Assembly (NCBI GenBank): GCA_020846295.1
Contig: JADLEF010000319.1
Location: 1 to 64,000, forward strand
Source of the DNA: Acidimicrobiales bacterium
GTDB taxonomy: Bacteria; Actinomycetota; Acidimicrobiia; Acidimicrobiales; CAIXPF01
Length of the DNA stretch: 64,000 nt
Reading direction: 5' to 3'
Shown here piece after piece: positions 1 to 64,000 of the stretch. A program made the position numbers and the translations under genes. Numbering within the stretch: position 1 is the stretch's first letter; the number at the start of each line of letters is the position of its first letter. Under the pieces are notes generated by a model that did not search any database, was not told the DNA's origin, and saw nothing but the letters and a program-made list of their open reading frames with translations.

Positions 1-91
1 CATACTGTGTCGACTGTCACAGGGGAGCCGACGCACCGGCCGAACGCCCGAGTGGGGACCCGAGCGCTCGCGAGCGAACCATGGGGGGACC

Positions 92-1717
92 ATGAGCAGG
101 TACCGGAGCACCCGATGCTGGACCGCGGCCGTCACGACCTTGGCGATCACCGCAGCCGCCTGCGGCGGAGGTGACGACGGCGCCGAGGGCGGGGACACCG
201 AGACGGCGGCCACCATCGACGCCGGCGTCCAATCGGGCGTCAAGAGCGCGCTCGAGGGCACCACCACCGCGACGGGGACGGCCACCACCGCGGCGCGGAG
301 CACACCGCAGAGCATCGAGGAGTGGGAGGAGCTCTGGGCCGAGGAGCGGGCCGCGGTGGTCGAGAAGATCGAGAAGAACGGGTGGGGCCTGTCCGCCGAC
401 GGCAACACGCTGACGGGACCGGAGGGCTTCACCATCGACCTCACGGCCTGCGCGTCGGGCTGGAGCGACACCCAGGGCCTGAGCGACACCGAGATCAAGA
501 TCGGTGACGTCGTCGCCCAATCGGGCATCGGCGCCGACAACGGGCTGGTCTGGAAGACGGCCGATCTGTGGTTCAAGCACTACTCGGAGCTCGGCGCGTT
601 CAAGGATTCCACCGGCAAGACCCGCACCATCAACTTCGTGGTCCGCGACGACGGCTACGACGTGGCGCGAGCCATCCCGCTGGTCGACGAGATGCTCGAC
701 AGCGAGAAGGTGTTCGCCCTGTGGACCTTCGGGACGCCGGCCGGGCTCAAGGTGTACGACAAGGTCAACCAGTACTGCGTGCCGCACCCGACGCTCATCG
801 GCGGCTCGCCGGCGTGGGGCGACCCGGTGAACCATCCGTGGACCACCGGTTCCTACATCGCCTACACCACCGAGGCGGTGATCTGGGCGGCGTTCATCGA
901 CAAGAACTTCGCCGAGCTGTCCGCCGGCGACGGCAAGGTGACCGTGGCCGGCCTGGTCGCCAACAGCGACTTCGGGGCGACCTACGAGAACGCGTTCAAG
1001 CTGGCCGTCGCCCAATCGCCCAACAAGGACAACATCGAGTTCGTCACCGAGAAGTTCGAGATCACCGCACCGACGGTGACCGACCCGATGACCACGCTGG
1101 CGTCGAAGAACCCCGACATCTTCATCACCATGACCGGCGGCGTGCAGTGCACCCAGATCATCAACGAGGCGGCCCAGAACGGCATGGCCGCCACCACCAA
1201 GTTCCGCTTCATGTCCTCGGTGTGCAAGAGCGCCGCCTACGTGGGCAAGGAGAAGGTCGGTGGTGACGGCTCGCAGGCCGACGGCTGGTACATCGTGGGC
1301 GGCGGGTACAAGGACATCGGCGCCTCCGAGAACGATGGCGACCCGTTCTCGGAGTGGGGTCGACAGTTCCTGACCGAGCGCGGCGTCGACTACAAGGCGT
1401 CGGGCAACTACGGCTACGGGTTCTTCCTCGCCTGGCTGTGGACGCAGACGCTGCGCATCGCCGGTGATCTGCCCGGCGGCCTGACCCGGACCAACTTCAT
1501 CCTCGCCCAGCGGGCGTTCGAGGGCACCAGCCCCATCCATCTCGACGGCATCGCCGTGAACATGAACGGCAACGCCGACGCCTTCTTCGTGGAGGGATCG
1601 GACCTGTCGGTGTACGACTCGGCCAAGCAGGCCTGGGTGGTGCAGGGCGACGTCATCGAGCTGTCGGGCGAATCGCCCAACTGCGCCTGGGACGTCACCG
1701 TCAGCGCCTGCAAGTGA
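92..1717 (+). CDS. ABC transporter substrate-binding lipoprotein (branched-chain amino acid / periplasmic-binding family)
   Basis: 541-aa ORF with signal peptide and lipobox-like AAAC|GGGDD; Leu/Ile/Val-binding-type organisation ([13 protein letters not shown]...). Confidence 0.85.
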
Positions 1718-1787
1718 CCGGGTGAGAACGGGCGACGCGCCGCCCGCTCGTCGCGCGACGATGACCGAGACGAACAGGGAGACCCAC

Positions 1788-2855
1788 ATGACCCAGCCCA
1801 AGCTTCCCGGCCGCCTCGGCACGCCCGACATGACCATCGGCGAGGATCCGCGGGCCGACCCGCGGATGGTGGCGGCCATGCAGGCGTTCGGCCTCGACGC
1901 GCACGCCGCGCCGGCGCCGGTGACCGTCGACTCGCCCCTCGCCGACGTGCTCGACTTCGTGACCGCGGCCGAGGAGGGCTTCGGCGGGCTGTTCACCGCG
2001 CTGTACGCCGACTTCGGGGCGATGGACGGGGTGGAGCGCAGCGTCGAGGTGATCAAGGGCGTCGACGGCAACGACATCACGCTGTACCTGCACCGGCCCG
2101 CCGGCGCCACCGGGCCGCTGCCGGCGGTGCTGCACCTGCACGGCGGCGGCATGGTGCTGCTCGAGGCGGCCGGCGGCAACTACCCGCGCTGGCGCGACGA
2201 GCTGGCCGCCGCCGGCCTCATCGTGGTCGGCGTGGAGTTCCGCAACGGCGGCGGCAAGCTCGGCCCGCACCCCTTCCCCGCCGGGCTGAACGACTGCAGC
2301 TCGGCGCTGCACTGGCTGCACCAGAACCGGTCCCGCCTCGGGGTGAGCCGGATCGTCGTCTCCGGCGAGTCCGGCGGCGGCAACCTGACGCTGGCCACCA
2401 CGCTCAAGGCCAAGCGCGATGGCCGCCTCGACCACATCGACGGTGTGTACGCGCAGTGCCCGTACATCTCCGGGCTGTACGCCGCCAAGGACGAGGCGCT
2501 GCCCTCGCTCTTCGAGAACGACGGCTACTTCCTCGACTGCTCGATGATGGGAGTGCTGGCCAAGGCGTACGAGCCGAGCGGCGCCAACGACACCAACCCG
2601 CTGGCCTGGCCGTACCACGCCGGCCCCGAGGACCTGCAGGGCCTGCCGCCGCACGTGATCTCGGTCAACCAGCTCGACCCGCTGCGCGACGAGGGCCTGG
2701 TGTACTACCGCAAGCTGCTCGACGCCGGGGTGAGCGCGGTCAGCCGCACGGTGAACGGCACCTGCCACGCCGGTGACTGCATCTTCCGTGGCGCCATGCC
2801 CGACGTGTACGCCGCCACGATCCGGGACATCAAGGGCTTCGCCGACTCGCTCTAG
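1788..2855 (+). CDS. alpha/beta hydrolase (HSL/esterase type)
   Basis: HLHGGGM oxyanion motif and GESGGGN nucleophile elbow; ATG chosen after upstream in-frame extension. Confidence 0.85.
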
Positions 2856-2879
2856 CCCGCTCCCCTAGGATCAGCGCCC

Positions 2880-3614
2880 ATGGAACCGTCAGCCGCCGCC
2901 ATCGCCGCGCTCGCCCCCACCGGGACGCTGCGCGCCGCCATCAACCTGAGCAACTTCCTGCTCGTCACCGGGCGCGGCGCCGACGGCAACCCCGAGGGCG
3001 TGTCGCCCGACATGGCCCGCGAGCTGGCCCGCCGCCTCGGGGTGGGCATCGAGCTGCTGCGGTTCAAGTCGCCCGGCGAGCTGGCCGACGCGGCGGAGAC
3101 CGGCGCGTGGGACATCGGCAACATCGGGGCCGAGCCGGCCCGGGCGAAGACCATCGCCTTCACCGCCGCCTACTGTGAGATCGAGGCGTCGTACATCGTC
3201 CCGGCCGGCTCGCCGATCCAATCCGTCGACGAGGTCGACCAGCCCGGCAAGCGCGTCGCCTGCGCCGCCCGCAGCGCGTACGGACTGTGGCTGGAGCGCA
3301 ACCTGCACCACGCCGAACTGGTGCAGGTGAGCGGCCTCGACGATTCGTTCGACCTGTTCGTGAACCAGGGGCTCGACGCCCTCGCCGGCCTGCTACCCCG
3401 GCTCATCACCGACGTGGAGCGCCTGCCCGGCGCCCGCATCCTGCCCGGCCGGTTCACCGCCGTGCAGCAGGCGATCGGCACCCCGAAGGGCCGTGTCGAC
3501 GCCGGCTTCGAGTACCTGAGCTGGTTCGTGGAGGACTGCAAGGCGTCGGGCCTGGTGGCCGAGCTGATCAAGAAGCACAACGTGAGCGGGCTGTCGGTGG
3601 CACCCCCGGCCTGA
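2880..3614 (+). CDS. Extracellular solute-binding protein family 3-like (amino-acid ABC type)
   Basis: GxSPDMARELARRLGVGIEL..., GAWDIGNIGAEPARAKTIAFTAAYCEIEASYIVP typical of SBP_bac_3. Confidence 0.75.
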   Translation: MEPSAAAIAALAPTGTLRAAINLSNFLLVTGRGADGNPEGVSPDMARELARRLGVGIELLRFKSPGELADAAETGAWDIGNIGAEPARAKTIAFTAAYCEIEASYIVPAGSPIQSVDEVDQPGKRVACAARSAYGLWLERNLHHAELVQVSGLDDSFDLFVNQGLDALAGLLPRLITDVERLPGARILPGRFTAVQQAIGTPKGRVDAGFEYLSWFVEDCKASGLVAELIKKHNVSGLSVAPPA

Positions 3615-3632
3615 CCCGGCGGGCCGGCCGGC

Positions 3633-4676
3633 TCAGCGGCCGACCCCGCCGTGCACGTCGTAGGTGATGGCCACGTCGCCGAGCGGGTGGGCCTGGCAGG
3701 TGAGGATGTAGCCCTCGTCGAGCTCCTCCGCGGTCAGGGCGTAGTTCTTGGTCATGCGCACCTCGCCGCACAGCACCTTGGCCTTGCAGGTGGCGCACAT
3801 GCCGCCCTTGCAGGCGAAGGGCACCTCGCGGCGCACGGAGCGGGCGTAGTCCAGCAACGACGGGCCGTCCGGGTCCACGGCCACCACCGAGGTGCGGCCG
3901 TCCATGGTGACGGTGAGCGTCACCCCCGACAACGGCGTGGGGACCGACTCGACCCGCTGGTCGAAGAACAGCTCGTTCTGCACGTTGCGGGCACCCAGCT
4001 CGGCCAGCGTGGCCTGCGCCGTCTCGACCATGTCGAGCGGGCCGCACACGAACCAGCCGTCCACCGACGCGATGTCGATGAGCGCACCCAGGGCGCGGAG
4101 CTTGTCGGCGTCGAGGCGACCCTGGAACAGCGGCACGTCGTGCGGCTCGCGGCTGAGCACGTGGATGACCGAGAAGCGGTCCGGGTGGCGGTTCTTCAGC
4201 GCCTCGATGTCCTCCAGGAACATGATCGACGTGGTCGTGCGGTTGCCGTACACGAGGGTGACCTCGCTGCCGGCCTCCACCTCGAGGATGGCGGCGATGA
4301 TGGACAGCACCGGGGTGATGCCCGACCCGGCGGCCAGCGCGACATACCGCCCGGTCACCGATGGGTCGGGGCGGTAGCCGAACTCCCCGATCGGCGCCAT
4401 GACCTCGAGGGTGTCGCCGTCGCGCAGCGAGAGCGCCCAGTTCGAGAACACACCGTTCGGTATGCGCTTGACGCCCACCCGGAGCGTGCCCGGGGCCGTG
4501 CAGATCGAGTACGAGCGCCGCACGTCCTCGCCGTCGATGGTGGCCCGCAGCACCACGTGCTGGCCCGGCGTGTGGCGGAAGGTGTCGCGCAGCTCGTCGG
4601 GCACCTCGAAGGTGAGCGAGACGGCGTCGTCGGTCTCGGGGCGGACCTTGACCGCCAGCGGGTGGAACTCGATCAC
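3633..4676 (-). CDS. paaE: Phenylacetyl-CoA epoxidase reductase subunit PaaE (FAD/NAD ferredoxin reductase with C-terminal 2Fe-2S)
   Basis: RRSYSICT FAD motif; C-terminal CKGGMCATCKAKV 2Fe-2S motif; position in paa operon; GTG start. Confidence 0.92.
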   Translation of the reverse strand: MIEFHPLAVKVRPETDDAVSLTFEVPDELRDTFRHTPGQHVVLRATIDGEDVRRSYSICTAPGTLRVGVKRIPNGVFSNWALSLRDGDTLEVMAPIGEFGYRPDPSVTGRYVALAAGSGITPVLSIIAAILEVEAGSEVTLVYGNRTTTSIMFLEDIEALKNRHPDRFSVIHVLSREPHDVPLFQGRLDADKLRALGALIDIASVDGWFVCGPLDMVETAQATLAELGARNVQNELFFDQRVESVPTPLSGVTLTVTMDGRTSVVAVDPDGPSLLDYARSVRREVPFACKGGMCATCKAKVLCGEVRMTKNYALTAEELDEGYILTCQAHPLGDVAITYDVHGGVGR

Positions 4677-4702
4677 TGGGCCTCCTGCGCCACTCGCCGC
4701 CG

Positions 4703-5200
4703 TCACAGCAGCTCCTTGAAGTAGTCGAACGGTTCCAGGCAGTCCTCGCAGCGGTACAGCGCCTTGCAGGCAGTGGAACCGAACTCGCTGATGGGCCGGG
4801 TGCGCCGCGACGAGCACCGGGGACAGGCGATCCGGGTGCGCACCGTCACGGGGGCGGCGATGCCGTAGTCGGTGAGCTTGCGCCGGCCCTCCTCGCTCAT
4901 CCAGTCGGTCGTCCACGCCGGCGACAGCACGGTGCGGACCTCGCCGACCGACCCGGTGCCGGACAGGGCGTCCTCGACCCGGTCGGCGATGTACTGCATG
5001 GCCGGGCATCCCGAGTAGGTGGGCGTGATGGTGACCACGATGCGGCCGTCGACCCGATCGACCGAGCGCAGCACGCCGAGGTCCTCGATGGTCAGCACCG
5101 GCACCTCGGGGTCGGTGACGGCGGCGACCGCGGCCCACACCGCGGCCAGCTCCGGATCGCGCGCCGCGGGCACCGACCTGCCCATGACCACCCCGCTCAC
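4703..5200 (-). CDS. paaD: Phenylacetyl-CoA epoxidase assembly factor PaaD
   Basis: DPEVPVLTIEDLGVLR, TPTYSGCPAMQ, C-terminal CPRCxSxxT...CKALYRCEDCLEPFDYFK; GTG start overlapping paaC stop (GTGA). Confidence 0.93.
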   Translation of the reverse strand: MSGVVMGRSVPAARDPELAAVWAAVAAVTDPEVPVLTIEDLGVLRSVDRVDGRIVVTITPTYSGCPAMQYIADRVEDALSGTGSVGEVRTVLSPAWTTDWMSEEGRRKLTDYGIAAPVTVRTRIACPRCSSRRTRPISEFGSTACKALYRCEDCLEPFDYFKELL

Positions 5201-5961
5201 CACTGGGCCCCGATGTGGGCCCGGTACAGCGACTGCATCTCGGGCAGGATGTGGCCCAGCAGCTCGGTGTGGTTGCCGACGCGGCCACCGAGGCGCTGGT
5301 AGGGGTCGGCGGGCAGGGCGAGGGTGGCCTCGGCCAGCACCGCCTGCACCGTCGCATCGAACCGGGTGCGCAACGGCGCCACGTCGGCGGCGATGCCGGC
5401 CAGCGCGTCCTCCACGTCGTCGGCGGCGAACAGGTCGGCGCTGTAGCGCCACAGGGCGTCGATGCCGGCCTGCATGCGTCGGTGGCTCTCCTCGGTCCCG
5501 TCACCGAGGCGCACCACCCACTGGGTGCTGTAGCGCAGGTGGTAGCGGGCCTCCTTGGCCGCCTTGTCGGCGATGGCGGCGAGCTGCGCGTCGCCGCTGG
5601 CGACGAGGGCCTCGTAGAGCGGCACCTGGTAGGCGTCGAGCAGGAACTGCCGGGCGATGGTCTGGCCGAAGTCGCCGTTGGGTTGTTCGACGAGCACCGC
5701 GTTCAGGAACTGTCGCTCATCGCGCAGCATGGCCAGCGCGTCCTCGTCGCGTCCCGCCCCCTCGACCTCGGCGGCGTAGGCGAGCAGGTTGCGGGCCTGG
5801 CCGAGGTGGTCGAGGCAGAGGTTGGCGACGGCGATGTCCTCCTCGAGCTCGGGCATCCAGCTGACCAGCGCGCCGAGCTGCTGGGCGTGGACCAGGTTGT
5901 CGTCGGCGAGCCGCAACAGGTAAGAGAACAGCGGGTTGGCGGCGAACGGGTTGGCGTTCAC
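5197..5961 (-). CDS. paaC: Phenylacetyl-CoA epoxidase structural subunit PaaC
   Basis: LADDNLVHAQQLGALVSWMPELEEDIAVANLCLDHLGQAR. Confidence 0.93.
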   Translation of the reverse strand: MNANPFAANPLFSYLLRLADDNLVHAQQLGALVSWMPELEEDIAVANLCLDHLGQARNLLAYAAEVEGAGRDEDALAMLRDERQFLNAVLVEQPNGDFGQTIARQFLLDAYQVPLYEALVASGDAQLAAIADKAAKEARYHLRYSTQWVVRLGDGTEESHRRMQAGIDALWRYSADLFAADDVEDALAGIAADVAPLRTRFDATVQAVLAEATLALPADPYQRLGGRVGNHTELLGHILPEMQSLYRAHIGAQW

Positions 5962-6290
5962 ATGTGCCCCACTTCTTCGGGGATCTCGTAGAAGGTCGGG
6001 TGGCGGTAGGGCTTGTCGTCGTCGAACCAGTCACCCTTGGCGTCGGGGTCCGAGGCGCGGATGGCGCTGGAGGGCACCACCCAGATCGACACGCCCTCGT
6101 TGCGCCGGGTGTACACGTCCCGAGCGGATTGGATGGCGGTCTCGGCGTCGGGGGCGTGCACGCTGCCGGCGTGCACGTGGGTGAGGCCGCGATCGGCCCG
6201 CACGAACACCTCCCACAGCGGGTACCCGGTGCGGCGGCCCCCCAGCTCGGGGTCCACCTCGCCCGCCATGCGGGGCACGTCGTAGCTCAT
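5958..6290 (-). CDS. paaB: Phenylacetyl-CoA epoxidase subunit PaaB
   Basis: [52 protein letters not shown]. Confidence 0.93.
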
Positions 6291-7282
6291 GACAGCTCCT
6301 TGTTCGCTGCGTTGACGGTGTTCGCTGCGTTGACGGTGTTCGCGGTGGGCTCTGCGGCGGCGCTGCGCTTGGCGGCGTGGGCGAGGGCGGCCTCGCGCAC
6401 CCAGGCGCCGTCCTCCCAGGCCTTGACCTTGTGGGCGATACGGTCGCGGTTGCACGGCCCGTTGCCCTTGACCACCTCCCAGAAGTCCTCCCAGTCGATG
6501 TCGCCGAAGTCGTAGTGACCGCGCTCCTCGTTCCACGCCAGCTCCGGATCGGGGATCTCCAGGCCGAGGAACTGGGCCTGCGGCACCGTCATGTCCACGA
6601 ACCGCTGGCGCAGCTGATCGTTGGTCTCCACCTTGATGCCCCAGCGCATGGACTGCTCGGTGTGGGGCGACTGGTCGTCGGGCGGGCCGAACATGGCCAG
6701 CGACGGCCACCACCACCGGTCGAGCGCGTCCTGGGCCATGTCCTTCTGGGCCTCGGTGCCGCGGGCCAGGGTGAGCATGATCTCGTAGCCCTGCCGCTGG
6801 TGGAAGGACTCCTCCTTGCAGATGCGGATCATGGCCCGGGCGTAGGGCCCGTAGGAGGTGCGGGTGAGCGCCACCTGGTTGGTGATGGCGGCGCCGTCCA
6901 CCAGCCAGCCGATGGCGCCCATGTCCGCCCACGACAGGGTGGGGTAGTTGAAGATCGACGAGTACTTCTGGCGACCGTTGTGCAGCAGCTCGTTCAGCTC
7001 GTCGCGGGCCACGCCGAGGGTCTCGCACGCCGAGTACAGGTAGAGCCCGTGGCCCGCCTCGTCCTGGACCTTGGCCACCAGGATCGCCTTGCGGCGCAGG
7101 CTCGGGGCCCGGGTGATCCAGTTGCCCTCGGGCTGCTGGCCGATCACCTCGGAGTGGGCGTGCTGGGCGATCTGGCGGATCATCGTCCGCCGGTACTCCT
7201 CGGGCATCCAGTCCCGCGGTTCGATCTTCTGCTTGGCGGCGATCAGCGTGTCGAACGCCTCCTGCCCCGTGGTGACGGTCAT
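6287..7282 (-). CDS. paaA: Phenylacetyl-CoA epoxidase catalytic subunit PaaA
   Basis: 331 aa, [61 protein letters not shown]; first gene of paaABCDE order. Confidence 0.95.
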
Positions 7283-7299
7283 CGCAGCTCCCCGCTAAC

Positions 7300-7341
7300 G
7301 TGATACACACTCGATCCCTTATCGGTACTATTGTGTATCAC
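7300..7341. promoter_or_regulatory. Candidate PaaX operator: perfect 10-bp inverted repeat GTGATACACA-N22-TGTGTATCAC in the divergent paaA/paaX promoter region
   Basis: Direct reading: left arm 7300-7309, right arm 7332-7341, arm centres 32 bp apart. Confidence 0.75.
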
Positions 7342-7367
7342 ATGATGGTTCGTCAAGGGAGTGGGCG

Positions 7368-8246
7368 ATGAACGACATCGTCGCCGAGGCGGTGGCGGAG
7401 TTCGGGGCACGGCCCGGCATCTCGGCCCGCTCGGTGCTGGTGACCCTGTTCGGTGATTCGATCGTGCCCGCCGGCGGCGAGCTGTGGCTGGCCGACCTCA
7501 TCGGGCTGTGCGCCCCGTTCGGCTTCAACGACCGGCTGGTGCGCACCTCGATGTTCCGGCTGAGCACCGAGGGCTGGTTCGAGACCGAACGGGTGGGCCG
7601 CCACAGCCGCTACCGGCTCACCGAGACCGCCATCGGGCAGTTCGCCGCCGCAGAGACCCGCATCTACCACCGTCGGGCGGTCGGCTGGGACGGGCAGTGG
7701 ACGCTGGCCTTCCTCGACGGCGTCGACCGTACCGTTCGGGATGCGGTGGCGGCCGAGCTGCGCTGGGCCGGCTTCGCCGCCCTGTCCCCGGGGGTGCTGG
7801 CCCTGCCCCGCCCCGGTGGGGCCGAGTTGGTGGCCCGCGCCGCCGCCTCCTCGGACACGACGGTGCCGGTCGCCACCGCACGCTTCGAGGATGTGGACGC
7901 GCTGGTGCGCTCCGGCTGGCTGACCGACTCGCTCGGGCTGGGTGAACCGGCCGAGCGCTACCGCAGCTTCCTCGAACGGTACCGATGGGTACGGTCGCTG
8001 CGACGGGCGACGATCGATGACGGCGATGCGCTGTCGTTGCGCACCATGGTGGTGCACGACTACCGCCGCGCCCGGCTCACCGACCCCGACCTGCCCGCCG
8101 CCCTCCTGCCCGCCGACTGGCCGGCGGCGGACGCCTACCGGCTGGCGGCCGATGCATACCGACTGGTATCGCCGGGGGCGTGGCGGGCCCTGGGCGCGAG
8201 CACCGGGCTCACGGTGGCCGACGCCCCGCCGGTGCGCTTCCCGTGA
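7368..8246 (+). CDS. paaX: PaaX-family transcriptional regulator
   Basis: SARSVLVTLFGDSIVPAGGELWLADLIGLCAPFGFNDRLVRTSMFRLSTEGWF; divergent from paaA. Confidence 0.9.
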   Translation: MNDIVAEAVAEFGARPGISARSVLVTLFGDSIVPAGGELWLADLIGLCAPFGFNDRLVRTSMFRLSTEGWFETERVGRHSRYRLTETAIGQFAAAETRIYHRRAVGWDGQWTLAFLDGVDRTVRDAVAAELRWAGFAALSPGVLALPRPGGAELVARAAASSDTTVPVATARFEDVDALVRSGWLTDSLGLGEPAERYRSFLERYRWVRSLRRATIDDGDALSLRTMVVHDYRRARLTDPDLPAALLPADWPAADAYRLAADAYRLVSPGAWRALGASTGLTVADAPPVRFP

Positions 8247-8276
8247 TGCGCACGGGGAAAGGAATAGGGTGCCGCC

Positions 8277-9107
8277 ATGACCGCCGGAACCGCTCGCGCC
8301 AGCACCGTCGCCACCGCCATCGAGGATCCGCCCGAGATCCAACAGGCGAACCCGATCCACGCCGAGGGCGCCAAGGCCTACGGGTACGATCGGCCCATCG
8401 TGGCCGGACTGTCGAGCTACGGCTGGGCCGCGGCGGCGATGATCGAGCTGTTCGGCGAGGGCTGGCTCGATGATGGGTGGGCGGAGTTCCGCCTGCCCCG
8501 GCCGGTGTTCGCCGGCGACGTGCTGAGGACCGTGGCCGAGCTGCAGGCCGACGGGTCCTGCGCCTTCTCCCAGACCAACGAGGCAGGCAAGGAGACCGTC
8601 GTCGGTCGGGCCGGGCCCGGCCTGGCGCCGTTCCACGGTGAGTGGAACCTGCCCGCGCGGCGAGACCCGGTGCCGCCCGCCGAGCACCGCCCGATGCTGC
8701 TGCCCGAGCAGGCCCCCGTCGGCGAGGACTACCCGCCCATGGCGGTCGAGCTCACCGTGGAGGCGGCGCGGCGCTGGTCCTCCGACCGGTTGGGCGACGA
8801 GCACCCCCGCTACCACGAGGGGGCGCGACCCCGGGCCCACCCGTCGTGGGTGCCGGGCCAGATGACGCCGCTGATCCGCCACAGCTACCGCTTCGCCGCC
8901 GGCATCCACACCACCGGCCGGGTGCAGCACCTGGCGCCCATCCGCGCCGGGCAGCGCATCGTGGTGGCGGGGCGCTGGATCGGCAACGAGCTGCGCAAGG
9001 AGCGCTGGTGGTCCACCAGCGACGCCGTGTTCCTCGGCGAGGACGGTACCGAGCTGGCCTACTGCCAGCAGGCGCAGATCCTGCTGCCACCGCTGCCCAA
9101 GGACTGA
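8277..9107 (+). CDS. MaoC-like / (R)-hydratase double hot-dog protein
   Basis: DRPIVAGLSSYGWAAAAMIELFGE, RPVFAGDVLRTVAEL; preceded by TAGGGT 6 nt before ATG. Confidence 0.65.
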   Translation: MTAGTARASTVATAIEDPPEIQQANPIHAEGAKAYGYDRPIVAGLSSYGWAAAAMIELFGEGWLDDGWAEFRLPRPVFAGDVLRTVAELQADGSCAFSQTNEAGKETVVGRAGPGLAPFHGEWNLPARRDPVPPAEHRPMLLPEQAPVGEDYPPMAVELTVEAARRWSSDRLGDEHPRYHEGARPRAHPSWVPGQMTPLIRHSYRFAAGIHTTGRVQHLAPIRAGQRIVVAGRWIGNELRKERWWSTSDAVFLGEDGTELAYCQQAQILLPPLPKD

Positions 9108-9110
9108 CCG

Positions 9111-9617
<507 letters not shown>

Positions 9618-9862
9618 GGCTGAGCCCGGAACCACCGATGGACTGCGGGGCCATGGGCCGCCGGTGAACAGCTCGGCCGGCGGCTGACCCAGGAACGGGA
9701 ACGTGACGGGCGCACGGCTTGTGGGGTTGTCGGGAAACGGGCCGCATCCGGTCGGTCTCCAGACAACGCGGCGAGGGTGGTCAAGCCGCACGGGCGGCCA
9801 ACGCGACCGCACCTCCCGCAGCGATTCGAACCCACCCCACGGCTGGCGCCGGGCTGCGGGCC

Positions 9863-11065
9863 CTACCCCTTCGGGCGGTGGCGGCCCAGCACCCGCTTGC
9901 CCAGCGAGGTCTTGTGCACCTCGTCGGCGCCGTCGTAGATCCGCGCCGCCCGCTCGTGGCGGTACCAGTGGGCCAGCACCGTGTCATCGGTGACGCCGAG
10001 CGCGCCGTGGACCTGGATGGCGGTGTCCACCGTCTTGAGCATGGTGTTCGCCACCGAGAACTTGATGCCGGCGATCTCATCGCGCGCCGCCTTCGCGCCG
10101 TACCGGTCGATCATCCACGCCGCGTGCAGGGTGAGCAGGCGCGCCCCGCGGATCTCGGTGTCGAGCTCGGCGGCCCAGTGTTGGATCACCTGACGGTCGG
10201 CCAGCGTCGAGCCGTCCACCGCCACCACCCGCTCGTTGGCGCGTTCGCACATGAGGGCCAACGCACGCGACGCGATGCCCAACCAGCGCATGCAGTGGTG
10301 GATCCGACCCGGGCCCAGGCGCTCCTGGGCGATGGCGAAGCCGGCGCCCTCGGCGCCCAACAGGTTCCGTTGCGGCACCCGGCAGTGCCGGTAGATCACC
10401 TCGGCATGGCTGGCGTGGCCCGAGCCGGCGTGACCCATCACGCTGACGTTGCGCACCAGCTCGAAGCCGGGCGTGTCGGTGGGCACGATGATCATCGAGG
10501 CCCGCTGGTGCGGCGGCGCGTCCGGGTCGGTCACCGCCATCACGATGGCGAAGGCGGCCCCGTCGGCGGAGGACGTGAACCACTTCTGGCCGTTGATGAC
10601 GTAGTCGTCGCCGTCCTTCACCGCGGTCGTCTCGAGCAGCACGGGGTTGGAGCCGGCCGTCATCGGTTCGGTCATCGAGAAGCAGCTGCGCACCCGACCC
10701 TCGACCAACGGGCGCAGGAACCGCTCGGTCTGCTCCTCCGTTGCGTGGCGGTGCAAGATCTCGATGTTGCCGGCATCGGGCGCCTGCGAGCCGAACACCA
10801 GGTGCCCCAACGGGGTGCGCCCCAGCGCCTCGCTCAGCAGCCCGTGCTCGACCATGGTCAGGCCCTGGCCGCCGAGCTCGACGGGGTGGTTCGGCGCCCA
10901 CAACTCCATCTGACGGACCTTGTCCTGCGCCCGGCGCACCGCGGCGTCCAGCGTGGCCGGGTCGCCGTGGAGCAGCTCGCCCTCGAGCGGGATCACCTCG
11001 TTGTCGATGAACGTGGTGACCAGATCGAGGATCGTGGTCATCTTCTCGGACAGCTCGAAGTCCAT
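9863..11065 (-). CDS. Acyl-CoA dehydrogenase
   Basis: FSMTEP, GQKWFTSSADGAAFAIVMAVTD, CRVPQRNLLGAEGAGFAIAQERLGPGRIHHCMR. Confidence 0.93.
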   Translation of the reverse strand: MDFELSEKMTTILDLVTTFIDNEVIPLEGELLHGDPATLDAAVRRAQDKVRQMELWAPNHPVELGGQGLTMVEHGLLSEALGRTPLGHLVFGSQAPDAGNIEILHRHATEEQTERFLRPLVEGRVRSCFSMTEPMTAGSNPVLLETTAVKDGDDYVINGQKWFTSSADGAAFAIVMAVTDPDAPPHQRASMIIVPTDTPGFELVRNVSVMGHAGSGHASHAEVIYRHCRVPQRNLLGAEGAGFAIAQERLGPGRIHHCMRWLGIASRALALMCERANERVVAVDGSTLADRQVIQHWAAELDTEIRGARLLTLHAAWMIDRYGAKAARDEIAGIKFSVANTMLKTVDTAIQVHGALGVTDDTVLAHWYRHERAARIYDGADEVHKTSLGKRVLGRHRPKG

Positions 11066-11180
11066 TGGATCTGCCTCCCTGGCGGCGGACCCTACGGCCG
11101 TGCGGCGCCCCGTAGAAGGGCCGAACGTCACCACCGCCACCCTGCGCTAGCGGGCCGCCGGCCAGTAGGCTCCGGGGTCG

Positions 11181-11876
11181 ATGCTGTCGGCGGTCGTTGG
11201 GCAAGATCCCGAGCGTGCGAACGCTCACGGGCACCTCGTGCTGCCCCGTCCCCGCTCGTTGGTGCGCCACGCGGTGCCCAACCTCATCGAGGGCAAGCTC
11301 ATCCCCGTGCTGCTGTTCGTGGGCTTCCTGGAGCTTGCCGGCACCACCGGCGCCCTGCTCACCGCGTTGGCCTGGTCGCTCGCCTGCATCGGGTACCGCA
11401 CCGCGACCAAGCGGAAGATCCCCGGCCTCGTCGTGATCAGCGCGCTCGGCCTCGTCGCCCGCACCGTGGTCGCCATGGCCTCGGGCAGCCTGGTCGTCTA
11501 CTTCCTGCAGCCGACGATCACCACCGCGCTGGTCGGTATCGCCTTCGCCGTGTCGGTGCCCCTCGGCCGCCCGTTGGCGGAACGGCTCGCCCACGATTTC
11601 TGCCCGCTGGATCCCGACAGCGCGTCGCATCCGGCCCTGCGCCGGTTCTTCCTCCAGTTCTCGTTGGTGTGGGCGGCGGTCAGCCTGGTCAACGCGGCGG
11701 TGACGCTGTGGATCCTGCTGACCCAATCGCCGACGACCTTCGTGGTGGTGAAGTCGTTCATGGGACCGACGTTCACCGGTGCGCTGCTGCTCGGCGCCGT
11801 GCCGTGGTTCCGTCGCTCGATGCGCTCCGCCGGCGTGGCCGTGCGCTTCGCCGAGATCCCCGCCCGAGTGCGGTGA
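11181..11876 (+). CDS. Integral membrane protein (VC0807-like)
   Basis: Several hydrophobic helices; overall pattern of VC0807-type proteins. Confidence 0.6.
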   Translation: MLSAVVGQDPERANAHGHLVLPRPRSLVRHAVPNLIEGKLIPVLLFVGFLELAGTTGALLTALAWSLACIGYRTATKRKIPGLVVISALGLVARTVVAMASGSLVVYFLQPTITTALVGIAFAVSVPLGRPLAERLAHDFCPLDPDSASHPALRRFFLQFSLVWAAVSLVNAAVTLWILLTQSPTTFVVVKSFMGPTFTGALLLGAVPWFRRSMRSAGVAVRFAEIPARVR

Positions 11877-12604
11877 CCCCCCCGGCACCCGCCGCGCAGT
11901 TCATCGCCCACCGGGTGGGCAACGACCCGCTCGCCATCGCCGCGTGGGCCGGCCAGGCCGATCTGATCGAGGTCGACGTCCACCTCTGGCGCGGCCGCCT
12001 CGAGGTGCGCCACGCCAAGCGGGCGTGGCCCTTCGCCCGGCTGTGGGAGCGGCGGGCCGGGCTGCTCCCCCGCCACAGCGCGGTGCCCGACCTCGAGACG
12101 GTGCTGGACGTCGCAGCACGGACCGGCAGCGCGCTGTGGCTCGACTGCAAGGGCATCGACCCCCGGCTGTTCCCGCGCCTCGCCACCGCCACCGACGCGG
12201 TGCGCCCGCTGACGGTGTCGAGCAAGTCCTGGTGGTTGCTCGGCCCGTTCTGCCGGCGGCGCGGCGAGGGGGTGCGGGTGTTCCGCTCGGCCGGCAACCG
12301 CCTCGAGCTGCTGCTGGCCCGCCGGCTGCCGTCGCGGCTGCGGCTCGACGGGCTGGTGGTGCACGAGCGGTTGCTCGACGAACGCCTCGTCGCCGAGCTA
12401 CGCGCCGGCGGCCGGGAGATCGTCTCCTGGGCGGTCGCCGACACCGCCCGCGCCGAACAACTGCTGCGCTGGGGCGTGCGCGGGCTCATCCTGGACGACC
12501 GCGCGCTGCTGACGGCGATGCGGTGCGTGCGCCGCCCGGAAGTGCCGGCCACGGCGGCCGTTGCCGAACGGGACGTGCCGGACGGCGGCGTACGCAGCCA
12601 GTGA
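11873..12604 (+). CDS. Glycerophosphodiester phosphodiesterase family protein
   Basis: FIAHRVGND, DLIEVDVHLWRGRLEVRHAKR, PDLETVLDVA, LWLDCKG; GTG start overlaps upstream TGA. Confidence 0.8.
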   Translation: MTPPAPAAQFIAHRVGNDPLAIAAWAGQADLIEVDVHLWRGRLEVRHAKRAWPFARLWERRAGLLPRHSAVPDLETVLDVAARTGSALWLDCKGIDPRLFPRLATATDAVRPLTVSSKSWWLLGPFCRRRGEGVRVFRSAGNRLELLLARRLPSRLRLDGLVVHERLLDERLVAELRAGGREIVSWAVADTARAEQLLRWGVRGLILDDRALLTAMRCVRRPEVPATAAVAERDVPDGGVRSQ

Positions 12605-13297
12605 GAGCGCGCCGCCGAGGATGCCGTCCACCACGTAGTGGTTGGCGGTGGCGACCACCGCGAAGGCCATCGCCATCGGGCTGGCCACCGCGAACGTGCG
12701 CACCCACCGCTTCCGGGTGGCCCGCCACAGCGCCACGCCGACGAGCAGGTTCCAACCCACGTGCAGGCTCGGCACCGCCGCGTACTTGTTGACCAGGGCC
12801 GGCGGTTGCAGCACCCGGTAGGAGTGGGACAGCTCGGTCACCGTGTCGAACAGCCCGACGTCGAGCAGGCGGGGCGGGGCCACCGGGTACAGCGAGAAGA
12901 TCACCAGGCCGATGCCCCCGGACAGGAACATGGCGTTGCGCAGCCGCAGGTAGTCCGTCCGGCGGACGTGGTGCAACCACAGCAGCGTGGCGGCGATGAC
13001 CGGCCAGTGGGCCCAGATGTAGACCCAGTTGACCAACGTGGTCAGCGCGGTTCGGCCCAGCACCAGGTCCTGCACCGCGAACTCCTGTTGCAGCCCGAGG
13101 CGACGTTCGAAGGCGAGCACGTCCAACCCGTGCTGCACCGCCTCGAGGTGGTCGCCCTCGGTGACGCCCCGTACCGCGAAGTACAGCACCACCGCACCGA
13201 GGACGAGGCCCACCTCGGTGACGAGCTCGACGAGCGCGTTGACCACCGGGGAGCGCTGATCACGGCCGAGCCGCCCCCACACAGACATCACCGCCAT
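12398..13297 (-). CDS. PAP2-superfamily / inositol-phosphorylceramide-synthase-like membrane phosphatase
   Basis: NKYAAVPSLHVGW (PSLH motif), TANHYVVDGILGG (NHYxxD motif). Confidence 0.85.
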   Translation of the reverse strand: MAVMSVWGRLGRDQRSPVVNALVELVTEVGLVLGAVVLYFAVRGVTEGDHLEAVQHGLDVLAFERRLGLQQEFAVQDLVLGRTALTTLVNWVYIWAHWPVIAATLLWLHHVRRTDYLRLRNAMFLSGGIGLVIFSLYPVAPPRLLDVGLFDTVTELSHSYRVLQPPALVNKYAAVPSLHVGWNLLVGVALWRATRKRWVRTFAVASPMAMAFAVVATANHYVVDGILGGALSLAAYAAVRHVPFGNGRRGRHFRAAHAPHRRQQRAVVQDEPAHAPAQQLFGAGGVGDRPGDDLPAAGA

Positions 13298-13347
13298 GGT
13301 AGGAGCGCACTGTGCCCGAGCGCGGCCGTGCTAGAAGCGAAGGCGAC

Positions 13348-15015
13348 ATGGACGAACAGGATCCCTCCTCCGGCGAGGGCGGGCACCGGTGGTGGCGCGA
13401 CGCGGTGGGCTACTCGCTGTACCTGCGTTCCTTCGCCGACAGCGACGGCGACGGCGTGGGCGACCTGCCCGGGCTGCGGGCCCGGCTCGATCACCTCGAG
13501 GCGCTCGGCGTGGACCTGCTGTGGGTCTCGCCGTTCTTCCCGTCGCCCATGGCCGACTTCGGCTACGACGTGAGCGACTACTGCGCGGTCGATCCCCGCT
13601 ACGGCACCCTCGATGACGTGCGGGCGCTGCTCGAGGACGCGCACCGGCGCGGCATCCGGGTCGTGGTGGATCTGGTGGCGAACCACACCAGCGTTGCCCA
13701 TCCCTGGTTCGCGGCCGCCGCCGCCGAGCCCGACGGGCCGTACCACCCGTACTACCTGTGGGGCCTGCCCGGCCCCGACGGCGCACCACCGAACAACTGG
13801 GTCAGCTACTTCGGCGGCCCGGCGTGGACCCACCACCCGGCGAACGGGCACTGCTACCTCCACCTGTTCCTGGCCGAACAGGCCGACCTGAACTGGCGCC
13901 ACGAGCCCGTGCGCGAGGAGTTCGACCGGATCCTGCAGTTCTGGCTCGACATCGGCGTCGACGGCTTCCGCATCGACGCGGCGCAGACCATGGTCAAAGA
14001 CGCTGCGTTGCGACCCAACCCGGCGCGGGCGCCGATGCCCGAGGGCGGCGACCGCCGGCGGCAGTGGGACGCGCTCGAACACCGCCACGACATCGTCCAG
14101 CCCGAGACCGCGGACATCTTCCGTCGCTGGCAGGCGCGCTGCACCCGCGCCGACGCGGTGCTCGTCGGCGAGGCCCACGTCGAGCAGGTGCAGCAGTGGG
14201 CCGAGCTGGTGGACCGCGGTGGGCTCGACCTCGCCTTCTGGTTCGGGTTGCTGTGGGTGCCGTGGGACGCGGCGGCGGTGCGGGCCGCGCTGCGCGGCCC
14301 GATCGACGCGCTCGCCGACCCTGGTCGCATCGCCTGGGTCACCTCCACGCTGGACGATCCCCGAGCCCCGACGCGCTTCGGTGGCGGCGAGCGCGGCCGG
14401 CGCCGAGCGCTGGCGTTGAGCACGCTGGTGTGCGGGTTGCCGGGCGTTCCGTTCCTCTACCAGGGCGAGGAGCTCGGCCTGACCGACGGGGCGGTGCCGG
14501 AGCAGCACCGCGCCGACCGGATCGGCGCCGACGGGGACGAGAGCCGCGACGGCTGTCGCACCCCGATGCCGTGGGCGCCGGGCCCGGCGTTCGGCTTCTC
14601 CCCCACCGGGCGCAGCTGGCTGCCCGACGGCGGTCGCACCGACGCCGACACCGCCGACGCCCAGCGGGGCACGCCCGGCAGCTGGTTCGAGCGCTACCGC
14701 GCCCTGCTCGCGCTGCGCCGCGGCCGCTCGGAGTTGCGGCACGGTCCGTTGCGCTGGCGGGAGGCGACCGCGGCCGGTCTGGTGGCCTTCGAGCGGGGGT
14801 CGCTGCTGGTGGTGGCGAACCTCGGCACCGGGCCGGTCGAGCTCGAGGCCGTGGGGCTCCGGCCGGCCGGCGCCGTGTGCTTCGACAGCCTGGGCGCGGG
14901 ACCGGCGGACGCACCGGCCGGCACGGCAGCCGGCACGTTGGCCGGCACCTTGGCCGGCACGGCAGCCGGGCGCATCGAGGCGGACCAGGCCCTCGTGATC
15001 GAGCTGGAGCGGTGA
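13348..15015 (+). CDS. GH13 alpha-amylase-family glycosidase (alpha-glucosidase/oligo-1,6-glucosidase-like)
   Basis: DLLWVSPFFPSPMADFGYDVSDYCAVDPRYG, VVVDLVANHTS, GVDGFRIDAA, GVPFLYQGEELGL. Confidence 0.92.
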   Translation: MDEQDPSSGEGGHRWWRDAVGYSLYLRSFADSDGDGVGDLPGLRARLDHLEALGVDLLWVSPFFPSPMADFGYDVSDYCAVDPRYGTLDDVRALLEDAHRRGIRVVVDLVANHTSVAHPWFAAAAAEPDGPYHPYYLWGLPGPDGAPPNNWVSYFGGPAWTHHPANGHCYLHLFLAEQADLNWRHEPVREEFDRILQFWLDIGVDGFRIDAAQTMVKDAALRPNPARAPMPEGGDRRRQWDALEHRHDIVQPETADIFRRWQARCTRADAVLVGEAHVEQVQQWAELVDRGGLDLAFWFGLLWVPWDAAAVRAALRGPIDALADPGRIAWVTSTLDDPRAPTRFGGGERGRRRALALSTLVCGLPGVPFLYQGEELGLTDGAVPEQHRADRIGADGDESRDGCRTPMPWAPGPAFGFSPTGRSWLPDGGRTDADTADAQRGTPGSWFERYRALLALRRGRSELRHGPLRWREATAAGLVAFERGSLLVVANLGTGPVELEAVGLRPAGAVCFDSLGAGPADAPAGTAAGTLAGTLAGTAAGRIEADQALVIELER

Positions 15016-15740
15016 GCGACGTGCGGGTCGTGGTGTTCGATGACGCGGAGACGGCCGCCGGCCACGTGGCGGGGCTGCTCCTGGGACGGCTGCGGGCCGA
15101 ACCGGCGAGCGTGGTCGGCCTGGCCGCCGGCAACACCCCGCGTCCGGTCCACGCCCACCTGCGCGCCGAGGCCGGCGGGGCGCTGGCTGCGGCGCACCTC
15201 GTCGGCCTCGACGAGTACGTCGGCCTCGCCGCCGACGACCCGGCCGCCTTCCGCACCCAGTTCCGCCGGGAGTTGGTCGACCCGCTCGGCCTGGCGGCCG
15301 AGCGGTTGCACACCCTCGAAGGCGTCGCGGCCGACCTCCTCGCCGAGTGCGCCCGCTTCGAGGCGGCGCTGGCCGACCTGGGCGGCGTGTCGTGGCAGCT
15401 GCTCGGCATCGGCCGCAACGGCCACATCGGCTTCAACGAACCGGGCACGCCGTTCGACAGCCGCACCCGCCCGGTGCCGTTGTCCGAGACCACCCGACGG
15501 GACAACGCCGCCGCCTTCGCGCCCGACCGCGAGGTCCCCCGCGTGGCGTTGACCCAGGGCATCGGGACGATCCTGTCGGCCCGCAGCCTGGTGCTGCTCG
15601 CCACCGGCGAGACCAAGGCGGAGGCGGTGGCCGCCGCGGTGCAGGGGCCCTGCACCGTCGCCGTGCCGGCCAGCGCGCTGCAACGCCACCCCGACGCCAC
15701 CGTCGTGCTGGACCGCCCGGCGGCGCGGCGCCTGCGCTGA
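15012..15740 (+). CDS. nagB: Glucosamine-6-phosphate deaminase / 6-phosphogluconolactonase family
   Basis: GLAAGNTPRPVHAHL, LDEYVGL, GIGRNGHIGFNEPGTPFDSRTRPV; GTGA overlap with GH13 gene. Confidence 0.85.
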   Translation: MSDVRVVVFDDAETAAGHVAGLLLGRLRAEPASVVGLAAGNTPRPVHAHLRAEAGGALAAAHLVGLDEYVGLAADDPAAFRTQFRRELVDPLGLAAERLHTLEGVAADLLAECARFEAALADLGGVSWQLLGIGRNGHIGFNEPGTPFDSRTRPVPLSETTRRDNAAAFAPDREVPRVALTQGIGTILSARSLVLLATGETKAEAVAAAVQGPCTVAVPASALQRHPDATVVLDRPAARRLR

Positions 15741-15816
15741 GCCGACCGCCCCCGGGCGTGACGCCGGGCACGGGCTCGGGTGGGGGGCGGAGGCGCGCCG
15801 CTACTGTGTCCCGTTC

Positions 15817-17238
15817 GTGGCCCGCCGCCCTGATCGAGCACCCGAGCAGCACCGCGCCGCGGCCGACGCCGCAGCCCCGAGGACGGTCACCCGGGCGCAG
15901 CAGCTGCTGCTCGGCGTCGCCCTGTTCGGCCTGTTCAGCACGAACTTCAACGTCAGCGTGCTCGCCCTGGTGGTGCCCAAGCTGGTGATCGAGTTCGACT
16001 CGCCGCCCTCGACGGTGTCCTGGCTGGTGGTCGGCCCCACCCTGGCCTACGCCGTGTTCGGCCCGATGGCGGGCAAGCTGGGCGACCTCTACGGTCGCCG
16101 CCGGGTCTACGCCGTCGGGCTGGCCGGCTGCGGCGTGTTCGCGGCGTTGACCGCGCTGTCGCCCAACGTGCTGCTCGCCATCCTGTTCCGCACCACCAGC
16201 GCGGTGTTCGGCCAGTCCACCGCACCGACCGGTATGGCGATCATCAGCGAGGTGTTCCCCCGAGAGCAGCGGGTCAAGGCGTTGGGCTACTGGGGCCTGG
16301 TCATGGCCGGTGGCCCGGTGCTGGGGATGGTGGCCGGCGGCATGGTCATCGACAACGTGGGGTGGCGATGGATCTTCATCGCCCAGGTGCCGTTGACCGC
16401 ACTGGCGCTGTTCGCCGCGCTGAAGGTCCTGCCGGCCGGCCGGCGCCTGCCCGACGTGCGCTTCGACCTACCCGGCACCGTGCTGCTGTCGATCGCCGCC
16501 TTCTCGGTGCTCTTCGCCGTCAACCGGGGCCCGTTGTGGGGCTGGGACCACACCATGGTGCGGGTGCTGCTGGCCGTGTTCCCGCTGGCCGCCCTCGGCT
16601 TCGTGCTGCGGGAGAAGGTGGCCCGCCATCCGCTGCTGCCGTTGCGCTACTTCCGAACCCGGGAGTTCACCATCCCGATGGTGACCCAGGCGTTCTGCCA
16701 GGTCGCGTACCAGGGCGGGTTCGTGCTGATCCCGCTGCTGCTGTCGCAGCTGTACGGGTTCCAGGCGACGAGGATCTCCTTCCTCACCATCGGGCGGCCG
16801 CTGCTGTGGGGCCTGGCCGGGCCGTTGTCGGCGTGGTTGGTGGTCCGCACCGGCAACCGCCGCCTCGTCATGGGCGGCGTCGTGCTCAACAGCCTCGCCT
16901 GCCTGGCCCTCACCCGCATCGGGACGGGCACCTCGCAGCTGGAGATCGTGGCCCTGCTCGGCTTCGCCGGGTTCGGGGTGGGCATCATCGTGCCGCCGTT
17001 GATGGCGATGCTGACCATGGCGGTCGGCGAGCAGGACCTCGGCGTGGCCGCCGCCACCAGCCAGATGATGGTGATGATCGGCTCGGTCGCCGGGGTCCAG
17101 CTGATGCAGGCCATCCAGGTGTCCCGCCTCGACGCCGACGGGATCGCCCGCTCGTACCACACCGCCTTCGTGGTCGCCGCGGCCGTGTCCTCGTTGGCGC
17201 TGCTGTCCGCCGCTGCCATCCGCAAACCGGCGCACTGA
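15817..17238 (+). CDS. MFS transporter (drug:H+ antiporter type)
   Basis: 473 aa, DxxxRRxxY motif (GKLGDLYGRRRVYAVG), many TM helices; GTG start. Confidence 0.88.
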   Translation: MARRPDRAPEQHRAAADAAAPRTVTRAQQLLLGVALFGLFSTNFNVSVLALVVPKLVIEFDSPPSTVSWLVVGPTLAYAVFGPMAGKLGDLYGRRRVYAVGLAGCGVFAALTALSPNVLLAILFRTTSAVFGQSTAPTGMAIISEVFPREQRVKALGYWGLVMAGGPVLGMVAGGMVIDNVGWRWIFIAQVPLTALALFAALKVLPAGRRLPDVRFDLPGTVLLSIAAFSVLFAVNRGPLWGWDHTMVRVLLAVFPLAALGFVLREKVARHPLLPLRYFRTREFTIPMVTQAFCQVAYQGGFVLIPLLLSQLYGFQATRISFLTIGRPLLWGLAGPLSAWLVVRTGNRRLVMGGVVLNSLACLALTRIGTGTSQLEIVALLGFAGFGVGIIVPPLMAMLTMAVGEQDLGVAAATSQMMVMIGSVAGVQLMQAIQVSRLDADGIARSYHTAFVVAAAVSSLALLSAAAIRKPAH

Positions 17239-17254
17239 CGTCGCGCCGGAGCGG

Positions 17255-17373
17255 CAACTGTGCCGAAATGGCGCGGCCGCGGTCGATACCGCTCGGCATG
17301 TCGAGCATCTGCCCTGGTCACAGCTCCGCACGCAGCGTGGCGCCACCGTCGCGTGGACTTTTCGGCACAGTTG
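17255..17373. repeat. 14-bp perfect inverted repeat CAACTGTGCCGAAA/TTTCGGCACAGTTG bounding a 119-bp intergenic segment
   Basis: Arms 17255-17268 and 17360-17373 read directly. Confidence 0.8.
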
Positions 17374-17467
17374 GCCCAGCGCAGCACCCGCGGCGGGGCT
17401 CGGCCGGTACCAGCTAGCGTGGCCGGCACGAGGGGGCGCTCGGCGATGCCTCCGAAGGGGGTAGGCC

Positions 17468-19177
17468 ATGCAGTACGACCTGGTGATCCGCAACGGCACC
17501 GTGGTGGACGGCTCGGGGGTGGCCCGCTACCGGGCCGACGTCGGGGTGCGCCACGGCCGCATCGCCACCATCGGCCGCATCCGGGACAAGGGCCGCCAGG
17601 AGATCGACGCCGAGGGCCACATCGTCACCCCCGGCTTCATCGACGGCCACACCCACATGGACGCCCAGGTCATGTGGGATCCGCTGGGCACCTGCTCGTG
17701 CTGGCACGGCGTGACCTCGGTGGTGATGGGCAACTGCGGCTTCACGCTGGCGCCGGCCCGCGCCGGTGAGCGCCACCTGGTGGTGCGCAACCTCGAGCGG
17801 GCCGAGGACATCTCGGCCGACGCCATGGCGGAGGGCATCACCTGGAGCTGGGAGACCTTCCCGGAGTACCTCGACACACTGGACCGGCTGCCCAAGGGCA
17901 TCAACTACGCGGCCAACGTCGGCCACTCGGCGCTGCGCACGTGGGCCATGGGTGAGCGGGCGTTCGCCGAGCAGGCCACCGAGGACGACCTGCTCATGAT
18001 GGAGCGCGAGCTGCGCGATGCCATGCGGGCGGGCGCCATCGGCTTCACCACCTCGCGCACCACCAACCACGAGACCTCCGACGACCGGCCCGTCGCCTCC
18101 CGCCTGGCGGACTGGAAGGAGGTCGAGCGGCTGGTGTCGGTGCTGGGCGACCTCGGCGGCGGCATGTTCGAGATCGCCCAGGAGTCCGCCTCCCGCTCGA
18201 CGGACCCGGCGGTGCGCAACGAGTTCTACGGCCGCATGACCGACCTCGCCGTACGCACCGGTATCCCGTTCACGTTCGGGGTGCTGTCCACCACCCGCGA
18301 CGGCAGCGACTGGCAGGGTCAGCTCGGCATGATCGACGACGCCGCCGCGGCGGGGGCGCGCATGTACGGGCAGGCCCACTGCCGGGAGTTCTCGGTGCTG
18401 CTGTCGTGGAAGACGCGCCTTCCCTTCGACGTGCTGCCGGCCTGGAAGGAGGTCCGGTCGCTGCCGCTCGAGGAGCAGGCGAAGGCGTTCCGCGACCCCG
18501 CGCTGCGGGCCAAGCTGGTCGAGGCGGCGCACCACGGCGACTACGGCCGGGCCATCGGTGCCGAGGCGCGCCGGCCGGACTACCGCTGGATCCGCATCAT
18601 GGATTCGCCGGTGCCGCCCAACCCGACCGTGGCGCAGCGGGCCGGGGAACTGGGCAAGGACCCGGTCGAGCTGATGATCGACCTGGCGTTGGACAGCGAC
18701 TTCGAGCAGTTCTTCGTGCAGGCCATCGCCAACCGTGATCCCGAGCACCTCGAGGCGATCATGCGCCACCCGCGCACCATGGTGACGTTCTCCGATTCGG
18801 GGGCGCACGTGAGCCAGATCATGGACAGCTCGCTGCAGACCCACCTGCTCGCCCACTGGGTGCGCGACCGCCAGGCGTTCACGCTGGAGCAGGCCGTCGA
18901 GATGATCACCAACCGGCTGGCCACCGCCTGGGGCTTCGCCGATCGGGGCCTGGTGCGCGAGGGCTTCGTGGCCGATCTCAACGTGATCGACCCGCAGCGC
19001 ATCGGCCCCGCCATGCCGACGGTGGCGTGGGACCTGCCCGGCGGCGCCCGCCGCCTGGTGCAGAAGTCGAACGGGATCAAGGCCACCGTGGTGGCCGGCG
19101 AGGTCCTCATCGCCGATGGGGAGCACACCGGCGCCCTGCCCGGCCGCCTGTTGCGCGGCCAGGTCGCCACCCGCTGA
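17468..19177 (+). CDS. N-acyl-D-amino-acid deacylase family amidohydrolase
   Basis: YDLVIRNGTVVDGSG..., TPGFIDGHTHMDAQVMWDP, GNCGFTLAPA, FSDSGAHVSQIMDSS. Confidence 0.88.
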   Translation: MQYDLVIRNGTVVDGSGVARYRADVGVRHGRIATIGRIRDKGRQEIDAEGHIVTPGFIDGHTHMDAQVMWDPLGTCSCWHGVTSVVMGNCGFTLAPARAGERHLVVRNLERAEDISADAMAEGITWSWETFPEYLDTLDRLPKGINYAANVGHSALRTWAMGERAFAEQATEDDLLMMERELRDAMRAGAIGFTTSRTTNHETSDDRPVASRLADWKEVERLVSVLGDLGGGMFEIAQESASRSTDPAVRNEFYGRMTDLAVRTGIPFTFGVLSTTRDGSDWQGQLGMIDDAAAAGARMYGQAHCREFSVLLSWKTRLPFDVLPAWKEVRSLPLEEQAKAFRDPALRAKLVEAAHHGDYGRAIGAEARRPDYRWIRIMDSPVPPNPTVAQRAGELGKDPVELMIDLALDSDFEQFFVQAIANRDPEHLEAIMRHPRTMVTFSDSGAHVSQIMDSSLQTHLLAHWVRDRQAFTLEQAVEMITNRLATAWGFADRGLVREGFVADLNVIDPQRIGPAMPTVAWDLPGGARRLVQKSNGIKATVVAGEVLIADGEHTGALPGRLLRGQVATR

Positions 19178-19254
19178 ACCACCGCCCGACCGGCCGGTCC
19201 CATCCTTGAGCACGCCCCGGGCGGCACCGCTACGGTGTCGCCGGGGGTACTGAC

Positions 19255-20100
19255 ATGGACGTTCAGCTGGAACTGTTGGCGTGGGGGTACGGGCTGGTCG
19301 AAGGACCACGGACCGACGCCGACAACAACCTGTATGTCACCGACATCCCGGGCAAGGGCGTGTACCGCCGCTCGCCCGACGGCACCATCGAGACGCTGAT
19401 CTCCAAGCGCCACAGCGTGGGCGGCCTGGTGCTGCACGCCGATGGCGGCTTCGTGATCTCGGGCCCGAACGTGGCGCACTGGAAGGACGGCGAGCTGCGG
19501 GTGCTGCTCGAGGTCGACGGCGCCAAGGCGTTCAACGACATCCACACCGACGCCCAGGGCCGGGTCTACGCCGGCACCATCCGCAGCGATCTGGAGGATC
19601 TCAAGGCGGAGAAGACCCCGGGCGAGTGCTACCGCATCAACCTCGACGGCTCCACCGAGGAGCTCTACGGCGGCATCGAGGTCACCAACGGCATCGGCTT
19701 CTCCCCCGACGGGGCGACGATGTACCACGTCGATTCCACGTCGAAGGGCATCTGGGTGCACGACATGGCCGCCGACGGCTCGGTGTCCAACCGCCGCCAC
19801 ATCGGCCGGGCCGCCTTCGAGCGCGGCATACCAGATGGTATGTGCGTGGACAGCGACGGGAACCTGTGGGTGGCGCACGTGGGCGGGCGGCGGGCGGTCA
19901 AGCTGTCGCCCACCGGCGAGGAGCTCGACGAGATCAAGGTCCCGGCCAAGTGGGTCACCAGCGTCGCCTTCGGCGGCCCGGATTGGGGTGACCTGTACCT
20001 CGTCACCGCCGACGACCTCGAGCAGCCCGACCGCAAGGGCGGCATCTGGCGCTGCCGGCCCGGCGTGACCGGGATGCCGACCCCGCCGGCTCGGGTCTGA
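19255..20100 (+). CDS. SMP-30/gluconolactonase-like protein
   Basis: WGYGLVEGPRTDADNNLYVTDI, EVTNGIGFSPDGATMYHVDS, IPDGMCVDSDGNLWVAHVGG. Confidence 0.9.
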   Translation: MDVQLELLAWGYGLVEGPRTDADNNLYVTDIPGKGVYRRSPDGTIETLISKRHSVGGLVLHADGGFVISGPNVAHWKDGELRVLLEVDGAKAFNDIHTDAQGRVYAGTIRSDLEDLKAEKTPGECYRINLDGSTEELYGGIEVTNGIGFSPDGATMYHVDSTSKGIWVHDMAADGSVSNRRHIGRAAFERGIPDGMCVDSDGNLWVAHVGGRRAVKLSPTGEELDEIKVPAKWVTSVAFGGPDWGDLYLVTADDLEQPDRKGGIWRCRPGVTGMPTPPARV

Positions 20101-20111
20101 GGACGGCGCGC

Positions 20112-21092
20112 ATGAAGGCGTGGCGGTTGTCCGAGCTGGGCCTGCCGTGGGATGTCCTGACGCTCGAGGAGGTGGCCTCTCCCGAACCGTCGCCGGGCAC
20201 CGTCCGCATCCGGGTCGAGGCCACCGATCTCAACTTCGCCGACATCCTGCAGTGCCAGGGCACCTACCAGGAGAAGCGCCGGCCGCCGTTCACGCCGGGC
20301 ATGTCCGCCGCGGGCGAGGTCGTCGCCGTCGGCGCCGGGGTCGCGCTCGAGGTGGGCCAGCGGCTCGTCGGCTCCACCGCCGACGGTTGGGGTGGCTACG
20401 CGGAGGAGGCCGTGGTGCGCGCCGACGGCGCCCACCTGCTGCCGCCCGACATCGACGCCCGCTCGGCGGCCGGGATGCACGTCACCCACGGCACCGCCTG
20501 GTTCGCGCTGCACCGGCGCGGGCACCTCCAGCCGGGCGAGACCGTCCTGGTGCTCGCTGCGGCCGGTGGGGTCGGCGCCGCCGCGGTGCAGCTGGCCAAG
20601 GCGCACGGCTGCCGGGTGCTGGCTGCCGCCGGCGGGCCCGACAAGGTCGAGACGTGCCGCCGGCTCGGGGCCGACGCGGTGATCGACTACACCAACGACG
20701 ACCTGTACGCCACGGTGATGGCCGCCACCGACGGCCGTGGCGTCGATGTCGTGTACGACCCGGTCGGTGGCGGGTACTTCGACATCGCCCGGCGCCTGGT
20801 GGCCTTCGAAGGACGGCTGCTGGTGGTCGGCTTCGCCAGCGGCACGATCCCCAGCGCGCCGATGAACCACGTGCTGGTGAAGAACTACTCGATCGTCGGC
20901 GTGCACATGGGGGCCTACCGCACCCAGGCGCCGGAGGTCATCGACCGCTGCTACGAGCAGCTGTGGGAGCTGCAGCGCAGCGGCACCGTGGAGCCGCTCA
21001 TCAGCGCCACCATCGGCCTGGCCGACGTGCCCGACGCGCTGCGCGGCCTGTTCAACCGGACCACAACCGGCCGGGTGGTGTTCGCCCCGTAG
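20112..21092 (+). CDS. NADPH:quinone oxidoreductase-like MDR protein
   Basis: PGMSAAGEVVAVGAGV, VLAAAGGVGAAAVQLAKAHG, GADAVIDYTNDDL. Confidence 0.92.
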   Translation: MKAWRLSELGLPWDVLTLEEVASPEPSPGTVRIRVEATDLNFADILQCQGTYQEKRRPPFTPGMSAAGEVVAVGAGVALEVGQRLVGSTADGWGGYAEEAVVRADGAHLLPPDIDARSAAGMHVTHGTAWFALHRRGHLQPGETVLVLAAAGGVGAAAVQLAKAHGCRVLAAAGGPDKVETCRRLGADAVIDYTNDDLYATVMAATDGRGVDVVYDPVGGGYFDIARRLVAFEGRLLVVGFASGTIPSAPMNHVLVKNYSIVGVHMGAYRTQAPEVIDRCYEQLWELQRSGTVEPLISATIGLADVPDALRGLFNRTTTGRVVFAP

Positions 21093-21099
21093 CGCTCGA

Positions 21100-21136
21100 C
21101 CGGGGGGCGCCGGGCCAGCCGGCCCGCGCCCCCCGG
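21100..21136. terminator. GC-rich hairpin between convergent genes: ccggggggcgccgggcc-agcc-ggcccgcgccccccgg (one bulge)
   Basis: Direct reading; located between stops of 20112-21092(+) and 21138-22334(-). Confidence 0.65.
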
Positions 21137-21137
21137 C

Positions 21138-22334
21138 TCACACCAGCGGGTCGCCGGAGTCGAGCCCCAGCAGCAACCGGCCGGCGGGCCGGTAGATCTT
21201 GGGGTGCACCATGCGGTGCTGCGCCCCGGTCAGCATGTCGCGCATGAGCCGGTCGAGCGGGTTGTCCCGGTAGATGGCCGACGCCGAGGCGGTGTCGTAC
21301 ATCAGCTCGACGACCTCTTTGCCGACCTGGTGGAGGTAGGTCATCATGATCCGGTACATCGCCCGGGTGCGGGTGGGGATGCGCTCACCCGCCTGCAGCG
21401 GCTCCCACAGCTGATCCACCATGTCGTAGGCGAACGCCCGGGCGGCGGCCAGCTTCGCCTCCGCCACGGCCACGTTGTACTGCGCACCCGGGTCGTCGCG
21501 CATGGTTCGGTCCGACCCCGCCGCCCTCGCCCCCGGGTACAGCTCCTTGTCGCCGGCGAGCTCGAGCACCGCGTCGATCGCCGCCCTGGCAATACCGAGC
21601 GGTACGCCGGTGTGGGGCAACAGGAACAGCGGCGGGTAGCGGTAGAGCGGCTCGGTCCGCACCGGGGAGCCGAGCGGGTCGTAGCTGTCCTCGTCGGGCA
21701 CGAACACGTCGTCGATCACGTAGTCGTTGCTGCCCGTGCCCCACAGCCCGGTGGTGTGCCACGTGTCGACCACCGTGCACTGATCGGGCCGGATCAGCAC
21801 CGAGAGCTGCCGGGGCCGTCCGTTCACCGCCTTGACCGCGCCGGCATCGTCATGCACCAGGCAGCCGGCGAGGAACATGGTGGCGTGGCCGCTACCGCTA
21901 CCGAAGCGGAACCGCCCGCTCACCCGATGCCCGCCTTCGACCCGCTGGGCCCGCCCGGTCGGGGCGAGCTGACCGGCCAGGCTGGCGTTCGCAGGACCGA
22001 ACCAGTGGCGGGCCCGCTCCTCGCCGAGGAAGCCGACCACGAAGCTCGACGCCGACGCGATCATGGCGCACCAGCCGACGGAACCGTCGAGACGGGAGAA
22101 CTCCTCGACCAGCCGCACCTGGGTGCGCGGGTCGTAGGCCGGGCCGCCGTACTCGACCGGGACCGCAGCGCGCAGGATGCCGATGTCGACCATGGCATCG
22201 ACCACCGGTTGGGGCAGCCGGCGCTGGGCGTCCATCTCCGGCCGGTGGGCGGCGATGAGCGGTTCGAGCGCGGCGGTCGCCGCCACCGGATCGGCCGGGT
22301 ACCGGCCGGTGGGGGCGGCGACCACGGCCGTCAT
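21138..22334 (-). CDS. Acyl-CoA dehydrogenase-fold flavoprotein (hydroxylase/HsaA-like group)
   Basis: LIAAHRPEMDAQRRLPQPVVDAMVDIGILRAAVPVEYGG...DGSVGWCAMIAS..., C-terminal RDNPLDRLMRDMLTGAQH. Confidence 0.85.
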   Translation of the reverse strand: MTAVVAAPTGRYPADPVAATAALEPLIAAHRPEMDAQRRLPQPVVDAMVDIGILRAAVPVEYGGPAYDPRTQVRLVEEFSRLDGSVGWCAMIASASSFVVGFLGEERARHWFGPANASLAGQLAPTGRAQRVEGGHRVSGRFRFGSGSGHATMFLAGCLVHDDAGAVKAVNGRPRQLSVLIRPDQCTVVDTWHTTGLWGTGSNDYVIDDVFVPDEDSYDPLGSPVRTEPLYRYPPLFLLPHTGVPLGIARAAIDAVLELAGDKELYPGARAAGSDRTMRDDPGAQYNVAVAEAKLAAARAFAYDMVDQLWEPLQAGERIPTRTRAMYRIMMTYLHQVGKEVVELMYDTASASAIYRDNPLDRLMRDMLTGAQHRMVHPKIYRPAGRLLLGLDSGDPLV

Positions 22335-24049
22335 CAGACGCCGGTCCCCGTCGTGTCCCGACCGGAGCGCAGCAGCGTGCCGGGCCGGGCGTCGGTGAAC
22401 TCGCCGTGGCGGACGATCTCCGCCCCGTTGACCAGCACGTGCTCGAAGCCGTCGGCCTCGCCGTAGAGGCGCCAGGCGCCGCCGGGCAGGTCGTAGCGGG
22501 GGTAGGTGGGGCGGGCGCCCACCGTCTTCGGGTCGATCACGTTGACATCGGCGTAGTAGCCCTCGGCCAGACGGCCCCGGTCCTTGATGCCGTACATCTG
22601 GGCGGGGGCGTCGGTGATGTACTGCACCGCCTCCTCCCACGACAGCAGGTTCCGCTCCCGAACCGCGTTGCCCAGCATGGCCGAGGTGGCGTTGAAGGTG
22701 GCCAGCAGATCGAGGTGTGCGCCGGCGTCGGTGCCGCCGAGCAGGGTGCGCTCGTCCCGCCAGACCTTGACCCGCAGCTCCCAGGTCTCGTCGTCGTTGC
22801 CGCGGGTGGGCTGCAGCAGGCCGGTGCGCAGCTCGTCGGCCACCACGATGTCGCACAGCGTGTCGAAGGTGGCCCGGCCCTGCGCCTCGGCGATCTCACC
22901 GATGGTGCGGCCGACGTACTGCTGGTTCTCCTCGGACACCACATCGCCGACGGTGAGGTTGTGCCACTTGGCGACGCCGCGCATCGGCGAGGGGCCCTGG
23001 GCCAGCTCGTTGAGCTCGGCCCGGGCGGCCGGATCGGACAGCAGCTTGAGCTTCTCCGCCACCGGCAGCGACATCGGCTCACGCCAGCCGTTCAGGGCGT
23101 CGAGCACGAAGCCGGTCTCGAAGTTGAGCCGGCTCTCGATGGCGCACGGCACGGTCAGGGCGATGATGCGCCCGCCGCGGGCCTGGGCGTACTCGTAGGC
23201 CCCGAGGTTGTTGTCCATGATGGCGAGCTGCTGGGGGCTGGTCGACGGGGCGATCAGGTTCCAGTTCAGCGTGCGCTGGGCGGCGGCGGACATCCGGGTG
23301 ATGAGATCGATCGCCTCGGGCTTGAAGCGGCCGACAGCGGGGATGAACTCCAGCGACGTGCCGTCGTAGCGGCCGCACACCGAGGCGAGGGCCACCATCT
23401 CCTCCTCGGAGGCGTGGCGGGAGGGCACCGGCTGGCCGTTGGGGTCGTTGTGGGTGGTGGCCCAGCTGGAGCTGAAGCCGAGGCCGCCCGCCTCGATGCC
23501 GTCGGCGAGCAGCGCCTGCATGGCGGCCAGCTCCTCCGGGGTGGCCTCGTTGCCGACCGAGCGCAGGCCCATCACGTGGCGGCGGATGGCGCTGTGGCCG
23601 ACCATGAACCCGGCGTTGACGGCGAGGGTGCCGTCGAGCTGGTCCAGCCATTCGCCGTAGCTGCTCCAGTTCCACGGCACGCCCTGCTGCAGCGACTCGA
23701 GCGGCATGCCCTCGACGCGGGCCAGCAGGCGCATCATGTAGTCCCCGTGCTCGGGGGCGAGCGGGGCGATGGTGAAGCCGCAGTTCCCGGCGATGACGGT
23801 GGTGATGCCGTGCAGCGGCGACGGGCTCAGCGTCTGGTCCCAGAACGCCTGGGCGTCGTAGTGCGTGTGCACGTCGATGAAGCCGGGGGTGCCCATCTTG
23901 CCGGTGGCGTCGATGATCTGGGCGGCGTCGGTCTCCTCGACGCGGCCCACCTTCACGATGCGGCCGTCCTTGATCGCCACGTCGGCCTGACGGGCCGGGC
24001 CACCGGTGCCGTCGATCACGGTGCCGTTGCGGATGATGCAGTCCAACAC
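22334..24049 (-). CDS. N-acyl-D-amino-acid deacylase family amidohydrolase
   Basis: DCIIRNGTVIDGTGGPARQADVAIKDGRI, TPGFIDVHTHYDAQAFWD, GNCGFTIAPLAPE. Confidence 0.9.
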   Translation of the reverse strand: MLDCIIRNGTVIDGTGGPARQADVAIKDGRIVKVGRVEETDAAQIIDATGKMGTPGFIDVHTHYDAQAFWDQTLSPSPLHGITTVIAGNCGFTIAPLAPEHGDYMMRLLARVEGMPLESLQQGVPWNWSSYGEWLDQLDGTLAVNAGFMVGHSAIRRHVMGLRSVGNEATPEELAAMQALLADGIEAGGLGFSSSWATTHNDPNGQPVPSRHASEEEMVALASVCGRYDGTSLEFIPAVGRFKPEAIDLITRMSAAAQRTLNWNLIAPSTSPQQLAIMDNNLGAYEYAQARGGRIIALTVPCAIESRLNFETGFVLDALNGWREPMSLPVAEKLKLLSDPAARAELNELAQGPSPMRGVAKWHNLTVGDVVSEENQQYVGRTIGEIAEAQGRATFDTLCDIVVADELRTGLLQPTRGNDDETWELRVKVWRDERTLLGGTDAGAHLDLLATFNATSAMLGNAVRERNLLSWEEAVQYITDAPAQMYGIKDRGRLAEGYYADVNVIDPKTVGARPTYPRYDLPGGAWRLYGEADGFEHVLVNGAEIVRHGEFTDARPGTLLRSGRDTTGTGV

Positions 24050-24174
24050 GGGCGCTTCCCCCTCGGTTCGGGTGCCGGCAGTCCCCGCTGCCGCGCTGTG
24101 CGCAGACTACCGGGTCCGGCCGGGGCACGGCCCCGTTCGCGTCCCGGGCGGGATCGGCGCGCGATGCTCTGTCC

Positions 24175-25476
24175 ATGGCCCACTCCCGCCGAACCGATGC
24201 CGACGACTTCCTGCCCGCCCCCGGACCCGTGCGCGCCGGGCGTGCTGGCACCGTCGAGGAGGCGATGGCCGCCATCGCGGACGGGGCGAAGGTGTACTTC
24301 TCGCCGATCTGCTCGGTGCCGGTGGCGCTGCTGGAGGCGATGGCGGACGGAGCCGACCGTTGGCGGCGCATCACGTTCGTGACCGACTACCTGATCGAGG
24401 CGGTGGCGCCGTTCCGCCATGCCGGGGCGCCGTTCCACCTCATCAGCCTCCAGCCGACCCCGGCGGTCGAGCCGATGCGGGCGGCCGGCGCGCTGCAGAC
24501 CATCTCGGCCAGCTACGGGCAGTTCCTGCGCTACCTGGTGCCGGGCGGCACCGCCGCGGTGGACGTGGCGCTGGTGCAGGTCAGCCCGCCCGGGCCCGAC
24601 GGTCGCTTCAGCCTGGCCGGCGGCGGGGTGACCGCCGAGCTGGTGCGGCGGGTGCCGCTGGTGATCGCCGAGGTCAACCCGGCGGTGCCGTACACGTTCG
24701 GGGCGACGGAGTGCCTGCGCTCGGACTTCGATCTGCTCGTCGAGGTCTCCCACCCGTTGGTGGAGCTGGCGGTGCCGCCCGGCGACGAGGTGGCCCGCGC
24801 CATCGGCGCCCACGCCGCCTCCCAGGTGCCGGACGGGGCGACCCTCGAGTTCGGCATCGGCGCCATACCGGAGAGCGTGCTGGCGGCGCTGGCCGCGCGG
24901 AGCGATCTCGGGCTGCACGGCGGCATGATCAGCGACGCGGTGGTCGACCTCGCCGCGTCGGGCGCGCTGACCGGGCGGCGGAAGACGCTCGACCCGGGCC
25001 TGCACGTCGGCGCCGGGGTGATCGGCACCCGCAAGGTGTTCGACTGGGTGGACCGCAACCCCGACGTGTACGTGGTCGGGTCCAGCTACAGCCACGGGAT
25101 CGGGGTGCTGGGCCGCCAGGAACGGTTCTGCGCCATCAACTCGGCGATCGAGATCGGCTGCGACGGGTCGGTCAACGCCGAGGTGGCCGGGACCCGGGTG
25201 GTGTCGGGCCCGGGCGGCCAGCCCGACTTCGCCATCGGGGCGGACATCGCGCCGGGAGGGATCTCGCTGATCACCCTGCGCTCGACGGCGGCCGGCGGCA
25301 AGGTGTCGCGCATCGTCGACCGGCTGCCGGAGACGAGCCCGACGACGCTGTCCCGCCACCTCGTGGACCGGGTGGTGACCGAGTTCGGGGTGGCGGAGCT
25401 GCGCGGGCGCACACCGGACGAACGACGCGACGCCCTCCGCGCCATCGCCCACCCCGACCACCAAGCGTCGCTCTAG
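24175..25476 (+). CDS. Acetyl-CoA hydrolase/transferase family protein (4-hydroxybutyrate CoA-transferase-like)
   Basis: LVEVSHPLVELAVPPGDEVARAIGAHAASQVPDGATLEFGIGAIPESVLAAL, DLGLHGGMISDAVVDL. Confidence 0.88.
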   Translation: MAHSRRTDADDFLPAPGPVRAGRAGTVEEAMAAIADGAKVYFSPICSVPVALLEAMADGADRWRRITFVTDYLIEAVAPFRHAGAPFHLISLQPTPAVEPMRAAGALQTISASYGQFLRYLVPGGTAAVDVALVQVSPPGPDGRFSLAGGGVTAELVRRVPLVIAEVNPAVPYTFGATECLRSDFDLLVEVSHPLVELAVPPGDEVARAIGAHAASQVPDGATLEFGIGAIPESVLAALAARSDLGLHGGMISDAVVDLAASGALTGRRKTLDPGLHVGAGVIGTRKVFDWVDRNPDVYVVGSSYSHGIGVLGRQERFCAINSAIEIGCDGSVNAEVAGTRVVSGPGGQPDFAIGADIAPGGISLITLRSTAAGGKVSRIVDRLPETSPTTLSRHLVDRVVTEFGVAELRGRTPDERRDALRAIAHPDHQASL

Positions 25477-25497
25477 CCTCACTTTTGGCGCCATTTG

Positions 25498-25525
25498 CGC
25501 GCCGAATCGGCGCCGATTCGGCGCG
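25498..25525. repeat. 28-bp perfect palindrome CGCGCCGAATCGGCGCCGATTCGGCGCG
   Basis: Direct reading; 20-bp core recurs at 44922-44941. Confidence 0.9.
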
Positions 25526-25551
25526 AGCGGGGTCGTGCCGAATGCCGAGGA

Positions 25552-25590
25552 CCTCCATACCGAATGGTAGGATACCGTTCGGTATGGAGG
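25552..25590. repeat. 39-bp inverted repeat CCTCCATACCGAATGGTA-gga-TACCGTTCGGTATGGAGG (17/18 match)
   Basis: Direct reading; contains one perfect and one near-perfect ATACC-N4-GGTAT. Confidence 0.9.
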
Positions 25591-25644
25591 GCGGGGCGCT
25601 CTGCGTTGCCCGAGCACGCCCAACTCGCACCCAGCCCAGCCCAA

Positions 25645-25698
25645 ACCCCGACCCCGACCCCGACCCCGACCCCGTCCCCGGCCCCGGCCCCGACGCCG
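25645..25698. repeat. Hexamer tandem repeat (ACCCCG)5 followed by degenerate units; GGGG-run tract on minus strand
   Basis: accccgaccccgaccccgaccccgaccccgtccccggccccggccccgacgccg. Confidence 0.9.
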
Positions 25699-25860
25699 GG
25701 CCCGCCCTCCCTCATAGAACCGGGTCGATCGGCACGACCGCGCCCCTCCAACGCCAACAGAGCTGACGCCACGACGCAACCTGCACACGCTGCGTCCACC
25801 GTTCGGCCCAGGGCTCGGACGAGCGTGGCGCGATCGGGCCAGTTCTCAGCCTCCCGGCAA

Positions 25861-25887
25861 CGAGCGCAGACGAGCGCAGACGAGCGC
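25861..25887. repeat. 10-bp tandem repeat CGAGCGCAGA x2.7
   Basis: cgagcgcaga cgagcgcaga cgagcgc. Confidence 0.9.
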
Positions 25888-26000
25888 CGCCCACGCCCGG
25901 CACCACCCGACCTCGCATGTGCCCTTCGTCGAGTTGCAACGGCGCTTCGCCCCTGGATGCGACCGCGCCGACGGGGTAGGTCTGCAGGTGGAAGCGGGTG

Positions 26001-26261
26001 ATGGCGAAGGGAGCCACCGTGGACGTGCAGCTGACCGCCGAGGAATCCGACGCCGTGCAGAAGGCACTGCGCACCTACTGCTCGGACCTCCGCATGGAGA
26101 TCGTGGACACCGACAACGCCGGGTACAAGCGGGACCTCAAACACGAGCGGGCCGTGCTGGAGAGCGCCTTGGCCAAGCTGGACGGCGCGGCCGGCGCCTC
26201 CGAGCAGCGCGACGAACACGGCAGGGTCGTCATCCGAGTCGTCAGCCTCTGGTCGAGCTGA
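26001..26261 (+). CDS. Small conserved-type hypothetical protein (about 86 aa)
   Basis: LTAEESDAVQKALRTYCSDLRMEIVDTDNAGYKRDLKHERAVLESALAKL resembles a short helical protein family common in actinobacteria. Confidence 0.65.
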   Translation: MAKGATVDVQLTAEESDAVQKALRTYCSDLRMEIVDTDNAGYKRDLKHERAVLESALAKLDGAAGASEQRDEHGRVVIRVVSLWSS

Positions 26262-26330
26262 GCGCGCCCCGGGCTTGCTGTGCTACGCAACGTCGGTTCA
26301 ACCGATTCGAGCACAGGAAGCAGGAACACC

Positions 26331-27065
26331 GTGGGACGACTGGACGGCAAGGTGGCCATCGTGACGGGCGGGGCCAGGGGGCAGGGCGCGGCCGAGGTGC
26401 GGCTCTTCGCCGCCGAGGGGGCGTCGGTGGTCTGCACCGACGTGCTCGTCGACGAGGGCCAGGCCCTGGCTGCGGAGCTGGGCGGCAACGTCGTGTTCGC
26501 CCGTCACGACGTGTCCCGAGAGGAGGAGTGGGATGCGGCCGTCGCGCTGGCCCAGGAGCGCTTCGGCGGCCTGCACGTGCTGGTCAACAACGCCGGCATC
26601 GCCCATACCGCCTCGATCGCCGAGCACACGGTGGCCGACTACGAGAAGATCGTCGCCGTCAACCAGATCGGGGTGTTCCTGGGCATCCGCGCCGCCATCG
26701 CCCCGATGACCGCCGCCGGGGGCGGGTCGATCATCAACATCTCTTCGGTGGCCGGCATCCGCGGCATCAAGAACATGATCGCCTACAGCGCCTCGAAGTA
26801 CGCGGTGACCGGCATGACCGCCGGGGCGGCGTTGGAGCTGGCCCGCTACCAGATCCGGGTCAACTCCATCCACCCCGGCGTGATCCAGACGCCGATGCTG
26901 GGGGTCAACGCCCAGTCGGTGACCGACGCCATGGTGAAGAACACGCCGATGCGGCGGCTGGGCGAACCGGTGGAGATCGCCCGGGCGGCGTTGTTCCTGG
27001 CGTCCGACGAATCGTCCTACATGACCGGGGCCCACGTCCCGGTCGACGGCGGCTCCGCCGCCTGA
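26331..27065 (+). CDS. SDR-family oxidoreductase
   Basis: GKVAIVTGGARGQGAAEVRLF, NNAGIAH, YSASKYAV; GTG start preferred over upstream ATG. Confidence 0.92.
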   Translation: MGRLDGKVAIVTGGARGQGAAEVRLFAAEGASVVCTDVLVDEGQALAAELGGNVVFARHDVSREEEWDAAVALAQERFGGLHVLVNNAGIAHTASIAEHTVADYEKIVAVNQIGVFLGIRAAIAPMTAAGGGSIINISSVAGIRGIKNMIAYSASKYAVTGMTAGAALELARYQIRVNSIHPGVIQTPMLGVNAQSVTDAMVKNTPMRRLGEPVEIARAALFLASDESSYMTGAHVPVDGGSAA

Positions 27066-27109
27066 ACCGGCGCCACCGCCTGAACCGGCGCCGCCGCCTG
27101 AACCGCGCC
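27057..27109. repeat. 18-bp tandem repeat (GCCGCCTGAACCGGCGCC) x~3 spanning the SDR stop codon
   Basis: Units 27057-27074, 27075-27092, 27093-27109; TGA at 27063, 27081, 27099, all in frame. Confidence 0.9.
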
Positions 27110-27125
27110 GCCGACGGCCCAGGGG

Positions 27126-28025
27126 TCAGCCGACGAACAGCGGTGTCGACGCCATCGCGATGCGGGCCTGGAGCGGGTCGGGGTCATGGGTGTACACGTG
27201 ACCCAGCCCCGCCTCGCTCAGCCGCAGCCCGACCAGCGCCTGCAGGTCGTCGTCGAAGGACGCCACGGTGGCGCGATCGAGCGAGAACAGGAAGTTCTCC
27301 TGGGTGCGGAGATAGCCGGCGCAGTAGTCGATCGTCACCGCATACCGTGCGGTATCGGTGGTGTTGGCGCCGCCTCCGTGGTAGCACGAACCCTCGAAGA
27401 ACAGCACGCTTCCCTTGGGCATGACCGCGGCGTCCACCGTCATCGGGCGCCCGGTGCGCTCCTCGTAGACCGCGGCCACGTCATCCCGCGCCGGATACGA
27501 CTCGGTATGGCTGCCGGACACGAAGCGGGTGGCGCCGTTCGCCACGGTGAAGTCGCACAGGGCGATCATGGTGTTGCACACGATGGGTTGGCGCCACCGC
27601 CCCGGCCCGAGGTGGGGCCGGCCGCGGAGCACCGACGTGCGGGCCGCGATGAACGGCCCGTCGTCCACGTGGATGCGCTGCGCCGCCTCGCCCGGTCCGA
27701 TGATCGAGGTGCCGTAGGTGTTGAGCAGGCAGTCCTCGCCCAGCACGGCGCGCACCACGGGCAGGATGGCGGGGTGCACCGGCAGCCGCCGCCACACCGC
27801 TCCTTGGTTGAGCACGTCGTAGTAGCGCACCGTGCGGTGGCCGTGGAAGTCGTTGTCCAGGCTGCGCGGCACACCGTGGCGCCTCAGCCGGTCGATCTCG
27901 GCCAGGACCTCGTCGCACAGCTCGGCGGACAGCGCCCGCTCCCAGATGTACCAGCCGTGGGCGGTGAGGTGCTCCACCGCGACCGCGACCCGGTCGGCGT
28001 CGATGGGCGAGGCGGCGGCGCTCAT
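27126..28025 (-). CDS. Phytanoyl-CoA dioxygenase family protein
   Basis: HVDDGPF (HxD), CDFTVANGATRFVSGSH, PKGSVLFFEGSCYHGGGANTT. Confidence 0.88.
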   Translation of the reverse strand: MSAAASPIDADRVAVAVEHLTAHGWYIWERALSAELCDEVLAEIDRLRRHGVPRSLDNDFHGHRTVRYYDVLNQGAVWRRLPVHPAILPVVRAVLGEDCLLNTYGTSIIGPGEAAQRIHVDDGPFIAARTSVLRGRPHLGPGRWRQPIVCNTMIALCDFTVANGATRFVSGSHTESYPARDDVAAVYEERTGRPMTVDAAVMPKGSVLFFEGSCYHGGGANTTDTARYAVTIDYCAGYLRTQENFLFSLDRATVASFDDDLQALVGLRLSEAGLGHVYTHDPDPLQARIAMASTPLFVG

Positions 28026-29716
28026 CACGAGAACCGTTCGCGCAGGGCGAACTTCTGGATCTTGCCCGACGGCGTCTTCGGCATGGCCTCCACCAGCTCC
28101 AGTCGCTCCGGCCAGAACTGCTTGGCCATACCGGCCCCATCGAGCCACGCGGTCAGCTCGGCCAGTTCCAGCCCATCCGATCCCGCATCGGCCACCACCA
28201 CCGCGCAGGCCCGCTCGCCGAGCCGCTCGTCGGGGTAGCCGATGACGGCGACCTCGCGCACCTTCGGATGACCGAACAGCACGGCCTCGACCTCGACCAC
28301 GGGCACGTTCTCACCGCCGCGGATGACGAGGTCCTTGGTGCGGCCGGCGATGCGGATACCGCCGTCGGGCCGGCGTCGGGCGAGGTCTCCGGTGTCGAAC
28401 CACGCCGCACCGCCGTCGTCGGCCGCGCTGAGTTGTGCCCGGTACAGGTCGGGCCGCTTGAAGTACCCGATGGTCTGGCTGGCGCCGCGCACGAGCAGGC
28501 GACCCACCCCGCCGACGGGGACCTCGGCGCCCGCGTCGTCGACGACGCGCACCTCCATCCATCCCACCGGCGTGCCGTCGGAGTCCGCCACCAGCTCGAC
28601 GGGGTCACCGGGGCGGGTCAGCGTCACGCCGCCGTTCTCCGTCATGCCCCACAGGGCGATCAGCACGTCGACGGCGTCGTCCTGGGTGGCCTGCACCAGC
28701 GGCGAGGGGATGGGCGCCCCGGCGCACAGGTAGGAACGCATCGAGGCCAGCCGCCGGCCGCGGCGCTGGCAGGCCGCCACGATGTCGGTCAGGAACGGCG
28801 TGGCACCGGCGCTGAAGGTGATCGCCTCGTCGTCGACCAGACGGCAGAACACCTCGGCATCCCACACGTCCTGGTACACCACCTTCATCCCGGCCGCGAG
28901 GGGCAGGATGATGCCGACCAGGAACCCGGTCTGGTGCGCCAGCGTGGAAGGCATGATGATGCTGTCCGACGCGGTCAGCCCGACCGTCTCGGAGAAGGCC
29001 CGGGTTCCGGCGTAGATCGTGTTGGGGGTGTGCATGACGCCCTTGGGTTCGCCGGTGGTGCCCGAGGTGAACTGCAGCTCGGCCACTGCGTCGGGGGCCA
29101 GGCGGTCGCGCTCGAGGCGGGCCGGGTCCACCTCGTCCTCCCAGCGGCGGGCCACGAAGTGCGCCTCGAAGGGGGCCACCGCGCCCACCGGCTCCTCGAT
29201 GCCGACGGCGAAGCCGCGCGTACCGGCCGGTAGGTCGACGAGGACCCGGTCGAGCATGGCGGCGTGGTCGAAGCCGCGGAACACCGACGGCACGATCACC
29301 ACGGGCGACTCGGTCCGCCCCAGGATGAAGGTGAGCTCGCGCTCGCGGAAGATCGGCACCAGCGGGTTCACCACCGCCCCGATGCGACCGCAGGCGAGGG
29401 ACAGCGCGGCGAAGATCCACGTGTTGGGCAGTTGCACCGACACGACCTGACCGGGCCCCACCCCGAGCCCGACCAGGGCGGCGGCGAAGCGCCGGACGTG
29501 GCGGTCGAGCTGGCGGTAGCTCAGCACCACCGGATCGTCGGGCGCCTCCGAGCGGTGGGTGACGATGGCGACCTTGTCCGGGGCGGCGACGACGGCGTCG
29601 TCGAAGTCGTCGAGGTAGGTGCGGTCCCGCCACCACCCCTCGGCGCGGTAGCGGTTCGCCTGCTCGGCGTCGATCAGCTCGTCGGTGTCAACGAACGGTG
29701 CAGTCGGTGCAGTCAC
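28025..29716 (-). CDS. AMP-dependent acyl-CoA synthetase/ligase
   Basis: [70 protein letters not shown]. Confidence 0.93.
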   Translation of the reverse strand: MTAPTAPFVDTDELIDAEQANRYRAEGWWRDRTYLDDFDDAVVAAPDKVAIVTHRSEAPDDPVVLSYRQLDRHVRRFAAALVGLGVGPGQVVSVQLPNTWIFAALSLACGRIGAVVNPLVPIFRERELTFILGRTESPVVIVPSVFRGFDHAAMLDRVLVDLPAGTRGFAVGIEEPVGAVAPFEAHFVARRWEDEVDPARLERDRLAPDAVAELQFTSGTTGEPKGVMHTPNTIYAGTRAFSETVGLTASDSIIMPSTLAHQTGFLVGIILPLAAGMKVVYQDVWDAEVFCRLVDDEAITFSAGATPFLTDIVAACQRRGRRLASMRSYLCAGAPIPSPLVQATQDDAVDVLIALWGMTENGGVTLTRPGDPVELVADSDGTPVGWMEVRVVDDAGAEVPVGGVGRLLVRGASQTIGYFKRPDLYRAQLSAADDGGAAWFDTGDLARRRPDGGIRIAGRTKDLVIRGGENVPVVEVEAVLFGHPKVREVAVIGYPDERLGERACAVVVADAGSDGLELAELTAWLDGAGMAKQFWPERLELVEAMPKTPSGKIQKFALRERFS

Positions 29717-29820
29717 GGTCGCACTCCCCTTTCCCCGACCCGACGATAGGGGAGGTGGCGCGCCGGCGCCGCGAAGCGGCCCCGATGACGCGAGACTGAC
29801 GCGGTGGAAGGACTGACGGC

Positions 29821-30993
29821 ATGAAGGGCCTGTACGTCGTCGCGGCGGTGACCATGGCCGGGGTCAGCTCGGTGTTCGCGCTGCTGGCCGAGCTGCAGGA
29901 GCGCTACGACCTGCCCACCTCCAGCCTGGGCTGGATCGGGGGCGCGGCGTTCGCCGCCGCGCTGGTCACGCAGCTGTCCATCGCCCGCTACGCCGACCGC
30001 GGGCACGCCCGCCTGGTGCTGCAGGTCGGCGTGGCCGCCGCGGCGATCGGCCTGCTGTGGTTCGCGGCGGCCACCGAGCTGTGGCAGTTCGTCGCCGCCC
30101 GGGCCCTGCTCGGGGCCGGCGTCGGCATGCTGGTCCCACCGGCGCGGCGCGCCATCCTGCTCACCGCCACGGGCAACCAGGGTGAACAGCTGGGGATGTT
30201 CTACGCGGCGTACCTGGCCGGGTTCGTGTTCGGGCCACCCATCGCCGGCGGACTCACCGTGCTGGCCGACGTGCGGCTCCCCTTCGTCGTGCTCGGGGTG
30301 GCGGTGGCGGCCCTGCTGGTGCCCATCGCCCGCATCCCGATGCCGGAGGCCAGCGCGGAGGAGGCGCCGCGCAGCCTGGCCGAGCGCCGGGTCATGCGCC
30401 GGCTGATCATGGATCGCCGGGTGGTGGCGGCGATGTTGGTGATCGTGTCGTTCCGGTACTCCATCGGCGTGTTCGAACCGTTGTGGGCCACCCACCTGGA
30501 CCGCCTCGGCGCCTCGACGATGACCGTCACGCTGTCGCTCACCGGGTTCGCCCTGCCCATGCTGCTGGTGGCCAAGCGGGCGGGTGCGCTGTCGGACCGC
30601 TTCGGCCCGCGCTGGACCTCGGTGCTGTCGGCCCTGGCGACGGTGCCGATCATGGCCTCCTACGGCTTTCTCAGCTCGGTGCCGCTCATCGTCCTACTGG
30701 TGATCCCCCACGGCTTGTTCGAAGCGGTCCAGTCGCCCGGCACCCAGGCCGCCCTGGCGGACGCGGCACCCAAGCGCGACGCGGCGTCGGCGCAGGGCCT
30801 GGGGGAGGCGGCGGGCTCGGCCGCTGCCGCGCTGGGGGCGATGACGGCCGCCCCGCTCTACGCCTGGGCCGGATCGGGCCCGGCGTGGCTCACCGCCGGG
30901 GTGGTGATGTCCGCGCTGCTGGGCGCCAGCGCCTGGCTGGACCGACCGGTGCGGCGGCGAGCGGTCGACGCCGGGCCCGCCCCCGCCGGCTGA
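29821..30993 (+). CDS. MFS transporter
   Basis: 390 aa, repeated TM segments, RYADRGHARLVLQ and GALSDRFGPRW motifs. Confidence 0.85.
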   Translation: MKGLYVVAAVTMAGVSSVFALLAELQERYDLPTSSLGWIGGAAFAAALVTQLSIARYADRGHARLVLQVGVAAAAIGLLWFAAATELWQFVAARALLGAGVGMLVPPARRAILLTATGNQGEQLGMFYAAYLAGFVFGPPIAGGLTVLADVRLPFVVLGVAVAALLVPIARIPMPEASAEEAPRSLAERRVMRRLIMDRRVVAAMLVIVSFRYSIGVFEPLWATHLDRLGASTMTVTLSLTGFALPMLLVAKRAGALSDRFGPRWTSVLSALATVPIMASYGFLSSVPLIVLLVIPHGLFEAVQSPGTQAALADAAPKRDAASAQGLGEAAGSAAAALGAMTAAPLYAWAGSGPAWLTAGVVMSALLGASAWLDRPVRRRAVDAGPAPAG

Positions 30994-31105
30994 GCGCCCG
31001 CCCGCGAGCCCCATTTCGTCACCGGAGAAGCTCGACGCATCGCCGGGACACCACCGAACCCACTCCAATTCGCGCGCTGCGTGGCGGCGAGGCCGGCGGC
31101 GCCCG

Positions 31106-33478
31106 CTACTCGAGGACCTCGGCGACGGCGAGCTCCGCGATGCGCTCACCGTCGTAGCCGAGGATCGTCTCGAGCACCTCGTAGGTGTGCTGGCCGTAGG
31201 TCGGCCCTGCCCAGCGGTACTCCCCCGGCGTGCGCGACAACCGCTGCGGCGGCGTGTCGACCACCGAGCGGCGGACGTAGGGGTGGTCGACCCAGCAGAA
31301 GTGGCCACGATGGCCGAGCTGCGCGTCGGCGAGGAGCTCGCCCGAGTTCTGCACCTCGTGGGCGGGCACCCCCTGGGCCTGCAGCCGGTACATGAGGCCG
31401 GTGGCGTCCTGGCGGGCGGTCCACGCCGAGATGACCGCATCGAGCTCGTCGCGACGAGACACCCGGTCCGCCGCGCCCAACCCGGCGAGGTCCTCGCGGC
31501 GCATCTCGGTGGCCAGACGGCGCCACTGCTCATCGGTCTCGCACACGATGGCGATCCAGCCGCCCCCGTCCCCCGTGCCGGCCCTGGCGTCGAGGCCGGG
31601 GTACACGGCGTGGGGCACCACCCCCGGTTCGTCGTTGCCTCGACGGGTGGCCGCCTCGCCGCCGCGCTGGACATCCACCAGCGCCGGGGTGAGCAGGTGC
31701 GTGGCCGCCTCCATCTGCGAGAAGTCGAGGTACTGGCCCTCGCCGGTGCGCCTGCGATGATCGAGCGCGCCGAGCAGCGCGCACATGGTGAACCGGGGCG
31801 AGGTGTAGTCGGTGTAGGCCATGTACGGCCCGGCCGGGGAGCGGTCGGGCCAGCCGGTCACATCGAAGAAGCCCGCCACCGACGCAGCCAGGTTGCCGAA
31901 CCCGGCGAAGTTCCGCAACGGCCCCCGCTGACCCATCACACAGCTCGACAGCATGATCAGGCCCGGGTTCACCGCCGACAGCTCCTCCCAGCCGAGACCC
32001 CAATCGGCCATGGTGCCCGGGGTGAAGGACTCCACCGCGACGTCGGCCCAGCGGGCCAGGTCCATCACGACAGAACGGGCCTCCGGCTTGGACAGGGTGA
32101 GCGCGAGGCCGAGCTTGCCCGCGTTGGCCAGCTGCCAGGTGAGCGCGTTCTCCACCTCGACGATGTCGTCGCGGTGGCCGAGCGCGATGCGGGTCAGGTC
32201 GGGCCGCAGCGAGGACTCGACCCGCACCACCGTGGCACCCCAGTAGGCGAGCAGCCGGGTGGCCAGCGGGGCGGCGGCGACCCAGGAGAGATCGAGCACC
32301 TTGAGCCCGGCGAGCGGCCCGCCCTCCGATTCAATACCGATCGGTATGGCAGCGCCCGACGAGCGGGACACAGCGCCCGCCAGCGCGGCGCGCACCGCCG
32401 TCGCGTCCGCTCGCGGCCGGGCCGGGGCTCCGCCCAACCGGCGCAGCGGCGTGCGGGAGGCGGCCACGAACGGCCCGGGGTAGCGGATCCCGTCCACCTC
32501 GTCCCAGCTGTCGCGGGCGGCGAGCTGCGGGCTGGCCAGCACGTCGGCCATCGTCGAGACCGGGGCGATCAGCAGCTTGCGCTCCAGCGCGCCGGCCAGC
32601 AGCTCGTTCTTGGTCCTCGTCGCGGTGAACGCGCTGATGCAGTCGAGCACCCGCACCAGCTCGCTCATCGGTTCCTCGCCGCTCATCAGCTGCCCACCGA
32701 ACGCGACCCAGTCCTTGGCCAGGGTGGCATCGTCGCAGTGGCCGCACTCGTGCACCCACTCCATGAGGCGCCGTTGGAACGGTCCGATCATCGCCCCGAA
32801 GGACACCGAGATGGCGACGTAACCGTCCCGCGCCGGATACACCCAACGCAGGTGGGTGCCCTCGATGCGCACGCCGCCGGATTCGCGGTGCGAGGGGACG
32901 AGGCCGACCGCAGCGTGCAGGCCGGCGGGCAGCGAGGGGAGCGTCACCGACTGCTGGGCGGAGACGTCGACGTGCTGACCGAGCCCGCTGCGGGCGCGCT
33001 CGTGCAACGCGACCAGCGCGCCGACGGCGAGGTCGCTGCCGGCATGGGCCCACGCCTGTCCCACGCTGGTGCGCACCGGAGGCCGGTCGGCGTCCCCGGT
33101 GACCGCCATCTGCCCGCTGGCCGCCATCAGCGTCAGGTCGGTGGCGAGCCAGGCCGCCTTGGGGCCGCTGGGCCCGTACGGGGTCAGCGTTGCGGTCACG
33201 AGCGCGGGGTCGGCGGCGCGCCAGGCGGCGGTGTCCACCTCCGGCCGGTCTCCGGTGTCGAGCACGACGTCGGCCCACGTCACCAACTCCTCGACGGTGG
33301 CGTCGACGCCGACCACGACCGATCGCTTCCCGCGGTTGTACGCATCGAAGGTGCTGTCGCGCCGCCAGCCCCCGGCCGGTTCGGCGAGGACGACGTCCGC
33401 ACCGAGTTGCGCCAGCAGCAAGCCGGCCAACCAGCCCCGATGGTCGGTCAGATCCAGCACGCGATACGCGTCGAGCAC
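31106..33478 (-). CDS. Tandem-domain CaiB/BaiF (family III) CoA-transferase, 790 aa
   Basis: Two CaiB-like N-terminal motifs: RVLDLTDHRGWLAGLLLAQLGADVVLAEP and KVLDLSWVAAAPLATRLLAYWGATVVRVES; GTG start. Confidence 0.88.
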   Translation of the reverse strand: MLDAYRVLDLTDHRGWLAGLLLAQLGADVVLAEPAGGWRRDSTFDAYNRGKRSVVVGVDATVEELVTWADVVLDTGDRPEVDTAAWRAADPALVTATLTPYGPSGPKAAWLATDLTLMAASGQMAVTGDADRPPVRTSVGQAWAHAGSDLAVGALVALHERARSGLGQHVDVSAQQSVTLPSLPAGLHAAVGLVPSHRESGGVRIEGTHLRWVYPARDGYVAISVSFGAMIGPFQRRLMEWVHECGHCDDATLAKDWVAFGGQLMSGEEPMSELVRVLDCISAFTATRTKNELLAGALERKLLIAPVSTMADVLASPQLAARDSWDEVDGIRYPGPFVAASRTPLRRLGGAPARPRADATAVRAALAGAVSRSSGAAIPIGIESEGGPLAGLKVLDLSWVAAAPLATRLLAYWGATVVRVESSLRPDLTRIALGHRDDIVEVENALTWQLANAGKLGLALTLSKPEARSVVMDLARWADVAVESFTPGTMADWGLGWEELSAVNPGLIMLSSCVMGQRGPLRNFAGFGNLAASVAGFFDVTGWPDRSPAGPYMAYTDYTSPRFTMCALLGALDHRRRTGEGQYLDFSQMEAATHLLTPALVDVQRGGEAATRRGNDEPGVVPHAVYPGLDARAGTGDGGGWIAIVCETDEQWRRLATEMRREDLAGLGAADRVSRRDELDAVISAWTARQDATGLMYRLQAQGVPAHEVQNSGELLADAQLGHRGHFCWVDHPYVRRSVVDTPPQRLSRTPGEYRWAGPTYGQHTYEVLETILGYDGERIAELAVAEVLE

Positions 33479-33618
33479 GACGGGTCCCCCTTGTCGGTCC
33501 GGTCCCTCCCCCGCGGTGCGCCGGGCGGACGGGTTGGGCGGCAGCGTAGGCGGGCACGATGCTTGCCGCGACGCGGGAGCGGGCGTAGCGTTCCCGCCAC
33601 GATCGATCGGGGGAGCTG

Positions 33619-34341
33619 ATGGGCGACAGCACGACGCCGGGCGGCGGCCGCGTCGGGCAGGACGCGGTGCACCGGGTCATCCGGGCCTCCGCCACCCACC
33701 CCGATGGCTGGGAGCAGGCCACCGCCGCCGCGGTGGCCGACCTGGCCGGCACGATCGCAGATCTGCGGCTGGCCATGGTGGTCGACCGCCGCGTCGCCAT
33801 CGGCCCGGACGGTACCCTGCAGTATGGCGTGACGCTGTCGCTGGCCTACCGGGTGGACCGCCGACGGGCGGCGCCCGGGGGCGGCGTGACCACCGTGCGG
33901 CGGGTGCTGCTGCTGGCCAACCGCACGGCGGGCGGCGCCGAGTTGATGACCGAGGTGCGCCGCCGCACCGCCGGCGGCCCGTGCGAGTTCCACGTGCTGG
34001 TGCCGGTGCTGGTGCCCGTCGTCGGCACCGCGGCTGCGTGGGGGGAACCGGGCGCTGGCGACGAGACCGATGCGATGTTCGCCTGGGCCGCCGCCGAGGA
34101 GCGACTGGCGTTGCAGCTCGCCCTGCTGCGGGAGGCCGGCGTGCCGGCGACCGGGGAGCTGCGCCCGTCCGATCCGCTCAAGGCGACCCTCGAGGTGCTG
34201 GGCCGGGCCAGCTTCGACGAGATCATCGTGTCGACCCTGCCCGCTGCGCTGTCGCGCTGGCTGCGGCTGGACCTGCCCAGCCGCCTGGCCCGCCAGATCG
34301 ATCTGCCCATCGTGCACATCGAGCAGGCCGCCGCGAGCTGA
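33619..34341 (+). CDS. Dodecin-like N-terminal domain fused to USP-like alpha/beta domain
   Basis: N-term VHRVIRASATHPDGWEQATAAAVADLAGTIADLRLAMVVDRRVAIGPDGTLQYGVTLSLAYRV matches dodecin pattern; C-term VLLLANRT...DPLKATLEVLGRASFDEIIVSTLPAALSRWLRLDLPSRLARQIDLPIVHIE. Confidence 0.75.
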   Translation: MGDSTTPGGGRVGQDAVHRVIRASATHPDGWEQATAAAVADLAGTIADLRLAMVVDRRVAIGPDGTLQYGVTLSLAYRVDRRRAAPGGGVTTVRRVLLLANRTAGGAELMTEVRRRTAGGPCEFHVLVPVLVPVVGTAAAWGEPGAGDETDAMFAWAAAEERLALQLALLREAGVPATGELRPSDPLKATLEVLGRASFDEIIVSTLPAALSRWLRLDLPSRLARQIDLPIVHIEQAAAS

Positions 34342-34366
34342 TCGCGGCGAGCCGATCGACGGAGCG

Positions 34367-35449
34367 TCAGCCGGTCAGCGCGCTCCCGGACTCCCACGGC
34401 GCGAGCTGACCGGCGTACACCGACGGACCCCTGCGGAAGTGCGACGCCTCCTCGAGGGTCTCCACGAAGGGCATGTCGATCGGGTAGAGCGCTTCGCCGC
34501 GCGGCCGCGGCCCGGCCTTGGACACGTGCCCGTACAACGGGTGACCGACGATCTCCTCCGCGACCCACGCCGCCTCGATCAGCTTGCCGAGGTCGTAGCC
34601 GGTCTCGATGCCGAGCTCGTGGCACAGGTCGACGAAGTCCTCCGTCGGCACGTGCCCGGCCGAACGGCCGTTGCCGCAGTACGGGCAGCCACCCATCCCG
34701 CCGATCGAGGTGTCGAACTCGGTCACCCCCAGCCGCAGCGCCTCGTAGTAGCTGGCGATGGTGGCGCCGCGGGAGTTGTGCAGGTGCAGGTGGAACGTGG
34801 TGATCTCCGGCCAGCGTTCGCGCACGGCCTCGATCGTCTCGCTCACCGTATGGGGCAGGTTCCAGCCCATGGCGTCGGAGAAGGAGATCTTGGCCACCTC
34901 GAAGCCGGCGGCGTGCCACGTGTCGACCATCAGCCCGATCATGTCGAGGCGTCGGGCCCGGGGGAACGGGCCCTCGACGGTCGAGCCGACCGGGCTGCCG
35001 AGGGTGACCGACCCGTGCTCGGCGCCGGCGCGGCGCGCCGCGGCGATCACCCCGTCCATGGCCTCGATCTGCTGGGCCTGGGTGCGGTTGTAGTTGCGGC
35101 GGGCGAAGGAGTCGCAGCTCTCGACGTGCGTGCTGAAGCGGCGGGTGCGCACGTCGATCTTGGGATAGAACCGATCGGCCCGCTCGAAGCCCTTCTGGTT
35201 GAAGATCGCCGCCGTGTAGCGCACGCCCGGCTTGGGCACGAAGCGCTCGCACAGCTCCTCGATGTTCGCCATCGACGGCGTCCACTTCGGGTGGGCGAAC
35301 GAACCGACCGAGATGACCTTGGCACCGGTGTCGCCGAGCGCGTCGAGCAGGCGCAGCTTGTCGTCCACGCTGATGTCGGGGCTCTCGATCTGCAGCCCCT
35401 CGCGCATGGTGTCATCGGTGATGGTGACCCGCTGCGGGATCATGCTCAT
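34367..35449 (-). CDS. HMG-CoA lyase / pyruvate carboxyltransferase-like protein
   Basis: RVTITDDTMREGLQIESPDISVDDKLRLLDALGDTGAKVISVGSFAHPKW; GGMGGCPYCGNGRSAGHVPTEDFVDLCHELG. Confidence 0.85.
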   Translation of the reverse strand: MSMIPQRVTITDDTMREGLQIESPDISVDDKLRLLDALGDTGAKVISVGSFAHPKWTPSMANIEELCERFVPKPGVRYTAAIFNQKGFERADRFYPKIDVRTRRFSTHVESCDSFARRNYNRTQAQQIEAMDGVIAAARRAGAEHGSVTLGSPVGSTVEGPFPRARRLDMIGLMVDTWHAAGFEVAKISFSDAMGWNLPHTVSETIEAVRERWPEITTFHLHLHNSRGATIASYYEALRLGVTEFDTSIGGMGGCPYCGNGRSAGHVPTEDFVDLCHELGIETGYDLGKLIEAAWVAEEIVGHPLYGHVSKAGPRPRGEALYPIDMPFVETLEEASHFRRGPSVYAGQLAPWESGSALTG

Positions 35450-35504
35450 GTCGCTCCCCCTGGCATCCGGCCCGGACCGGGCCGAGCCTAGCGGTGCGCC
35501 GCGC

Positions 35505-36263
35505 TCACGTTCCGGCCGACAGGTACTGGTCCTCGATCTCATCGATGCGGGTCGCCATCTCGGCAGCGGTGCCGCTCAGCTCGATCCGGCCGCGACGCAT
35601 CACGTAGACCCGGTCGGCGTAGCGCAGCGCCTTGCGCACGTGCTGCTCGACGAGGAGCACCGCCGTGCCCTGCTCGTCCGCGGCGGCACGGACCGCTTCC
35701 AACAACCGCTGCACGATCAGCGGGGCGAGCCCCATGGACAGCTCGTCGGCCAGCAGCAGTCGGGGCCGGCGGGCGAGCGCCCGGGCGAGGGTGAGCATCT
35801 GCTGTTCGCCGCCGGAGAGCAGCCCGCCTCGGACATCGAGGCGGCGCTCGAGCTCGGGGAACAGCGCCAGCGCGTCCTGCACCCGCACCCCGCCGACGCG
35901 GAGGTTGTCCCGGGTGCTCAGCCCCATGAACACCGACTTCTCCTCCGTGACGAAGGTGAGCCCGTTGCGGGCTCGGCGGTGCAGCGGCGTCCGCGTCGGC
36001 GCGCCGTCGAGCTCGACGTGGCCGGCCAGCGGCGGCAGTTCGCCGGCCAGCGCCAGCAGCGTCGTCGTCTTGCCTGCGCCGTTCGGTCCGAGCAGGGTCA
36101 CCACCTCGCCGGGGTGCACCTCGATCTCGACGTCGTGCACGACGGGCTGGGCGCCGTACCCCGCGGCTAGGCCCACGGTACGCACCGCAGGCACGCCCGT
36201 CGCCATCCTGGGCGGTACGGCGCCGTCGCGCACGTCGATCGTGGTCCCGTTGGCATCGTTCAC
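35505..36263 (-). CDS. livF: Branched-chain amino acid-type ABC transporter ATPase (LivF-like)
   Basis: LLGPNGAGKTTTLLALAG, LSGGEQQMLTLARALARRPRLLLADELSMGLAP. Confidence 0.92.
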   Translation of the reverse strand: MNDANGTTIDVRDGAVPPRMATGVPAVRTVGLAAGYGAQPVVHDVEIEVHPGEVVTLLGPNGAGKTTTLLALAGELPPLAGHVELDGAPTRTPLHRRARNGLTFVTEEKSVFMGLSTRDNLRVGGVRVQDALALFPELERRLDVRGGLLSGGEQQMLTLARALARRPRLLLADELSMGLAPLIVQRLLEAVRAAADEQGTAVLLVEQHVRKALRYADRVYVMRRGRIELSGTAAEMATRIDEIEDQYLSAGT

Positions 36264-39001
36264 GAGGTCACCGCCGCGGTGTCGGTCTCATCGGAGTGCT
36301 GGATCTGCTCGTCGCTCTGGCCGAGGTAGGCGGCGACGACCGCCGGATCGTTGCGGACCTGCTCGGGGGTGCCCTCGGCGATCCGGCGGCCGAAGTCGAG
36401 CACCACGATCCGGTCGCACACGCTCATCACGAAGTTCATGTCGTGCTCGACCAGCAGCACGGCGATGCCCCAGTCGTCGGCGAGGCGCCGCACCAGGTGG
36501 GCCAGCTCGGCCGTCTCCACGTCGCCCAGACCGGCCGCCGGTTCGTCGAGCAGCAGCACGCTCGGCTGGGCGGCCACCGCGCGGGCGATGGCCAGCAGCC
36601 GCCGCTGCCCGTAGGGCAGGTCCTGCACGTGACGCAGCAGATCGTCCTCCAGACGGAACTCCCTGATGGCGGCCACCACCGTCGGCGGCAGCGGCGGGGT
36701 CCGGGGGTGGACCAGGTCGGTGAGGTAGGACAGGCGGTCTCGCGGGTCCGACGCGGCGCGCAGGTTGTCCAGCACGGTGGCGTCCTCGAACAGCTCGAGG
36801 GACTGGAACGAGCGGGAGATGCCGGCTCGGGCCCGTTTGGGCACCGACCACGCCGACACGTCGGTTCCGTCCAGCACGACCGAGCCGGCCGCCCGGGTGA
36901 AGCCGGTGACCGCGTCGATCACCGAGGTCTTGCCCGCCCCGTTGGGCCCGATGAGCCCCACGACTCGACCCGGCTCGACCACGAAGTCCACCTCGTCGAC
37001 CGCGGTCACCCCGCCGTAGCGCACGGTGAGGCCGTCGACCCGGAGCACCTGCGGCCGTACCCGGTCCCGGGCCCGGCCCTCCTCCTCGGGCGGCAGCTCG
37101 ACCCGTTCGACGGGCCGCTCCCGACGCAGCCCGGGCAACCGGCCCCGCAGCTTCCCGGTGACGAAGGCGACCTGGTTGATCGACTCACGGGCGATGCAGT
37201 CCTGGTTCTGCAGCACCAGCAGCACCACGAAGGCACCGCCGATGAGCTGCAGGTAGCGCGTCACGCTGGAGAAGATGACGTTGGACAGCTGCGCCCCGAG
37301 CGAACCGGGCGCCAGGGTGGAGCCGAAGATCGGCCCGAACAGGAACCCGATGCCGCCGATGAAGGACCACGCCACGGTGAGGATCGACGTGAAGTTGGTG
37401 AACTCGTTGCCGTAGATGATCACGTCCTTGCGGAAGGCGAGCAGGATCCCGCCCAGGGCGGCGATCCCGGCCGACACGGCGAAGGCGTACACCTTGGCGC
37501 CGGGCACGCTGATGCCGAGGGCGGCGGCGGCCCGCTCGTTGGTGCGCACCGCCAGCAGACGCCGACCGGATCGCCCGCGACGCATGCTGGCCACCATCAG
37601 CGCCACCACCGTGAAGCACACCATGGACACGATGGCGTAGCGGCCGGGATAGGTGATGGCGTTGAAGTCCCACCCGAACAGCGAGGGCTTGCCCACCTTG
37701 GTCCCGGCGAACCCGCCGACGAAGTCACCGTTCTGGAAGATCATCAGCTCGATGCCGGTGCCCAGACCGAGCGTCACGATGGCGAGGTTGATGCCCCGGG
37801 CGCGCACCGCGGGCAGGGCGAACAGCGCACCGAGCGGGACGGTGGCCACCACCCCGGCGATCATGGCGGGCAGGAACGGCCAGCCACCGGCGTCCACCAG
37901 TCGGCCGGCGACGAGCGCACCGAAGCCGGCCAGGGCGAACTGCGCCAACGACAGCTGCCCGGCGTACCCGGTGATGACCACCACCGACAGCAGGACCAGC
38001 CCCATGGCGAAGGTGGTGATGAACGCATCCTGCCAACGCAGCGGCACGAGCAGGATCACCACCGCGGTGGCGACCAGCCCGACGGCGAGGGCCTTGGCGT
38101 TCACCCGACCGCTGCCCACCGCGGGCAGGCGTTGCAGGAAGAAGTCGCGCAGCGGCAGGGCCTGGCCCCGCGCCACCATCCACACCACGATCACGACGAA
38201 CGGCAACGACGCCGGGACGCCGGGCGTGTTCACGAATCGGACCAGCTCGGTCTGCAGGATGCCGAGGGCCACGCCGGCGGCGAAGGCGATCGGAAAGGAC
38301 CGGAAGCCCGCCACCAGCGCGGCGGCCATGGCGGCGAGCACCAGGTTGGTCATCGTCGCCACCTGCAGCTGCACGATCGGCGCGATGAGGATGGCCGCCA
38401 TACCGGCCAGCGCGGAGCCCAGCGCCCAGTTGAGGGTGGCGATCCGATCCGGGGACAGCCCGACGCTCGAAGCCGCCCGCTGGTTCTCCGCCACCGCCGT
38501 GGTGGCGAGGCCGAAGCGGGTGTAGCGGTACAACGCCCACAACAGGGCGCTCACCGCCGCGGCGATGCCGACCAGGATGAATCGGTCGATGGAGATCGTC
38601 AGCCCGAAGGGGTGCACCAGCGTTCGGGGCAGCTCGGAGCTCACCGCGGTGACCCGAGCGCCGTAGCGCAGCACCGCGGCGGACTGCAGCACGATCAGGA
38701 TGCCCAACGTCGCCACGATGCGGGCGAGCGGCGAGGCCCGGCGCAGCTGTCGCATCACCAGCAGATGCGACAGCGCGCCGATGGCCGCGCAGGCCAGCAG
38801 GCCGATGATCCAGGCCAGCCACCAGGGCTGCTCCTGTTTCACCTTGACCTCCCAGTGGATGTACGCCCCCACCATGCCGATGGCACCGTGGGCGAAGCTG
38901 AGCACGCCCGACCCCCGGTAGATCACCATCAGGCCCTGCGAGGCGAGCGAATAGAGCGCGCCCAGCCCGAGGCCCAACAACGCGAACCGAAGTACTTCCA
39001 T
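36260..39001 (-). CDS. LivH-LivM-LivG triple fusion (permease-permease-ATPase)
   Basis: N-term LivH-like (GLGLGALYSLASQGLMVIYRGSGVLSFAHGAIGMVGAY), middle LivM-like (GYAGQLSLAQFALAGFGAL), C-term LivG-like (GLIGPNGAGKTSVIDAVTGF, PYGQRRLLAIARAVAAQPSVLLLDEPAAGL); ATGA overlap with livF. Confidence 0.93.
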   Translation of the reverse strand: MEVLRFALLGLGLGALYSLASQGLMVIYRGSGVLSFAHGAIGMVGAYIHWEVKVKQEQPWWLAWIIGLLACAAIGALSHLLVMRQLRRASPLARIVATLGILIVLQSAAVLRYGARVTAVSSELPRTLVHPFGLTISIDRFILVGIAAAVSALLWALYRYTRFGLATTAVAENQRAASSVGLSPDRIATLNWALGSALAGMAAILIAPIVQLQVATMTNLVLAAMAAALVAGFRSFPIAFAAGVALGILQTELVRFVNTPGVPASLPFVVIVVWMVARGQALPLRDFFLQRLPAVGSGRVNAKALAVGLVATAVVILLVPLRWQDAFITTFAMGLVLLSVVVITGYAGQLSLAQFALAGFGALVAGRLVDAGGWPFLPAMIAGVVATVPLGALFALPAVRARGINLAIVTLGLGTGIELMIFQNGDFVGGFAGTKVGKPSLFGWDFNAITYPGRYAIVSMVCFTVVALMVASMRRGRSGRRLLAVRTNERAAAALGISVPGAKVYAFAVSAGIAALGGILLAFRKDVIIYGNEFTNFTSILTVAWSFIGGIGFLFGPIFGSTLAPGSLGAQLSNVIFSSVTRYLQLIGGAFVVLLVLQNQDCIARESINQVAFVTGKLRGRLPGLRRERPVERVELPPEEEGRARDRVRPQVLRVDGLTVRYGGVTAVDEVDFVVEPGRVVGLIGPNGAGKTSVIDAVTGFTRAAGSVVLDGTDVSAWSVPKRARAGISRSFQSLELFEDATVLDNLRAASDPRDRLSYLTDLVHPRTPPLPPTVVAAIREFRLEDDLLRHVQDLPYGQRRLLAIARAVAAQPSVLLLDEPAAGLGDVETAELAHLVRRLADDWGIAVLLVEHDMNFVMSVCDRIVVLDFGRRIAEGTPEQVRNDPAVVAAYLGQSDEQIQHSDETDTAAVTS

Positions 39002-39058
39002 ACCGAGCGTTCCTCCCAACGATCCTTCAGCGTTGCGACGTGTCCCGAGCGTCGTGCG

Positions 39059-40363
39059 CTAGGACGGCTTGCCGTCGAAGGCGGCGGTCACGTCGATGGG
39101 CTCGTCCGGTGACGGCTCCAGCTTCCCGTCCTTGATCACGTCGAAGAAGATGGTGCGGTTGAAGATGCGCGGGAAGTTCCCGCCGCCGCCGTCCCACTCC
39201 TTGGTGAAGTCGAGCACGCCGACCATGCCGCCGGTGTCGAGCGACGCGGTGGCGCTGGCCGCGGCGAGGAAGGTCTCGGCGGTGATGTCGCCCTCCATCG
39301 ACTCGACGATCTGGGTGAAGGCGGTGAACGCGGTCCACGTGCCCAACCCGGCGAGGCTGTTCCAATCCAGATCCGGCGCGTCGTACTTCTCCAGCGCGGC
39401 GCGGTAGTCGTCCCACACCGGCGCAGCGATGTTCGGGTACACGTTCATGACCCGGCCGTCGTTGGTCTCCTCGGGGAACTGCTCGGCCACCTTGGAGTTC
39501 AGGTTGCCCTGCGGGCCGTAGAGGCGGGGCAGCACACCGGTGCTGTTGAGGGCGGTGATCAACGACGGCCAGTTGGCCTCGCCGATGTTGCCCCACAGGC
39601 AGTCCACCGCCGGGCTGGTCATCTTGGCCGCCTCGGCGCTGTAGTCGCCCGGCGCGAGCGGGATGCGGACGGTCTTCAGCTTCGACACGTCACCGCCGGC
39701 GGACTTCCAGCCGTTGGCGAACGCCTCGTGGAACACGTCGGCCACCGGTAGGTCGCCGTAGACGTCGACGACGCTCTTGCAGTCGTCTTCGATCATCTTG
39801 ATGGCCGCTGCGGTGTTGAAGCCGTTGACGAAGCCCATCGGGAAGGAGATCTTCGAGGTGTTCTCCTGGGCGACGATCGGACAGCACGCCCCGAACCAGG
39901 CGATGCTCGCCTCTTCGTAGATGGGGATGCCCCGGCTGACGTCGATGGTGAACGAGCCGACGTTGGCGATCACCTTCTCCTCGACCGCCTTGCGGGCGCA
40001 GTTGCCGGCCTCGTTGGCGTCGTTGCGGTCGTCGCAGAAGATGACCTCGAGCGGCCGGCCTTTGATGCCGCCGTTGTCGTTGATCCACTTCGCGTAGATC
40101 TGCGCCGCCTCCTTGATGTTCGGGTACGGCGTGGCGTTGGTGTCGATCGGCGCCTCGTTCATCACCTTGATCGGCTCGCCGGTCAGCGCCGCCCCGGAGC
40201 CGCCCGCTTCGCCGTCAGCCTCCGTCGATGCGCCGGATCCCTCCGTCGCGCTTCCACCGTCATCGCCGCCGCACGCCGCGGCGAGCAGCGCGGCGGCCAG
40301 TACCGGTATCAACCACCAGCGCGCCGTTCGGGCCCGATGTCGTTCCGTTCGTTCCTGCTGCAT
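39059..40363 (-). CDS. ABC substrate-binding lipoprotein, tandem paralogue A
   Basis: Lipobox LLAAAC|GGDDGG; paralogous to 40381-41706. Confidence 0.9.
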   Translation of the reverse strand: MQQERTERHRARTARWWLIPVLAAALLAAACGGDDGGSATEGSGASTEADGEAGGSGAALTGEPIKVMNEAPIDTNATPYPNIKEAAQIYAKWINDNGGIKGRPLEVIFCDDRNDANEAGNCARKAVEEKVIANVGSFTIDVSRGIPIYEEASIAWFGACCPIVAQENTSKISFPMGFVNGFNTAAAIKMIEDDCKSVVDVYGDLPVADVFHEAFANGWKSAGGDVSKLKTVRIPLAPGDYSAEAAKMTSPAVDCLWGNIGEANWPSLITALNSTGVLPRLYGPQGNLNSKVAEQFPEETNDGRVMNVYPNIAAPVWDDYRAALEKYDAPDLDWNSLAGLGTWTAFTAFTQIVESMEGDITAETFLAAASATASLDTGGMVGVLDFTKEWDGGGGNFPRIFNRTIFFDVIKDGKLEPSPDEPIDVTAAFDGKPS

Positions 40364-40380
40364 TGCACTGTCTCCTTCGC

Positions 40381-41706
40381 TCAGGACGGCTTGCCCTCGA
40401 GGGCGTTGGTCATGTCGTAGAACTTGCCGTCGGTCGGCGCGAGCTTCCCGTCGTGGATCACGTCGTAGGCGACGGACCGGTTGAAGATGCGGGGGAACGA
40501 TCCGGCCTCGCCCGAACCGGCCGCACCCTCGTAGGGCTTGGTCAGATCCAGCACGTTGATCATCCCGCCGGTGTCGACCGCGGTCGCCTCGGAGGCGGCG
40601 GCGAGGAAGGTCTCGGCGGTGATGTCGCCCTCCATCGACTCGACGATCTGGGTGAAGGCGGTGAACGCGGTCCACGTGCCCAACCCGGCGAGGCTGTTCC
40701 AATCCAGATCCGGCGCGTCGTAGGTCTCCAGCGCGGTGCGGTAGTCCTCCCACACGTCGCTCACGATGTCGGTGTAGGAGTTGACCACCACGCCGTTCTC
40801 GGTGAGCTCGGGGAACTGCTCGGCCACCTTGCCGTTGAGGTTGCCCTGCAGGCCGTAGAGGCGTTGCTTGGCGCCGGTCGCCTCCATGGCGGGCAGGAAG
40901 GCCAGCCAGTTGGAGTCGGAGATGCCGCCGTAGATGCAGTCCGTCCCGTCGGTCGCCTGGGCGACCTGGGAGGTGTAGTCCTGCGCGGTCAGCGGCAGGG
41001 TCACGAACTTCGCCTTGGCCGGGTCGAACCCTGCCGATCGGTAGCCGTTCTCGATCTGGGCCCGGGCCAGGTCGGTGGTGGCCAGCTCGACCACGACGGC
41101 GGCCGGCGCCTTGCAGCCGTCTTCGATCATGCGCACCGCGGCGCCGGTGGAGGCGGCGAAGTTGGCGCCGAGCACGAAGGAGTTCTCGTAGGAGAACTCC
41201 TGCTGCACGATCGGGCAGCACGCCCCGAACCAGGCGATGTTGGCCTCGCGCAGGATGTCGATGCCGCGGCTGACGTCGAAGGTGAACGAGCCGACGTTGG
41301 CGACGACCTTCTCCTCCACCGCCTGGCGGGCGCAGTTGGCCGCCTCGTTGGCCTCGCCGCGGTCGTCGCAGGTGATCACCTCGAGCGGCCGACCGTTGAT
41401 GCCACCCTTGTCGTTGATGTACTTGGCGTAGATCTTGGCCGCCTCGGGGATGTTGGGGTAGGGCGGCAACTGGGTGTTGACCGGCGCGGAGGTCATGACC
41501 TTGATCGGTTCGCCCGTCGGAGCGGCCGCCCCGGATGCGGTGGAGCCGTTCGAGGCGCGGGCCGCCGGTCCGTCGCCACCGTCGTCTCCGCCGCAGGCGG
41601 CGGCAAGGAGCGCAGCGCACACCAGCGCGGCCACGACACGGCATCGACGCCGACCAGCGCGCTCCATCCCGATCGATCGCCGGGCGCGCCACAACACGCT
41701 GACCAT
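40381..41706 (-). CDS. ABC substrate-binding lipoprotein, tandem paralogue B
   Basis: Lipobox LLAAAC|GGDDGG; long shared segments with paralogue A; start may be an internal ATG. Confidence 0.9.
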   Translation of the reverse strand: MVSVLWRARRSIGMERAGRRRCRVVAALVCAALLAAACGGDDGGDGPAARASNGSTASGAAAPTGEPIKVMTSAPVNTQLPPYPNIPEAAKIYAKYINDKGGINGRPLEVITCDDRGEANEAANCARQAVEEKVVANVGSFTFDVSRGIDILREANIAWFGACCPIVQQEFSYENSFVLGANFAASTGAAVRMIEDGCKAPAAVVVELATTDLARAQIENGYRSAGFDPAKAKFVTLPLTAQDYTSQVAQATDGTDCIYGGISDSNWLAFLPAMEATGAKQRLYGLQGNLNGKVAEQFPELTENGVVVNSYTDIVSDVWEDYRTALETYDAPDLDWNSLAGLGTWTAFTAFTQIVESMEGDITAETFLAAASEATAVDTGGMINVLDLTKPYEGAAGSGEAGSFPRIFNRSVAYDVIHDGKLAPTDGKFYDMTNALEGKPS

Positions 41707-42107
41707 GGTTCCCCCTTGTCACGAGCCGCCGCGCTGCCTTCCCCCGAAGGCGCTACCGGGCGGCCGCTGCGAGGTCTAGCACAAGCCGACGGTTGCTTTG
41801 TCAAGAGCGACCCATTTTTGAAACTGCTCGCGATAGAGCTAGCAGTTGCGATTTCTATGAAGCTTTTGATTTCTCGCGCGCTGCGACCGTGGCCGAACAC
41901 GACACGTGCCGGTATGGGCAGAGCGACGGGTCGTTTGGCCCCGCGAGCACGGAGCGGTCGCCCTGCGGCACGACAGGCCGACGTGTTACGTTCGCCATCG
42001 GCCGGGCCGATGACCGAACCCGTCGGTATGGGACAACGTTGTGCGTGGTCAACGCAGCACGACACATGTCACGCAGACGTTCCGACATCACATCACAGGC
42101 ACGCGTC

Positions 42108-42118
42108 GACAATTTGTC
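42108..42118. promoter_or_regulatory. Operator-like palindrome GACAATTTGTC upstream of alpha/beta hydrolase
   Basis: Direct reading (cGACAATTTGTCaa) about 70 nt before the ATG at 42189. Confidence 0.4.
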
Positions 42119-42188
42119 AACAACGCTTCGGCGGAACCGGCGCAACACGATGCGCGCCGACGCCGGGGCCGTCCCGAAAGGACGATCG

Positions 42189-43118
42189 ATGGCCCTCGAT
42201 CCAATCGCCGCCGGCCTGCTGCAGCAGATGGCGGAAGCCAACATGCCCGCCCTGAACGAGATGGCGCCGGCCGAAGCCCGCGAAGCCGCCGCCGGGTTCA
42301 TCGCGCTCGCTGGACCCGGCGACCAGACCGTGCAGACCGAGGACCGCACCATCACCGGACCCGGCGGTCCGCTGCCGGTGCGGGTGTACACCCCGCAGGG
42401 CGTCGACGGCGCGGTCGGCGCGCTCGTCTACTACCACGGTGGCGGCTGGGTGATCGGCACCATCGAGTCGACCGACGCCATCTGCCGCAACGTCGCCGCC
42501 CGGGCCGGCTGCAAGGTCGTCTCCGTCGAGTACCGCCTCGCCCCCGAGCACGGCTACCCCGCCCCCCTGGAGGACTGCTACGCCGCGCTGGCGTGGGTCG
42601 CCGCCAACGGGGCGGAGATCGGCGTCGACCCCACCCGCCTCGCGGTGGGCGGCGACAGCGCCGGCGGCAACCTCGCCGCCGCCGTGGCGCTGAAGGCCCG
42701 CGACGAGCACGGGCCGGCCCTGCGCCTGCAGCTGTTGGTGTACCCCGTGACCGATCGCAGCTACGGCACCGCCTCCTACGCGGCCAACGGCGAGGGGTAC
42801 CTGCTGACCACCTCGATGATGGAGTGGTTCTGGGACCACTATGTCGATGCCGGCTCCGCCGACGATCCCTACGTCAGCCCGCTGCGGGCGAAGGACCTCT
42901 CCGGCCTTCCCGCCGCGGTGGTCTTCACCGCCGAGTTCGACCCGCTGCGCGACGAGGGCGAGGCGTACGCCGCCGCCCTGCGCGCCGCCGGCGTGAGCGT
43001 CGAGGCCGAGCGCTTCGACGGGCAGATCCACGCCTTCTGGCAGATGCCCGCAACCTTCGCCGCCGCCGACGCCGCCGCCGATCGGGCGGCCGCCGCGTTG
43101 CGCAAGGTGTTCGCCTGA
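42189..43118 (+). CDS. Alpha/beta hydrolase (HSL-type esterase)
   Basis: VYYHGGGWVIGTIES, GDSAGGNLAAAVAL. Confidence 0.93.
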   Translation: MALDPIAAGLLQQMAEANMPALNEMAPAEAREAAAGFIALAGPGDQTVQTEDRTITGPGGPLPVRVYTPQGVDGAVGALVYYHGGGWVIGTIESTDAICRNVAARAGCKVVSVEYRLAPEHGYPAPLEDCYAALAWVAANGAEIGVDPTRLAVGGDSAGGNLAAAVALKARDEHGPALRLQLLVYPVTDRSYGTASYAANGEGYLLTTSMMEWFWDHYVDAGSADDPYVSPLRAKDLSGLPAAVVFTAEFDPLRDEGEAYAAALRAAGVSVEAERFDGQIHAFWQMPATFAAADAAADRAAAALRKVFA

Positions 43119-43197
43119 CGACGTCGTCGCGTCGACCGCCCGTCCCCCATCCGCGAGCCACCACCAACCTGCACAGCACCACCACAGGAGCAATCCC

Positions 43198-44835
43198 ATG
43201 ACACAGTCCAACGGCGAGGGCCGCAGCGTCGACGTCGTGATCGTCGGCGCCGGCTTCGGCGGCATGTACATGCTGCACCACCTGCGACAGCTCGGCTTCG
43301 CCGCCAAGGTCCTCGAGCGCGGCGACGGGGTCGGCGGCACGTGGTATTGGAACCGCTACCCCGGCGCCCGCTGCGATGTGGAGAGCCTCTTCTACTCGTA
43401 CTCCTTCGACGAGCAGCTCGAGCAGGAGTGGAGCTGGTCGGAGAAGTATTCCCCGCAGCCGGAGATCCTGACCTACGCCAACCACGTGGCCGATCGCTTC
43501 GACCTGCGCCGCGACATCGAGTTCGAGACCGCCGTCGATCGGGCGGTCTGGGACGACGCCGCCGCGGTGTGGCGAATCCACACCTCCAAGGGGGAGACGA
43601 TCAGCGCGCAGCACTACGTGATGGCGTCGGGCTGCCTGTCGCACTCGAAGCTGCCGGAGATCAAGGGCGTGCACAGCTTCCGCGGGCCGACCTACCACAC
43701 CGGCCACTGGCCCCACGAGGGCGTGGACTTCACCGGCCTGCGGGTCGGCGTGATCGGCACCGGATCGTCGGGCATCCAGTCGATCCCGCTCATCGCCCAG
43801 CAGGCGGCGCACGTGACGGTGTTCCAGCGCACCCCGAACTTCTCCATGCCGGCCGGCAACCGTCTGCTCACCGAGGCGGAGGTCAGTTCGATGAAGGCCG
43901 ACTACCGGGCGCAACGCCAGGCGGCGAAGGAATCCGGGTTCGGGGTACCGGTCGAGCTGCCGACGAAGTCCGCGCTGGAGGTGACCGAGGAGGAGCGCAA
44001 CGCCAAGTACGAGCAGGGCTGGAGCGAGGGCAACCTCGTCGCACTGCTGCTGGCCTTCACCGACGTGATCACCGACAAGGCGGCGAACGACACGGCGGCG
44101 GAGTTCATCCGCAACAAGATCCGTTCCATCGTGAAGGACCCGCAGACGGCCGAGGACCTGTGCCCCTTCGACCACCCGGTGGGCACGAAGCGGCCGTGCC
44201 TGGACACCGGCTACTACGAGACCTTCAACCGGCAGAACGTGCGCCTGGTCAACCTGCGGCGCACCCCGCTCACCGAGATCACCCCGAGCGGGGTCTGCAC
44301 CAGCGAGGAGACCTTCGAGTTCGACGCCATCGTGTTCGCCACCGGCTTCGACGCCATGACCGGCGCGCTGGTCAACGTGGACATCGAGGGCCGCGACGGC
44401 ATCACCCTCAAGGACAAGTGGAAGGACGGCACCCGCACCTACCTCGGCCTCATGGTGCACGGCTTCCCGAACTTCTACACCATCACAGGGCCGGCCAGCC
44501 CGTCGGTGTTCTCCAACATGATGGTGTCCATCGAGCAGCACGTGGAGCTGATCGGGACGATCCTCAGCCACCTGCGGAACAACCACAAGTCGGCCATCGA
44601 AGCGACCAAGGAGGCCGAGGACTTCTGGGTCGAGCACAACAACGAGGCGGGTGCGGCAACGCTCTACCCGCTGGCCAACTCGTGGTACATGGGCTCCAAC
44701 GTGCCGGGCAAGCCCCGCGTGCTGATGCCGTACATCGGCGGCGTGGGCGTGTACCGCCAGGAGTGCGACGAGATCGTCGCCGACAACTTCCGGGGCTTCA
44801 CGATGCGCGACGCACGCACACCGGCCATGGCCTGA
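43198..44835 (+). CDS. Flavin-containing Baeyer-Villiger monooxygenase (cyclohexanone monooxygenase-like)
   Basis: DVVIVGAGFGGMYMLHHLRQLGF, GGTWYWNRYPGARCDVES, FRGPTYHTGHWPHEGVDFTGLRVGVIGTGSSG. Confidence 0.95.
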   Translation: MTQSNGEGRSVDVVIVGAGFGGMYMLHHLRQLGFAAKVLERGDGVGGTWYWNRYPGARCDVESLFYSYSFDEQLEQEWSWSEKYSPQPEILTYANHVADRFDLRRDIEFETAVDRAVWDDAAAVWRIHTSKGETISAQHYVMASGCLSHSKLPEIKGVHSFRGPTYHTGHWPHEGVDFTGLRVGVIGTGSSGIQSIPLIAQQAAHVTVFQRTPNFSMPAGNRLLTEAEVSSMKADYRAQRQAAKESGFGVPVELPTKSALEVTEEERNAKYEQGWSEGNLVALLLAFTDVITDKAANDTAAEFIRNKIRSIVKDPQTAEDLCPFDHPVGTKRPCLDTGYYETFNRQNVRLVNLRRTPLTEITPSGVCTSEETFEFDAIVFATGFDAMTGALVNVDIEGRDGITLKDKWKDGTRTYLGLMVHGFPNFYTITGPASPSVFSNMMVSIEQHVELIGTILSHLRNNHKSAIEATKEAEDFWVEHNNEAGAATLYPLANSWYMGSNVPGKPRVLMPYIGGVGVYRQECDEIVADNFRGFTMRDARTPAMA

Positions 44836-44864
44836 CCGGCACCGCCCGGCCCCGCCCGGCACCC

Positions 44865-44886
44865 GACCATACGCATCGGTATGGTC
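44865..44886. repeat. Inverted repeat GACCATAC-gcatcg-GTATGGTC
   Basis: Arms 44865-44872 / 44879-44886. Confidence 0.85.
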
Positions 44887-44914
44887 CACGCCCATCGATG
44901 TGACGCCGGCCACT

Positions 44915-44948
44915 CCTCGCACCGAATCGGCGCCGATTCGGTGCGAGG
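44915..44948. repeat. 34-bp perfect palindrome CCTCGCACCGAATCGGCGCCGATTCGGTGCGAGG
   Basis: Direct reading; 17 + 17 nt, no spacer. Confidence 0.92.
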
Positions 44949-45126
44949 GGGTTCGGATCACCTCCATCGAATCGGCCATCTCCGACGGAACGTGGGCGAA
45001 CGGGCCCGAACCGCGCGCAAGGCCGAAAGACCCTTTCTCTCGACAGACGTCCCGCTTTCGAACCACGCTCCGAAAAGGCGCGGTACGTTCGGGCGCGTCG
45101 GTCACCGAAGAAGGGAAGTGCAGCCC

Positions 45127-46269
45127 ATGCGCGCCGGAGTCACCATCATCTGCCAGAACTACGGGGATTGGGACCGCTACGAAGCGGCCGAGCGCGGCGA
45201 GGGTGTGCCCACCCGCCCCGCCATCGCCGACCGGCAGATCTTCCGCGACGAGATCCGCCACGCACTGCTCGCCGACGAGCTCGGCTTCGACAGCGTGTGG
45301 ACCATCGAGCACCACTTCACCCCCTACACGATGGTGACCAACCCGCTGCAGCTGCTGACCTACCTCGCTGCGGCAACCAAGAACGTGGACCTCGGCACCA
45401 TGGTGATCGTGCTGCCCTGGCACAACCCCGTGCGCGTCGCCGAGGACATCGCCATGCTCGACGCGCTCCTCGGCGAGGACCGCCACGTGCTCGCCGGTGT
45501 GGGACGCGGCCTCGGCCGCCGGGAGTACGCCGGCATGGGCATCGATCAGAACACCGCCCGCGGCCGCTTCGACGAAGGACTCGCCATCATCAAGGAGCTG
45601 CTCGCCACCGGTGAGTGCACGTTCCACGGCCAGCACTTCGACGTGGAGAACGTGCGCCTGCGCCCGCAGCCGGGCAAGGACATCTCCGACGTCCTGCTCG
45701 CCGCCGCCGGCTCGCCCGAGACGATGGCCGTCACCGCCAAGATGGACGTCAAGCCGCTCATCATCCCCACCTCGGCCCTGCGCATCGCGCTGGGCGGCGC
45801 GCAGAACTACATGCGCCTGCGCCAGGAGGTCGGCCTCGGCCCGGTGGCGACCAAGCTGGCGCTGTGGACCTACTGCGGCGAGACGGCACAGGAGGCCCGG
45901 GACAACGCCGAGCGCTACATGCTGGAGTACACCGACAGCGCGCTGCGCCACTACGAGCTGGGCGGCACGCACTTCGACGGCCTCCAGGGCTACAACGGCT
46001 ACGCCAAGATGGCCGAGGCGCTGCGAGACAACGACATGGGCTGGCGGCGCTCCATCGTCGACGGCCACCCGTGGGGCACGCCCGACCAGATCATCGAGCG
46101 CGTCAGCGAGCTGGCCCGCCAGTTCGGCACGTCGGAGATCTCCTTCGTGTTCCGCTACGGCTCCATGCCCCAAGAGGTCGCGGAGAAGAGCCTGCGGCTG
46201 TTCGCCAAAGAGGTGCTGCCCGCCCTGCACGAGCTGCAGACCGAGCCGATGGAGCTGGCCGCCGTCTGA
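45127..46269 (+). CDS. LLM-class flavin-dependent oxidoreductase
   Basis: RHALLADELGFDSVWTIEHHF, VDLGTMVIVLPWHNPVRVAEDIAMLD, LAGVGRGLGRREYAGMGI. Confidence 0.92.
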   Translation: MRAGVTIICQNYGDWDRYEAAERGEGVPTRPAIADRQIFRDEIRHALLADELGFDSVWTIEHHFTPYTMVTNPLQLLTYLAAATKNVDLGTMVIVLPWHNPVRVAEDIAMLDALLGEDRHVLAGVGRGLGRREYAGMGIDQNTARGRFDEGLAIIKELLATGECTFHGQHFDVENVRLRPQPGKDISDVLLAAAGSPETMAVTAKMDVKPLIIPTSALRIALGGAQNYMRLRQEVGLGPVATKLALWTYCGETAQEARDNAERYMLEYTDSALRHYELGGTHFDGLQGYNGYAKMAEALRDNDMGWRRSIVDGHPWGTPDQIIERVSELARQFGTSEISFVFRYGSMPQEVAEKSLRLFAKEVLPALHELQTEPMELAAV

Positions 46270-46322
46270 GCGCGCCGCGGCGCCCCGTCCTCAGACGGTG
46301 GCATCCGGGTCGGGATCGACGA

Positions 46323-47537
46323 TCAGGCGATGACGCCGTCGGCGCGCAGTGCGGCGACGGCGTCGTCGTCGAGTCCGAGCAACGAGTGCAGCACCTCGTC
46401 GGTGTGCTGACCGAACGTCGGCGCCGGTAGGCGCAGCTGAGCCGGCGTGGCGGAGAACAGCGCCGGCGGGCGCACGTTGCGCATCCGACCGGCGGTCGGG
46501 TGCTCGGACTCGACCACGATGTTGCGGTGTCGCACGTGCGGGTCGTCGATCACCGCCTGGCGGGTGTTGACCGGCGCCACCGGCACATCGTGGCTGTCCA
46601 TCAGCTGCACCAGCTCGTCGGTGGTGTACCGCCCGGTCTCCTTCTCGATCTCGTCGTTCATCTCGACGGAGTGCCGGGTGCGGGCCTGCAGGTCCACGAA
46701 GCGCGGGTCGGTGGCCAGGTCCGCTCGCCCGAAGGCGCGGCACATCCCCTGCCACTGTGGATCGGTGGACACCGAGTACACCAGCGCCCAGCCGTCGATG
46801 GTGGGGAACAGCCGGTACAGCGCGGTCAGCTCGGGCATCTCGACGTCGTGGTCGAGGTAGGTGTGGTTCCACATCGCCTCGGGCCACAGGAAGTGGATCG
46901 ACGCGTCCACCATGGCCAGCTCGATGTGCTGGCCGCCGTGCCCGTTGGCCCGTGCCACCAGCGCCGCGCAGATCGCCTGGGCGACGTTGAGCGAGGTCAC
47001 CTTGTCGCACACGATGGTGCCCATGAGCGTGGGTCGGCCACCGGCCGCCTGCACCACCGGGTACCCGCTGATGCACTGCACCACCGGGTCGAACGCGGGA
47101 CGGTGCGAGTACGGCCCGTCCGAACCGAACCCGCTGATCGAGCACATGATCAACTGGGGGTTCACCTGCCGCAGGTCCTCCCAACCGACACCGAGGCGAT
47201 CGAGGGCGCCGGGCCGGAAGTTCTGCACCACCACGTCGGCCTCGGCCACCAGCCGCTTGAGCAGCGCCTTGCCGTCGTCGTGCTTGAGGTTCAGCGTGAT
47301 CGAGCGCTTGTTGCGGTTGATCGAGTTGAACGGCGCGCTGACGCCCTGGGCGGAGTCGGCCAACGGGCCCGAGCTGCGGATGAGGTCCGGGGCGTGGGCC
47401 TGCTCCACCATGATCACGTCGGCGCCCTGATCGGCCAGGATCGAGGTCCCGAACGGGCCGGACACCACCGCCGACAGATCGATGATCCGCACGCCCTGCA
47501 GCGGCCCCGTCGGCGTGCTCGCCGCGTCGATCCCCAT
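46323..47537 (-). CDS. CaiB/BaiF CoA-transferase
   Basis: GVRIIDLSAVVSGPFGTSILADQGADVIMVEQ, NRNKRSITLNLKHDDGKALLKRLV. Confidence 0.93.
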   Translation of the reverse strand: MGIDAASTPTGPLQGVRIIDLSAVVSGPFGTSILADQGADVIMVEQAHAPDLIRSSGPLADSAQGVSAPFNSINRNKRSITLNLKHDDGKALLKRLVAEADVVVQNFRPGALDRLGVGWEDLRQVNPQLIMCSISGFGSDGPYSHRPAFDPVVQCISGYPVVQAAGGRPTLMGTIVCDKVTSLNVAQAICAALVARANGHGGQHIELAMVDASIHFLWPEAMWNHTYLDHDVEMPELTALYRLFPTIDGWALVYSVSTDPQWQGMCRAFGRADLATDPRFVDLQARTRHSVEMNDEIEKETGRYTTDELVQLMDSHDVPVAPVNTRQAVIDDPHVRHRNIVVESEHPTAGRMRNVRPPALFSATPAQLRLPAPTFGQHTDEVLHSLLGLDDDAVAALRADGVIA

Positions 47538-47626
47538 GATGCTCGCTCCCCCTTCGGCCCCCGGCCGGCGTCACACAGTAGCGGGGTACCGTGTCGGCCG
47601 ACGTTGCGACCGTAGGGGGACGAACG

Positions 47627-48403
47627 ATGGGTGAGTTGGACGGCAGGATCGCACTGGTGACCGGGATCGGCGCCGGGATGGGCACCGGGATCGCGCAGGC
47701 GTACGCCGAGGCCGGCGCCACGGTCGTCGGGGTGGACATCGACGAGGCGGCCGGCCGGTCGGTGATGGACGCCATCGGCGCGCCGTCGTCGTTTCTGCGC
47801 GGCGACGTGTCGAAGGTGGCCGAGTGCGAAGGCATGGTGGACACCGTCGTCGCCCGGCACGGCCGGCTCGACGTCGTGGTCAACAACGCCGGGGTGACCA
47901 AGAGCCTCGGCTTCTTCGACGTCACCGAGCCGGACTGGGACCGCATCTACTCGGTGAACGCCAAGGGCCTGTTCTTCGTGATGCAGGCGGCGGCCAAGGC
48001 CATGCGCGACGCCGGCACCGGCGGGCGCATCGTCAACATCGCCTCCATCGCCGGCAAGGGCTACCGGGGCACCTCCAACGTCGCCTACGCCGGCACCAAG
48101 GGCTCGGTCATCGCCATGACCCGCATCGCCGCCTCCCAGCTGGCCCGCTTCGGGATCAACGTCAACTCGATCTGCCCGGGCGTCACCCGCACCGCGCTGT
48201 TCGACCAGGTGATCGACGAGCTGGTCGACCGGTTGGGCGGCACCCGGGCCGAGGCCGAGGCCCGCGCCGTGCGCTCGATCCCGTTGCGGCGGGCCAACGA
48301 GCCCTCCGACATCGCCGCGCTGGCCGTGTTCCTCGCCTCCGAGGGCGCCCGCAACGTGACCGGCCAGTCCTGGAACGTCGACGGCGGCCTGCAGTGGGAC
48401 TGA
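47627..48403 (+). CDS. SDR-family oxidoreductase
   Basis: GRIALVTGIGAGMGTGIAQAYAEAGATVVGVD, NNAGVTKS, YAGTKGSVIAMT. Confidence 0.92.
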   Translation: MGELDGRIALVTGIGAGMGTGIAQAYAEAGATVVGVDIDEAAGRSVMDAIGAPSSFLRGDVSKVAECEGMVDTVVARHGRLDVVVNNAGVTKSLGFFDVTEPDWDRIYSVNAKGLFFVMQAAAKAMRDAGTGGRIVNIASIAGKGYRGTSNVAYAGTKGSVIAMTRIAASQLARFGINVNSICPGVTRTALFDQVIDELVDRLGGTRAEAEARAVRSIPLRRANEPSDIAALAVFLASEGARNVTGQSWNVDGGLQWD

Positions 48404-48425
48404 TCGAGCGCCGAGTCGCCGGCCG

Positions 48426-48451
48426 GCCGGCTGCGATGCGGCGCAGCCGGC
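48426..48451. terminator. Hairpin GCCGGCTGCG-atgcgg-CGCAGCCGGC between convergent genes
   Basis: Perfect 10-bp stem, 6-nt loop; no U-tract. Confidence 0.6.
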
Positions 48452-48464
48452 GCGGCCAGGCCGC

Positions 48465-49331
48465 TCAGATGCCGTAGGCGGTCGCCAGCTCGTCCAGGGC
48501 GGACTCGACGGTCTCCACGGTGACCTTGCGGCGCAGGTGCACCAGCAGCTGGTCCGCCCCCGCATCGGCGAAGGCCGCGGCCAGCTCGGGGCGGGCCGAA
48601 TCCCGGTTCGGGCTGGCCGTGATGTGCACGTCGTCGATGCTGCGACCGGTGCCCTCGAGCAACGAGGCCAGCGCGGCGCGGCGCTCGACCAGCAGCTCGG
48701 GGCTCACGTTGAACGGCAGCCAGTCCGCCCCCAGGCGCACGACGCGGCGGATCGCCACATCGCTCTCGCCGCCGACGTGGATCGGCGGGTGCGGCTGCTG
48801 CACCGGCTTGGGGAACGCCCGCGACGGTGCGAGCGACCAGAACTCGCCCTCGTGGGCGGACTCCGAGTCCATCCACAGCCGACGCATCAGCTCGATGTAC
48901 TCGTCGTTGCGGGCGCCGCGGCGCTCCCACGGCACCTGCAACGCCTCGTACTCCTCGCGCTGCCAGCCCACGCCGATGCCGAAGTCGAACCGGCCGCCGG
49001 ACAGCCAGTCCACGTTGGCCACCTCCTTGGCGGTGTACAGCGGGTTGCGCTGCGGCACCAGGATCACGCCCGTACCGAGCCGTATGGTCGTGGTCTGGCC
49101 GGCCAGCCAGGCCAGCGTCGTGAACGGCTCGGTCATGCCCGCCTCGCCGCTGGCGGGGACCTCGCCCGTCTCGGCGTAGGGGTACTCCTTGGCGTAGCGG
49201 TCGAAGAGCACCACGTGCTCACCGACCCACAACGAATGGAAGCCTCGCGCCTCCGCGGCGCGGGCGGCGGTGGCGAGGAAGGCGGGCGTCATGGGCGGGA
49301 CGAACGCGCCGAGAAACAGACCGATGTGCAT
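48465..49331 (-). CDS. LLM-class F420-dependent oxidoreductase
   Basis: MHIGLFLGAFVPPMTPAFLATAARAAEARGFHSLWVGEHVVLFDRY, IRLGTGVILVPQRNPLYTAKEVANVDWLSGGRFDFGIGVGW. Confidence 0.92.
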   Translation of the reverse strand: MHIGLFLGAFVPPMTPAFLATAARAAEARGFHSLWVGEHVVLFDRYAKEYPYAETGEVPASGEAGMTEPFTTLAWLAGQTTTIRLGTGVILVPQRNPLYTAKEVANVDWLSGGRFDFGIGVGWQREEYEALQVPWERRGARNDEYIELMRRLWMDSESAHEGEFWSLAPSRAFPKPVQQPHPPIHVGGESDVAIRRVVRLGADWLPFNVSPELLVERRAALASLLEGTGRSIDDVHITASPNRDSARPELAAAFADAGADQLLVHLRRKVTVETVESALDELATAYGI

Positions 49332-49364
49332 GGCCCAGGACGCTAACGCGCCGGCACGGGCCGG

Positions 49365-49952
49365 TCATCCACCGCTGTCGCCACCGCCGTCGCCATCGCC
49401 ACCGCCGTCGCCACCGGCGTCGCGGTCGAACCAGGAGGAGCGGTCGGCGTCGGCCACAGCCTCGAGATCCGCGGAGAGTCCATCGCGCAGCAGCCGACGG
49501 GTGTTGCGCAACCGCTGGGGCACGCCCAGGGCCAGCAGGTCCTCGCGGTCGAGGCAGTCCTCGATGATCAGATCGAGCAGCGACGCAGCCAGCGCCAGGG
49601 CGGTGGCCGCATCGGCGATCGATTGCACCGGCACCCGGGCCGGCCACGACGCGGGCAGCTCGACGTGCTCACCGTGCTCGCCCTGCTCACCGTGCTCACC
49701 CTGCTCGCCCTGCTCGCCCTGCTCGACGTGCGCGGCGAGCGCCTCGGAGAGGCGGCACAGACCCACGGCAGCGTCCACGATCGTGGGGGTGAGGCGCTCG
49801 ATGTCGGTGCCCGGTCCGGCCGGACGAGCGGCGCTCGGGCCCGGTGCGCGAAGCACCCCGAGCCGCGACAGCAGCGTCGCCACCTCGAAATGGCGGTGGG
49901 CGGCGAGCTCGAAACCGAAGGCGGTCGGGCTGTTGCGGGACTGGAGCGTCAC
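49365..49952 (-). CDS. Hypothetical protein with (GEQ/GEH) collagen-like tract and Gly/Asp-rich C-tail
   Basis: Single intact ORF in a gap between genes; HVEQGEQGEQGEHGEQGEHGEHVELP and DRDAGGDGGGDGDGGGDSGG. Confidence 0.55.
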   Translation of the reverse strand: MTLQSRNSPTAFGFELAAHRHFEVATLLSRLGVLRAPGPSAARPAGPGTDIERLTPTIVDAAVGLCRLSEALAAHVEQGEQGEQGEHGEQGEHGEHVELPASWPARVPVQSIADAATALALAASLLDLIIEDCLDREDLLALGVPQRLRNTRRLLRDGLSADLEAVADADRSSWFDRDAGGDGGGDGDGGGDSGG

Positions 49953-50077
49953 GTCGCCACCGTACCGACGGCGCCGCAGCACCTTGCGGGGTCATTTGTT
50001 TTACTCCACGTTGGCGAAGCGCCCCGACCAGACGCGTCGAACCGCCGGTCACCGGTGCTGTGCTAGAACGCCGCCCC

Positions 50078-51139
50078 ATGAGCAACGCCAGCCGCGATCG
50101 CCGCACCGTTTGCGTCATCCCGGGCGATGACGCCGCCCCCGAAGGGGTGAACGCCTCGCTGCGGGTCCTGCTGAGCCTCGGGCTGCCCATCGACTGGGAC
50201 GTGCTGCCGATCGGCGCGGAGCTGGCCGAGCTCGACGTCGCCGAGCGGGAGCGCTTCGTGCACGATCGCATCGACGCCGCGGACACGTGCCTGTTCGGTT
50301 CGACCAACGGCACCACACCCGGCGCCACCTACATGCGGTGGGGCCGGCGCACCTACGCCAACGTCCGGCCGGTTCGTTGGCGCCCCGGGTTCCGATCGCC
50401 CCTCGCGCAACCCGACGGCATCGACTACGTCATCGTGCGCGAGAACCTCGAGGACGCGTACATCGGGGTGATGGGTGACGCCGAGGCACTGCGCGCCTCC
50501 GGCCTCATCGGGCCCAAGGCCCGGCTGGTGTGGGAGGGGGAAGGGCGCTTCGCGGTCAAGGTGATCACCCGCCCCGGCACCGAGGCGGTGGCCCGCTTCA
50601 GCTACGAACTGGCCCGCAAACGGCGGGGCAAGCTGACCGTCTCGGCCAAGACCAACATGCTGCCCAAGACCGATCGGTACTTCTGCGACATCGTGCGCGA
50701 GATCGGCGCCGAGTACCCCGACGTGGCCTTCGAGCAGTACATCGTGGCCGACATGGCCCACCGGCTCGTGCTGCGACCGCACGGGCTGGACGTGCTGCTG
50801 CTGCCCAACCTCTACGGAGACGTGCTCTCCGACGAGGCGGCGGCGACGCTGGGCGGGATGGGCCTGGCGCCATCGGGCTGCTACGGGGACGACTACGCCT
50901 ACTTCGAGTCCGCCCACGGCACCGCACCGGACATCGTGGGTCAGGGCATCCTCAACCCGACCGGCACGCTGCTCTCCGCGGTGATGATGCTGGAGTACCT
51001 CGGCTTCACCGACGCCGCCCGGCGGGTCGACGACGCCGTGTCGGCCGTCTACGCCGCCGGCGAGCACATCCCGCCCGACCAGGGCGGCACCGCGTCGACC
51101 GACGCGTTCGCCGACGCCGTCCTCGCCGCCCTGGGCTGA
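50078..51139 (+). CDS. Isocitrate/isopropylmalate dehydrogenase family protein
   Basis: CVIPGDDAAPEG, DYVIVRENLEDAYIGVMG, KLTVSAKTNMLPKTDRYFCDIVREI, PNLYGDVLSDEAA, ESAHGTAPDI. Confidence 0.9.
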   Translation: MSNASRDRRTVCVIPGDDAAPEGVNASLRVLLSLGLPIDWDVLPIGAELAELDVAERERFVHDRIDAADTCLFGSTNGTTPGATYMRWGRRTYANVRPVRWRPGFRSPLAQPDGIDYVIVRENLEDAYIGVMGDAEALRASGLIGPKARLVWEGEGRFAVKVITRPGTEAVARFSYELARKRRGKLTVSAKTNMLPKTDRYFCDIVREIGAEYPDVAFEQYIVADMAHRLVLRPHGLDVLLLPNLYGDVLSDEAAATLGGMGLAPSGCYGDDYAYFESAHGTAPDIVGQGILNPTGTLLSAVMMLEYLGFTDAARRVDDAVSAVYAAGEHIPPDQGGTASTDAFADAVLAALG

Positions 51140-51153
51140 CCGCCCGCCGACGC

Positions 51154-52194
51154 TCAGCGCACCCGCCACACGAAGGCGTCGTCGCCGAGGTCGAGCCGGG
51201 CGTCGACCCACAGCTGCACGCCTTCCATGGCGGCCATGCCCTCCCACAGCCCGTTCCATGCCTCGAACACCGCCGGGTGCACGTCCTGCCCGTCGAACAG
51301 CTTCCACCGGTCCAGCCGCACGCCGGCCGTACCGTTCGGATCGGTACGGACGGTGGCCGGCGTGCCGTGGGCGGCGAGCAGACGGGCGAAGCGAACGGCG
51401 AACGGCACCGCCGGACGGTCGGGGTCCTCGCCCAGCAGGGTCATGATCGCCGGGTGGTACTGCATGCCGATCTGGCGGGCTGCGGTGCGCCCGACGGACG
51501 CCGCATCGGCCACGCCGACGACGCTGCACAGCGCGGGCAGGATGGTGTGCACGTACATGGCGGCGTAGTTGCGCTCCACCTTGGCCAGCCGGGCCGGATC
51601 CCACGAGGGCAACGGCAGCGCCACCGGCTCGCCCCGTGGACGCTCCCCCGGTGAGAACCGCACCCGTTCCTCCGGCGCCAGCGGCCGGTCCGCCTCGATG
51701 TAGTAGCCCTCGAGCCCGGGCTGGGCGTCGGTGGTGAGCATCGTGCACACGAAGCCGAGCCGGTCGTTGCCCAGCGTGACGCCGTTGTGGCCATGCCAGC
51801 CGTGCAGCATGGCCCGGCTCACCTCGGTGGGCACCGCACAGACCGCGGTGCCGTCGAAGATCCAGCGCGGCGGCAGGTAGCGAACCCAGGACTTGGTGTC
51901 CGACTCCGGGATCCAGACCACCCGCACCCCACCGAGCGCGTTGGACAGCACGTGGTACTGCGCGCAGGCGACCGCGTGGGGCAGGTCGGTCAGGCCCAGC
52001 TTCCGCAACCCGGGCAGGAACGCCTCGAGGTGCTGGCGGCGGAACGTCTGGAAGGACAGCTCCGTCGCGGCGGCGGTTCCGATGCGGGTCACGGTCGCCA
52101 GCAACAAGCCGGTCAGGTACCGGTGGTACAGCTCGGCAAGCGCCGCCCAGCCGGCCGGATCGTCGTCGGTGGACAGCGTGGTCTCGGCGGTCAT
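51154..52194 (-). CDS. Conserved-looking hypothetical protein (347 aa), divergent from PadR-like regulator
   Basis: Intact ORF; QYHVLSNALGGVRVVWIPESDTKSWVRYLPPRWIFDG...HGWHGHNGVTLGNDRLGFVCTMLTTDAQPGLEGYYIEAD. Confidence 0.7.
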   Translation of the reverse strand: MTAETTLSTDDDPAGWAALAELYHRYLTGLLLATVTRIGTAAATELSFQTFRRQHLEAFLPGLRKLGLTDLPHAVACAQYHVLSNALGGVRVVWIPESDTKSWVRYLPPRWIFDGTAVCAVPTEVSRAMLHGWHGHNGVTLGNDRLGFVCTMLTTDAQPGLEGYYIEADRPLAPEERVRFSPGERPRGEPVALPLPSWDPARLAKVERNYAAMYVHTILPALCSVVGVADAASVGRTAARQIGMQYHPAIMTLLGEDPDRPAVPFAVRFARLLAAHGTPATVRTDPNGTAGVRLDRWKLFDGQDVHPAVFEAWNGLWEGMAAMEGVQLWVDARLDLGDDAFVWRVR

Positions 52195-52240
52195 CGCAGC
52201 AGTGTTGGGCCGCATCGAGGGCGCGTGCAAGGCTGCGGGG

Positions 52241-52771
52241 GTGGTCCGGGTGCGAAACGACGAACTCCTGCTCGGCGAATGGGCGGTGCTGGGGATCCTG
52301 GCCAACGGCCGCGCCCACGGCTTTGCGGTGTCGAAGCGGCTGGCACCCACCGGCGACGTCGGCCGGGTGTGGTCGCTGTCGAGGCCGCTCACCTATCGGG
52401 CGCTCGAACAGCTCCACAACCGCAAGCTGATCGATGCCATCGGCGAGGAACCGGGCACGGCAGGCGGCGCCCGCACCATCTTCGCGGTGACCCGCGCCGG
52501 TCGGGCCGCACTGCGCCGCTGGTTGGCCGAACCGGTCGCCCACCTGCGAGACGTGCGCAGCGAGCTGCTGCTCAAGCTGGTGCTCTGCCAGCTCGCCGGC
52601 ATGGACGCCACACCGTTGATCGGGGCGCAGCGCGCCGTCTCCGAGCCGGTGGCGCGCAAGTGGGCGGGCGAGGTGCGCAAGGGCGCCACCGATCCGGTCA
52701 CCCTCTGGCGCTACGAGTCCTCCCGGGCGGTCGTCCGCTTCCTGGACCGGCTCGCCGGCGGCGCGCGCTGA
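52241..52771 (+). CDS. PadR-family transcriptional regulator
   Basis: ELLLGEWAVLGILANGRAHGFAVSKRLAP...SRPLTYRALEQLHNRKLID...YRALEQL wHTH pattern, C-terminal helices. Confidence 0.8.
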   Translation: MVRVRNDELLLGEWAVLGILANGRAHGFAVSKRLAPTGDVGRVWSLSRPLTYRALEQLHNRKLIDAIGEEPGTAGGARTIFAVTRAGRAALRRWLAEPVAHLRDVRSELLLKLVLCQLAGMDATPLIGAQRAVSEPVARKWAGEVRKGATDPVTLWRYESSRAVVRFLDRLAGGAR

Positions 52772-52790
52772 CGGCGGCCGACCTGCCCCG

Positions 52791-53765
52791 TCAGTCGCGT
52801 TGGATGGTGCGCAGCATGGCCTCGGGGTAGCGGTCGCCGGCGATGTGGGCCGGGTCGAACAGCTCGTCGAGGGAGGCCACCTGCTCGGCGCTGAGCGACA
52901 CGTCGGCGGCGCCTGCGTTCTCCTCGGCCCGCGCCGCGTGCTTGGTGCCCGGGATCGGCACGATCGACGGTCCCTTCGCCAGCAGCCACGCCAGCGCCAC
53001 CTGACCGGGCGTGGCACCCACCGCGTCGGCCACCGAGCGCACCCCGTCGAGCAGCTGCTGGTTCCGCTCGAAGTTCTCGCCCTGGAAGCGGGGGAAGTTC
53101 TTGCGCATGTCGCCCGGACCGAAGGTCGGCTCGGTCACCGTCCCGGTGAAGAAGCCGCGGCCGAGCGGGCTGAACGGCACGAACGCTACATCGAGCTCGG
53201 CGCAGGTGGCGAGCAACAACTTCTCCACGTCGCGCGTCCACAGCGAGTACTCCGACTGCACCGCGGTGATCGGGTGCACGGCGTGGGCGCGGCGCAACGT
53301 CTCGCTCGAGACCTCCGACAGGCCCAGCGCGCGCACCTTGCCCGCCGTCACCAGCTCCGCCATGGCGCCGACGGTCTCCTCGATCGGCACCCGGGCATCG
53401 ACCCTGTGCAGGTAGTAGAGATCGATCACGTCGGTGCCGAGCCGTTGCAGGCTGGCCTCGCAATAGCCGGCCACGTTGGTCGCGGCGCCGTCGACGCCCG
53501 GCTTCTCGCGGATGATGCCGAACTTGGTGGCCAGCACGATGCGGGCCCGGTCGGCGCCGAGGACCCGACCGACGAGCTCCTCGTTGTGGCCGTCGCCGTA
53601 GGCGTTGGCGGTGTCGAAGAACGTGACGCCCACGTCGAGCGCCCGGCGCAACGTCTCCTCCGATGCGGCCGCATCCGGCCGCCCGTAGGACTGGGACATG
53701 CTCATGCAACCGAGACCCACCGCGGAGACCTCGATGCCGCTCGCACCCAACGTTCGCGTCTGCAT
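52791..53765 (-). CDS. Aldo/keto reductase
   Basis: [61 protein letters not shown]. Confidence 0.95.
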
Positions 53766-53919
53766 GGAGCGGACCCTACCGTCGGACGGTGATCCGTGCC
53801 GACCGGGCGCGGACGGCCGACCGCGCCCCCCCCGTGGCGGGGGCCTGCCGGGCCGGGCGGGCGGGCCGCGGCCGCCGCCGTGGCCCGATAGCGTCCGGCG
53901 TCGAGGAGGATCTCCACCC

Positions 53920-55551
53920 ATGGCCACCAGCGACCACCCTGCGCTGACCGTCTCGCACCGCGCCGCCGCCGAGGGGCCGCCGCTCGACGAGATCGCCCTC
54001 GGCGAGCTGTTGCGTCGCGTCGCCGCCGCGGCGCCCGACCGCACCGCGCTCCTCGACGGTCAGCCCGATCCCCGCCGTCGTCGCCGCTGGACCTACGCCG
54101 AGATGCTCGAGCAGGCCGAGGCCGTCGGTCGGGCCCTGGCGGCGCGCTTCGCCCCCGGCGAGCACGTGGCCATCTGGGCCCCCAACCGGCCGGAATGGGT
54201 GCTGTTCCAGTACGGCGCCGCCCTCGCCGGCCTGGTGCTCGTCACCGTGAACCCGGCCTACCGGGCCGAGGAGCTGCGCTACGTCCTGCGCCAGTCCCGC
54301 TCCGTCGGCATCATCCACGAGTCGACATACCGAGGGGTATCACTGACGGCACTGGTCGAGGAGGTACGGCCCGACCTGGAGGCGATGCGCGACGTGCTCT
54401 GCTTCGACGCCTGGGACGAGCTCGTCGCCGACGGGCGCGCCCGCCCGAACCAGGCCCTGCCCACCGTGGACCCGACGACGCCGTGCCAGATCCAGTACAC
54501 CTCGGGCACCACCGGGTTCGCCAAGGGCGCGCTGCTGCACCACCTCGGCGCGGTCAACGCCGCCCGCTACTCGGCCGAGCGGGCCGGCTTCGCCGAGGGC
54601 GACACCTGGGTCAACCCCATCCCGCTGTTCCACGTGGGCGGCGGCGTGCTCACCGGCGTCGGTGCGCTGTACCGGCACGGCTGCCACGTCGTGGTGCCCG
54701 CCTTCGACCCCGGCCTCGTGCTGGAACTGGTCGAGGCGGAGCGGGCCAGCCTGCTGCTGGCGGTGCCCACCATGCTGGTCGGTCTGCTCGAGCACCCCGA
54801 CCGCCCCACCCGGGACTGCTCCAGCCTGCGCACGGTGATGTCGGGTTCGACGGTGGTGCCCGCCGAGCTCGTCCGCCGCACCCGTTCGACGTGGGACTGC
54901 GAGTTCTCCATCCTGTTCGGCCAGACCGAGCTGCACGGCGTGCTGACCCAGACCCTGCCCACCGACGACGACGAGGACCAGGCCACCACCCTCGGCATCC
55001 CGCTGCCCCACGTCGAGGTGAAGATCGCCGACACCGCCACCGGCGCGCCCGTACCGATCGGCATGTCCGGCGAGATCTGCGCCCGTGGCTACCAGTCGAT
55101 GCTCGGCTACTTCGAGATGGCCGACGCCACCGCCGTCGCCCTCGATGCCGGCGGCTGGCTGCACACCGGCGACCTCGGCTCGATGGACGAGCGCGGCTAC
55201 CTGCGCATCACCGGCCGGCTGAAGGACCTCATCATCCGCGGCGGCGAGAACATCCACCCCCGGGAGATCGAGGACCTGCTCGCCGCGCATCCAGCGGTGG
55301 CCGAGGTGGCGGTCATCGGCGTGGCCGACCCGACGTGGGGCGAACAGGTCGGCGCCGTGCTGCGCGCCGCCGATCCGGCCGCGCCGCCCACCGCCGCCGA
55401 ACTGTTCGCGTACTGCCGCGAGCACCTCGCCCCGTTCAAGACCCCGAGGTTCTGGTACCTCGTCGAGGAGTTCCCGCTCACCCCGTCGGGCAAGATCCAG
55501 AAGTTCGTGCTGCGCGACACGCTCGACGCGCTGCGCCCGCTCGCCGGGTAG
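53920..55551 (+). CDS. AMP-dependent acyl-CoA synthetase
   Basis: [60 protein letters not shown]. Confidence 0.95.
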
Positions 55552-55560
55552 CGTCCGGCG

Positions 55561-56820
55561 ATGGAACCCGTGGCCATCACCGGCATCGGCATCATCTCCC
55601 CCATCGGCTCCGACTTCGAGACCTTCGGCCGAGCGTGCGCGGCGGGCACCATCGGCATCGGCCCGGCGCCGTACCAGGGCGAGCCCGGCGCCGAGCACGC
55701 CTGGGCGGCCCGGGTGACGGACTTCGATCCCGACCGGTCGATGGACGCCCGCGTCAAGGATGGCACCGCCCGCTTCGCCCAGTTCGCCCTCGCCGCCACC
55801 GCCCAGGCCATACAGGCCGCGTTCCCCGACGGCGAGGGCCTCGACCCCGACCGCACCGGCTGCGTGCACGGCACGTCCATGGCCGGCATCGACGTGCTCG
55901 CCGCGTCCCAGCACGGGCTGTCCACCGAGGGCCCCCACGCGGTGTCGCGCAAGCTGAACATCGCCGCCTGGCCGAACATGGCGGGCGGGCAGATCGCCCT
56001 GCGCTACGGCCTGCACGGCCCGCTCAGCACCATCTCCACCGCCTGCGCCAGCTCAGCCGACGCCATCGGCCTGGCCTGCTGGATGATCGAACGGGGCCGG
56101 GCCGACGCCATGGTGGCCGGCGGCAGCGACGCCGCCCTGCAACCGCTCACCTTCCACAGCCAGGCCGCCTACGGGATGCTCAAGGCGGTGGAGGATCCGC
56201 ACCAGGCCTCGCGCCCGTTCGACGTGGCCCGCAGCGGGATCGTGGAGGGCGAGGGCTCCGCCATGCTGGTGCTGGAACGGGGCGAGCGCGCCCTCGCCCG
56301 GGGTGCCACCATCCTGGGCTGGGTCCGGGGCTACGCCTCAGTGGCCGAGGCGTACCACCCCTCCTCGCCCGAACCGGACGGCACGTGGGAGAAACGGGTG
56401 ATGCGCCTGGCGCTGGCGGACGCCGGCCTCACCCCCGACGACATCGACGCCATCATGGCCCACGGCACCGCCACCCCGGTCGGCGACGCAGCCGAGGCCC
56501 GCGCCATCAACGAGGTGTTCGCCCGCCCGGCGGGCCGCGAGCTCGTCGCCGTGACCTCGGTCAAGGGCCACGTCGGCCACAGCGGCGGCGCGGCCAACGC
56601 GACCGCGCTCGTCGCCGGGCTGTGGGGTATGGCCAACGGCTGCCTGGTGCCCACCGCCGGCACCACCGAGCTGGATCCACTCGTGCAGTTCCGGGTTCCG
56701 CTCGGCGCGCCCCTGCCGCTCGACGTGCGCGCCCTGCTCATCAACGGGTTCGGGTTCGGGGGCCAGGACTCGTGCCTGGCCGTCACCCGGGAACGTGCCG
56801 CCGTGGGGAGCGCTTCGTAG
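55561..56820 (+). CDS. Stand-alone beta-ketoacyl synthase (KAS I/II fold)
   Basis: STACASSADAIGLA (Cys), MAHGTATPVGDAAEA (His), VKGHVGHSGGAANATAL (His): catalytic triad intact. Confidence 0.92.
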   Translation: MEPVAITGIGIISPIGSDFETFGRACAAGTIGIGPAPYQGEPGAEHAWAARVTDFDPDRSMDARVKDGTARFAQFALAATAQAIQAAFPDGEGLDPDRTGCVHGTSMAGIDVLAASQHGLSTEGPHAVSRKLNIAAWPNMAGGQIALRYGLHGPLSTISTACASSADAIGLACWMIERGRADAMVAGGSDAALQPLTFHSQAAYGMLKAVEDPHQASRPFDVARSGIVEGEGSAMLVLERGERALARGATILGWVRGYASVAEAYHPSSPEPDGTWEKRVMRLALADAGLTPDDIDAIMAHGTATPVGDAAEARAINEVFARPAGRELVAVTSVKGHVGHSGGAANATALVAGLWGMANGCLVPTAGTTELDPLVQFRVPLGAPLPLDVRALLINGFGFGGQDSCLAVTRERAAVGSAS

Positions 56821-56879
56821 ACTGCGGGCCGCCGCGACGCCGGGGGCGACGCGACGATCTCGAGATGGGGGAACCAGCA

Positions 56880-58136
56880 ATGACCACGGTCATACCGGAG
56901 CCGAACGCGCCGAACGTGTGGAGGCTCGAGACCCCGGGCGCCCACGGTTGGCCGCGCTCGGCCCGCCCCGACGCAACGGACAAGTACTTCATGGTCTCCG
57001 CCGACGGCCACGTCCAGGAACCGTCGGACCTGTGGCGCACCCGCATGGCGCCCGAGTACCGGGACCGCCTACCGGGCGTCGTGGTGGACGCCAAGGGCGA
57101 CCAGTTCCAGAAGACGGAGGGCTTCCGGGCGACCAAGCTGCTCAACGTCGAGCTCGACGGCCACGAACTGCTGCGCAACAAGTCGGGGCGCACGCCCGAG
57201 GAGCGCATCAGCGACCTCGCCCTCGACGGCGTGGACGCCGAGATCCTCTTCCCCAACAAGGGCCTCACCATCTGGGCCACCCACGATCCGCTGTTCAGCC
57301 AGGCCATGTGCCGGGCGTGGAACGAGTGGGCGTGGGAGACCTTCGGGCCCTACAACGACCGGCTCGCGCCCCTGGCGTGCGTGAACACCGCCGACATGGC
57401 CGGCGCCATCGCCGAGATCCAGCGCTGCGCCGCGCTCGGCTTCCGCGGCCTGTGCCTGCCGTGCAAGCCGGTCTTCGGGCCGCCCAACCACGAGGACCCC
57501 AACTACAACCTGCGGGAGTTCGAGCCGCTGTGGGACTGCATCGAGGACGTCGACCTGCCCGTCACCTTCCACGTGTCCACCGGCCGTGACCCGCGCACCT
57601 CGCGCAGCCAGGGCGGCGCGGTGATCAACTACACCGTGCACTCGCTGGCCCCGACGATGGAGCCCCTGGTCAACATCTGCGCCTCCGGCGTCGCCGAGCG
57701 CCACCCCAAGCTGCGCTTCGGCTCCATCGAGGCGGGCATCGGCTGGGTGGCCTGGGCGCTCGAGGCGATGGACGAGGCGTACCGCAAGCACCACATGTGG
57801 GTGAAGCCCAAGCTCGAAGGGATGCCCAGCGACTACTTCCGCCGGCAGGGCTTCGCCTCCTTCCAGGAGGACAAGTCCGGCCTGGACCTCGCCCGCGAGC
57901 ACAACCTCGTCGACAACTTCCTGTGGGCCAACGACTTCCCCCACCACGAGGGCACCTGGCCGTACTCGGCGCAGGCCATCGAGCGCACCATGGGCCAGTT
58001 GAACGACGACGAGCGGGCCCGCATCCTCGGGCTCAACGCCGCCCGCCTGTTCCGCTTCCCCATCCCCGAGCGCTACCTCACCCAGCCCGACGCCGCCGCG
58101 GTCGCCGCGTCGATCGCCGCCGGGGGTGCCCGATGA
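56880..58136 (+). CDS. Amidohydrolase-family metal-dependent hydrolase/decarboxylase-like
   Basis: YFMVSADGHVQEPSDLW, DVDLPVTFHVSTG, WANDFPHHEGTWP. Confidence 0.88.
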   Translation: MTTVIPEPNAPNVWRLETPGAHGWPRSARPDATDKYFMVSADGHVQEPSDLWRTRMAPEYRDRLPGVVVDAKGDQFQKTEGFRATKLLNVELDGHELLRNKSGRTPEERISDLALDGVDAEILFPNKGLTIWATHDPLFSQAMCRAWNEWAWETFGPYNDRLAPLACVNTADMAGAIAEIQRCAALGFRGLCLPCKPVFGPPNHEDPNYNLREFEPLWDCIEDVDLPVTFHVSTGRDPRTSRSQGGAVINYTVHSLAPTMEPLVNICASGVAERHPKLRFGSIEAGIGWVAWALEAMDEAYRKHHMWVKPKLEGMPSDYFRRQGFASFQEDKSGLDLAREHNLVDNFLWANDFPHHEGTWPYSAQAIERTMGQLNDDERARILGLNAARLFRFPIPERYLTQPDAAAVAASIAAGGAR

Positions 58137-59314
58137 GCGAGCGCACCCTGCGGGGCAAGGTCGCCGTGGTCGGCGTGGCCGAGACCCAGTACTACAAGTG
58201 GGGCCGCTCCCCCGATCCCGAGTTCAAGCTGGCCATCGAGGCGGTCATCAAGGCCTGCGCCGACGCCGGCATCGACCCCACCGACGTGGACGGGTTCTCC
58301 TCGTACTCCAACGATCGCAGCGACGCCTCCCGGCTGTCCGCTGCGCTGGGCTGCAAGCAGCTGTCCTTCGCCTCGATGCAGTGGGGCGGCGGAGGCGGCG
58401 GCGGCTCGGGCGCGGTGGCCAACGCCGCCGCCGCCATCGCCACCGGCCAGGCCGAGTGCGTGGTGGTGTTCCGAGCGCTCGCCCAGGGCCAGTTCGGCCG
58501 CTTCGGCCAAGGGCCGCGCAGCCGCATCGTGTCGGGCCCGGCCGCGCACACGCTGCCGTTCGGGCTGATGTCGGCCGCCCACCAGTTCGCCATGAAGTGC
58601 AACCGCTACCTGCACGACCACGGCGTCAGGCAGGAAGCGCTGCGGGCGATCTCGCTCGCCTCCTACGAACACGCGCAGCACAACCCCCGCGCCGTCATGC
58701 GGGGGCGCCCGCTCGACGAGGAGACCTACGACAACTCGCGCTGGATCGTCGAGCCGTTCCACCTCTTCGACTGCTGCCAGGAGAACGACGGCGCCGCGGC
58801 CATGGTGCTGGTGTCCGCCGATCGGGCCAAGGACTTCCCGCACAAGCCGGCCTACATCCTCGCCGCGGTGTCCGGCTCGCAGCACCGAGCCGGCGCGCCG
58901 GTCCACAATACCCCTGAGTATGCCTCGTCCAGCGTCACCACGGTGGCGCCGAGGCTGTACCGCATGGCGGGGCTCGGCCCGTCCGATGTCGACGTCCTGC
59001 AGAGCTACGAGAACTTCACCGGCGGCGTGCTCATGAGCATCGTCGAACACGGCTTCTGCCAGCCGGAGGAGATCAACGAGTTCTTCGTGAAGGAGAACCT
59101 GCTGGCGCCGAGCGGGAAGCTGCCGCTCAACACCAGCGGCGGCAACCTGGCGGAGTGCTACATGCACGGCCTCGGGCTCAACATCGAGGCGGTCCGTCAG
59201 ATCCGCGGCCAGTCCACCTGCCAGATCCCCGACGCGGACGTGGCCATGGTGTGCTCGGGGCCGATGGTGACCCCGGTCAGTTCCAGCATCTTCGGCAGCG
59301 AGGCCACCCTGTGA
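58133..59314 (+). CDS. Thiolase-fold protein (lipid-transfer / Ltp2-like)
   Basis: KVAVVGVAETQYYKWG, GGGGGGGSGAVANAAAAIATGQAE, GGNLAECYMHGLGLNIEAVRQIRGQ; adjacent DUF35. Confidence 0.9.
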   Translation: MSERTLRGKVAVVGVAETQYYKWGRSPDPEFKLAIEAVIKACADAGIDPTDVDGFSSYSNDRSDASRLSAALGCKQLSFASMQWGGGGGGGSGAVANAAAAIATGQAECVVVFRALAQGQFGRFGQGPRSRIVSGPAAHTLPFGLMSAAHQFAMKCNRYLHDHGVRQEALRAISLASYEHAQHNPRAVMRGRPLDEETYDNSRWIVEPFHLFDCCQENDGAAAMVLVSADRAKDFPHKPAYILAAVSGSQHRAGAPVHNTPEYASSSVTTVAPRLYRMAGLGPSDVDVLQSYENFTGGVLMSIVEHGFCQPEEINEFFVKENLLAPSGKLPLNTSGGNLAECYMHGLGLNIEAVRQIRGQSTCQIPDADVAMVCSGPMVTPVSSSIFGSEATL

Positions 59315-59775
59315 ACCCGACGTCCGCCAACCCACCCATCACCCCCTACCTGCTGCCCGGGTTGCCCAAGCCGGCCCCGGCCGGCGACGGCCTCGACCGC
59401 CCGTTCTGGGAGGGGCTCCAGCAGGAGCAGCTGGTGATCCAGCGGTGCAACGCCTGCCAGGGCTGGCAGTGGGGCCCCGAGTGGGTGTGCCACCGTTGCC
59501 GCAGCTTCGACCTGCGCTGGGAGGAGACGCCCGCCGAGGGCATCCTCTACAGCCACCAGCGGATCTGGCACCCGGTGCACCCGGCCCTGGCCGAGCAGGG
59601 CCCGTACATCGTCGCCCTGGTCCAGTTGCCGGCCGCGGACGACGTGCGCATCGTCGGCAACCTCATCGGCGACCCGCACCAGGAGCTGCGCATCGGCAGC
59701 CGGGTCCAGGGCGTCTTCGAGCACCACCCCGACGACGATCCCGCGCACACCCTGCTGCAGTGGGTGGTGGTCTAG
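59311..59775 (+). CDS. DUF35 / OB-fold Zn-ribbon acyl-CoA-associated protein
   Basis: RPFWEGLQQEQLVIQRCNACQGWQWGPEWVCHRCRSFDLRWEETPAEGILYS. Confidence 0.93.
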   Translation: MNPTSANPPITPYLLPGLPKPAPAGDGLDRPFWEGLQQEQLVIQRCNACQGWQWGPEWVCHRCRSFDLRWEETPAEGILYSHQRIWHPVHPALAEQGPYIVALVQLPAADDVRIVGNLIGDPHQELRIGSRVQGVFEHHPDDDPAHTLLQWVVV

Positions 59776-59820
59776 CCGCCTCGCGCCGCCCCCGGGCCCG
59801 GCCGGATCCGGGCTCGGGAG

Positions 59821-59952
59821 GCTGTTGTCGGATCTTTGCCGGCCACCGGTCGGACGCAGGCCACAACCCGCGCTCAACCAGTTGGACCCGGCACGCCAGG
59901 TCGAACCTGTGGCCAGGTGCGGGCCCAGACGTGCGAACGATCCGACGACAGC
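59821..59952 (+). ncRNA. Candidate structured RNA / 5' leader element with nested helices
   Basis: P1 14 bp (59821-59834/59939-59952, one G.U), P2 7 bp (59859-59865/59908-59914), P3 7 of 8 bp (59881-59888/59899-59906). Confidence 0.35.
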
Positions 59953-60047
59953 TCACCCCGGCTCGCCGGCGAGCGCACACCCGTCGGTACGGCCCGGACG
60001 GAGAGCACCCGGGCTGCGACCGATGCGCACCAACTAGGGTCCGAGCC

Positions 60048-60803
60048 ATGAGCGACAAGGTCTCCGTCAGCATCGAGGGCGCGGTCCGTACCGTCACGTT
60101 GACCCGCCCGGAGAAGGGAAACGCCATGGACGCGGAGATGCTCCGCGCCCTGGAGGACGCCTTCGACCCGAACCCCGGGCCCGGTGACGCCGAGCGCGTG
60201 GCGGTCATCCGCGCCCAGGGCCGCGTGTTCTGCTCGGGGCTGGACCTGCGCGGGAGCCTGGGCAAGGAGCAGAACGTGGAGACGCTGTTCCACCGCGTCG
60301 AGACCTGGCCGCTGCCCGTCGTCGCCGTGGTCCAGGGTGCCGCCATCGCCGGGGGCAACGAACTGGCCCTGCACTGCGACATCGTCGTCGCCTCCGCCGA
60401 GGCCCGCTTCGGCATGTCCCTCGCCCAGGTCGGCCTGGCCCCCTCGTGGTTCCTGACCAAGAAGCTGCTCGAGGTGGGCGGCCCCGTCGCCACCCGCGAG
60501 ATCCTGCTGCTCGGCGACCCCATCCCCGCCGAGCGCATGGCGGCGCTCGGTCTCATCGCCCGCTGCGTCCCCGCCGACGAGCTCGAGGCCACCGCCACCA
60601 AGCTCGTCGACCGCCTGGTCCGCAACGCCCCCCTCTCCCTCAAAGCGATGAAGGCCACCATCAACCGGGAGATGCAGTTCCGCGACGGCATCGAACACGC
60701 CGACACCGATCAGCTGGTCCGAACCGCGCTCAAGAGCGCCGACGCCAAGGAAGGTGTCCGCGCCCGCATGGAGCGCCGCGACGCCACCTTCACCGGCGCC
60801 TGA
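60048..60803 (+). CDS. Enoyl-CoA hydratase/isomerase family protein
   Basis: TLTRPEKGNAMDAEMLRAL, VFCSGLDLRG, AAIAGGNELALHCDIVVAS. Confidence 0.94.
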   Translation: MSDKVSVSIEGAVRTVTLTRPEKGNAMDAEMLRALEDAFDPNPGPGDAERVAVIRAQGRVFCSGLDLRGSLGKEQNVETLFHRVETWPLPVVAVVQGAAIAGGNELALHCDIVVASAEARFGMSLAQVGLAPSWFLTKKLLEVGGPVATREILLLGDPIPAERMAALGLIARCVPADELEATATKLVDRLVRNAPLSLKAMKATINREMQFRDGIEHADTDQLVRTALKSADAKEGVRARMERRDATFTGA

Positions 60804-60868
60804 CCCGACCGGGGCGGGCCCCGCAACTTTTCCTCAAGGACGGCCCTCGTTCGCTCGACCATCCTCGG

Positions 60869-63487
60869 GTGACTTCCCATGCAGATGCATCAGGGCCGCC
60901 GGATGAGGCGACCCGGCCGGCGATCGGCATCGGTCGAGGCCTGACGGTCGCTGGTCGGCTGTTCACCACCGGGGCGATGGTCTTCGCCCTGCTGGCCCAG
61001 GCCAACCCCGCAGCCGCCATCCAGGTGGACGCCGACAGCGACGGCGTCGACGACTCGCTCGACATCGACGACGACGGCGACGGCGTGCTCGACTCCACCG
61101 AACGCGACACCACGTTCGAGTGGATGTACCTCAACACCCCGAGCGGGACGCAGGCCACCGGCACCATCAACTCGGTGCCCTTCACCTACGACTCGACCAC
61201 CACGATCCTGTCCAGCCCGTCGATGTACAACGTCGGCACCTTCCCGGCGCAGTACGCGGTGGCGAGTCGGAACCCGACGATCCGCAACGACATCGCCTCG
61301 ACCAACACGATCACGTTCACCGCGCCCATCTCGAACCCGGTGCTGGCGTTCTCGTCCATCGGGAACCCCATGACCCCGGTGGGGATCCAGTTCGACCGGA
61401 CCGCGGAGATCCTGTGGTCGCAGGCCGTGACCGTCAACAGCCCGACCAACTTCACCGGTGCCGAGGGCTTCGCCGTCGTGCGGCTGCCGGGCACCATGTC
61501 GCAGTTCCAGTTCGACTACACCGCGAACGAGACCTACGTGAACTTCGTGTTCGGCGCGCAGTTCGAGACGGACCGCGACAGCGACAGCGACGGCATCAGC
61601 GACCGGCTCGACATCGACAGCGACAACGACGGCATCACCGACAACGTGGAGGCGCAACCGACCAGCGGGTATGTCGCACCTTCGGGGGTGGACAGCGACG
61701 GCAACGGCCTCGATGACGCCTACGAGGCCGCGCCCGGGTCGGGCGAGGGTATCGACGTGGTGAACACCGAGTCGGCCGGCCTGCCCGACCTGCGCGACGA
61801 CAACAGCGACGGCGACGCCATGAACGACATCGCCGAGCGGGGCGACGGGCAACCGACCAGCATCACCAGCGCCGCGGACACCGACGGCGACGGCCTGCTC
61901 GACATCTTCGAGCACGGGACCGCCAACGACGCCATCACGACCGCCGACCACAACCGCACGGCCGGCACCATCGGGCTGGCCAAGGACCTGTGGTTGGGCG
62001 CCGACGGTTCCAACGCCCAGCCCCTGGTGCGCGACGTGCTGTTCCGCGACGCCACCACGGTCACCGACATCGACGGGGACGGCATCCCCGACATCACCGA
62101 GCTCGGGGCCGATCCCAACCAACCGGCCAACACCGACGGTGACAGCGACCACGACTACCTCGACACCGATTCCGATGGCGACGGCGTTGCCGACAGCGTC
62201 GAGCGCGGCGTATCGGTGGCGGCGGTGGACTTCGGCCAGGACGCCGACAACGACGGTATCCCCGACGCCATGGATCCCGACGCCACCGCCGGCGCCGACG
62301 CCGACCACGACGGCCTGCTCGACAGCTTCGCCCCGGTGGACACCGACGGTGACGGCTCGCCGGACTATCGCGACCTCGACTCGGACAACGACGGCACGCC
62401 GGACAGCAGCGACGCACACCGCACGGTGGCGACGGCCGGCGATGACACCGGCACCGCCGAACGCGGCGTGAACGTCACCATCGATGTGCTCGCCAACGAC
62501 GAGTTCCCCGCCGGTGCCAACACCACGGTCACCGTGCTCAGCACCGGCGAAGGCACCGGGCAGCACAGCGTGAACCCGGCCACCGGCGCCATCACCTACA
62601 AGCCCGCCGCCGACGACCCCGACCAGGTCACCCTGACGTACCGGGTGTGCCACACCGCCGCCGACCCCGACAGCTGCGCCGACGCCTCCATCACCCTGAC
62701 GGTGTCCAAATCGGTCATCTCCGGTCACGTCTTCCAGGACCTCGACCGCGACGGGGTGCTCGAGGCGGGCGAGGCCGACCTCTCCGGCGTCGACGTCCTG
62801 CTCATGGCGGCGGGACCCGACGGCACGTTCGGCACCTTCGACGACGTGACCGTGGCCACCGCCACCACGGCGAGCCCGTACGTGTTCGCCGGCATCGCCG
62901 ACGGCACCTACCAGGTGCGGGTCGACACGACGACCCTGCCGAAGGGTATGTACTACACCAACGATGCGGATCTCGGGGCTGACCAGACGGTGACGGTCGG
63001 CGCCACCGGGGCGTCGACCGGGCAGTCGAACCTCGGGCAGCACTACCTCAAGGTCACGGGCGTGTTCCGCGACGGTGCAGGCAACCCGCTGGCCAACCGC
63101 ACGGTCACCCTGACCGACAGCGCCGGACAGGTGTTCACCGTGACCACCGGTACGGACGGCAGCTTCGCCGTCGAAGGCAGCGCCACCAATCCGATGGTGC
63201 CGGGCGCCGCGGTCATCACCGGTGTGGACGACAACGGCAACGTCGTGCGCCAGAACGTGGCCACCGTCGCCGGCACCGCGCCGGCCGCGGCGGTGCTCAC
63301 CGCCCCGGTCGCGACCACGCCGACCGCGCCGACCCCGACGACCCCGGTCGCGCTGCCCCGCACCGGCACCAACGCCGGCGCCACCGTGGCCTGGGGCATC
63401 GGATCCTCCGCCCTCGGCGCAGCGTTCCTCCTGGTGCGAGCCGGCTTCGGCCGGCGACGCCGCCCGGCGGTGGTTCCCACCGACTGA
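60869..63487 (+). CDS. LPXTG-anchored surface protein with Asp-rich thrombospondin type-3-like calcium repeats and SdrD B-like domain
   Basis: Repeated DxDxDGxxD motifs; VISGHVFQDLDRDGVLEAGEADLSGVDV; C-terminal LPRTG-TM-RRRR sorting signal; N-terminal hydrophobic segment ending ANPAAA. Start (GTG 60869) uncertain. Confidence 0.88.
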   Translation: MTSHADASGPPDEATRPAIGIGRGLTVAGRLFTTGAMVFALLAQANPAAAIQVDADSDGVDDSLDIDDDGDGVLDSTERDTTFEWMYLNTPSGTQATGTINSVPFTYDSTTTILSSPSMYNVGTFPAQYAVASRNPTIRNDIASTNTITFTAPISNPVLAFSSIGNPMTPVGIQFDRTAEILWSQAVTVNSPTNFTGAEGFAVVRLPGTMSQFQFDYTANETYVNFVFGAQFETDRDSDSDGISDRLDIDSDNDGITDNVEAQPTSGYVAPSGVDSDGNGLDDAYEAAPGSGEGIDVVNTESAGLPDLRDDNSDGDAMNDIAERGDGQPTSITSAADTDGDGLLDIFEHGTANDAITTADHNRTAGTIGLAKDLWLGADGSNAQPLVRDVLFRDATTVTDIDGDGIPDITELGADPNQPANTDGDSDHDYLDTDSDGDGVADSVERGVSVAAVDFGQDADNDGIPDAMDPDATAGADADHDGLLDSFAPVDTDGDGSPDYRDLDSDNDGTPDSSDAHRTVATAGDDTGTAERGVNVTIDVLANDEFPAGANTTVTVLSTGEGTGQHSVNPATGAITYKPAADDPDQVTLTYRVCHTAADPDSCADASITLTVSKSVISGHVFQDLDRDGVLEAGEADLSGVDVLLMAAGPDGTFGTFDDVTVATATTASPYVFAGIADGTYQVRVDTTTLPKGMYYTNDADLGADQTVTVGATGASTGQSNLGQHYLKVTGVFRDGAGNPLANRTVTLTDSAGQVFTVTTGTDGSFAVEGSATNPMVPGAAVITGVDDNGNVVRQNVATVAGTAPAAAVLTAPVATTPTAPTPTTPVALPRTGTNAGATVAWGIGSSALGAAFLLVRAGFGRRRRPAVVPTD

Positions 63488-63508
63488 TCGCACGGCCGCT
63501 CCGTGCAA

Positions 63509-63547
63509 CGACGACGGGGACCCGCACCCAGCGGGTCCCCGTCGTCG
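63509..63547. terminator. 17-bp perfect hairpin CGACGACGGGGACCCGC-accca-GCGGGTCCCCGTCGTCG between convergent genes
   Basis: Direct reading; downstream of surface protein stop; no strong U-tract. Confidence 0.8.
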
Positions 63548-63598
63548 CGCGCCGAGCTGCGCACAGGAGCCGGTCCGGGCGACGCCGGACCGACCTCG

Positions 63599-64000
63599 TC
63601 AGCTGCCGGGCATGTTCAGCATCTGGCGGGCCACGACGTGGCGCTGCACCTGCTGGGTGCCCTCGCCGATGTCGAGGATCTTCACGTCGCGGTACAGCTT
63701 CTCGAGCAGCAGGTCGTTGCGCACCCCCGCCTCGCCGAGGATGTCCAGCGCGGTGGCCACCGCGTCGAGGATGACCGGCGGCGAGTACATCTTGGCGAAG
63801 GAGGCCTCCAACACGTTGGACTGGCCGGTCTTGGCCAGCCACACCGCGTTGAGGTACAGCAGCCGGGCGGTGTGCAGCCCTCGCCGGATCCGGGCCAGCC
63901 GCTCCAGGGCCCGCTGCCGCCGGCGGCCCTGCGCCGGGTACTCGTTGCGCACGAAGTCGACCGCGTAATCGGGCGCGGCGCGGCCCATGCCCACGCCGTG
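63599..64000 (-). CDS. Acyl-CoA dehydrogenase, C-terminal part (gene runs off the window)
   Basis: LYLNAVWLAKTGQSNVLEASFAKMYSPPVILDAVATALDILGEAG...ILDIGEGTQQVQRHVVARQML. Confidence 0.85.
   Translation of the reverse strand, partial: HGVGMGRAAPDYAVDFVRNEYPAQGRRRQRALERLARIRRGLHTARLLYLNAVWLAKTGQSNVLEASFAKMYSPPVILDAVATALDILGEAGVRNDLLLEKLYRDVKILDIGEGTQQVQRHVVARQMLNMPGS

What the first reader, a model, noticed from the sequence alone, without database searches (positions are those of the whole stretch)
33619..34341. Dodecin-USP-like fusion protein
Residues about 15-80 match the dodecin pattern (VhRVI..S.tSPdgWEqA...AV..a..Ti.DLR.A.VV...V...G....Y.VtlsLaYrV). The remainder is an alpha/beta domain ending VLGRASFDEIIVSTLPAALSRWLRLDLPSRLARQIDLPIVHIE, like actinobacterial USP-type proteins. 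Dodecins are usually stand-alone about 70-aa flavin/CoA-binding dodecamers; a covalent stress-domain fusion would tie flavin storage to nucleotide/stress sensing and alter assembly.
Basis: partly seen in the sequence, partly recalled or inferred. Interest (0 to 1): 0.66.

Follow-up and report, generated by a model that had tools for sequence, protein, structure and literature searches.

The report
Dodecin fused to stress-protein-like domain
The gene makes a protein in which a dodecin, normally a tiny stand-alone cage-forming protein, is joined to a domain shaped like universal stress proteins; this joining recurs in one class of actinobacteria, nearly always beside a separate dodecin gene, and it has lost the residues needed to store flavin or to bind ATP in the usual way.

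Summary
Window 33619-34341 (+) encodes a 240-aa protein: residues 17-80 are a dodecin (Pfam PF07311, above cut-off; nearest solved relative M. tuberculosis SecE2/Rv0379, 3onr), and residues 94-236 are a USP-fold domain (nearest 2iel, TT0030). A 19-sequence AlphaFold model (pLDDT 83) agrees. It is not a one-off. I found 33 such N-terminal fusions in Acidimicrobiia (3 in this genome), and their dodecin domains form one clade.

New result: 32 of the 33 have a separate SecE2-type dodecin gene immediately beside them (tandem, often overlapping, or divergent). The partners also form one clade, so an old duplicate-and-fuse pair has been kept together. The window copy is the only one without a partner, and it alone has lost the D58/R70 pair invariant in the partner-linked fusions compared.

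The flavin-stacking Trp (L51 here) and Gln (G70 here) are absent, and the USP ATP motif is absent in 27 of 27 fusions tested. Best reading: a dodecin cage, probably mixed with the partner, displaying modified USP domains on its outside. Assembly and ligand are inferred. No description of this architecture was found in the papers I could search.

The parts
33619..34341 (+). Dodecin - USP-like fusion gene, 240 aa, ATG start, single gene (no dodecin partner in the window)
33619..33666 (+). Variable, predicted disordered N-terminal tail (residues 1-16)
   Evidence: pLDDT below 50 for residues 1-14; not conserved
33667..33858 (+). SecE2-type dodecin domain (residues 17-80); Trp position = L51, Gln position = G70, R58 where the partner-linked fusions have Asp
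33856..33900 (+). Junction with invariant DRxR (D80, R81, R83) leading into the first strand of the second domain
   Evidence: alignment; DRxR in 27 of 27 fusions
33898..34326 (+). USP-fold (2iel-like) domain (residues 94-236) without the canonical ATP motif
31106..33478 (-). Divergent neighbour: two-domain family III CoA-transferase; not a conserved neighbour of the fusion
34367..35542 (-). Convergent neighbour: HMGL-like (HMG-CoA lyase family) protein

Best explanation
The gene encodes a naturally decorated dodecin. The N-terminal SecE2-type dodecin domain builds the dodecin cage, and the C-terminal USP-like domain sits on its outer surface, joined by a short, conserved DRxR junction. In most relatives the cage is probably a mixture of the fused subunit and the small partner dodecin made from the adjacent gene; the window copy is a diverged paralogue that has lost its own partner. 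The cage acts as a scaffold or avidity platform for the USP-like domains, which bind a ligand other than ATP in the canonical manner, and it is not a flavin store. Shown: the architecture, its recurrence, the adjacent partner, the clade-forming history of each half of the pair, and the missing flavin and ATP motifs. Inferred: assembly into a cage, mixing with the partner, outward display, and ligand binding by the second domain.
For: Both domains by profile, sequence and fold. Fusions: 26 loci, nearly all labelled Acidimicrobiia, in the genome collection, 3 in this genome, 4 more from whole-genome search. A dodecin gene is adjacent to 32 of 33: of the 26, 15 are tandem (mostly within 12 bp or overlapping) and 11 divergent; in C132 the two genes share GTGA. 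By contrast 0 of 57 loci with a stand-alone C-domain had a dodecin nearby, flanks mostly 1.5 kb. Fused dodecins form one clade (29 rows, support 99/88) and partners another (26 rows, 96/84). Trp and Gln lost; ATP motif 0 of 27. Conserved C-domain residues T103, P129, E180, S212, R213, D218-P220, R222 and R225 lie mostly at strand ends of the model, where USPs bind nucleotides. Dodecin termini are on the outside of the cage and engineered fusions up to four times its size still form dodecamers (PMC7414021).
Against: No oligomer model could be made. The window copy has no partner and has R58/G70 in place of the invariant D58/R70, so its dodecin half may assemble differently or be decaying. The excess co-variation of fused and partner dodecins (Spearman 0.72 against 0.37-0.39 for the other comparisons) fades to 0.32 when two clades are removed, so it does not show contact. 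Engineered dodecin fusions do not all fold (PMC7414021).
Confidence: 0.5

Rival explanations
1. Flavin (or CoA) store coupled to a nucleotide or stress sensor.
For: It is a dodecin by Pfam. Arginines aligned with R45 and R65 of T. thermophilus dodecin are present in the window copy (R58, R78). The window neighbours are CoA enzymes.
Against: Flavin Trp absent in 30 of 30 fused and 24 of 24 distinct partner dodecin sequences; Gln replaced in all. ATP motif absent. CoA-enzyme neighbours are not conserved: the CoA-transferases of two loci are only 29% identical. R58 is unique to the window; 17 of 17 others have Asp.
Confidence: 0.1
2. Fusion and partner form separate homomeric cages, and the pair is kept only for co-regulation or is a duplicated storage protein.
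For: Each forms its own clade. Canonical dodecins are homododecamers. The window copy exists without a partner.
Against: 32 of 33 linkage with frequent stop-start overlap and conservation of the pair through two orientation types favour a stoichiometric relation.
Confidence: 0.25
3. The fused dodecin is not a cage former any more but only a dimer- or trimer-forming module, or a decoy subunit that caps or limits the partner cage; the window copy is a decaying paralogue.
For: Fused dodecins vary more than partners (mean identity 0.50 against 0.71). The window branch is long (1.32) and has lost D58 and R70.
Against: Core positions W31, A34 and A52 are invariant and the domain is still modelled as a full dodecin fold.
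Confidence: 0.15

Closest known systems
SecE2 / Rv0379, 'calcium dodecin' of M. tuberculosis (PDB 3onr)
   Same: Best sequence and fold match for residues 16-79; shares the SWEQA-type helix start and the absence of the flavin Trp.
   Different: Stand-alone 72-residue chain; no second domain. The window copy has R58/G70 where SecE2 has Asp/Arg.
Flavin-binding dodecins (H. salinarum 1mog, T. thermophilus TTHA1431 2cz8, M. tuberculosis Rv1498A 3oqt)
   Same: Same fold and Pfam family.
   Different: They have the flavin-stacking Trp and a Gln; both are absent here. The same genome also has a true Trp-bearing dodecin (L001).
TT0030 of T. thermophilus (PDB 2iel), uncharacterised USP-fold protein
   Same: 31% identity and best fold match of the C-terminal domain; shares the STLP..LSRWLRLD stretch.
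   Different: Stand-alone; no dodecin. Relatives are common as single-domain genes in the phylum.
Universal stress proteins (UspA family, e.g. 4wny, 3tnj, 1wjg)
   Same: Same overall fold.
   Different: No Pfam Usp hit and no G-2x-G-9x-G(S/T) ATP motif.
Engineered dodecin fusions (mtDod carrier constructs, PMC7414021)
   Same: Cargo attached to a dodecin terminus and displayed on the dodecamer surface.
   Different: Man-made; here evolution made a comparable construct, with a separate undecorated dodecin beside it in nearly all relatives.

Membership tests
Dodecin (PF07311) | Full-length profile match above Pfam's cut-off | tested here: met
   29.6 bits against 22.5, profile 1-64 of 64
Dodecin (PF07311) | Dodecin fold (helix wrapped by three-stranded antiparallel sheet) | tested here: met
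   E17-27 H31-43 E49-61 E67-79; TM-score to dodecins 0.78-0.92 on the target length
Dodecin (PF07311) | Dodecameric cage | not testable with these tools
   only a single-chain model was available
Flavin-binding dodecin | Flavin-stacking Trp (W38 in TTHA1431) | tested here: not met
   L51 in the window; 0 of 30 fused dodecins have Trp
Flavin-binding dodecin | Flavin-contacting Gln (Q57 in TTHA1431) | tested here: not met
   G70 in the window; Arg in 29 of 30
SecE2-type dodecin | Groups with SecE2 apart from Trp-bearing dodecins | tested here: met
   tree of 82 domains; few columns, so deep order is weak
SecE2-type dodecin | Calcium binding | not tested
   the structure paper is not held
Universal stress protein (UspA) | USP (HUP-type) fold | tested here: met
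   Foldseek to 2iel, 4wny, 2gm3, 1wjg, E below 1e-3
Universal stress protein (UspA) | Pfam Usp profile match | tested here: not met
   no family at E up to 10 for the C-terminal half
Universal stress protein, ATP-binding class | G-2x-G-9x-G(S/T) motif | tested here: not met
   0 of 27 fusions

The most novel reading that the evidence does not exclude
Fusion and partner form a two-component mixed dodecin cage in which a sub-set of subunits carries USP-like sensor domains outward: a cage-displayed signalling or capture particle specific to Acidimicrobiia, with a ligand that is neither flavin nor ATP.
Probability: 0.35. Interest if true: 0.65.

Novelty: new variant of a known kind. Interest (0 to 1): 0.5.

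Why it matters
Dodecins are known as tiny self-standing cages that store flavin. A natural fusion to a USP-like domain, kept for a long time together with a second, unfused dodecin gene, suggests that dodecin cages are also used as display scaffolds. The pair gives a simple test system (two small genes) for mixed cages and for what SecE2-type dodecins, which lack the flavin residues, are for.

Tried and rejected
Link to CoA metabolism through neighbours: rejected, since the CoA-transferases beside two fusion loci are only about 29% identical and other loci have unrelated neighbours (epimerase, TetR, SpoU methylase, luciferase-like enzyme, amine oxidase). Co-evolution as proof of contact: the high correlation is carried by a few clades. 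dN/dS of the window gene against its nearest paralogue (dS 0.62, dN 0.42): too diverged and GC-biased to use. Plasmid origin: no match. Fusion in Solirubrobacteraceae (L120/G101): only the C-domain is there; the apparent match to the dodecin half has no dodecin by profile.

Full report
1. Observation. The ORF at 33619-34341 (+) is real and intact: 240 aa, ATG, a purine-rich GGGGGAG just upstream. Residues 17-80 match Pfam dodecin over the full profile and above its cut-off. The best solved relative is SecE2/Rv0379 of M. tuberculosis (3onr, E 8e-7), and residues 95-238 match TT0030 of T. thermophilus (2iel, E 2e-9). With a profile of ten fusions the same two are on top (3onr 2e-20, 2iel 1e-15).

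2. Fold. AlphaFold2 on 19 fusion sequences gives mean pLDDT 83 and pTM 0.68; both domains are confident, while residues 1-14 and 137-145 are not. Foldseek returns 2iel, 3onr, other dodecins and several universal stress proteins (4wny, 2gm3, 1wjg, 3tnj, 3hgm). The finding's refutation clauses (no dodecin hit, or a single USP domain) are therefore not met.

3. Recurrence. The same genome holds two more full-length fusions, on contigs C132 (55%) and C277 (45%), and one typical Trp-bearing dodecin (L001). A sample of the order gave a dozen or so further genomes. A scan of 84,980 species genomes gave 26 fusion loci, all MAGs labelled Acidimicrobiia (or a group within it) or with broader actinobacterial names; that scan uses two peptide patterns and can miss members. 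The window's own genome is placed in the same family as the MAG behind L088 (Acidimicrobiia bacterium Dino_bin48; the contig length of G401:C95 and L088 agree). A phylum-wide sample of 397 genomes showed the C-domain widely, and complete fusions only in the window's own genome. One genome (G411, L081) has the reverse order, C-domain then dodecin, in a single ORF; its dodecin is placed apart from the fused clade, so it looks like a separate fusion.

4. The partner. Of 33 distinct N-terminal fusion loci (26 from the scan, 3 own, 4 more from whole genomes), 32 have a second, unfused dodecin gene directly adjacent. In the scan set 15 are tandem, mostly with gaps of -8 to +12 bp, and 11 are divergent. 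In C132 the stop of the partner and the start of the fusion share GTGA. The only fusion without a partner is the window's: no unfused dodecin lies anywhere in the 64 kb. As a contrast, none of 57 loci with a stand-alone C-domain had a dodecin in the flank held. In a tree of 82 dodecin domains the N-terminally fused ones form one clade (29 rows, 99/88) and the partners another (26 rows, 96/84). The simplest reading is one duplication, fusion of one copy, and long joint inheritance. The tree rests on 63 columns, so its deep order is uncertain. Many of the 33 are near-copies: 17 partner-linked pairs remain when C-domains over 90% identical are merged (four loci not included).

5. Residues. Alignment to TTHA1431 places its W38, R45, Q57 and R65 at window L51, R58, G70 and R78. 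No fused dodecin has the Trp (0 of 30) and the Gln is Arg in 29 of 30. Among 17 non-redundant partner-linked fusions D58 and R70 are invariant; the model's hairpin (strands 49-61 and 67-79) puts these two positions opposite each other, and the window copy has R58 and G70. So the single partnerless copy is also the one that has lost this pair. That is one case and may be coincidence. In the C-domain the USP ATP motif is absent in 27 of 27, yet residues mostly at the strand ends are invariant (T103, P129, E180, S212, R213, D218, L219, P220, R222, R225), which suggests that a binding site is still there. The DRxR junction is invariant in 27 of 27.

6. Mechanism. Dodecin termini point outward and engineered fusions still form dodecamers (PMC7414021), so an outward display of the second domain is the natural expectation. 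Conserved, often overlapping pairing suggests that fused and plain subunits are made together and mix. The correlation of distances between fused and partner dodecins (0.72) is higher than with the C-domain (0.37-0.39), but falls to 0.56 and then 0.32 as clades are removed, so it is only a hint. The ligand of the second domain is unknown; ATP by the classical motif and flavin in the dodecin pocket are unlikely.

7. Known or new. Each domain is known. The architecture and the fixed gene pair were not found in the papers I could search, which exclude most subscription journals; automatic domain databases may list the architecture. I file it as a new variant of a known kind.

Noticed in passing
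window 36260-39019 (-): One 919-aa ORF reads as two branched-chain amino-acid permease domains followed by an ATPase domain (LivH-LivM-LivG-like in one chain), next to a separate LivF-like ATPase at 35505-36263. Judged by eye from the translation.
   Followed up: no
window 31106-33478 (-): A 790-aa protein with two family III CoA-transferase domains in one chain; a distant two-domain relative (29%) lies next to the partner dodecin in L101 and L104.
   Followed up: partly
L081 (G411:C43) about 1924-2670: Reverse-order fusion: USP-like domain followed by a dodecin in one 258-aa ORF, the only dodecin found in that genome.
   Followed up: partly
L047 (G000:C132) 5012-6887: Partner dodecin, fusion and a GNAT plus CBS-domain protein lie in a tight same-strand run, with a TetR-like gene upstream on the other strand.
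   Followed up: partly
phylum-wide: The 2iel-like USP-fold domain of the window protein matches no Pfam family, although it is common in Actinomycetota and in some loci appears twice within one open frame.
   Followed up: no
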